DNA from: Bacteroidota bacterium
GTDB lineage: Bacteria; Bacteroidota; Bacteroidia; Flavobacteriales_D; Sanyastnellaceae
Assembly: GCA_027593035.1 (NCBI GenBank)
Contig: JAQCJQ010000014.1
Location: 1 to 34,356 of the forward strand
Direction of reading: 5' to 3'
DNA: 34,356 nt
Of this stretch, positions 1-34,356 are shown piece by piece (positions within the stretch are counted from its first letter, which is position 1; each line of letters begins with the position of its first letter). The position numbers and the translations under genes were made by a program. The notes below the pieces were generated by a model. The model was given only the letters and a program-made list of their open reading frames with translations. It made no database searches and had not been told where the DNA came from.

Positions 1-302
1 AGACGATTGTGCACTCGTCCCATTTGAACCACCACGCCGCCAGCAGGACAGCCGCCGTGCTCCACGTATTGGCCTTCTCCTGCTAGCCCGCCAATTTCCA
101 ACGGCTTGGTATCACGGTCAAACAATTCAGTCAAACGCTCTCTAGCCGTCAGTTTCCCTTTAGCGTGTTCCTTTTCGATGCGTTTGATGCCACCGCCTTG
201 GGCAGCGATATCGGCTTGCTTTTGAATCTGAGCCCAGAGAAGACGCATCGCATCTTCATTGCGGTTGTGCTCAACGGATTGGAGGTTGTCCGATTTTGCC
301 AT
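1..302 (-). CDS. Acyl-CoA carboxylase, carboxyltransferase (beta) subunit, N-terminal part
   Basis: The gene is cut by the window edge, so only the first 100 codons are visible, reading from 302 down to 1. The N-terminus contains the segment LTARERLTELFD, followed by a stretch with GGLAGEG, YVEHGG and PAGGVVV. This order is typical of the biotin-dependent propionyl-/methylcrotonyl-CoA carboxylase beta subunit family, which transfers the carboxyl group from biotin to an acyl-CoA in the cytoplasm. The substrate cannot be told from this fragment. The ATG at 302 lies 5 nt after a near-consensus -7 element (TACCTTTA, minus strand 315-308), which supports this start. The gene is divergent from the ABC importer at 338, with only 35 bases between starts. 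Confidence 0.85.
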   Translation of the reverse strand, partial: MAKSDNLQSVEHNRNEDAMRLLWAQIQKQADIAAQGGGIKRIEKEHAKGKLTARERLTELFDRDTKPLEIGGLAGEGQYVEHGGCPAGGVVVQMGRVHNR

Positions 303-307
303 AGCGC

Positions 308-315
308 TAAAGGTA
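308..315 (-). promoter_or_regulatory. Candidate -7 element for the acyl-CoA carboxylase gene
   Basis: The minus strand reads TACCTTTA, one mismatch from the Bacteroidota TAnnTTTG element, and ends 5 nt before the ATG at 302. No convincing -33 TTTG is seen. Confidence 0.4.
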
Positions 316-325
316 CGCTGAGCGG

Positions 326-333
326 TACCTTTG
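326..333 (+). promoter_or_regulatory. Candidate -7 element (TACCTTTG) for the ABC importer operon
   Basis: This is a perfect TAnnTTTG match. Only 4 nt (TCGA) separate it from the ATG at 338, so the transcript is predicted to start at or next to the start codon. It favours the start at 338 over the in-frame ATG at 377. Confidence 0.55.
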
Positions 334-337
334 TCGA

Positions 338-1516
338 ATGAAGTATCGTTTACGGATTATTTCATGGGGTGGAATCATGGCTAGAATCGCCGGGATGGCC
401 TGCATGGTGGTCTTGGCTAGTTGTGTGCATCCGACAGAATCCACCACGGACTTTATTTTTCAAATTAAAAAAGCATCCCACGCCGAAGGGTTTCAGTGGC
501 GCATGTGGCAGGATGCTCAGCAGTCGCGCGTGTGTCTGGAAATCCGAAATCCAGGAGACTCTAAAATTTTAGCGACCGTTTATCGGGATTCTGCCACGTG
601 GTCATCCGATGCACATCGCAGCGAAACGGCGGTAGTCCTGGGGCCGCCAGAACGCGGATTGGCGACATTGAGTACCACCCATCTTGCGTTGATCTCCGCT
701 TGGGATTCCGCTTGTTTCCATTGGTCTGGCGGGGCATACACCGAGTTCATTCGTTGGGAGCCGGCGTTGGGGAAATTGGCCCGATCGGAGGCTCGAGACA
801 TTGGAGGGAAACCGGAAGTCGACCGTGAGAAATTGCTGGCTTTGCGGCCGGCGGCACTGACCACCTATCCGTTTGGAGATCCGCTTGAAGGCGTGAATGT
901 GCGGCAAGAAATCCCCGTTGTTCCCATTCTTGAATATCTGGAGTCGCATCCATTGGGGCGTGCTGAATGGATGCGCGTGATGGGCTGGATGATGGGGGAG
1001 TTGCCTGCTCGCCAAGCGGATGTCAAATTTCAACAAGTGGCCGATTCGTACGAGCGATTGCGTCTGGATTTGGCTCAAAAACCGATGAAACCTCGCGTGT
1101 TCACAGGGAGTGTGCAGCAAGGCACGTGGCATGCGCCGGGTTCCAAAAGTTTCATCGCCCGCCTTCTAGCCGATGCGGGATTGGATTACATCGTGGATGC
1201 TGATTCCGAAAGGGACAACGTCAAGGTGCCGTTGGAGGAAATGATTGTCCTGAGTCAATCGGCTGATGCTTGGGGATTGGTGTTGCATCATCCCGAAACG
1301 TTGACACGAGCGTCCTTCTTAGACTCTGATGAACGGCACGCGATGTTGTTGCCTCCAACACATCAGGTGTTTGTGGCCAATACAGCCCAGTGCGATTACT
1401 TTGGTTGGTGGGTCGCACGTCCCGATGTCATGCTGGAAAACTTGGTGACTTTGTTTGATGACAACCACCCGTGGTCCTATGATGTTGAACCCTGTTTTGA
1501 ATGGATCGCGGAATGA
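338..1516 (+). CDS. Iron-complex/cobalamin ABC transporter substrate-binding lipoprotein
   Basis: This 392-aa protein probably captures a metal chelate (siderophore, haem or cobalamin) in the periplasm and delivers it to the permease encoded next. The N-terminus is a lipoprotein signal: basic residues, a hydrophobic run, and lipobox LASC with the cysteine at residue 29. The C-terminal half carries features of Bacteroidota helical-backbone metal-receptor proteins: the phrase EYLESHPLGRAEWM, a GTWHAPGSKSFIARLLADAG segment, and a C-terminal WWVARPDVMLENLV before the end. Its stop codon overlaps the permease start (ATGA at 1513-1516), so the genes are translationally coupled. The family assignment rests on motif resemblance plus the two neighbouring transporter genes. 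The ligand is not determined. Confidence 0.8.
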   Translation: MKYRLRIISWGGIMARIAGMACMVVLASCVHPTESTTDFIFQIKKASHAEGFQWRMWQDAQQSRVCLEIRNPGDSKILATVYRDSATWSSDAHRSETAVVLGPPERGLATLSTTHLALISAWDSACFHWSGGAYTEFIRWEPALGKLARSEARDIGGKPEVDREKLLALRPAALTTYPFGDPLEGVNVRQEIPVVPILEYLESHPLGRAEWMRVMGWMMGELPARQADVKFQQVADSYERLRLDLAQKPMKPRVFTGSVQQGTWHAPGSKSFIARLLADAGLDYIVDADSERDNVKVPLEEMIVLSQSADAWGLVLHHPETLTRASFLDSDERHAMLLPPTHQVFVANTAQCDYFGWWVARPDVMLENLVTLFDDNHPWSYDVEPCFEWIAE

Positions 1517-2487
1517 CAGTCCAGCAACTTTTCATCGTTTTGGGACTCGGTATCGTCGTTCAGGTGCTGCTGCACTTGGCGTGGGGCCCCATTTCCATCG
1601 ATTGGTTGGATGCTTGGAGCCTTATTGATAGCACGGATTCGCTCGTTTTATTCCACGTGCGTTTGCCCCGGGTAGTGACGGCCATGGCGGCTGGAAGCGG
1701 CTTGGCGTTATCGGGATTGTTGCTTCAAACGTGGTTTCACAATCCGCTGGCGGGGCCCTCTGTGTTGGGGATCAGTGCCGGTTCGAGCATGGGGGTGGCC
1801 CTGGTTTTGTTGACGGGGTTGGCCTGGGGATGGTGGGGGATTACCAGCGCCGCGGTGTTGGGAGGAATGCTCACGCTTCTCTTAATTTTACTGGTATCTC
1901 GTCGATTTCAAGGTTCAGCGACGCTGCTCATTTTTGGGCTGATGCTGAGCTATGTTGTCGGTGCTTTGGTGACCGTATTGCAAGCCGAGGCCGCCCAAGA
2001 TGCGCTGCAACAATTTGTCTTTTGGGGCATGGGCACCTTTGGGCAAGCGCCATTGAAACTGTCCGTGGTGATGCTGGTAATGGTATTGTTGGCGTGGAAG
2101 TTGGTCGCCTCTAAATCGAGGGACTTGGACGCGTGGACATTGGGTTCGTTGACTGCGCAAAGCATGGGCGTTGACGAGAAAAGGTTGAAGTATACCGTCA
2201 TTGGAGTGACCGGAGTTTTGGCGGGCATCATCACAGCGGTCTGCGGGCCTGTGGCCTTTTTAGGATTGGCCATTCCCCATTTGGTCCGGCTCATGTGCAG
2301 CGAACGGAGCCACCGGTTGATGATTCCCCTGACAATTTTGACGGGTGCGTTCATGGCGTTGTTGGCTGATTGGGGGGTGCGTGCTCCCGGATTGGATGGA
2401 GGCGGTTGGCCGCTCAATGCCGTGTTGTCATTATTGGGAGGGCCCATGGTGGTCTGGGTGTTGTTCCGTAAGACCTGGAATGCATGA
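1513..2487 (+). CDS. FecCD/BtuC-family ABC transporter permease
   Basis: This is a hydrophobic inner-membrane permease of about 324 aa with the usual many transmembrane helices of the FecCD family. Recognisable segments are RLPRVVTAMAAGSGLALSG near residue 50, NPLAGPSVLGISAGSSMG near residue 77, and a C-terminal GPVAFLGLAIPHLVRL near residue 245, which precedes the region that contacts the ATPase. I chose the ATG at 1513, which overlaps the upstream stop as ATGA; an ATG at 1501 would add four residues. The 3' end overlaps the ATPase gene by 4 bases. Together with its neighbours it forms a type II importer for an iron complex or vitamin B12. Confidence 0.92.
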   Translation: MTVQQLFIVLGLGIVVQVLLHLAWGPISIDWLDAWSLIDSTDSLVLFHVRLPRVVTAMAAGSGLALSGLLLQTWFHNPLAGPSVLGISAGSSMGVALVLLTGLAWGWWGITSAAVLGGMLTLLLILLVSRRFQGSATLLIFGLMLSYVVGALVTVLQAEAAQDALQQFVFWGMGTFGQAPLKLSVVMLVMVLLAWKLVASKSRDLDAWTLGSLTAQSMGVDEKRLKYTVIGVTGVLAGIITAVCGPVAFLGLAIPHLVRLMCSERSHRLMIPLTILTGAFMALLADWGVRAPGLDGGGWPLNAVLSLLGGPMVVWVLFRKTWNA

Positions 2488-3176
2488 GGAATTCGGGCGC
2501 CCCTTTTGTCATTGAAATGGAATCCCTTGTATTGGGATACAGCCAGGCATCCCCTTTGAATGAGCCCTTTTCCGCCCGATTGGAAGGCGCAGGAATCCAT
2601 TTGATCGTTGGCCGCAATGGCGCAGGAAAGAGTACACTCATTCGCACGTTGGCGGGACTGCAGGCTCCATTGAAAGGCTCCATAAAATGGAAGGGGCAAT
2701 TGTTATCAAAAGCATCAGCCAAAGAACGGGGGGAAGGCATGGCCTTCATGGCGAGCACACCACCGCGTACTTCCGGATTGCGCGTAGCCGAGGTGCTGGA
2801 CTTGATGTCTCCGACGATAGCGCTCCGGGATCAAACACTGCGGCAGGTTGGAGCAACCCCGTGGCTGGACCGACGACTTTCATCGTTGAGTGATGGGCAA
2901 GCTCAACGCGTAATGCTCGCTCGCGCTTTGTTGCAGCAAACTCCTTGGATTGTCCTCGATGAGCCCACGGCCTTTTTGGATGCGCCTTCCCGCACAGCGT
3001 TGCGGCAAACATTGCTGGAATTGAGTCAGACAGGCGTTGGTATGATCCTTGCGAGTCACGATTTTCACGGCCTTCAAGGGAGGGATGAATTGACCTCGAT
3101 TCATGCACTCAATGCCTCTGGATGGAACGCCTTGGATCGTTTGCATCAGGCAACCGATTGGGAATCTCAGTTGTGA
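2484..3176 (+). CDS. ABC transporter ATP-binding protein of the iron-complex/cobalamin importer
   Basis: This 230-aa ATPase has Walker A GRNGAGKST (residues 43-51), a signature written LSDGQ rather than the usual LSGGQ, Walker B WIVLDEPT, and an H-loop histidine in LASHDFHG. It energises the FecCD-type permease encoded immediately upstream (4-base ATGA overlap). It is somewhat shorter than typical FecE/BtuD proteins but keeps all ATPase motifs. The Asp in the signature is a tolerated variant in this family, so I expect it to be active. It is the last gene of the three-gene importer operon; 80 bases follow before the next gene. Confidence 0.9.
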   Translation: MRNSGAPFVIEMESLVLGYSQASPLNEPFSARLEGAGIHLIVGRNGAGKSTLIRTLAGLQAPLKGSIKWKGQLLSKASAKERGEGMAFMASTPPRTSGLRVAEVLDLMSPTIALRDQTLRQVGATPWLDRRLSSLSDGQAQRVMLARALLQQTPWIVLDEPTAFLDAPSRTALRQTLLELSQTGVGMILASHDFHGLQGRDELTSIHALNASGWNALDRLHQATDWESQL

Positions 3177-3256
3177 TTCCACATTTCTGAATTAATGGCG
3201 TGCCAGAATGCTAGGAGGATTTCAGTGAGCCTTAATTTCGCCATCAAATTATAGCC

Positions 3257-4504
3257 ATGCCTCCGTTGTCGCGAATTCTAATCATGTTGTTTTTCCTTTC
3301 GTCCATTTTGGGGTCAGTGGAGTGGATGGCTTATCGATTGCTCAAACGAAAATTTGAGTGGCATCAGAATTGGGAGTTGTCGAGCCGATTTTGGCTCGTT
3401 TTAGTCGGAGTCATTTGGGTGGCTTTCTTTGTCAATGCCTTCATGTGGCCGACTTGGCGAGCGACCCACCCGCGGTTGCTGTCCTTTCTTTCGATGTTGT
3501 TTTTTGTGGTGTTCATTCCCAAGCTGGTCATGGCCATTTTCCAGTTGGCTGACGACTTGCGCTTCTTGTTTCAATGGGGCGTGTCCAAAACGGGGGCGAG
3601 CGATCGGCCCATTCCCCGATCATCCTTCCTAGCTACGTTGGGGTTGGGGGCGGCCGGAATTACTTTCGCTTCCTTTCTGTATGGAGTGGTTTGGGGCAAA
3701 TACGCTTACCGCACAGAGCGATTGAAGGTGGCGATCCCGAATTTACCTGCGGCATTCAAAGGCCTGCGGGTTGTTCAGATATCAGATGCGCATTTGGGCA
3801 GCTTTGCGGATACACCGGCTCCCGTTTTGGATGCGCTGAAAAGCATCGCGACACTCAATCCGGATGTCATTTTGTTTACGGGTGATTTGGTCAATACCGA
3901 TTCGAGCGAAGCGGAAAAGTGGATCGGCCCCTTTGCTGAATTGGCGGCTCCGATGGGCAAATTCGCCATCATGGGGAACCACGATTATGCGGACTACGGT
4001 CCGTTTACCGAAGAAGAACGTGAAGCGAGTCGACAACGGCTCTATGAGATTCATAAGGAAATGGGATTCAATTTGCTTTTAAACGAGCATGTTCATTTGG
4101 AGCGTGATGGTGAGAGGATGGTCTTGTTGGGCGTGGAGAATTGGGGGAAAGGATTCCGCATGAGCGGGGATTTGAAGAAAGCCATGGCAGGCAGCAACTG
4201 CGAAGAATTGCCGACCATTCTCATGAGCCACGATCCGACCCATTGGGCCGAGGAAGTCAGAGATGGCAAGGCTCCGGTGGAATTGACCTTGAGTGGCCAC
4301 ACACACGGCATGCAATTCGGCATTGAAATTCCGTGGTTGGGCATCCAGTGGTCTCCGAGCAAATGGCGGTATGAGCATTGGGCAGGAATGTACCAATCTC
4401 AAGATCAGCAACTCTACGTCAATCGAGGATTTGGCGTTTTGGGCTTCCACGGACGTGTGGGCATGCCTCCTGAAATCACCTTGTTGGAATTGGAATCCGC
4501 TTGA
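3257..4504 (+). CDS. Membrane-anchored calcineurin-like metallophosphoesterase
   Basis: This 415-aa protein has about four N-terminal transmembrane segments in residues 1-155, followed by a catalytic domain. The two-metal phosphoesterase motifs appear in order: SDAHLG (about residue 176), GDLVNT (about 209), GNHDY (about 240) and GHTHG (about 347). The arrangement resembles the YkuE-like family, whose substrates in bacteria are mostly unknown (phospholipid headgroups or nucleotides are possibilities). The catalytic part probably faces the periplasm, after the last helix around residues 122-145. A short AT-rich hairpin follows the stop. A weak -7 candidate (TAATTTCG, 3233-3240) lies upstream. 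Confidence 0.85.
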   Translation: MPPLSRILIMLFFLSSILGSVEWMAYRLLKRKFEWHQNWELSSRFWLVLVGVIWVAFFVNAFMWPTWRATHPRLLSFLSMLFFVVFIPKLVMAIFQLADDLRFLFQWGVSKTGASDRPIPRSSFLATLGLGAAGITFASFLYGVVWGKYAYRTERLKVAIPNLPAAFKGLRVVQISDAHLGSFADTPAPVLDALKSIATLNPDVILFTGDLVNTDSSEAEKWIGPFAELAAPMGKFAIMGNHDYADYGPFTEEEREASRQRLYEIHKEMGFNLLLNEHVHLERDGERMVLLGVENWGKGFRMSGDLKKAMAGSNCEELPTILMSHDPTHWAEEVRDGKAPVELTLSGHTHGMQFGIEIPWLGIQWSPSKWRYEHWAGMYQSQDQQLYVNRGFGVLGFHGRVGMPPEITLLELESA

Positions 4505-4539
4505 GAAGCGTGACACATTATCTTCGCAGTCTACATCGG

Positions 4540-4558
4540 GGGATTAAACTATAATCCC
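4540..4558 (+). terminator. Weak hairpin after the metallophosphoesterase gene
   Basis: GGGATTA and TAATCCC form a 7-bp stem around a 5-nt loop, followed by TTCGTTCATT. The T content is modest, so termination here is possible but uncertain. Confidence 0.35.
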
Positions 4559-4598
4559 TTCGTTCATTGCAACATACATCCATAGAATTAGCGCGACC

Positions 4599-6287
4599 AT
4601 GTCAGACGACAAAAAAGTAATTTTTAGCATGCACAAAGTCAACAAGGTGACCCCGACAGGGAAGCACATCTTGCGTGACGTGACTTTGGGCTTTTACCAT
4701 GGTGCGAAGATTGGGATTCTCGGAGCCAACGGTTCGGGAAAATCAACAGTCATGCGCATCATTGCAGGTCTGGACGATGCCTATACGGGCGATGTGACAT
4801 GGTCTCCGGGTATCACATTGGGGTACTTGTCTCAAGAACCCGATTTGGACGAGGAAAAAACGGTTCGTGAAATCGTGGAAGAAGGCACGCAAGAAATTGT
4901 GGATGTTCTCAAAGAATATGAGGAGATCAACGCGCGATTTATGGACGAGGAGATCTTGAATGATCCCGAAAAAATGGACGCACTGATCAACCGTCAAGCG
5001 GAGGTTCAAGATCAAATAGATGCTTTGAATGCTTGGGAGCTGGACACCAAATTGAACATCGCCATGGACGCTTTGCGCTGTCCTCCGGACGACGCCAAGA
5101 TTGGATCCCTCTCAGGCGGTGAACGTCGTCGAGTCGCGTTGTGTCGACTGTTGTTGCAACAACCGGACGTGCTCCTTTTGGACGAACCGACCAACCACTT
5201 GGATGCGGAGTCCATCGATTGGTTGGAGCAGCATTTGGAGCAGTACACAGGGACGGTCTTGTCCGTAACGCACGATCGGTACTTCTTGGACAATGTGGCC
5301 AAGTGGATTTTGGAATTGGATCGGGGAGAAGGCATTCCTTACGAGGGCAACTACCAGTCTTGGCTTGAGCAGAAAACCAAGCGTTTGGCGCAGGAAGAGA
5401 AGCACGAGTCGAAGCGCCGAAAGGAGCTGGAACGGGAATTGGAGTGGGTGCGTCAATCGCCAAAAGGCCGACGTGTCAAAAACAAAGCACGAGTCAGCAA
5501 CTACGAGCAAATGTTGGCGGATGGCACGAATGAGAAGGATGCTCGTCTGTCCCTTCCTATTCCCAACGGCCCACGATTGGGCAGCTTGGTCATTGAAGCC
5601 AACAACCTTCAAAAGGGATTTGGAGATCGTTTGCTCATTGACAATCTGAGTTTTTCTCTGCCTCCGGCAGGGATTGTGGGTGTGATTGGGCCGAACGGTG
5701 CGGGTAAAACCACACTGTTCCGCATGATCATGGGAGAAGAAAAACAGGATGCGGGTTCTTTTAAAATCGGTGAGAGTGTTGTGACGGGCTATGTGGATCA
5801 GCGTCACGCAGAAATTGATGAGAACAAAACGGTGTGGCAGGTGATCAGCGGAGGACATGACCAGCTTGAAATCGGCGGTAAGCTGTTCAACAGCCGGGCC
5901 TACGTTTCCAAGTTCAACTTCAATGGCAGCGACCAACAGAAAAAATGTGGCGTCCTTTCCGGTGGAGAGCGCAACCGATTGCATTTGGCCATGACCCTCA
6001 AAACCGAGGCGAACGTCTTGCTCTTGGACGAGCCGACCAACGACATTGACATCGACACCTTGAGAGCGCTGGAGGAGGGCATCGAGTCCTTTGCTGGTTG
6101 CGCGGTGGTGATCTCACACGACCGGTACTTCTTGGATCGGATTTGCACCCACATATTGGCTTTTGAAGGGGACTCTCAACTGTATTGGTTTGAGGGGACC
6201 TACGAGGAATATGAGGAAAATCGCAAAAAGCGATTGGGCAATTCGGGCCCGCAGCGTTTGAAATACCGCAAGCTTGTCCGCGGATAA
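4599..6287 (+). CDS. ettA: ABC-F protein, energy-dependent translational throttle EttA
   Basis: This 562-aa cytoplasmic protein has two ABC ATPase domains and no membrane segments. Domain 1 has Walker A GANGSGKST (42-50), signature LSGGERRR (about 171) and LLLDEPTNHLD. Domain 2 has GPNGAGKTT (about 364), LSGGERNR (about 452) and LLLDEPTNDID. Between them lies a charged linker rich in Lys, Arg and Glu (about 250-310), including SPKGRRVKNKARVSNYEQ, typical of EttA. The family binds the ribosomal E site and gates entry into elongation according to the ATP/ADP ratio. Length and the second-domain DEPTNDID fit EttA better than Uup or the antibiotic-resistance ABC-F proteins. Its last 14 bases overlap the start of the next gene. 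Confidence 0.95.
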   Translation: MSDDKKVIFSMHKVNKVTPTGKHILRDVTLGFYHGAKIGILGANGSGKSTVMRIIAGLDDAYTGDVTWSPGITLGYLSQEPDLDEEKTVREIVEEGTQEIVDVLKEYEEINARFMDEEILNDPEKMDALINRQAEVQDQIDALNAWELDTKLNIAMDALRCPPDDAKIGSLSGGERRRVALCRLLLQQPDVLLLDEPTNHLDAESIDWLEQHLEQYTGTVLSVTHDRYFLDNVAKWILELDRGEGIPYEGNYQSWLEQKTKRLAQEEKHESKRRKELERELEWVRQSPKGRRVKNKARVSNYEQMLADGTNEKDARLSLPIPNGPRLGSLVIEANNLQKGFGDRLLIDNLSFSLPPAGIVGVIGPNGAGKTTLFRMIMGEEKQDAGSFKIGESVVTGYVDQRHAEIDENKTVWQVISGGHDQLEIGGKLFNSRAYVSKFNFNGSDQQKKCGVLSGGERNRLHLAMTLKTEANVLLLDEPTNDIDIDTLRALEEGIESFAGCAVVISHDRYFLDRICTHILAFEGDSQLYWFEGTYEEYEENRKKRLGNSGPQRLKYRKLVRG

Positions 6288-7131
6288 TTGCATCGGAAGA
6301 TTCGCTCCGTCTCCATCGGGGCGGTTGCATTTTGGCTCCATGGTGGCGGTGGTGGGGTCGTGGCTTGATGCACGGAGTCAGCACGGCCAGTGGTTGGTTC
6401 GCATCGACGACCTGGACCCACCGCGGGTGGTGCGAGGGGCGGTTGATGACATCTTACGCACCTTGGAGGGTTTTGGTTTGACGTGGGACGGCCCGGTCAT
6501 TTACCAAAGTGAGCGCAACCACCGCTACCAAGAGGCACTTGCCACCTTGATTGATAACGGGGATGTCTTTCCCTGTTTTTGCAGCCGGAAAGACCTGCAA
6601 GGTGCGCCTGTATATCCTGGCACGTGCCGCCACCGAACGGATTACGAAGGCAGAACGTGGCGATTCCGAGTGGGCGAGGGCAACGTGAAGTGGGCGGATC
6701 GATATGCCGGCCACAAGGAATTGAATTGTGCTACGGATCTGGGTGATTTCTTGGTTCGAGGCGTGGAAGAAGTCTTCAGTTACCACCTGGCCAATGTGGT
6801 CGATGACGCTGATTTTGGCATCACCGATGTGATCCGAGGAGCGGATTTAATGGAATCCACGGGCTGTCACATCGTGTTGCAACGCGCGTTGCAATTCAAG
6901 CCGGTCCAATACGGTCACCTGCCTATAGCGCTGTCTGAGGATGGAATCAAATTGTCCAAGCAAACCCATGCTCGACCTTTGGAAGTGGCGGAAGCGTCTG
7001 CTTGCATTCAGCGCGTGCTGGAACATTTGGGCATGCCCAGCGTGGAATTGGATGCTCCGGCTGTGATGTTGTCTACTGCAGTGAGTCTGTGGCGCTCATC
7101 GAGCAGCATCAATCCAAGAGGCCGTCAATGA
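6274..7131 (+). CDS. gluQ: Glutamyl-Q tRNA(Asp) synthetase
   Basis: This 285-aa protein is a truncated glutamyl-tRNA synthetase paralogue that glutamylates queuosine in tRNA(Asp). It opens with IGRFAPSPSGRLHFGS, which contains the class I HIGH-type motif, and carries the KLSKQ (KMSKS-type) loop in EDGIKLSKQTHA. Cysteines in PCFCSRKD and the nearby YPGTCR fit the zinc site of the family. No anticodon-binding domain follows. The start must be the TTG at 6274: an in-frame stop lies at 6259-6261 and no ATG or GTG occurs before the conserved IGRFAPS. The start lies inside ettA, suggesting translational coupling. The 3' end overlaps the convergent thioredoxin-like gene by 23 bases. Confidence 0.9.
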   Translation: MSADNCIGRFAPSPSGRLHFGSMVAVVGSWLDARSQHGQWLVRIDDLDPPRVVRGAVDDILRTLEGFGLTWDGPVIYQSERNHRYQEALATLIDNGDVFPCFCSRKDLQGAPVYPGTCRHRTDYEGRTWRFRVGEGNVKWADRYAGHKELNCATDLGDFLVRGVEEVFSYHLANVVDDADFGITDVIRGADLMESTGCHIVLQRALQFKPVQYGHLPIALSEDGIKLSKQTHARPLEVAEASACIQRVLEHLGMPSVELDAPAVMLSTAVSLWRSSSSINPRGRQ

Positions 7132-7648
7132 CGTCCACCATGGCTTCAAACTCTTCCGTTTCAAACAGACGCGTCAAATAGACAATGCGGCCCTCCTTGT
7201 CGACCACGACATTGCGCGTTACGCCCGATTTGGGCGCGGCGATGGAATAAAAAACCTGACCGTCAGGGTCCGGTGCTATGGGGTAGGTGATCGCCATCTG
7301 CCGGGCAAAATCTGCGACCTTTCCCCGGGGTTCATCCAAGTCAACGCCCAACAGCACGAAGTCGTCCTGCCTGAATCGCTGCCAAACAGCCTGTTCCAAA
7401 TGGGGCATTTCTTTGCGGCAGACCCCACACCATGAGGCCGTGAATTGCAGCACATAAGTGGTGCCGAGTAACGTGACGTCCGTGTGTTCTGTGCCGCTCA
7501 AATCCGTCAAGCTGAATGCTGGGACACGATCTCCGACTTGCACAATGTATCCCCGGTTATCTGGAGTGCGGGGATGCTCATCCTGGGCCGCAACGACGGA
7601 GAAGACGAAAGAAGAACATAGCAACAAACAGAGCGATCTTATTGACAT
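7109..7648 (-). CDS. Secreted TlpA-like thioredoxin-fold protein
   Basis: This 179-aa protein has an N-terminal signal peptide ending near VVAAQ, followed by a redoxin domain. The segment GDRVPAFSLTDLSG begins the fold, and the active site is TASWCGVCRKEMP with a CxxC pair. FYSIAAPKSGVTRNVVVDKEG contributes the expected cis-proline-type region (the segment after it reads VTRNVVVD). It likely acts in the periplasm as a thiol-disulphide reductase or in an extracytoplasmic redox pathway; the partner is unknown. The start overlaps the end of the upstream hydrolase gene by 10 bases, so the two are probably co-transcribed on the minus strand. Confidence 0.85.
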   Translation of the reverse strand: MSIRSLCLLLCSSFVFSVVAAQDEHPRTPDNRGYIVQVGDRVPAFSLTDLSGTEHTDVTLLGTTYVLQFTASWCGVCRKEMPHLEQAVWQRFRQDDFVLLGVDLDEPRGKVADFARQMAITYPIAPDPDGQVFYSIAAPKSGVTRNVVVDKEGRIVYLTRLFETEEFEAMVDVIDGLLD

Positions 7649-8547
7649 GGTAAATGGGCTGGAGGCGTTGAACAGGTGGATTCGGATGTGGATGCAATGC
7701 GCGTGCGCTGAGCAATGGGGGAATGGGAGTGAAGATCGTCGATGAACGTGGCAATGGCGTCAATTGCATTGGCATCAGATAGCAATTCTCCGGTCAGTTC
7801 ATGTCCCTTGTTTTCATAACTGAACAATCGTGTTTGTGCCGAGCAGTGTGCCAATGCACCGCCCCCTTGCAAGAGCAGCGCCCCCGGACTGCCTTCTGGA
7901 CAGAAATGGTGGATGGCCTCTCCATAAGGGACCAGCTGATCGCATTCGCCGTGAAATGCCAAAAGAGGAATGTTCGCTGCATCCGACGGTGCGGGTTCCA
8001 TCGCTCCCGCCATGCTAATAACCGCTTCAATGCCTTCCGAACCCAAGTGATAGGCGGCGTACAAGGCGGCTTCTGCTCCCGCGGATGAGCCTGCTAAAAT
8101 GACATTTTGGTATCCGGATTTTTGCAAATAAGCCCAAGCAGCAAGAAGGTCTTCAGCGGCCCAAGCAATGGCTTCTCGTTTTTCTTCAATGGCTACATCA
8201 CAATGGAATCCTTGCCGTTTTTGCCTCAAACGGTAGTCAATGGAGGCGACGGAAAACCCAGCCTCATGCAATGCCCGACAAAAAACAACATTTTTGGACT
8301 GCAAGCGAGAGCCCCCGCTAAATCCTCCGCCGTGCGCAAATAAGATGATGGGTGCTTGCTGTGAATTCTGAAAACTAGCATTTTCTGACGCGTGCAAGCT
8401 CAATTCAAGCAATGAATCGCCCCGTTGGATGTACGCGTGATGCTCTTGTGCATGCGTCGAGGTCAAGATGACCAAGAGTCCCATCAAAAAGCGGAATCGC
8501 AGATTTTGATGCAGAAAAGACGATGTTTGCTGAAGTTGCTTTTTCAT
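7639..8547 (-). CDS. Secreted alpha/beta hydrolase (esterase/lipase-like)
   Basis: This 302-aa protein starts with a signal-peptide-like region ending near THAQ (residue 34). The oxyanion-hole motif HGGGFSGG and the nucleophile elbow GSSAG place it in the hormone-sensitive-lipase/carboxylesterase-like group of alpha/beta hydrolases. An Asp in the later segment FHGECDQLVPYG and a His in the segment ENKGHELTG could complete the triad. The substrate is unknown. A perfect -7 element (minus strand TAGATTTG, 8574-8567) lies 19 nt upstream of the ATG, supporting this start. The gene is divergent from the TonB-dependent receptor gene with only 33 bases between starts. Confidence 0.8.
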   Translation of the reverse strand: MKKQLQQTSSFLHQNLRFRFLMGLLVILTSTHAQEHHAYIQRGDSLLELSLHASENASFQNSQQAPIILFAHGGGFSGGSRLQSKNVVFCRALHEAGFSVASIDYRLRQKRQGFHCDVAIEEKREAIAWAAEDLLAAWAYLQKSGYQNVILAGSSAGAEAALYAAYHLGSEGIEAVISMAGAMEPAPSDAANIPLLAFHGECDQLVPYGEAIHHFCPEGSPGALLLQGGGALAHCSAQTRLFSYENKGHELTGELLSDANAIDAIATFIDDLHSHSPIAQRTRIASTSESTCSTPPAHLPCQ

Positions 8548-8566
8548 AAATGGTGGAGCAATCTAC

Positions 8567-8574
8567 CAAATCTA
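8567..8574 (-). promoter_or_regulatory. Candidate -7 element (TAGATTTG) for the hydrolase gene
   Basis: This is a perfect TAnnTTTG match on the minus strand, 19 nt before the hydrolase ATG. It sits in the 33-base gap between divergent genes and so lies just before the receptor start. Confidence 0.4.
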
Positions 8575-8580
8575 AACCCT

Positions 8581-11001
8581 ATGAATCGATTTTACCCCTT
8601 GTTCTTGGCCTTGGGTTTCTTCATGTCTTTGACCCCGACCATCGCTCAGACGTCAACCATCAGCGGGACCGTCTTGGATGCCGAAGCGCGTTACCCCTTG
8701 ATCAATGCCACCGTTCAGCTCAAATCCATTGAAGGGGTTGTTGTAGCCACCGATATGGATGGGCGATTTGAATTTCAAGATGTTCCTGTGGGGCGCCATT
8801 TGGTGGTGGCCTCTTTCATGGGATACGAATCCCGCGTGATGGACGGCGTGGTCGTCAACAGTGGTCGTCCGGTCATCTTGGAAGTGAAAATGCAGGAATC
8901 GGTGATCGCCATTGAAGCGGCTGAAGTCACGGCCACGCAACAAGGCGAAGTCATGAATGAAATGGCCACGGTCAGCGCGCGTGCGTTTACGGTAGAGGAA
9001 ACAGAACGTTATGCCGGTTCGCGGGGCGATCCCGCCCGGATGGCGAGCAACTTCGCCGGAGTCCAAGGCGCGGATGATAGCCGCAATGACATCGTTGTTC
9101 GGGGCAACAGCCCAAGCGGAGTCCTCTGGCGATTGGAAGGGGTGGACATTCCCAACCCCAATCACTTTAGCATCCCTGGAACGGGAGGCGGTCCGGTCGC
9201 GATTTTGAACAACAAAGTGTTGGCCAATTCCGACTTCTTCACAGCGGCTTTTCCGGCAGAGTTTGGTAACAGCACATCGGCCGTGTTTGATTTGCGGATG
9301 CGCAACGGCTCGCAAGCCAGGCCTGTGAGTAGCATTCAATTTGGATTTTTGGGAGCAGAACTCATGTTTGAAGGCCCGCTCAATCGAGAAAAACGATCCA
9401 GCTACTTGGTCAACTATCGCTACAGCAGCGCAGCCATTTTCTCCGCGGTGGGGATTGACATCGGAACCAGCGCGGTGCCGAAATACCAAGACGGTAGCTT
9501 CCGCTTGTTCTTCCCTCAATCCAACGGTGGGGCTTTGGCTTTGTGGGGAATTGGTGGGGTAAGTGACATCGATATCCTCATTTCTGAGCAAGAAAAGCCA
9601 GAACGCAACCTCTATGGCGACAACGACCGCGATCAATACTTCGGTTCTGGCATGGGCATTTTGGGAGCGACCTATACCCGTCCCCTCAACGAGCAGACGT
9701 ACATGAAAGCGACCATTGCAGCGAGCCGTTCTTACCAGGATAGTGAGCATGACCTGGTGTATCGTCAATTGACGGCTGATAGCTTGTTCCAGAATGATAG
9801 CATTGTGGATTACATGGGGTACCAATTCATCAATGACCGGGTGAGTGCAGCGGTTCATGTCAATCGCAAACTGAGCCGCAATGCGAGCTTGCGCTTTGGA
9901 TTGAATGTGGATGGCATGTTTTGGAACTTCCAGGACAGCGTTCGGGTGGAATTGGATTCTTCCGATGCTCTGGGCGGGTGGAACCAACGTTGGGATGCAC
10001 AATTGCAAACGGCGTTGGTGCAGCCGTTCATCCAATGGAAGTACCGTCCGAATGAGAAAATCACGGTGACTGCAGGTTGGCACGCGGCGTACCATTCGCT
10101 TTCAGGCGACGTTTCGCCATTCGAGCCTCGATTGGGCATGCAATACAAGGCCAATGACCGAACGGTGTTCAGCGCTGGAGCCGGGCTGCATAGCCAGACC
10201 CAAGCTTCGTACCTCTATGCAAGTGCCACAGGCACAGACATCGAAGGGAATCTGATCATGCCGAACCAACAGATGGAAATGACGCGCAGTCTCCACACTG
10301 TGGTGGGCATGTCACGCCAGTTGAATTCAGACTGGTCGTTGAAAATGGAGGCGTATTACCAGGAACTTAGCAACATTCCGGTTGAGATCCAATCGAGCAG
10401 CTTCTCGCTGATCAATTCCGGTGCGGGATTCAATCGCTTTTTCCCGGACTCACTCGTCAATGAAGGAACGGGCCGCAATTACGGAGTGGAAGCCACGGTG
10501 GCTCGTGCATTCAGGGACGGTTGGTTCATGATGCTCACGGGGTCGCTGTTTGACTCCAAGTATGCCGGGAGCGATGGTGTGGAGCGCAACACCGATTTCA
10601 ATGGGCAGTATGCCTGGAACGCCTTGGCCAGCCGGGATTGGAAATTCAATGATCAGTGGCGTTTGGTCACGGGCTTAAAATTCACGATGGCTGGAGGAAG
10701 ACGGTATGGTTACGCCGATCCGGAAGCCAGTGCGGAAGCGCGCGAGGTGGTCTTCTTTGATGAGGACTTCAATTCCCGTCAGTTCGATCCGTATATGCGG
10801 CTTGACTTCAAAACCAATGTGACGTGGAATCGACCAGAAAGCACCCATGAATTGGGCATCGACTTTGTGAATGTCACTGGACGCCAAAACGTGTTGAAGT
10901 TGACCTATGCTCCGGATGACTCTAACAACTCGGACGACAACATCCGGGAGGAGTACCAGTTGGGCTTCCTGCCGATCTTTTTCTACCGCGTCGACTTCTA
11001 A
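8581..11001 (+). CDS. TonB-dependent outer-membrane receptor with CarboxypepD_reg-like N-terminal domain
   Basis: This 806-aa outer-membrane protein has a signal peptide ending near TIAQ (residue 20). Next is a carboxypeptidase regulatory-like beta-sandwich of about 85 residues beginning TSTISGTVLDAEARYPL and containing TDMDGRFEFQDVPVG. A plug domain follows, with DIVVRGNSPSGVLWRLEGVDI and NPNHFS, and then a long beta-barrel ending in FFYRVDF with a terminal Phe. I chose the ATG at 8581 because it directly starts the signal peptide; the open frame extends further upstream, but that part is antisense to the hydrolase gene. The ligand is not identifiable, and the gene is separate from the ABC importer. 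The stop overlaps the convergent xerD stop by a few bases. Confidence 0.9.
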   Translation: MNRFYPLFLALGFFMSLTPTIAQTSTISGTVLDAEARYPLINATVQLKSIEGVVVATDMDGRFEFQDVPVGRHLVVASFMGYESRVMDGVVVNSGRPVILEVKMQESVIAIEAAEVTATQQGEVMNEMATVSARAFTVEETERYAGSRGDPARMASNFAGVQGADDSRNDIVVRGNSPSGVLWRLEGVDIPNPNHFSIPGTGGGPVAILNNKVLANSDFFTAAFPAEFGNSTSAVFDLRMRNGSQARPVSSIQFGFLGAELMFEGPLNREKRSSYLVNYRYSSAAIFSAVGIDIGTSAVPKYQDGSFRLFFPQSNGGALALWGIGGVSDIDILISEQEKPERNLYGDNDRDQYFGSGMGILGATYTRPLNEQTYMKATIAASRSYQDSEHDLVYRQLTADSLFQNDSIVDYMGYQFINDRVSAAVHVNRKLSRNASLRFGLNVDGMFWNFQDSVRVELDSSDALGGWNQRWDAQLQTALVQPFIQWKYRPNEKITVTAGWHAAYHSLSGDVSPFEPRLGMQYKANDRTVFSAGAGLHSQTQASYLYASATGTDIEGNLIMPNQQMEMTRSLHTVVGMSRQLNSDWSLKMEAYYQELSNIPVEIQSSSFSLINSGAGFNRFFPDSLVNEGTGRNYGVEATVARAFRDGWFMMLTGSLFDSKYAGSDGVERNTDFNGQYAWNALASRDWKFNDQWRLVTGLKFTMAGGRRYGYADPEASAEAREVVFFDEDFNSRQFDPYMRLDFKTNVTWNRPESTHELGIDFVNVTGRQNVLKLTYAPDDSNNSDDNIREEYQLGFLPIFFYRVDF

Positions 11002-11963
11002 GCCTTTGTGGTTTTTTTGTCTGCCGTCTTGACAGGAGCGGACTCACCACTGCGAGGATGAAATTGGATGATCTGCTCGCGCAGGAATCGTCGATCCAGG
11101 TGGGTGTAGATCTCGGTGGTGGCGATCTGTGCGTGCCCCAGCATTTGCTGTACGGCTCGCAAGTCGGCTCCGGCTTCAACCAAATGGGTTGCAAAACTGT
11201 GCCGGAACGTGTGTGGGCTGATGGTTTTCCGAACGCCCGAACTGATCGCTGCTCTGCGCAACATGGTAAAAGCCATTTGACGACTCAAACCGCGACCTTG
11301 TCGGCCAAGAAAGAGTGTGTCTTCGCTGCCTTTGATGGGGATGATTTGCGATCGATATTCTGCCAGGTAGTCGTCGATGGCATTCAGGGCATCCGTCCCG
11401 ATGGGAATGGCCCGCTCTTTATCGCCCTTGCCAATGACTTGGATGACCCGGTCAATGAAGTCGACTTCCGACAGACGCAATTCACACAACTCGGTTACGC
11501 GCAAACCACAGCTGTAGAGCACTTCTAGCATCGCTTTGTTGCGGACACCCTCGCGGCGGGATAAATCAACTCCACCGATGATCTGGCCAATCTCTTTGAC
11601 ACTCAATACATCGGGGAGTTTGCGCTGAGGACGAGGGGATTCAACCAATTCCACGGGATCATCCGTTAGAATGCCCTCTAGACGTAGGTATTTGCTGAAA
11701 CTTCGGATTCCGGACAACATGCGCGCTTGGCTGTTCCGTGCCAGATCACGATCAAACAAATACCCCATGAAGTGTTCGATGCACTCCATGGTGATTAGGC
11801 CGGGTGAACTCACGGCTTCTTCCTTTTCCACATATTCGGCAAATTGCTCAATATCACGGGTATAGGCGGAGATGGAATTCTTGCTCAGGCCACGCTCCAG
11901 TTCGAGGTAGGTGCGATAGCCGGTAATGGCGGATTTCCAATCAGAGGAATTTTTGCTGGTCAT
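10998..11963 (-). CDS. xerD: Site-specific tyrosine recombinase XerD
   Basis: This 321-aa recombinase resolves chromosome dimers at dif together with a XerC partner. The N-terminal SAM-like core-binding domain starts with YLELERGLSKNSISAYTRDI. The catalytic domain has the first Arg in YSCGLRVTELCEL, the Lys in GKGDKERAIPI, HxxR in HTFRHSFATHLVEAGADL, the second His in MLGHAQIATTEIYTH and the nucleophile Tyr in that same segment. The ATG at 11963 overlaps the upstream gene's stop as ATGA, so I prefer it to the TTG three codons earlier. It is probably co-expressed with the SPOR-domain gene. I favour XerD over XerC from overall motif wording, not from an alignment. Confidence 0.92.
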   Translation of the reverse strand: MTSKNSSDWKSAITGYRTYLELERGLSKNSISAYTRDIEQFAEYVEKEEAVSSPGLITMECIEHFMGYLFDRDLARNSQARMLSGIRSFSKYLRLEGILTDDPVELVESPRPQRKLPDVLSVKEIGQIIGGVDLSRREGVRNKAMLEVLYSCGLRVTELCELRLSEVDFIDRVIQVIGKGDKERAIPIGTDALNAIDDYLAEYRSQIIPIKGSEDTLFLGRQGRGLSRQMAFTMLRRAAISSGVRKTISPHTFRHSFATHLVEAGADLRAVQQMLGHAQIATTEIYTHLDRRFLREQIIQFHPRSGESAPVKTADKKTTKA

Positions 11964-13162
11964 GGCATCCAATTTTGTTGGGAGAGTAAGAGAGCTTCTT
12001 GGACTGTAATGCGCTCGTTTCTTAAATAAGCGGTCACGAACGGGCCGGAAAATTGATGGGCCTGTGCAATGCGCACACGGGCATTTCGGGCTTGCCGATA
12101 TTCGGTGTGACTTCCTGTGGTGTATTTGATCCAGTGATTGTGCTGTTCAGCATCCACCTGATCGTTGAACTGATAATGGTCTTGAAACCATTGCTGGTCC
12201 ACGTCGCGATGACACGCCATGATTTGAATCCGATAGGCGATGCCTTCATCGGGGCTGGGAACCGAGAAGTCGGGCCGGACAGGGGTGACGGTCGCGGGAG
12301 TTGCTGTTGGCGTTGCTTCCGGGGTCACCACAGTTGCAAGGCTGGGGGATGCTCCCTCGAATGCAATCGCGGGCACCCCGACCGAATGCGGTTTGTTGTT
12401 CAAAATGGTGTGCCAGGTACCGCTAATGCCAGAGGTGCAGACAGTCAAATCGCCGAATAAGCGATAGGACAATTTCAATGTCGGGACGGCGGGGGATTGT
12501 TGCCACACCAAAAGCAAGGTGTCACCGAAGCGATCTTGGATGCTCGGGTTTCCATTGGATTCCCATTCAAAAACACAGCCTGTTGGGATGATTTCTTCCC
12601 ATTTCATGAAGGACCCGGATTCAAATCCCGTGAATTCCACCTCCATGCGTCCCACATCGGAGCCTTCCTGGCTGAATGATCGCCTCGCTTGAGGATTCCA
12701 TGAAGCATTCGAAGCGATGGCTGTACCGGAGGGTTGTTCGAGCGAAATCACATGGGGCTCAAATTCGACATCGCGCCGGGAACCTTCCTCAATGAATGAA
12801 AACCATTGTTTGACTTCGCCTCCAATGAAATTGTTTTGGGCCGTTAGCCGCACGGAAACATGAACTGAAGGGGAGGCCGGAATGTCCATCCAAATGAACT
12901 TGGCTTTTTGATCCTCGAACGTAAAAGAGGCGCCATCCGTCTTGATGGGTTCAACGAAAAGTCCTTCAGGACAGCTGAGTTGAAGACGCGCAAACCCCGA
13001 GGTTTGCCCTTTGTCGATGGTCCAAGTAGCCACTACACTGGATCCCTTCTCCATGGAATCGGGTAGCGTGTGTTCTTCAACCAGCCCCAGACCAATGAAC
13101 AGCATCAATGCGTTGATCAGGGGGTGATACAGAATGGAGGAAGCGAAAGCGAATAGAGCCAT
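11960..13162 (-). CDS. Secreted or membrane-anchored protein with a C-terminal SPOR-like domain
   Basis: This protein of about 400 aa begins with a hydrophobic segment (about residues 1-30, lacking a strongly basic N-terminus) that could be a signal anchor. A beta-rich middle region of unknown function follows, then a linker rich in Pro, Thr and Ala (TPEATPTATPATVTPVRP). The C-terminal part of about 90 residues starts YRIQIMAC and contains WIKYTTGSHTEYRQARNARV and FVTAYLRNERITVQEAL, the pattern of SPOR-like domains in Bacteroidota, which bind denuded peptidoglycan. This suggests a periplasmic envelope role. The ATG at 13162 is preferred to a TTG three codons upstream. A weak -7 candidate (TAGCTTCG, minus 13188-13181) lies 18 nt before it. 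It is coupled to xerD through an ATGA overlap. Confidence 0.7.
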   Translation of the reverse strand: MALFAFASSILYHPLINALMLFIGLGLVEEHTLPDSMEKGSSVVATWTIDKGQTSGFARLQLSCPEGLFVEPIKTDGASFTFEDQKAKFIWMDIPASPSVHVSVRLTAQNNFIGGEVKQWFSFIEEGSRRDVEFEPHVISLEQPSGTAIASNASWNPQARRSFSQEGSDVGRMEVEFTGFESGSFMKWEEIIPTGCVFEWESNGNPSIQDRFGDTLLLVWQQSPAVPTLKLSYRLFGDLTVCTSGISGTWHTILNNKPHSVGVPAIAFEGASPSLATVVTPEATPTATPATVTPVRPDFSVPSPDEGIAYRIQIMACHRDVDQQWFQDHYQFNDQVDAEQHNHWIKYTTGSHTEYRQARNARVRIAQAHQFSGPFVTAYLRNERITVQEALLLSQQNWMP

Positions 13163-13280
13163 GAATGCCAACAGTATATGCGAAGCTACCCGTCAAAAGG
13201 GCGCATTGCAGCGGCGTCAAATAGACTTTCAAACAGCGTAGTGTGGGCTGATTGCGTGGCGATTGTGAAAACAGGCGCAA

Positions 13281-13371
13281 AAAAAAATAGTCCTGTCCCG
13301 GCGTTCCGGGACAGGACCAACTTAACCAAATTATCACTTGATGCTTAGCTTGCGCTAAACTCACTTAAAAC
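13281..13371 (-). ncRNA. Candidate small RNA of about 90 nt with its own promoter and terminator
   Basis: On the minus strand, a perfect -7 element TAACTTTG (13384-13377) is followed by a stretch with many stops and no ORF. Next is a 5-bp hairpin closed by a GCAA tetraloop (13358-13345: TTAGC, GCAA, GCTAA). The stretch ends in a 12-bp perfect stem with an AACG loop (13317-13290) followed by TA and a run of T. The predicted start is near 13371 and the end near 13281. A weak -33 (GTTTAA, 13406-13401) is 16-18 nt upstream. The T run and the GNRA loop exist only in the minus-strand reading. No known RNA family is recognised; a leader attenuator for the SPOR-domain gene is the alternative. Confidence 0.4.
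13282..13317 (-). terminator. Strong rho-independent terminator
   Basis: A perfect 12-bp stem (GTCCTGTCCCGG with its complement, 13290-13301 and 13306-13317) encloses a 4-nt loop. Read on the minus strand it is followed by TA and an uninterrupted T tract. It would end a minus-strand transcript arising in the gap upstream of the SPOR-domain gene. Confidence 0.75.
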
Positions 13372-13455
13372 CAATTCAAAGTTAGGATGCGGTTTAGGTG
13401 TTAAACGGAGATGTTGAAATGGTTATTGACAGCCTTTCGTTAAAAAAGTCAACCC

Positions 13456-13486
13456 TTTGGATTTGACTGATTATCCGCTATCTTTG
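13456..13486 (+). promoter_or_regulatory. rpmE promoter, TTTG-N19-TATCTTTG
   Basis: TTTG at 13456-13459 is followed after 19 bases by TATCTTTG at 13479-13486, matching the Bacteroidota -33/-7 consensus exactly in sequence and spacing. The rpmE ATG is 18 nt further on, so the leader is short. This is the best complete promoter in the window. Confidence 0.75.
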
Positions 13487-13504
13487 CGCCCCAATTAAGG
13501 AAAG

Positions 13505-13819
13505 ATGAAGTCAGGAATTCACCCCGAAAATTATCGCTTGGTTGTCTTTAAGGACATGTCCAACGAGTACTCGTTTTTGAGCCGTTCGGCTGCGAATGCA
13601 AAGGAATCTGTAGTTTGGGATGATGGGAATGAATACCCTTTGATCAAAATTGAAGTGAGCCACAAGTCGCATCCGTTCTATACGGGTAAGGCCCAGTTCG
13701 TGGATACAGCAGGACGAATTGATAAGTTCCGTAAGAAGTATGGTCAGTTTGGCGGCAAAGCCAATCCGGACAATCAGCCAGATGCTCCAGAGGAAGCTCC
13801 GGCTGCGACGGAAGAATAA
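13505..13819 (+). CDS. rpmE2: 50S ribosomal protein L31 type B
   Basis: This 104-aa protein matches type B L31: it opens with MKSGIHPENYRLVVFKDMS and contains SHKSHPFYTGKAQFVDTAGR and DKFRKKYG. There are no cysteines, so it is the zinc-free form. The C-terminus carries an acidic Pro/Ala/Glu tail longer than in many homologues. L31 bridges the ribosomal subunits. It is transcribed alone from a consensus promoter and followed by a terminator hairpin shared with the convergent riboflavin gene. Confidence 0.95.
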   Translation: MKSGIHPENYRLVVFKDMSNEYSFLSRSAANAKESVVWDDGNEYPLIKIEVSHKSHPFYTGKAQFVDTAGRIDKFRKKYGQFGGKANPDNQPDAPEEAPAATEE

Positions 13820-13831
13820 ACTGGCCTCGCC

Positions 13832-13870
13832 AGAAAAAAAAAGCCACCGGTTTTCCAGTGGCTTTTTTTT
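13832..13870. terminator. Bidirectional terminator between rpmE and ribBX
   Basis: A run of A, then GCCAC-C-GG, a TTTT loop, CC-A-GTGGC and a run of T form one hairpin flanked by A and T tracts. It can serve the plus-strand rpmE transcript and the convergent minus-strand riboflavin gene. Confidence 0.8.
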
Positions 13871-13923
13871 GTGCGCTAAAAATCGAGCGTGCAGGTGAGT
13901 CCTCACAGAAAGAGATTGTGCCT

Positions 13924-15042
13924 TCAGAGAGACAAGGGAGTCGTGCCGGTAATCTCCAAGCCGTATCCAATGATGCCCTTCTTTCTGGGGTGATCGGAAA
14001 GAATGTGCAAGCGGCGAATGCCCAAATTGCGGATGATTTGCGCGCCAATTCCATAGTCTTTTGAATCCATGGTGTTGATGTTCGCTGCCTGGGGGGTGGT
14101 TTGGTGCTTCTGGTAGGTTTTCAATTCTTCAATCAAGCCGCGCCCTTCGTCTAGCTTGTTGATGTAGACAATGGCTCCTTTGCCTTGATTCTGAATTTGC
14201 CGCAGGGCCGCATGCAATTCAGGGCCTTTTCCAAAGTCAGTCATTTGAAACACATCGCCGAGCATGCTCGAGCTGTGCACCCGGACGGGGACATCTTCAC
14301 TTTCATCCCATTCTCCAAGCGTCAAAGCGAGGTGTTCTACATCATTGGTCAATTGTCGAAACGCGATGGCCTTGAACGTGCCGAATGCGGTTTCAATGTT
14401 CAATTCCAAAGTGCGTTCAATGAGCGTTTCATTGGCCAAGCGGTATTGAATCAGATCGGCGATGGAAACCAATTTCAGTTGGTGTTCGTTGGCGAGTTGC
14501 CGGCATTCAGGCAATCGCGCCATGGTGCCGTCCTCGTTCATGATTTCCACAATGACTCCGGCGGGCTCGAAACCGGCGAGTCTTGAAAAATCGATGGCTG
14601 CTTCGGTGTGTCCTGCTCTTCGCAGTACCCCTCCGGGTTTGGCGCGGAGCGGGAAAATGTGCCCGGGACGCCCCAATTCGTTGGGATCGGTTGTGGGATC
14701 AATCAGCGCTTGGATGGTTTTTGATCGGTCCTGTGCGGAGATGCCCGTTGTGCAACCGTGCCCCATCAAGTCCACGGAAACGGTAAAAGGCGTTTCAAAA
14801 GCTGCGTTGTTGGTTTGTACCATCAGGTCCAGCCCCAGTTCGTCACAGCGATTTTCAATCAACGGAGCGCAGATCAATCCGCGTCCATGCGTGGCCATGA
14901 AATTCACCACTTCGGGTGTCGCGTGTCGCGCCGCAATGAGGAAATCCCCTTCATTCTCTCGGTCTTCATCGTCCACGACAATGATCACTTCTCCTCTTCG
15001 AATGGCTTCAATTGCCTCGGGAATGGTGTCCAACATGCTCAT
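13924..15042 (-). CDS. ribB: 3,4-dihydroxy-2-butanone 4-phosphate synthase fused to a degenerate GTP cyclohydrolase II-like domain (RibBX type)
   Basis: This 372-aa protein has an N-terminal RibB domain (about 1-205) with all key motifs: DDEDRENEGDF, THGRGLICAPL, TTGISAQDRS, GRPGHIFPL and RAGHTEAAIDFSRLAG. It should convert ribulose 5-phosphate to the four-carbon riboflavin precursor. The C-terminal domain aligns by eye with RibA but has lost the zinc cysteines: where RibA has HSECxTGDxFxSxRCDCG, this protein reads HSSSMLGDVFQMTDFGKG. RQEGRGIGL is replaced by NKLDEGRGLIEEL, and the C-terminal tail is short. It is therefore probably not a GTP cyclohydrolase; an intact one is encoded at 29218. 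The ATG at 15042 follows TACTTTTG by 4 nt, fixing the start. The gene is divergent from def. Confidence 0.9.
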   Translation of the reverse strand: MSMLDTIPEAIEAIRRGEVIIVVDDEDRENEGDFLIAARHATPEVVNFMATHGRGLICAPLIENRCDELGLDLMVQTNNAAFETPFTVSVDLMGHGCTTGISAQDRSKTIQALIDPTTDPNELGRPGHIFPLRAKPGGVLRRAGHTEAAIDFSRLAGFEPAGVIVEIMNEDGTMARLPECRQLANEHQLKLVSIADLIQYRLANETLIERTLELNIETAFGTFKAIAFRQLTNDVEHLALTLGEWDESEDVPVRVHSSSMLGDVFQMTDFGKGPELHAALRQIQNQGKGAIVYINKLDEGRGLIEELKTYQKHQTTPQAANINTMDSKDYGIGAQIIRNLGIRRLHILSDHPRKKGIIGYGLEITGTTPLSL

Positions 15043-15046
15043 GGTG

Positions 15047-15054
15047 CAAAAGTA
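15047..15054 (-). promoter_or_regulatory. Candidate -7 element (TACTTTTG) before ribBX
   Basis: This is a perfect TAnnTTTG on the minus strand, separated from the ATG at 15042 by CACC. A leaderless or near-leaderless transcript is implied. It is arranged exactly like the elements before def and ribA. Confidence 0.55.
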
Positions 15055-15080
15055 CATCGGAGAATGGGCTCGTCCCTCCA

Positions 15081-15088
15081 TAACTTTG
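15081..15088 (+). promoter_or_regulatory. Candidate -7 element (TAACTTTG) before def
   Basis: This is a perfect TAnnTTTG followed by CACC and the ATG at 15093. It lies 26 bases from the opposing ribBX element, so the two promoters are back to back. Confidence 0.55.
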
Positions 15089-15092
15089 CACC

Positions 15093-15665
15093 ATGATTTT
15101 ACCCATTGTAGCATATGGTGATCCGGTTCTGAAGACAGAAGCGGTGGAGTTGGAGAAAGGCCATGTGAATTTGGCTGAGTTGATTTCCAACATGTGGGAG
15201 ACCATGGAAGCGGCCGAAGGCGTGGGGCTGGCGGCACCTCAAATAGGGCAGAGCATTCGCTTGTTCGTGGCCGATGGCTCTCCTTTTGGAGAAGGGGAGT
15301 CGGGGGATCCGAATTGCGTGGGTTTTCGCCGCGTCATGATCAATCCCGTGATTTTCGAAGAATCGAAAGAAATGGAGGAAATGGAGGAAGGGTGTCTGTC
15401 GATCCCCGGAATTCGCGAACCCGTCCAGCGGCCGGTTTCCATTTCCGTGGAATACTATGACGAATCCTGGAATCTGGTCGAAGAGCAGTTGACGGGACTT
15501 CCAGCTCGCATAGTGCAGCATGAATACGACCATTTGGACGGCACCTTGATCACGGATCACATCAACCCCATGCGCCGCCGCCTGCTTCATGGAAAGCTGC
15601 GGGACATCGGATTGGGCAAAGTGTCCTCAGATTACCGCATGCGTTATCCCCAAACGCGCAAGTAA
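15093..15665 (+). CDS. def: Peptide deformylase
   Basis: This 190-aa cytoplasmic metalloenzyme removes the formyl group from nascent N-terminal methionine. All three family motifs are present: GVGLAAPQIG, EGCLSIPG (with the metal-binding Cys) and QHEYDHLDG (HExxH-type, supplying the two metal His and the catalytic Glu). The length is normal. The start follows a -7 element by 4 nt. Its stop overlaps the next ATG (TAATG), so it is probably the first gene of an operon with the lipoprotein and the AlkB-like monooxygenase genes. Confidence 0.96.
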   Translation: MILPIVAYGDPVLKTEAVELEKGHVNLAELISNMWETMEAAEGVGLAAPQIGQSIRLFVADGSPFGEGESGDPNCVGFRRVMINPVIFEESKEMEEMEEGCLSIPGIREPVQRPVSISVEYYDESWNLVEEQLTGLPARIVQHEYDHLDGTLITDHINPMRRRLLHGKLRDIGLGKVSSDYRMRYPQTRK

Positions 15666-16216
15666 TGGCGAGGCGATACCAAGGTTTGTTGTTTGTGTTC
15701 TTGCTGGGCGTCGTGGGGTGCGGTCCAGCCGCGATTGAATCGGCGAATCCTGGGGCCGACTGCGATGCATTGGCAGCGCAAATCCAGCAACTGGAGAAGA
15801 CCTTGTTCAATGCCGAAGAAGAGTTAGAGCCCAATCAGAATGTGCGCAGCGAGTTGATGCGGGATTATGCGGCATTTGCCAATGCCTGCCATGACGACAC
15901 CAAAACTGCTGAAATGCTATTCCGTCGTGCGGATCTCCTGCGGTCGGCGGGGAAATTTCAAGAGGCGATGACTCAACTTCGGGATGTCCATGACCATTTT
16001 CCTGAATATGAAAAGCGTGCCATATCGGCTTTTTTGGTGGGGTTCATCGCTGAAGTTGAGTTGAACGATCGCGAGCAAGCCAAGAAAACCTACGAGCAAG
16101 TCATTGCTTTGCACGACAGTACAGACGCCGCGGAGTGGGCCCGGCAATCCCTTTTGAATTTGGAAGCGACCACTGCACGACGTAATTTGAACGGCTATGT
16201 CAACGATTCCCGCTAA
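15665..16216 (+). CDS. Lipoprotein with TPR-like repeats
   Basis: This 183-aa protein has a lipoprotein signal: MARRYQGLLF, a hydrophobic run and VVGC, with the Cys near residue 19. A helical region follows in which segments such as AEMLFRRADLLRSAGKFQEA and EQAKKTYEQVIALHDST look like tetratricopeptide repeats, similar in style to BamD- or CpoB-type proteins. I recognise no specific family. It likely sits in the periplasm or at a membrane and mediates protein contacts. It overlaps def by one base and the AlkB-like gene by 20 bases, suggesting co-translation. Confidence 0.75.
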   Translation: MARRYQGLLFVFLLGVVGCGPAAIESANPGADCDALAAQIQQLEKTLFNAEEELEPNQNVRSELMRDYAAFANACHDDTKTAEMLFRRADLLRSAGKFQEAMTQLRDVHDHFPEYEKRAISAFLVGFIAEVELNDREQAKKTYEQVIALHDSTDAAEWARQSLLNLEATTARRNLNGYVNDSR

Positions 16217-17297
16217 TTCTTTATCCCAATCGGCCAGCCGCTGGAGCTGGAGAGCCTTGAAATACATCATGGCGTTAACGGTACCTCTGACTGTTTGGAT
16301 CTCTTTTCAAGGTTCTGGCGTTTGGACCTATACGGCCCTGCTCTATGCCTTTCTTTTATTGCCTAGCCTTGAGCTCATCATGGGCCCGAATTCGCAAAAC
16401 CTGACCGAAATGCAAAAAGAAGTCGTGGCCAATGATCGCTACTACGATGGTTTGCTGTGGCTTTTGGTGGCGATTCAGTATGGGTTATTGATTTACTTCA
16501 TTTGGTCACTGTCTCATGGTTCTCGCGAGTTTGGTTCCTTAGAATGGTGGGGGATGGTATTGTCCATGGGTGTGATCTGTAGCATTCTAGGCATCAATGT
16601 GGGGCATGAATTGGGTCACCGGACCGATCGGTTTTCTCAGTTTTTGGCCAAAGCATTGCTGGTAACATCGTTGTACACCCATTTCTTCATTGAACACAAT
16701 CGAGGCCATCACCGCAACGTAGCGACTCCAGATGATCCGGCTACAGCGCGCAAAAGCGAGTGGATGCAGACATTTTATTTTCGGGCGGTCTTCATGGCTT
16801 GGTGGTCTGGATGGAAATTGGAAGCCCAGCGGTTGCAACGCAAAGGGCACTCGGTATTCCATTGGACCAATGAATTCATTCAATTGCAGTTTGTACAATG
16901 GTCGCTCCTGGCAGCCGTCGTCTACTTTGCCGGGTGGAAAGTGGGCTTGGCCTGGTTTGTTGCAGGGATGTTTGGAGGCTTTCTCTTGGAGGTGGTGAAT
17001 TACATTGAGCACTATGGCTTGCAGCGGAAAAAAATCACGGATAACCGCTATGAACGCGTGCAGCCCCACCACAGTTGGAACAGTGACCATGTGCTAGGGC
17101 GTATCATGCTTTTTGAGTTGACGCGGCATTCAGATCACCATCACCAGCCCCACAAGCCGTATCAATTGTTGGATTCGGTGGATCATGCGCCGCAATTGCC
17201 CACGGGCTATCCGGGCATGATGGTTTTGTGCTTGATTCCTCCGTTGTTCTTTGCGATTATGAACCCTCGATTGGAGCGTCTTCATTCCGAACATTGA
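16197..17297 (+). CDS. alkB: AlkB-type alkane 1-monooxygenase
   Basis: This 366-aa integral-membrane di-iron protein carries the three histidine boxes of alkane hydroxylases: HELGHR (about residue 137), EHNRGHH (about 163) and RHSDHHHQP (about 307). It also carries the AlkB-specific motif NYIEHYGL (about 266). Hydrophobic segments precede and separate the boxes, as expected for a six-helix membrane enzyme. The family hydroxylates the terminal carbon of n-alkanes using rubredoxin as electron donor; no rubredoxin or rubredoxin reductase gene is visible here. HYG-motif wording favours AlkB over XylM-type or fatty-acid desaturases. The substrate range is inferred only. It overlaps the upstream lipoprotein gene by 20 bases. 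Confidence 0.88.
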   Translation: MSTIPANSLSQSASRWSWRALKYIMALTVPLTVWISFQGSGVWTYTALLYAFLLLPSLELIMGPNSQNLTEMQKEVVANDRYYDGLLWLLVAIQYGLLIYFIWSLSHGSREFGSLEWWGMVLSMGVICSILGINVGHELGHRTDRFSQFLAKALLVTSLYTHFFIEHNRGHHRNVATPDDPATARKSEWMQTFYFRAVFMAWWSGWKLEAQRLQRKGHSVFHWTNEFIQLQFVQWSLLAAVVYFAGWKVGLAWFVAGMFGGFLLEVVNYIEHYGLQRKKITDNRYERVQPHHSWNSDHVLGRIMLFELTRHSDHHHQPHKPYQLLDSVDHAPQLPTGYPGMMVLCLIPPLFFAIMNPRLERLHSEH

Positions 17298-17323
17298 ACC
17301 ACGCTGTTGTCATCCGAAAGTGG

Positions 17324-17331
17324 TAATTTTG
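17324..17331 (+). promoter_or_regulatory. Candidate -7 element (TAATTTTG) for the fba-pgi unit
   Basis: This is a perfect TAnnTTTG, 23 nt before the fba ATG. No clear -33 element sits at the expected distance. Confidence 0.45.
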
Positions 17332-17354
17332 TTTCTTAAACAGAATCGATCAGG

Positions 17355-18425
17355 ATGAGTCAAAAATTTAGAGCCGGTGTGTTGTGGGGAGATGAGGTAA
17401 AAGCGGTCTTTGAAGACGCCCACAAAAACGGATATGCCTTGCCAGCCGTTAATGTGATAGGAACCAATTCTGTCAATGCTGTTTTGGAAACGGCTCGGGA
17501 TTTGAACTCACCGGTGATCATTCAGTTTTCACATGGCGGAGGTAGCTTTTATGCCGGCAAAGGCTTGAAAATGGATGCCCACCAAAATACCGTCTTGGGT
17601 TCCATCGCCGGTGCGCTGCATGTGCACACCATGGCGGAGGCCTATGGCGTTCCTGTTATTTTGCATACAGATCATTGCGCACGCAAACTGCTTCCTTGGA
17701 TTGATGGGTTGTTGGACGCTGGACGCGCTCACTTTGAGCGGACTGGTCAGCCGTTGTTCAGCTCGCACATGATTGATTTGAGCGAGGAGCCATTGGAGGA
17801 TAACATTGGTACGTGCAAGACTTACCTCGAAAAGATGCACGATATGGGCATGTTTTTGGAAATCGAATTGGGCGTTACAGGAGGAGAAGAGGATGGTGTG
17901 GACAACAGCGACATCGATAGCAGCCGCTTGTATACCCAGCCTCAAGAAGTGGATTACGCCTATGAGCAATTGAAGTCGGTCAGCGACCAGTTCACGGTGG
18001 CCGCGGCCTTTGGTAATGTTCACGGTGTGTACAAGCCAGGCAATGTGGAGCTCACTCCCAAGATTTTGGACAACAGCCAACGCTTCATCCAAGAGAAGCA
18101 TGGGACGGGACCAAATCCTGTCGATTTCGTTTTCCATGGTGGCAGCGGATCTACGGTGGATGAAATTCGAGAGGCCATCGGTTACGGTGCCATCAAAATG
18201 AACATCGACACGGACATGCAGTGGGCATTCCTTTGCGGGGTGCGCGACTATGTGGATGCAGAGCACGCTTATTTGGAGGCTCAGATCGGCAATCCCGATG
18301 GAGCCGATCAGCCCAACAAAAAGAAGTACGACCCACGCGTTTGGTTGCGCAGTGGCGAGACGACTTTTGTCGCACGACTCAAAAAGGCTTTTGAAGATTT
18401 GAATTGCGTCAACCGCAACGCCTAA
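17355..18425 (+). CDS. fbaA: Class II fructose-bisphosphate aldolase
   Basis: This 356-aa zinc-dependent aldolase interconverts fructose 1,6-bisphosphate and the triose phosphates in glycolysis and gluconeogenesis. Zinc ligands and catalytic motifs are visible: HTDHCARKLLPWIDGLLDAG, EIELGVTGGEEDGV, FGNVHGVYKPGNV and FHGGSGST, followed by NIDTDMQWAF, which binds the substrate phosphate. Length and motif wording fit class IIA (E. coli FbaA-like). It is followed after 11 bases by glucose-6-phosphate isomerase, forming a glycolytic pair. Confidence 0.96.
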   Translation: MSQKFRAGVLWGDEVKAVFEDAHKNGYALPAVNVIGTNSVNAVLETARDLNSPVIIQFSHGGGSFYAGKGLKMDAHQNTVLGSIAGALHVHTMAEAYGVPVILHTDHCARKLLPWIDGLLDAGRAHFERTGQPLFSSHMIDLSEEPLEDNIGTCKTYLEKMHDMGMFLEIELGVTGGEEDGVDNSDIDSSRLYTQPQEVDYAYEQLKSVSDQFTVAAAFGNVHGVYKPGNVELTPKILDNSQRFIQEKHGTGPNPVDFVFHGGSGSTVDEIREAIGYGAIKMNIDTDMQWAFLCGVRDYVDAEHAYLEAQIGNPDGADQPNKKKYDPRVWLRSGETTFVARLKKAFEDLNCVNRNA

Positions 18426-18436
18426 ACTTTTTCCTC

Positions 18437-20062
18437 ATGCTGAAACCCTTTCACTTGCGATCCTCGCAGGCGCATATGCGTTTGCTTGATTTGGCCCAAA
18501 CGGACGGCCAACGTCATTTGGTCGATCTCTTTGCAGAGGATCCAAATCGCTTTGAATCCATGCATTGTGAAGTGCCGGGTTTGCTGTACGATTGGTCCAA
18601 GCATCGGGTGACAGAGGATGTCCTGGGGGCGCTGTTGGCTTTGGCGGAGGAAGCGGGTTGGAAGGCTGGACGTGATGCCATGTTCCGAGGAGATACCATC
18701 AATCAAACTGAAGGGAGGGCCGTGCTGCACGTGGCCATGCGCGGGGAGTTGGAGGATAACTTTTCCGTGGATGGCCATCAGGTGATGCCCGGTGTGCTCG
18801 AAGTGCGCGACCGCATGCTGGATTTTGCGGAATCGATTCAGAAATCGAAGGACATCACCGATGTGGTGAACATTGGAATCGGCGGTTCGGATTTGGGCCC
18901 ATTGATGGTGACCAAGGGATTGCGTAATCACTCGAGTGGACCAAAAACCCATTTTGTGAGCAATGTGGATGGCGCGCATTTGGAGTCGGTGTTGTCGGGA
19001 TTGAATCCCCAAAACACGCTGTTCATTGTGGTCAGCAAAACGTTTACCACGCAGGAAACCATGGCCAATGCCTTGGAAGCCAAGAGCTGGCTGGTGGAGG
19101 CACTTGGAGAAGAAGCCGTAGCCCATCATTTTGCGGCGGTGTCGACCAACTTGGCGTCGGCTCAAGCATTCGGGATTCCAGGGGAGCGGATCTTTGGTTT
19201 TGAGGATTGGGTGGGTGGACGATACAGTCTTTGGGGGCCGGTCGGTTTGGCCGTGGCGTGTTCCATAGGTGCAGAGAATTTCCGGGCCTTGTTGTCTGGT
19301 GCACGGTCCATGGACCAGCACTTTCAGCAAGCAGATGGTCGATTCAACATGCCTCTCGTAGCTGCTCTCATTGGTTTGTGGTATGTGGAATATTTGCACT
19401 TCCCAACCTTTGCCGTGCTCCCTTACGCCCAAGATTTGGATCGATTCCCAGCGTATTTGCAGCAAGCGGACATGGAGTCCAATGGCAAGTCGATGGGAAG
19501 GGATGGCAAGCGCATCGATCACGCTTCAGGCCCGGTCATCTGGGGAGAAGCGGGAACCAATGGCCAGCACGCGTTTTATCAATTGCTTCACCAAGGCACG
19601 ACCGTCCATCCGGCGGACATCATAGCGTGCATCGAGCCACTCTCTCGTTTTGACCAACACCATGAGAAATTGCTCGCCAATGCCGTGGCCCAAGCGGAAG
19701 CCATGATGATCGGCAAATCCAAAGAGCAAGTTGAGCGTGAAATGATGGCCATCGGGGCCAGTCCAGAAAAAATTACCGCCATCGCTCCTCATCGGGTGTT
19801 TGAAGGCAATCGACCGACGGGATTCGTGCTGATGGATCGTTTGGATCCCCATGCTTTGGGCCAGCTCATCGCATGGTACGAGCACCGCATCTTCTTGCAA
19901 GGATTGTTGTGGAACGTATGTAGCTACGACCAATGGGGCGTTGAATTGGGCAAGCAGTTGGCCGGACAGGTCCTGACCGAATGGGGGGGAGGTGCGGTTG
20001 GAGAGCATGATGCTTCGACGCTTGCTTTGATGCAGCGCATGCGCTGCAAAGAATTAGGTTAA
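18437..20062 (+). CDS. pgi: Glucose-6-phosphate isomerase
   Basis: This 541-aa cytoplasmic enzyme interconverts glucose 6-phosphate and fructose 6-phosphate. Family signatures are present: FGFEDWVGGRYSLWG near residue 255 and GQLIAWYEHRIFLQG near residue 473. NIGIGGSDLGP and VSKTFTTQET (phosphate and substrate contacts) are also present, as is GTNGQHAFYQLLHQGT with the catalytic His. The ATG at 18437 is chosen; the open frame runs upstream into the end of fba from a TTG with no support. It is probably co-transcribed with fba. Confidence 0.96.
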   Translation: MLKPFHLRSSQAHMRLLDLAQTDGQRHLVDLFAEDPNRFESMHCEVPGLLYDWSKHRVTEDVLGALLALAEEAGWKAGRDAMFRGDTINQTEGRAVLHVAMRGELEDNFSVDGHQVMPGVLEVRDRMLDFAESIQKSKDITDVVNIGIGGSDLGPLMVTKGLRNHSSGPKTHFVSNVDGAHLESVLSGLNPQNTLFIVVSKTFTTQETMANALEAKSWLVEALGEEAVAHHFAAVSTNLASAQAFGIPGERIFGFEDWVGGRYSLWGPVGLAVACSIGAENFRALLSGARSMDQHFQQADGRFNMPLVAALIGLWYVEYLHFPTFAVLPYAQDLDRFPAYLQQADMESNGKSMGRDGKRIDHASGPVIWGEAGTNGQHAFYQLLHQGTTVHPADIIACIEPLSRFDQHHEKLLANAVAQAEAMMIGKSKEQVEREMMAIGASPEKITAIAPHRVFEGNRPTGFVLMDRLDPHALGQLIAWYEHRIFLQGLLWNVCSYDQWGVELGKQLAGQVLTEWGGGAVGEHDASTLALMQRMRCKELG

Positions 20063-20116
20063 ATTGATTCAGATAGTTGCGCGATTGGGCGCTTCATTGT
20101 AGATTGAGCGAGAACA

Positions 20117-20134
20117 AAGTCCGGTAGCGGACTT
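20117..20134 (+). other. Short hairpin in the leader of the 1493-aa protein gene
   Basis: AAGTCCG and CGGACTT form a perfect 7-bp stem around GTAG, ending 13 nt before the ATG at 20148. No T tract follows, so it is not an obvious terminator. It could instead be an mRNA 5'-end structure or an operator. Confidence 0.4.
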
Positions 20135-20147
20135 CTCATGAACTGTT

Positions 20148-23100
20148 ATGAAAAACTATCTTTTGACTGCCTCGTGGCTCTTGTGCGTCACACCCTTGTT
20201 TGCAACCGTATCGGGCATCGAAGCCGAGGTTCACACAACGACTGAATTCGGAACAACGTATCGCGTTTACATCACCTTTGATGCCATTGATGATGAATTG
20301 GTTGCGATCTATGGAACGGTTGGTGAGAATCAAAACGCTCCTTTGACAATCTTGTCTTCTACGTCCTTTTTTCAAACCACATTCGGTGGGAATTTGGGAC
20401 AGAGCATCAATCCGGCTTTCATAGCCATGTTTCCGGAAGTCGCTGTTGACAGTTGGCTCACCATTGGAACAGAAGACACCAATGGAAGTGGGGGGATTAG
20501 CTCAGTTGGCATGGAGGCCTATTGGGACGGTTTCAACAATGGATCAGGATTCACTGTTGATACGTTTACCGGCGCATCGTGGTTTATCATTCCCGGCTCC
20601 TCCGCGGATGCCATTTCGGGCGATGACCAGCGTGTCCTCATTGCGCAACTGACCACGGATGGCATTCTTGATCTGGTGGTGAATGTTCAATACGACGATG
20701 CCGATGGCAACACCTCGAATTTGGATGGCTTGACCTTGATTTATCCTGAATTGCCTTCTGGTTGCATGGATGATAGTGCTTGCAACTATGACGCAACGGC
20801 TGAAATCAGCGATGGCAGCTGTGTTTTTCCAGGTGACGCCTGCGACGACGGAGAAGCGTCGACCATGAACGATGCGTACAGCGCTGACTGCATTTGTGCA
20901 GGAGATGCCATTGTTGAAGGCTGCACGGATTCGAATGCTTGCAACTATGAAGCGACAGCCAACGTCAATGTAGGATGCATCAATCCAGGTGACGCTTGCG
21001 ACGATGGCGACCAGGCCACTGCGGGTGATGTCTATACCGCGGACTGCAATTGTGAGGGTCAATTGGTCATTTATGGCTGCACAGATTCGAGTGCCTGCAA
21101 CTACAACGCTCAGGCGGACGAAAATGACGACTCATGCGAGTTTCCCGGTGATGCGTGCGATGACGGTTTAAGCAACACCATCGATGATGCCTACACCAGC
21201 AATTGCGATTGCGAAGGCGAATTGGTTCCAACGGGACCCGCAGGCATTGAAGTGGAGGAATATGCGACATCCGAGTACGGTACGACCTACCGGGTGTATG
21301 CCACATTCGATGCACCGACCAATGAATTGGTAGCGGTGTATGGAACGGTTGGTGCGAATCAAAACGCTCCTTTGACGGTGGAGACGACGACGACGTTTTA
21401 CCAAACGGAATTGGGTTCGAATTGGGGTGAAGGCATCAATCCGGCCTTCGTGGCCATGTTCCCTGAAATCGGTTCAGATAGTTGGTTCACGATTGGAACC
21501 GAGGATAGCAACGGCACAGGAGGCGTGAGTTCAGTCGGTCTTGATGGCTACTTGGCCGATTTCAACAACGGAGATGGCTTCACGGTGAATACGTTCACGG
21601 GCGGCTCTTGGTACATTGTACCGGGCTCTTCGGCGGACGCGATTGCGGGTGATGACATGCGCGTTTTGGTCGCTCAATTGACCACGGACGGCATCTTGCA
21701 CTTGGTGATGAACTTCCAGTACGATGATGCGAATTCAGAGACCTATAACACGGATGGGCTGGAGATTACATTCCCTGAGCTTCAGGGCGGTTGTACGGAC
21801 ATGGATGCCTGCAACTATGACGTGACGGCAGAGATCAACGACGGCTCGTGCTTGAATCCAGGTGACGCCTGCGACGACGACGATGCCGGCACCATCAACG
21901 ATGTGTACAGCGCTGATTGCGTGTGTACAGGCGATGTGATTGTTGAGGGCTGCACGGATTCCACGGCTTGTAACTACGAATCCACGGCCAACGTGGAAGA
22001 CAATTCCTGCGCGTACTTGGATGAGTGTGGCGTCTGCGGAGGTTCGGGCATCGCCCCGGGCACGTGCGATTGTGATGGCACGCTCCCGAATGCGGGCTAT
22101 GATTGCAACAACCAATGCCTCAACGATGCGGACAATGACGGCGTCTGTGATGAATTTGAGACGGCTGGTTGCACCGATGTCACAGCCTGCAACTACAGCG
22201 CTTCGGCAACCGATGATGACGGCTCCTGCACCAGCTTGGATGAATGTGGCGTTTGTGGCGGCGATGGCATCGCGGCAGGAACTTGCGACTGCGAAGGCAA
22301 CCTGCCTGAAACCGGGTATGATTGTGACGGAACCTGCCTCAACGATGCGGATGGCGATGGCGTCTGCGACGAATTGGAAACTCCGGGTTGTACCGATGAG
22401 ATGGCTTGTAACTATAGCGACTCTGCGACGGATGAAGACGGTTCTTGCACCTATCCGGATGAGCTTTTGAATTGCGATGGTTCATGTGTCAATGACGAAA
22501 ACAGCAACAACATCTGCGATGAATTGGAAGTCTTTGGTTGCATGGCAGAAACAGCCGACAACTATGACCCCGAGGCCTTGACGGACAATGGGAATTGCGT
22601 GTGGCTTGATGGATTGGTTCAAGGCTTGGAATACGAGGTGTTCGCGGAAGATGGCATTGAAGGCATGACGACTTACCGGGTCTATGCCGTGTTTGCTTCG
22701 GATGACATCGAAGTCACTGCGATGTATGGCACCGAGGCTTCACCTTGGCAAGTCACGCCTTCGACATCCTTCTATCAGGATGCTGTCGGTGGTCCTACAG
22801 CTGCGGGCATCAATCCGCTGTTTTTTGCAGGATTCCCTTCTTTGGAATTTGATTCTTGGGTGACGCTTGGAGCGGCTCCCGGTGTCGATGATGCGAGCGG
22901 TAGCGTGGGCATGGAAGCTTTCTTCCCTGCGTTTGAAGCGGGCAACGCGTTGGACGTCAACACGTTCTTAGGCGGGTCGTTGTACTTGATTCCAGGAGCG
23001 TCTGATCAGGCGGTACCTGTTGATGGCAAGGTCTTGGTTGCACAGATTACAACGGATGGCACCACGGACATGTTGGTCAACATTCAAATTCGAGATGAAG

Positions 23101-24629
23101 CGGATGAGTCGGTGGAGATTGCTGGATTGCCGTTGACGTTCCCGATGGCGGAGACGCCGGGCTTGGGATGTACGGATGCATCAGCCTCCAATTATGATCC
23201 AGCGGCGACGTTGGATGACGGGACTTGTGATTACCCCGAGCCGAGTTATACGGGCTTGTCGTATGAGTTGATATCAGAAAACATGCCAGAGGCCGGGATG
23301 CGCACCTTCCGGGTGTATGCCAATTTTGACAACCCCCAGGATCAAATGACAGCGGTCTTTGCTCAGGCGGGCCATGCCATTGACATCAGCTCCTCATCTT
23401 CCTTCTACCAGAATGCATTGGGCGGTACGTTTGCGAGTGAAATCAACCCAGCGGCGGTTTTGATCGACCCGGATGTGGCCTATGACAGCTGGATGACCAT
23501 CGGTGGCGAAGACAATTCTGTGAGCCTCTCTACGGTCGGGACCGACGACGCGGCGCAAGTGTTTGCTACAGGAGGAAATTTCCAGGTGGACAATGATCTC
23601 GGGGCAAGCTGGTTCGTGTTGCCAGATTTGGAGCCGGCCGCTTTCCCGGATGCCAATGGTCAAGTCTTGCTTGCCCAATTGACCACGACTGGAGAGGTTA
23701 CGTTCCAGGTCAGCATCCAATACCGGGCACAAAATGGGGACAACCCACAGGCGTTGGACGAGTTGTTGGTCTTCCCTGATTTGAACTTCGGATGCACGGA
23801 TGAAGTTGCTTGCAACTACGATGACGAAGCAGAAGCGGATTCAGGAGAATGCACCTATGCGCAGGACAATTACGATTGTGTTGGGGCGTGTTTGAATGAT
23901 GCGGACAACGACGGCGTATGCGATGAACTGGAAATCCCGGGTTGTACCAACGACGATGCAGACAACTATGACGCCTCGGCCACGGATGACGATGGCTCTT
24001 GTGAATTCTTGGGTTGTACGGACGAGGCGGCTTGCAATTATGATGCAACGGCCAATACCAATGATGGTTCCTGCGACTTCCCAGTGCAGTATTACGATTG
24101 CAATGGAGACTGCTTGAGTGACATCGACGACGATGGGGTTTGCGATGAGTTGGAAATTCCGGGTTGTACAGATGAGGACGCGCCGAATTACAGTGGTGAA
24201 GCCACAGACGATGATGGCAGTTGTGAGTATCCAGGCTGTACGAATCCGAATGCTGAGAATTACGACCCTGCAGCCAACGTGGATGATGGAACTTGCTTAG
24301 CGGGCGGGTGTTTGTACCCCAACGCTTCCAATTACGATGCCCTGGCTTCCTTCGATGATGGCAGTTGCACCTTCTTGGGCTGTACCGATGCCATGGCGAG
24401 CAACTATTGCCCGTTGGCATTGGAGGATGATAGCTCTTGCGTCTATGACGTGATGGGTTGTACGTATGAAGAAGCGCCAAACTACAACGCGGATGCGACC
24501 ATGGACGATGGTTCATGCGAAATGCCAACCGGCGAATCGGATTGTCCGTTTGACACAGATGGTAACGGTATGGTGGGTTCAGCGGATTTGCTCGAATTCC
24601 TTGCGGCATACAGCTATCCTTGTCAGTAA
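20148..24629 (+). CDS. Large secreted modular protein: four repeated beta-domains, about 17 Cys repeats, C-terminal EF-hand module
   Basis: This 1493-aa acidic protein begins with a signal peptide (cleavage near residue 19-22). Four related domains of about 180 residues lie at about 23-204, 366-547, 826-1006 and 1036-1214. Each contains TTYRVY, a SFYQ-like segment, DSWxTIG and VLxAQLTTxG. Between and after them are about 17 copies of a repeat shaped like GCTDxxACNYxxxAxxDDGSC. Some carry inserts such as DECGVCGG and [13 protein letters not shown], which look like calcium-binding thrombospondin-3-type loops. The last 28 residues are [20 protein letters not shown] and a closing Cys, an EF-hand loop bracketed by cysteines. 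No usual type IX secretion C-terminal domain is recognised. The function is unknown; an extracellular adhesive or matrix role is an inference. Confidence 0.85.
20214..20759 (+). repeat. Beta-domain repeat, copy 1
   Basis: This copy of about 182 residues is most similar to copy 2; the phrase NQNAPLT and the segment after it are shared, as are PGSSADAI and [10 protein letters not shown]-type stretches. Confidence 0.75.
21243..21788 (+). repeat. Beta-domain repeat, copy 2
   Basis: This copy has the same length as copy 1 and clear similarity at protein and DNA level, which suggests a fairly recent internal duplication together with the flanking Cys repeats. Confidence 0.75.
22623..23165 (+). repeat. 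Beta-domain repeat, copy 3
   Basis: This copy is diverged but keeps [37 protein letters not shown] and [10 protein letters not shown] in the same order as copies 1 and 2. Confidence 0.7.
23253..23789 (+). repeat. Beta-domain repeat, copy 4
   Basis: This is the most diverged copy, with [29 protein letters not shown] and [10 protein letters not shown] in the shared order. Confidence 0.7.
23790..24539 (+). repeat. Tandem Cys repeat block (eight copies)
   Basis: Eight consecutive units of the GCTDxxACNYxxxAxxDDGSC type are present, several only 24 residues long and two with [17 protein letters not shown] inserts. Each unit has two or more cysteines and an Asp-rich loop, suggesting disulphide-bonded, calcium-stabilised units. 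They are in frame and of variable length, so this is protein repeat coding and not a CRISPR array. Confidence 0.8.
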
Positions 24630-24650
24630 GCTAAGCTTGCGCTCGATTTG

Positions 24651-24686
24651 AAAAACACCGGCCATTTTGGGTCGGTGTTTTTTTTT
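24651..24686 (+). terminator. Terminator after the 1493-aa protein gene
   Basis: AAAACACCG and CGGTGTTTT pair around a 12-nt loop, followed by a long T tract. It lies 22 bases after the stop. It also argues against extending the next gene's start upstream to 24667. Confidence 0.8.
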
Positions 24687-24762
24687 GCGCCGAATCCCCA
24701 CCTTTCTGTCGAGCCGCTTTTTCCATGAAGCTCCTCATCTTATTATTGCGCAAAATGTTCTA

Positions 24763-26094
24763 ATGAATTCGAATACCACCCCATCCAAGTCACTTTCGTT
24801 CTGGCAAATCTGGAACATGAGTTTCGGATTCTTGGGGATCCAATTTGGTTTTGCGCTCCAGGGTGGGAACATGTCGCGGATCTTCCAAACGTTGGGGGCG
24901 AGTCCTGATGAATTGCCGGGGTTGTGGATTGCGGCGCCATTGACGGGATTGGTGGTTCAGCCCATCATCGGCTATCTGAGTGATCGCACCTGGAGCCCGC
25001 GTTGGGGGAGGCGGCGTCCATTCTTCATGATCGGAGCGGTGCTGAGTTCGTTTGCGCTCTTTTTCATGCCATACAGTTCTGCGCTTTGGATGGCAGCGGG
25101 ATTCTTGTGGATCCTCGATGCATCGATCAACATCAGCATGGAGCCTTTTCGGGCACTCGTAGCGGATAAATTGCCTGAGCACCAGCGCTCCTATGGGTTT
25201 GTGATGCAGACCTTGATCATCGGTATCGGCACGTGGGTGGCGTCTAACTTGCCTTGGTTCGTGACCAAATTGGGTGTCCGAAACGAAGCGGTGGCTGGCG
25301 AAATTCCCGACTCTGTCTTTTACTCCTTTGCCATCGGTGCCGCGGTATTCCTCATTTCCATAGCGGTGACCGTCTTTACGACATCGGAAGATCCGCCTGA
25401 AGACTTGGCGGCTTTTGAGGCGGAGAACAAATCATCAGCGGGTTTTGCAAGGGCGGTGTCCGACATCATGCGGGCCATCTTGACGATGCCTCGGGTCATG
25501 GCGCAATTGGGTGTGGTGCAGTTTTTTAGCTGGTTTGCATTCTTCACCATGTGGTCTTTTGCCACACCTGCCCTCACGGAGCATGTCTTTCAGGTCACAG
25601 ATCCTTCCAGTGCCGCGTACAACGAGGCCGCCAACTCCGTCTCCAGCGCGATGGGCATCTACGGATTGAGTTCCATGGCCTTTGCGCTCTTGCTTGTTTT
25701 CTATACGTCCAAGCGATCGATCAGTCGCCGCTGGATTCATTTCACATCTTTGGTGTTGGGAGGGCTAGGCTTCTTAACCATGATGACCTTAGAGCCAGAG
25801 ACAAGTGCAAACCTGAAGTGGAGCTTTGCTTTGGTGGGAATAGCTTGGGGCAGCATGTTGTCCATGCCGTATGCCATGCTATCAAGTTCTATTCCCTCGA
25901 AGAAAATGGGGATATACATGGGGATCTTCAACATGTTCATTGTCATCCCACAGGTCATGGCGGCACTTGGAGGGATCAATTTGATCCATGTTTGGGCCTT
26001 CGATGGTCAGGCCATTCATACCATGACCATTGCTGGGGCGAGTCTTTTGATCGCAGGGGTTGCCACGCTGTTTGTTCAGGATTCCTCCCGTTGA
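24763..26094 (+). CDS. MFS sugar transporter, SLC45/GPH-like
   Basis: This 443-aa inner-membrane carrier has about twelve transmembrane helices. Family-typical wording includes GFLGIQFGFALQGGNMSRIF in the first helix and the loop GYLSDRTWSPRWGRRRPFF between helices 2 and 3. FRALVADKLPEHQRS and SMLSMPYAMLSSSIP are further examples. These match sugar:cation symporters related to sucrose/maltose carriers (SLC45, GPH). In Bacteroidota such proteins often carry maltose or other disaccharides; the substrate here is not proven. The ATG at 24763 is chosen because the longer frame would begin inside the upstream terminator. An imperfect -7 (TATTATTG) lies just upstream. It is flanked by two large secreted repeat proteins. 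Confidence 0.85.
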   Translation: MNSNTTPSKSLSFWQIWNMSFGFLGIQFGFALQGGNMSRIFQTLGASPDELPGLWIAAPLTGLVVQPIIGYLSDRTWSPRWGRRRPFFMIGAVLSSFALFFMPYSSALWMAAGFLWILDASINISMEPFRALVADKLPEHQRSYGFVMQTLIIGIGTWVASNLPWFVTKLGVRNEAVAGEIPDSVFYSFAIGAAVFLISIAVTVFTTSEDPPEDLAAFEAENKSSAGFARAVSDIMRAILTMPRVMAQLGVVQFFSWFAFFTMWSFATPALTEHVFQVTDPSSAAYNEAANSVSSAMGIYGLSSMAFALLLVFYTSKRSISRRWIHFTSLVLGGLGFLTMMTLEPETSANLKWSFALVGIAWGSMLSMPYAMLSSSIPSKKMGIYMGIFNMFIVIPQVMAALGGINLIHVWAFDGQAIHTMTIAGASLLIAGVATLFVQDSSR

Positions 26095-26168
26095 ATTCCG
26101 AAACGAGGGCGATAGGTAAAAAATTCGTTGCTATAAAGTGTTGTTTGTACACCTTATTTAGCTTACAT

Positions 26169-26200
26169 TTAGGCATTGAATTTGGGTTTTCAATGCTTAA
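26169..26200. promoter_or_regulatory. 32-base inverted repeat upstream of the 953-aa protein gene
   Basis: TTAGGCATTGAA and TTCAATGCTTAA are inverted copies (11 of 12 pair perfectly, one G·T) around an 8-base spacer, 40 bases before the ATG at 26240. A near-consensus -7 (TACATTTA, 26164-26171) overlaps its left edge, with TTTG at 26144-26147. It could be an operator or an mRNA hairpin. No T tract follows. Confidence 0.45.
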
Positions 26201-26239
26201 TAACCCGGTTTAGTGGAATTTTTCGGAAAACAACTACTC

Positions 26240-29101
26240 ATGAAAAACGTTTATTTACTCTTTAGTCTGTTGGCGATTGCGACAGCATCCTTTGCTCAAA
26301 CTGCTTCAGTTACGTTCAATTTGAACATGGCCAATGAAGTGGTTGCTGAATCAGGTGTCTATCTCGCAGGAGGTGCTGACTGGGGTGATCCTGGAGTCAA
26401 TCCGATGACCGATGAAGATGGTGATGGGGTTTACAGTATCACAGTTGAAGTGGTGACTCCTTACACGGGAAACTACACGTTCACCAACGGTGCTTGTGGA
26501 GATTGGTCTTGCAAAGAAAATATCGAAGGACAGGATTGCGCAGATGGTCAATGGAGTGATCGATTGCTAGCCGACGTAACTGAAGACCTGGTGATCTCTA
26601 CATGTTTCGCTCAGTGCACTACAGACGGTTCTTGCTCTGCGCCACCCCCAGTGGAGACTGTAGATGTCACGTTCAATATTGACATGAATTACCAAGATTT
26701 CCCAACAGCTGACTATGATGCTGTAACGGTCAATGGCAATTGGAACGGATGGGGCGCTTGGGGTGTTCCATTGACTGACGCTGACGCTGACGGTGTTTGG
26801 TCAGGTACAATCGCACTCGAAGTAGGATTGACATATGAATATGTTGTTTCTACAACGGGCGCAGCAGATGGATACTCTGGTTGGGGCTTTGTATACAATG
26901 CCGGCCTTGAGTGTGCATTGGCAGGAACTGCTAACTTTTTCTTTACCACAAGTGCAGAAGGTAATGTGGTGAACCTTTGTCCTTCAGGTTGCGGTGAGAC
27001 ATGTTCTCCTGTTACTGAAGACCCGGTGAACTTGACCTTCAATGTTGACATGAATGAAGCTGGAGCAAATCCTGTTGGCATCTTTGTGGCAGGCGATTTC
27101 ATCGCTTGGGACTTTACTCAAATGGCTGACGAAGACGGTGACGGTGTGTTTTCTTACACGCATTCTGTTGCAGCCAACAGCTTGGTCCAGTTCAAGTACA
27201 TGAACGGTCCAGGGTGGGATTTTGTCGAGAATGTGCCTGCCGCTTGCGGTACTGCTGAGTTCTTCAATCGTTCGGTTGCAGTGGGTGTTGATGATGTGAC
27301 CATGGATGCGGTTTGCTACGCTGCTTGTGTTGGCTGTGGTACGGAAGTGGTCCAGCACGAAGTCACGTTCATGGTGAACATGGCCAACGAAGAAGTTGCA
27401 GAGACCGGAGTTTACCTCGCAGGTGGTGCATACTTTGGCGCGCCGGGCGACAACCAAATGTTGGACGACGATGGTGATGGTGTGTATGCCATCACGATGT
27501 TGTTGGACGAAGGATTTGAAGGCCACTACGCGTTCACCAACGGTGCATGCGCGGATTGGGGATGTAAAGAGAACTTGGCAGGTCAAGAGTGCGGCGATGC
27601 GACGAACTACAATGATCGTTTCTTGCCAGCCGTGACTGGTCCTACGACCATCAACACGTGCTTCGCACAGTGTTCTACAGACGGATCTTGCAGTTCTGTT
27701 TCTGAAGCATCCGTTACATTCCGAGTGGACATGTCCACCAGTGGTGTGACAGGTGCGGTGACGGTATTCGGCGGTTCATTGAACGGCTGGAATGCGGGTG
27801 CGAATCCAATGACCGACGAAGACGGAGACGGTATTTATGAGTTTACGACTGTATTGGCTTCAGGCGGTCACGAATTCAAGTATGTCAACTCGGGTGCTGA
27901 CGAATCATTGGACCCTGAGCTTACAGCAGAATGCACGTTGACAACAGGTCCTTACACCAACCGTTACATCACCGTTGAAGGCGGCGTTGATATGGTATTG
28001 GATGTGGTTTGTTTCGAGTCTTGCAGCGCATGTGAAACCAATGAAGGGGACGTATACGGTTGCATGGACGCTACAGCGAGCAACTACAATGAAGCGGCGA
28101 ACATTGACGATGGTTCTTGCTTGTATGCAACAACCTTCAATGTGGACATGTCTTGCTCTGGGATTGAGTTTACGACTGTTTATGTGACCGGCCCTTGGTG
28201 TGGATGGTGCGCTGCTGAAGATTATAACTTCTTGTCTGATGCAGACGGAGATGGCATCCACTCGTTGACCATTGACTTGGCAGGTACCATTGAATACAAG
28301 TACATGGTTGATGGATGGGCTCACCAAGAGGATTTGGTGGACGACATGCAAAACGGTGGTGAGTGTGCTCCAGTGACTGATTTCGCTGGTTACGCCAACC
28401 GATTGGCTGACGCTGGATCAACGAACAACGATGCATATGGCACGTGTTTGACTTGTGATGAAGTGAATCCACCAGCGATTGTTGATGTCATGTTTGACAT
28501 TGATATGAACGGAACGGGCTATCCCAACGCAGACTACGACAATGTTGTCGTCAACGGTTCTTGGAACGGCTGGGGCGGCTGGGGTGTGACTTTGGCTGAC
28601 GCTGACGGCGACGGTGTATGGTCTGGAACTTTGGCAATCGAAGAAGGCACGGCATTTGAATTTGTCCTCGCTGTTACCGGGCCTGCAGACGGTTGGTCTG
28701 GATGGGGTTCTGTATTCAATGCACCAGCTGAGTGTTCTACCAACCCAGAGGCTCCAATCGGAGCGGGTGGTGGTAACTACGGTGCTACTGCGGCTGAAGG
28801 TTTGGTTGTTGCATACTGCGCAGGAAGTTGCGTTGCGACATGCCCAATCTTGGGTTGCATGGATCCATTCTTCGCTGAATTTGACATGTATGCTACTGAA
28901 GATGATGGGTCTTGTATGACTGCAGTGGTATTTGGTTGCATGTATGAGTCAGCTGAGAACTACAGCGCAGATGCCAACACAGACGATGGCAGCTGCGAAT
29001 TTGTAGCGAATGCTTGTCCTGGTGACTTGGATGGTGACGGTTTGGTGGCGACACCTGACTTGCTTTCCTTCTTGTCTGTATTTGGAACTGAGTGCGAATA
29101 A
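26240..29101 (+). CDS. Large secreted multidomain protein with seven CBM-like beta-domains and C-terminal EF-hand module
   Basis: This 953-aa protein has a clear signal peptide (MKNVYLLFSLLAIATASFAQ). Seven beta-rich domains of 110-120 residues begin with a phrase like VTFNVDM near residues 22, 142, 264, 374, 491, 631 and 749. Several contain an aspartate loop such as DEDGDGVYS, and pairs are internally similar (1 and 4; 2 and 7; 3 and 5). The wording recalls starch-binding or CBM-like modules of secreted Bacteroidota proteins, but I cannot name a family. Three GCM/DDGSC Cys repeats (about 607, 872 and 900) follow the style of the 1493-aa protein. The end, CPGDLDGDGLVATPDLLSFL and a closing Cys, is the same C-terminal module. 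The ATG at 26240 is chosen because it starts the signal peptide. Confidence 0.85.
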   Translation: MKNVYLLFSLLAIATASFAQTASVTFNLNMANEVVAESGVYLAGGADWGDPGVNPMTDEDGDGVYSITVEVVTPYTGNYTFTNGACGDWSCKENIEGQDCADGQWSDRLLADVTEDLVISTCFAQCTTDGSCSAPPPVETVDVTFNIDMNYQDFPTADYDAVTVNGNWNGWGAWGVPLTDADADGVWSGTIALEVGLTYEYVVSTTGAADGYSGWGFVYNAGLECALAGTANFFFTTSAEGNVVNLCPSGCGETCSPVTEDPVNLTFNVDMNEAGANPVGIFVAGDFIAWDFTQMADEDGDGVFSYTHSVAANSLVQFKYMNGPGWDFVENVPAACGTAEFFNRSVAVGVDDVTMDAVCYAACVGCGTEVVQHEVTFMVNMANEEVAETGVYLAGGAYFGAPGDNQMLDDDGDGVYAITMLLDEGFEGHYAFTNGACADWGCKENLAGQECGDATNYNDRFLPAVTGPTTINTCFAQCSTDGSCSSVSEASVTFRVDMSTSGVTGAVTVFGGSLNGWNAGANPMTDEDGDGIYEFTTVLASGGHEFKYVNSGADESLDPELTAECTLTTGPYTNRYITVEGGVDMVLDVVCFESCSACETNEGDVYGCMDATASNYNEAANIDDGSCLYATTFNVDMSCSGIEFTTVYVTGPWCGWCAAEDYNFLSDADGDGIHSLTIDLAGTIEYKYMVDGWAHQEDLVDDMQNGGECAPVTDFAGYANRLADAGSTNNDAYGTCLTCDEVNPPAIVDVMFDIDMNGTGYPNADYDNVVVNGSWNGWGGWGVTLADADGDGVWSGTLAIEEGTAFEFVLAVTGPADGWSGWGSVFNAPAECSTNPEAPIGAGGGNYGATAAEGLVVAYCAGSCVATCPILGCMDPFFAEFDMYATEDDGSCMTAVVFGCMYESAENYSADANTDDGSCEFVANACPGDLDGDGLVATPDLLSFLSVFGTECE

Positions 29102-29126
29102 TTGGATTGGACTGATTAGAATAGGG

Positions 29127-29158
29127 AAGGCCGACTCCGCATGGAGTCGGCCTTTTTT
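29127..29158 (+). terminator. Terminator after the 953-aa protein gene
   Basis: AAGGCCGACTCC and GGAGTCGGCCTT form a perfect 12-bp stem around GCAT, followed by T residues. It is a textbook rho-independent terminator 25 bases after the stop. Confidence 0.92.
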
Positions 29159-29205
29159 ATTTCAAGGGTTTGCGACTATAGACGTCAAGCTCCCTTCGAA
29201 CAACG

Positions 29206-29213
29206 TAACTTTG
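29206..29213 (+). promoter_or_regulatory. Candidate -7 element (TAACTTTG) before ribA
   Basis: This is a perfect TAnnTTTG followed by CACC and the GTG at 29218. It is the same layout as def and ribBX and supports the GTG start. Confidence 0.55.
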
Positions 29214-29217
29214 CACC

Positions 29218-29793
29218 GTGAAACGATTGGTTGAATCTCGCTTGCCCACTGCCGTGGGTTCCTTTACCATTTTGGCCTTCGGAGAAGAAGGGGATTTTTT
29301 TCCCCATGTCGTCTTGATGTCGACTCTCGAGTCCGATGCTGCGCCCGTGGTCCGCATCCATAGTGAGTGCATGACCGGCGATTTGTTTGGCAGCGCACGT
29401 TGCGATTGCGGTCAACAATTGAATCGAGCCCTCGACTCCATCGCCAAAGAAGGCGGCGCCTTGTTGTACCTCCGTCAAGAAGGCCGAGGCATCGGTTTGG
29501 TGGAGAAACTAAAGGCTTACAACTTGCAGGACAAGGGACGGGACACGATCCAGTCCAATGAGGAGTTGGGACATCCAGCGGATGCCAGGGGGTATGATGA
29601 TGCCGTGGCCATCCTGAAAGACTTGGGTTGGGACGCTGTCCAATTGATGACCAACAACCCGTTGAAGATGGAAGCGCTGAATGCCGGCGGCATTGACGTT
29701 GTTAAACGGCTACCCGTGATCATCCCGGCAGGCAAAGAGAATGCCGACTACTTGCACGTCAAGCAATCGTTGATGGGCCATTTGTTGGGCTAA
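29218..29793 (+). CDS. ribA: Stand-alone GTP cyclohydrolase II
   Basis: This 191-aa enzyme opens GTP to 2,5-diamino-6-ribosylamino-pyrimidinone 5'-phosphate, the first step of riboflavin synthesis. The zinc site is intact: HSECMTGDLFGSARCDCG gives the C-x10-C-x-C ligands. YLRQEGRGIGLVEKLKAYNL (catalytic Arg), DTIQSNEELGHPADARGY and MTNNPLKMEAL are all present, ending with ENADYLHVKQSLMGHLL. The length is that of E. coli RibA. The start is GTG at 29218, directly after a -7 element and CACC. It probably supplies the activity missing from the RibBX fusion. The 3' end is 10 bases from the convergent DUF819 gene. Confidence 0.95.
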   Translation: MKRLVESRLPTAVGSFTILAFGEEGDFFPHVVLMSTLESDAAPVVRIHSECMTGDLFGSARCDCGQQLNRALDSIAKEGGALLYLRQEGRGIGLVEKLKAYNLQDKGRDTIQSNEELGHPADARGYDDAVAILKDLGWDAVQLMTNNPLKMEALNAGGIDVVKRLPVIIPAGKENADYLHVKQSLMGHLLG

Positions 29794-29803
29794 ACACGCG
29801 CGT

Positions 29804-31081
29804 TTACATCGAGATCGCGTGCATGAGTTCCATACACACAATCGCTCCCACGGTCCCTACAGCATAGCCCAATACCGCCAGTAATACACCTACCGGTGCC
29901 AAAGCTGGACTGAATGCTGCGGCTACGATGGGAGCAGAGGCTGCCCCGCCAATGTTGGCTTGTGACCCGACGGCTACATAGAAAAATGGAGCTTTGATGA
30001 TCTTGGCTACGGTCAACAATATGATGATGTGCGTAAGCATCCAAAGCAATCCGATGAGGATGACGGACCAGTAGACGTCCCAATTGTGGTAGAGTTCGAC
30101 CACATCCATCTTCATGCCGATGGTGGCTACGAGCACATAGAGAAAGACACTGCCGGTTTTGCTCGCGCCAGCACCCTCGTAATTTCTCAACTTCGTAAAA
30201 CTCAGTCCAATGCCAATGGCTGTTGCGGCCACCACGAGCCAGAAGAACCCGCCCTCCAAGCTGCTGAGGTATTGGACGAAGCTATCGGGGTTGGCCGTTT
30301 TGATGCGAGTAAACCACGCACTAAAACCGGGGGCCAAGCCATCCGCCAACGCATGCGACACGGCAACCGCTCCGAATGCAATGCCCGCAATGATCATGAG
30401 GTCCTGAAAAGAAGGCACCCGTGCGATGCCCAATTGGAAGGCTTCCACCTTCTCTTTGAGTTCATCCACTGCCGAGGAGTCGGCTTTGAGCTTGCGGTCC
30501 AAAATGGCGCTCATACCCGCTCCCACTAGCAAGAAGGGCATCCATAAATTGGCGACAAACACATCCACAATCAACATGGCGCTGAACTGGCTGTCCAAGG
30601 TGCCTGAAATCTCTTTAAGTGCCGCTTGGTTGGCTCCGCCGCCGATCCAGCTTCCCGCTACCGTCGACAGTCCGCGCCAAAACGCTTCAGGCGAATCACC
30701 TCCGAGCACCGAGGGTTCGATGAAGCTAACCGCCCACAGCGCCAATGGTCCGCCGATTACGATGCCGAATGTGGCTGTAAAAAACATGATCAGTGCTTTC
30801 GGTCCCAGGTTCCAAATTCCTTTCAAGTCGATGCTCAAGCAGAGCAGGACCAGGCTCGCCGGCAACAAATAACGCGAAGCCACGAAGTACAAGTTGGAGG
30901 ATTCCCCATCGATCAACCCCAATGAATTGTACGCAGCCGGAAGGAAATAACACAGCAGCAACGACGGGATGATTTTGAAAAATCCAGCAAATTTTGGAAG
31001 CGAGCTGAAGTGAAAAATCAGGGCCAAAGTGGCCAGGAGCAGACCCAGTACAACCGCGTCATTGGTAATCAAAGCATTCAT
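29804..31081 (-). CDS. DUF819-family integral membrane protein
   Basis: This protein of about 425 aa has ten or more hydrophobic segments and reads like the DUF819 (YjcL-type) family: LIFHFSSLPKFAGFFKIIPS near the N-terminus, then SRYLLPASLVLLCLSIDLKG, a GSWIGGGANQAALKEISG segment and a C-terminal GSQANIGGAASAPIVAAAF. The glycine-rich half-helices suggest a transporter fold. The substrate is unknown. The ATG at 31081 is chosen; a longer frame begins at TTG. The minus strand reads TTAGTTTG (31095-31088), one mismatch from the -7 consensus, 6 nt before this ATG. Confidence 0.85.
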   Translation of the reverse strand: MNALITNDAVVLGLLLATLALIFHFSSLPKFAGFFKIIPSLLLCYFLPAAYNSLGLIDGESSNLYFVASRYLLPASLVLLCLSIDLKGIWNLGPKALIMFFTATFGIVIGGPLALWAVSFIEPSVLGGDSPEAFWRGLSTVAGSWIGGGANQAALKEISGTLDSQFSAMLIVDVFVANLWMPFLLVGAGMSAILDRKLKADSSAVDELKEKVEAFQLGIARVPSFQDLMIIAGIAFGAVAVSHALADGLAPGFSAWFTRIKTANPDSFVQYLSSLEGGFFWLVVAATAIGIGLSFTKLRNYEGAGASKTGSVFLYVLVATIGMKMDVVELYHNWDVYWSVILIGLLWMLTHIIILLTVAKIIKAPFFYVAVGSQANIGGAASAPIVAAAFSPALAPVGVLLAVLGYAVGTVGAIVCMELMHAISM

Positions 31082-31127
31082 AGGATGCAAACTAAGGAGG
31101 ACTCGGCAGAAGTCGGTCAGGAGAGGC

Positions 31128-31172
31128 CAAAAGAAAAGGCCTGCTCCATCCTTTCGGATCGAAGCAGGCCTT
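31128..31172 (-). terminator. Terminator after the FKBP gene
   Basis: AAGGCCTGCT and AGCAGGCCTT pair (10 bp, 31136-31145 with 31163-31172), with a smaller ATCC/GGAT hairpin inside. Read on the minus strand the stem is followed by TTCTTTT. It lies 24 bases after the FKBP stop. Confidence 0.75.
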
Positions 31173-31196
31173 CATCAGCGGGTTGCTGTCTGCGGA

Positions 31197-31886
31197 TCAA
31201 TCCACAGAGATCAACTCCACATCAAATACAAGTGCTGCAAATGGAGGGATCGGTCCGTTTGGATTTGGATTCGCTCCGTACGCCAATTCTTGTGGAATGT
31301 AGAACGTTGTTTTTCCTCCTGGCTTCATCAATTGAAGGCCTTCAGTCCATCCAGCGATCACGTTTCCGAGTGGAAAAGAAATCGGTTCTCCTCGCTTGAA
31401 TGATGAGTCGAATTCGGTTCCGTCGATCAATGTTCCGCGGTAGTGAACGGTCACGGTAGAGGCAGCCGTCGGTGCGTCACCTGACCCTTCTGTTTCATGC
31501 GTGTATTGCAGTCCAGATTCAGTCACTTGAATGCCGTCTTTCTTGGCGTTGGTGGCCAAGAAATCGAGGCATTCTTCGCGGTATCCCGCTGAGGACTCTT
31601 CCTTCTTTTTCGTCATGAATTCACCGACCATCTCGTTGGCCTGTTCAGCGGTCATGGTGGCGGAGCCATTCATCTGATTTTCAAAACCGGCAGCGAGTTG
31701 AGCTGCATCAATTTCAGTAAGACCTTCCTGCATCAGGTTGGTAGAGAACAAGACGCCTAAAGCGTAACTAATGGATTCCATGGAAGTGGAGTTGGATTGT
31801 GCCCACACATGCGTTGAGCTAGTTGATAAGAACGAAAATGCGATGCCTGCGCACAAAGCTGCAGGTCTAAAATTGAAAGAAATCAT
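31197..31886 (-). CDS. Secreted FKBP-type peptidyl-prolyl cis-trans isomerase
   Basis: This 229-aa protein has a signal peptide ending near HVWAQ (residue 30). A helical dimerisation-type region (about 35-115, with SYALGVLFSTNL and AGFENQMNG) follows, like FkpA and Mip. The C-terminal FKBP domain (about 120-229) contains VTVHYRGTLIDGTEFDSSF, FPLGNVIAGWTEGLQLMKPG, YIPQELAYG and a closing FDVELISVD. It likely assists folding of periplasmic or outer-membrane proteins. Its start overlaps the yaaA stop by 4 bases (ATGA), so both come from one transcript, ended by the hairpin downstream. Confidence 0.93.
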   Translation of the reverse strand: MISFNFRPAALCAGIAFSFLSTSSTHVWAQSNSTSMESISYALGVLFSTNLMQEGLTEIDAAQLAAGFENQMNGSATMTAEQANEMVGEFMTKKKEESSAGYREECLDFLATNAKKDGIQVTESGLQYTHETEGSGDAPTAASTVTVHYRGTLIDGTEFDSSFKRGEPISFPLGNVIAGWTEGLQLMKPGGKTTFYIPQELAYGANPNPNGPIPPFAALVFDVELISVD

Positions 31887-32659
31887 GAGGGTTGAGTTGT
31901 TTTTTTTCGAGTGAAGACCCAGTCGTTTTCAGTGGATAGATCCGCATTGAATGCGTAGCCCATGCCGTTGAATTTCTTGAGATCTATGGGGTTTTCAATG
32001 CGTTGTTGAATCAGATACCGCGCCATCTGTCCCCGAGCTTCTTTGGCGTAGGTCATCAGCGATTTGAACTCGCCGTTGACCTCATCCTTGAACTGGGGAG
32101 TGATCACACGGACCGGGCTGTCTTTGCGCAAAATGGCTTTGCTGTATTCGTTGCTGGCGAGGTTGATCAAACACCCGTTGGCGGCACCAACAATGTGATC
32201 AGCCAACCGGTCTTCCCAGTAGTGGTACAGGTTCTTTTTCTTGGTTGTGATGGGCCACTTCAAGCCCATTTCCAAACGGTAAGGCTGCATGCGGTCCAAA
32301 GGCCGCAAAATACCGTACAGTCCACTGATGATGCGCACATGTCCTTGCGCGAAAGCCAAATCATCTGAGGAGAGTGATGCGGCATCGAGACCACGGTATA
32401 CCGCTCCTTGGAAGGCCATGGCGGCAGGCTTGCCTCCGTCCTCATGCGCTGAAGCATCCCACGCATTGGCCCGTTCCTTGGTTTGGGCAGCGAGGTCAGG
32501 GTTCAATGCCATCAATACCGCCAAGTGCTTTGCCGAGTGTTTGCGCAGCTTATCAGCCAAGTAAGTGGCATCGCTGAGGAACTCGGGTTGCGATGCCGGG
32601 CCGACATCGCGCGCGTTCTCAAAGTCGATGGTTTTGGCTGGAGAGAGGAGACAAATCAT
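31883..32659 (-). CDS. yaaA: YaaA-family peroxide-stress protein (DUF328/UPF0246)
   Basis: This cytoplasmic protein of 258 aa begins MICLLSPAKTIDFE, the typical YaaA start. It contains AFQGAVYRGLDA, HVRIISGLYGILRPLDRMQP, YRLEMG, INLASNEYSKAI and the C-terminal GMGYAFNADLSTENDWVF. In E. coli, YaaA lowers free iron and DNA damage during hydrogen peroxide stress; a DNA-binding fold is reported. A perfect -7 element (TACTTTTG, minus 32679-32672) lies 12 nt upstream of the ATG at 32659. A longer frame starting at 32674 would begin inside that element, so I reject it. It is coupled to the FKBP gene. Confidence 0.93.
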   Translation of the reverse strand: MICLLSPAKTIDFENARDVGPASQPEFLSDATYLADKLRKHSAKHLAVLMALNPDLAAQTKERANAWDASAHEDGGKPAAMAFQGAVYRGLDAASLSSDDLAFAQGHVRIISGLYGILRPLDRMQPYRLEMGLKWPITTKKKNLYHYWEDRLADHIVGAANGCLINLASNEYSKAILRKDSPVRVITPQFKDEVNGEFKSLMTYAKEARGQMARYLIQQRIENPIDLKKFNGMGYAFNADLSTENDWVFTRKKTTQPS

Positions 32660-32671
32660 GGGGCGAGCGCA

Positions 32672-32679
32672 CAAAAGTA
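32672..32679 (-). promoter_or_regulatory. Candidate -7 element (TACTTTTG) for yaaA-FKBP
   Basis: This is a perfect TAnnTTTG, 12 nt before the yaaA ATG, with ATTG about 20 bases further upstream as a weak -33. It is divergent from the next promoter. Confidence 0.5.
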
Positions 32680-32708
32680 CAAGATGCAGGGAGGGGAATC
32701 AATTCGAT

Positions 32709-32716
32709 TATCTTTC
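32709..32716 (+). promoter_or_regulatory. Candidate -7 element (TATCTTTC) for the SprB-repeat protein gene
   Basis: It has one mismatch to TAnnTTTG, with a 4-nt spacer (GAGC) to the ATG at 32721. This is the same spacing as at 338, 15042, 15093 and 29218. Confidence 0.4.
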
Positions 32717-32720
32717 GAGC

Positions 32721-34356
32721 ATGAAAAATTTGCAAAAAAGCTTTTCGCGCGCATTCATCCAAGGAACACTAACCGGTGTGTTTATGGTGCTAACAGCTTG
32801 CACATCTGTTGCTTGGTCCCAGTGTGAGGCCGGTGAAGTCGCTTTGGAATTGACCCTTGGAACCGACGCCTGGGGCTATGAGATGTACTGGGAAATAGCA
32901 CCTGCAGGCGCAGGTTGTGGATCGCTCGAATTCATTGCGAGTGGAGGCAATTCGGTCGATGTCGGCTGCGATGGAGCGGGCAACATGGGATCAGGGGGAA
33001 CGACTTATGGAAGCAATGCTCAGTTTGTAGAAGGACCCTTTTGCGTGGTGGATGGAACGGCATTGGAATTGATCCATGTCGACAGCTATGGAGATGGCGG
33101 GACAACCTTCGACCTCTATATGGACGGAACGCTTTCAGGTGCCTTTGGCGGAAGCGGCGCGGGCAACGTGTGGTCGTTTGTTGCCGGTGAAAGCTTGTTT
33201 GCACCGCACGATGTTCCTTGTGATGCTGCGGAGATTGTGTTGGATGGCGAGACCGTGATGGTGTCCAATGCAGGGCTCACCGTACAGTCTGGCGAAGTCA
33301 GCCCGCCGGCGGCTCCGAGTGGCAGTTGCAACCTCCCGGGAGCGTGGTGTGGTAGCGATGGCAATGTTTCGGCTTCTGCTTGGCTCACTTATACGCCGAT
33401 CGTTTCCGATCCTGTGACCGTTATGGCCTGCTCAGATAGCACCACATTTGACACCCAATTGGCGATGTACCGCGTTGAAGACTGTGACGATTTTACCACC
33501 TACGAACTGGTCGGATCCAATGACGATGCCTGTGCGGGGTATGCCTCCATCCTTTATTCCAGTTGCTTGGAGGTTGGAGCGACCTATCTCATTCAGATGG
33601 ACGGTTGGGCTGGTCAGCAGGGTGTGGCAGAAATCACACTGTTTACTTCCGAGACTTATGAAGGATCGGCCGATGCCCAGCAGCGCAATGTCACGTGTCC
33701 GTTGAGCAAGGATTTCGATCCCAATGGCTTTTTGTTGGCGTATGTCAACAATGGCGGTTCAGACTTTGATTGCACGTGGACAGGACCCGATGGCGTTGAA
33801 ACCAATGAGGCATGGATCCTGAACCTTTCGCCTGGAACCTATACCGCTGAAATACTCACCGCCTGCGGCAATGCCTTTACGTTGGAGCGCAATATCATTG
33901 CCCCGTCTTCCTGGAGCATGTCTTCGGAAGTGACGCAGGCCTCGTGTGAGACTTCGGCCGATGGTGCCGTGGAGGTGGAGGTGTCTGGAGCCAATGGGGG
34001 CTACACCTTTGCGTGGACAGGTCCCGGCGGGTTTACCTCAGAAGAAGAAGATCTGCAAGGCGTTGTGGCGGGAACCTACCAATTGGTGGTTACGGATTTG
34101 AACGGTTGCACCAATCCTTTGACGGCCTATGTGACGGATGCTGGTTATGGTGATTTCACCATTGGCAACGACACCATCATTTGTGAAGATGAGCCGCTGT
34201 TGCTTTACGGACCCACCGGTCTCACCTACGAATGGCAAGATGGATCGAGCAATCAGTTCTACTATATCGAGGCGGGGACCTATGCTCCAGGGACGTACAG
34301 CATCATTTTAAATGCCACCACCGATTCCGGGTGTGAATTTGCCGATGCTTTGATTT
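32721..34356 (+). CDS. Large secreted protein with SprB-like repeat, N-terminal part
   Basis: The frame is open from the ATG at 32721 to the end of the window (545 codons), so the C-terminus is missing. The N-terminus is a signal sequence, but its type is ambiguous: VLTAC fits a lipobox, while TSVAWSQ just after it fits ordinary cleavage. A beta-rich region follows with many cysteines (ELTLGTDAWGYEMYW and DSYGDGGTTFDLYMDG). Next is a segment with SASAWLTYTP, ACSDSTTFDTQLAMY and DDACAGYAS, like domains in secreted Bacteroidota proteins. An SprB-type repeat lies at about residues 400-460 (SADGAVEVEVSGANGGYTFA and GTYQLVVTDLNGC). Such proteins are usually cell-surface adhesins exported by the type IX system; that is an inference here. 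Confidence 0.8.
   Translation, partial: MKNLQKSFSRAFIQGTLTGVFMVLTACTSVAWSQCEAGEVALELTLGTDAWGYEMYWEIAPAGAGCGSLEFIASGGNSVDVGCDGAGNMGSGGTTYGSNAQFVEGPFCVVDGTALELIHVDSYGDGGTTFDLYMDGTLSGAFGGSGAGNVWSFVAGESLFAPHDVPCDAAEIVLDGETVMVSNAGLTVQSGEVSPPAAPSGSCNLPGAWCGSDGNVSASAWLTYTPIVSDPVTVMACSDSTTFDTQLAMYRVEDCDDFTTYELVGSNDDACAGYASILYSSCLEVGATYLIQMDGWAGQQGVAEITLFTSETYEGSADAQQRNVTCPLSKDFDPNGFLLAYVNNGGSDFDCTWTGPDGVETNEAWILNLSPGTYTAEILTACGNAFTLERNIIAPSSWSMSSEVTQASCETSADGAVEVEVSGANGGYTFAWTGPGGFTSEEEDLQGVVAGTYQLVVTDLNGCTNPLTAYVTDAGYGDFTIGNDTIICEDEPLLLYGPTGLTYEWQDGSSNQFYYIEAGTYAPGTYSIILNATTDSGCEFADALI

Follow-up and report, generated by a model that had tools for sequence, protein, structure and literature searches.

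The window, that is, the whole 34,356-nucleotide stretch of DNA analyzed here, has its largest observed gene-free gap at approximately positions 13171-13505, where a sequence-only reading had placed a candidate small RNA; an open-ended frame fills the 3' end of the window. The gap is bordered on one side by rpmE (type B L31; 13505-13819, plus strand), a divergent neighbor with conserved synteny, and on the other by the minus-strand gene of an uncharacterized protein, P403 (11960-13171), and by xerD (10998-11972, minus strand; TIGR02225 above cut-off) behind it. P403 returned no Pfam or NCBIfam match, and the SPOR domain after which the sequence-only reading had named this locus could not be detected in it. 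P403 is fast-evolving and precedes xerD at most loci of the bacterial family seen. The last upstream gene on the minus strand is ribBA, ending at 13924, with a hairpin flanked by A and T tracts at approximately 13833-13870.

Anatomy of the candidate small RNA

Promoter element, both hairpins and terminator were found on the minus strand of 13281-13406 as had been described; these elements are conserved, and the two stems covary. The −7 element TAACTTTG (13384-13377, minus strand) is indeed a perfect match to TAnnTTTG, the Bacteroidota housekeeping promoter type, and is preceded by a −33-like GTTT (13406-13403, minus strand; CGTTT upstream of the −7 element) at a spacing of 18 nt, the CGTT of which is conserved across the genus in the alignment. 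Elements resembling −7 (TAnnTTTG, TAnnTTGC, GAnGTTTG) occupy the same position in most of 57 orthologues, with a distance to the RNA that is fixed in nearly all of them, and would thus provide the sRNA gene with a promoter of its own. Upstream of this putative promoter, TGTCAATAAC and TTTTTTAACG (minus strand, window 13422-13447) are conserved genus-wide and could possibly represent a site of regulation lying between the two divergent promoters, those of rpmE and of the sRNA. The equivalent region of one relative (L015) contains a DnaA-box-like TGTGGATAAC.

The RNA was delimited by its conservation boundary, covariation and folding stability to approximately 92 nt (13372-13281, minus strand); the −7 element, together with the limit of conservation, puts the 5' end at about 13372, and the 3' end would lie at about 13281 in the T tract. 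The minus strand folds with −46.7 kcal/mol versus −26.5 kcal/mol for shuffled sequences (z = −5.9), none of 200 shuffles being equally stable. It would begin with a 5' single strand GGTTTTAAGTGA (13372-13361, minus strand; mean pairwise identity 0.967 versus about 0.3 in the flanks), of which TTAAGTGAG is almost invariant, followed by a covarying 7-bp hairpin 1 (GTTTAGC-GCAA-GCTAAGC, 13360-13343, minus strand). The GCAA-tetraloop hairpin emphasized in the sequence-only reading is therefore present in this genome, but its GNRA loop is not conserved, the loops of orthologues being 4-6 nt in length (CGCAGC, ACTGC, GAAGA and UUCG, for example). Next comes a conserved core GCATCAAGTGATAATTTGGTTAAG (13344-13321, minus strand), retained in both blastn orthologues and GTDB stretches, which ends in the motif TTTGGTTAAG (13330-13321, minus strand) that is common to the paralogues described below. 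Mean pairwise identity is 0.967 for UUAAGUGAG and reaches 1.0 for the core versus 0.26-0.34 in the flanks; since the core itself served to collect many of the rows, the value of 1.0 is partly circular, and the blastn-found set agrees with it.

The intrinsic terminator consists of a 12-bp stem (13317-13290, minus strand) with an AACG loop at 13305-13302, and then TA and a tract of nine T (13287-13279, minus strand), and the plus strand is without such a T tract, both as previously proposed. This terminator does not serve ribBA because rpmE intervenes on the opposite strand and ribBA has its own hairpin, leaving it with no gene to serve other than the RNA. A GTG-initiated frame (13364-13077) crosses the sRNA. 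However, loop indels of 1-2 nt among the orthologues break this frame, and the description of the RNA as an approximately 90-nt transcript without an ORF therefore stands.

Conservation and covariation at the rpmE locus

A blastn-type search of 99 relatives recovered the RNA segment in 20 of 21 congeners at 83-99% identity, as well as in several genera of the same family, with the cleanest alignments spanning 13373 to 13281, so that they begin just past the −7 element and end at the T tract. Covariance model R1 detected a strong orthologue in genera g1, g3, g9, g10, g13 and g14. Searching GTDB genomes for the exact 22-base core returned 62 stretches, nearly all from MAGs labeled Flavobacteriales or 'Crocinitomicaceae'; many are of marine origin, and a few stand under other labels. 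At every orthologous locus with sufficient flank the RNA is divergent from rpmE, and upstream and on the same strand of P403-xerD. An rpmE-anchored search added a clear same-locus copy in two g6 genomes, a diverged copy in one g14 genome (G034) and, in g20, candidates that are weak and much diverged, while rpmE of other genera is followed by a different gene or the locus is rearranged. The RNA is missing from the G007 and G059 assemblies, and this was not counted as loss but as a probable assembly gap because rpmE is missing there too.

By the criterion given in the sequence-only reading, failure of relatives to conserve the two stems would have counted against it, whereas both stems proved to covary, with terminator and T tract retained. 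Across 57 distinct orthologous sequences, standard pairs fill 99.5% of the base-pair cells, and 15 of the 19 pairs change on both sides (169 double-change cells). Compensatory changes affect 5 of the 6 inner pairs of hairpin 1 (99.0% of cells paired) and 10 of the 12 pairs of the terminator stem, indicating a structure conserved through compensatory change. The observed covariation values were not attained by any shuffle, and pairing fell below 45% when the partners were shifted by a single column. This alignment was fitted to the model, and an independent MAFFT alignment gave the same picture. The covarying stem with its T tract is what would be expected of an intrinsic terminator belonging to the RNA itself. 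On sequence grounds, these results establish 13372-13281 (minus strand) as an independent, structured RNA gene under selection.

A multicopy family under different promoters

Weak R1 matches turned out to be paralogues that carry TTTGGTTAAG and then a terminator hairpin, a multicopy setting that the sequence-only reading had not recognized. Their common 3' module consists of unpaired UUUGGUUAAG adjoining a terminator with the loop AACG in 90 of 105 copies. When 32 diverse copies were aligned for a broad-family model (R2), 97.4% of the cells were paired and double changes occurred in all 11 pairs. R2 matched 69 of 71 sampled genomes of the host bacterial family (each at least 85% complete) with 1-12 copies per genome, including a second copy in the host genome (G000:C44:25164-25240, minus strand, corresponding to L153:2665-2741). 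Outside the host family, weak matches were limited to 12 of the order's 228 remaining genomes and to 12 of 390 others in the phylum sample, and no clear R2 copies were found outside family f1 (392 phylum genomes). These out-of-family matches (33-37 bits) were treated as chance or distant, none of the best six having both TTTGGTTAAG and AACG complete.

Paralogues occur beside unrelated genes, and some form tandem arrays of 2-4 paralogous sRNA genes (L124, L125, L133, L154, L155 and L126). In several genera the arrays adjoin a BatE-like TPR gene, and a further paralogue is located directly upstream of a dapF-like (diaminopimelate epimerase) gene in three genomes (L128, L132 and L134). No Rfam 15 covariance model matched the RNA at either gathering or permissive thresholds, and a description of the family was not found in the literature searched, coverage of which was partial. 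The copies make up a multicopy RNA family that had not been catalogued before, and its bearers are one family of marine Flavobacteriales, mostly uncultured.

The promoters of the paralogues differ from copy to copy. A sigma-54 type TGGCAY-N5-TTG sequence lies approximately 55-80 nt upstream of the common motif in 25 copies, versus a chance expectation of about 0.0003 per copy, and RpoN is encoded. This set includes the second copy of the host and all its congeneric orthologues examined; the host's second copy, with the sigma-54 promoter TGGCACAGAGGTTGT, is conserved in congeners and is divergent from a thiolase gene, an arrangement seen in several genera as divergence from an acetyl-CoA acetyltransferase gene. 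Upstream of the first copy of several arrays, GAAACCT-N13-CCGTA is found at a constant distance of 79-80 nt (6 loci, some of which overlap), out of 10 matches in 2.1 Mb in all, and we take this sequence to resemble ECF promoters. As judged from these elements, transcription of the copies appears to depend on different sigma factors, namely housekeeping, sigma-54 and, in some arrays, ECF-like ones.

Mode of action and possible partners

Combined with its conservation, the arrangement of the rpmE-locus gene makes it probable that it is a stand-alone sRNA gene with its own housekeeping promoter and terminator, the best-conserved copy of a multicopy sibling family, for which action in trans would be most likely. 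The invariant unpaired segments would suit base pairing to mRNA and binding of a protein alike. In 22 congeneric genomes, 12-mer sites complementary to UUUGGUUAAG showed no excess (about 188 versus 390 in a reversed control), and no common long antisense target with up to 3 mismatches in 20 nt was found beyond the gene itself, apart from one match in a single genome. A simple mRNA regulon with a common seed is therefore not supported. Similarly, no convincing pairing with the sRNA was seen among 24 start regions of the window, where only 24667 (plus strand) stood out (z of −3 in 24 tests, with an uncertain start).

By contrast, GTTAAG repeats upstream of the anchor number 13 versus 0.7 expected and, like the fixed AACG loop, count for protein binding. 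Hfq, which an Hfq-dependent sRNA would call for, was not found in the host genome (PF17209; 93.6% complete, host genome alone searched). RRM_1 proteins are encoded by 38 of 50 high-quality genomes of the host family, including all 10 other congeners sampled, and most genera of the family other than g10 have one or two of them. RRM_1 was not found in the host assembly; this absence was initially taken as evidence against an RbpB-like partner, a point withdrawn since the congeners have RRM. Neither was RRM_1 found in any of the six g10 genomes sampled (G030, G049, G059, G129, G133 and G137), and because g10 retains the sRNA, RRM_1 is not an obligatory partner. We tentatively entertain a lineage-specific RNA hub, in which many sRNA genes with the UUUGGUUAAG module and AACG-loop terminator, each under a different sigma factor, would address one conserved partner.

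The same features bear on a titration model, in which GGUUAAG-like repeats and the AACG loop would sequester an RNA-binding protein, as in CsrB/RsmZ, and the amount of this protein left free would be set by copies that respond to different sigma factors. Repetition of GTTAAG/GGTT motifs in the unpaired part, constancy of motif and loop across copies while the stems drift, the lack of excess of complementary mRNA sites and the frequency of RRM_1 proteins in the host family are all consistent with this model. However, the best-conserved copy has few such motifs, RRM_1 is absent from the six sampled g10 genomes that have the sRNA and Hfq is absent from the host, and we regard titration as rather unlikely.

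More doubtful still is that the RNA acts in cis, as a leader or attenuator of P403-xerD, and not in trans. The gene downstream of it invariably has the same orientation, and in some g14 genomes, which are without P403, xerD comes directly after the RNA, with its ATG only about 30 nt past the T tract in some of these relatives. An attenuator, however, would need an antiterminator that covaries with the terminator, and no such pairing was observed: most pairs of the terminator differ between genera, yet the segments upstream are invariant. With no upstream sequence covarying with the terminator, and with paralogues at unrelated loci and in tandem arrays, attenuation is unlikely, and the retention of the RNA in lineages that lost P403 also argues against a leader function. 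Finally, that the sequence is simply a conserved DNA element or a mobile repeat, as the multicopy, sometimes tandem and intergenic occurrence might suggest, is very improbable given the RNA-type covariation, the strand-specific T tract, the promoter spacing and the retention of copies at orthologous rather than scattered loci.

Discussion

The most likely reading is that the family comprises sibling regulatory RNAs that place one effector module under several inputs. Transcription of the sRNA at the rpmE locus would start from a Bacteroidota housekeeping promoter and stop at a terminator, both belonging to the sRNA gene itself. Its siblings would share a 3' effector module of single-stranded, repeated GGUUAAG-like motifs and a terminator usually with an AACG loop, and would differ in their 5' parts and promoters (housekeeping, sigma-54 and probably ECF), such that several signals may feed one common RNA output.

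The nearest described systems by behavior appear to be FopS/GibS, LhrC and the Rfp RNAs, a likeness claimed in organization and not in descent. FopS/GibS of Bacteroides are multicopy paralogous sRNAs with a conserved shared sequence and an R1/R1' seed; most copies have housekeeping promoters while the relative GibS is driven differently, and FopS is conserved within Bacteroidaceae and bound by the RRM-type protein RbpB (PMC11697453). Compared by description, the present family is similar in its multiple copies, common sequence and mixed promoter control, and RRM_1 proteins are frequent in the host family outside g10, whereas the differences noted are the module of TTTGGTTAAG and AACG terminator, the copies under sigma-54 and the tandem arrays. 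LhrC genes have a partly tandem arrangement and repeated single-stranded motifs. The sibling family LhrC1-5 of Listeria is multicopy and induced under common stress (PMC5880928), a likeness in organization from an unrelated lineage. Rfp18 and other Rfp RNAs of Flavobacterium psychrophilum are, by description, likewise conserved, structured intergenic sRNAs of Flavobacteriales (PMC9723704), but R2 finds no clear copies outside the host family of this order. Among structured Bacteroidetes RNAs from comparative genomics, Flavo-1 (RF01705) and 6S-Flavo (RF01685) (PMC2864571) gave no match to the sRNA even at an E-value of 10. Several terminators of the family begin with GUCCY, which by description recalls the GUCCY-hairpin motif of Bacteroidetes and Proteobacteria, listed without an Rfam accession in the source table (PMC2864571).

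Post-transcriptional control in Bacteroidota beyond Bacteroides has been little explored. The module common to the copies makes the partner, whether an mRNA set or a protein, directly testable by pull-down. Almost all sampled genomes of a lineage dominated by marine members carry the RNA family described here; a covariance model for it is ready for use, its orthologues occupy fixed loci, and distinct sigma factors appear to control its copies.
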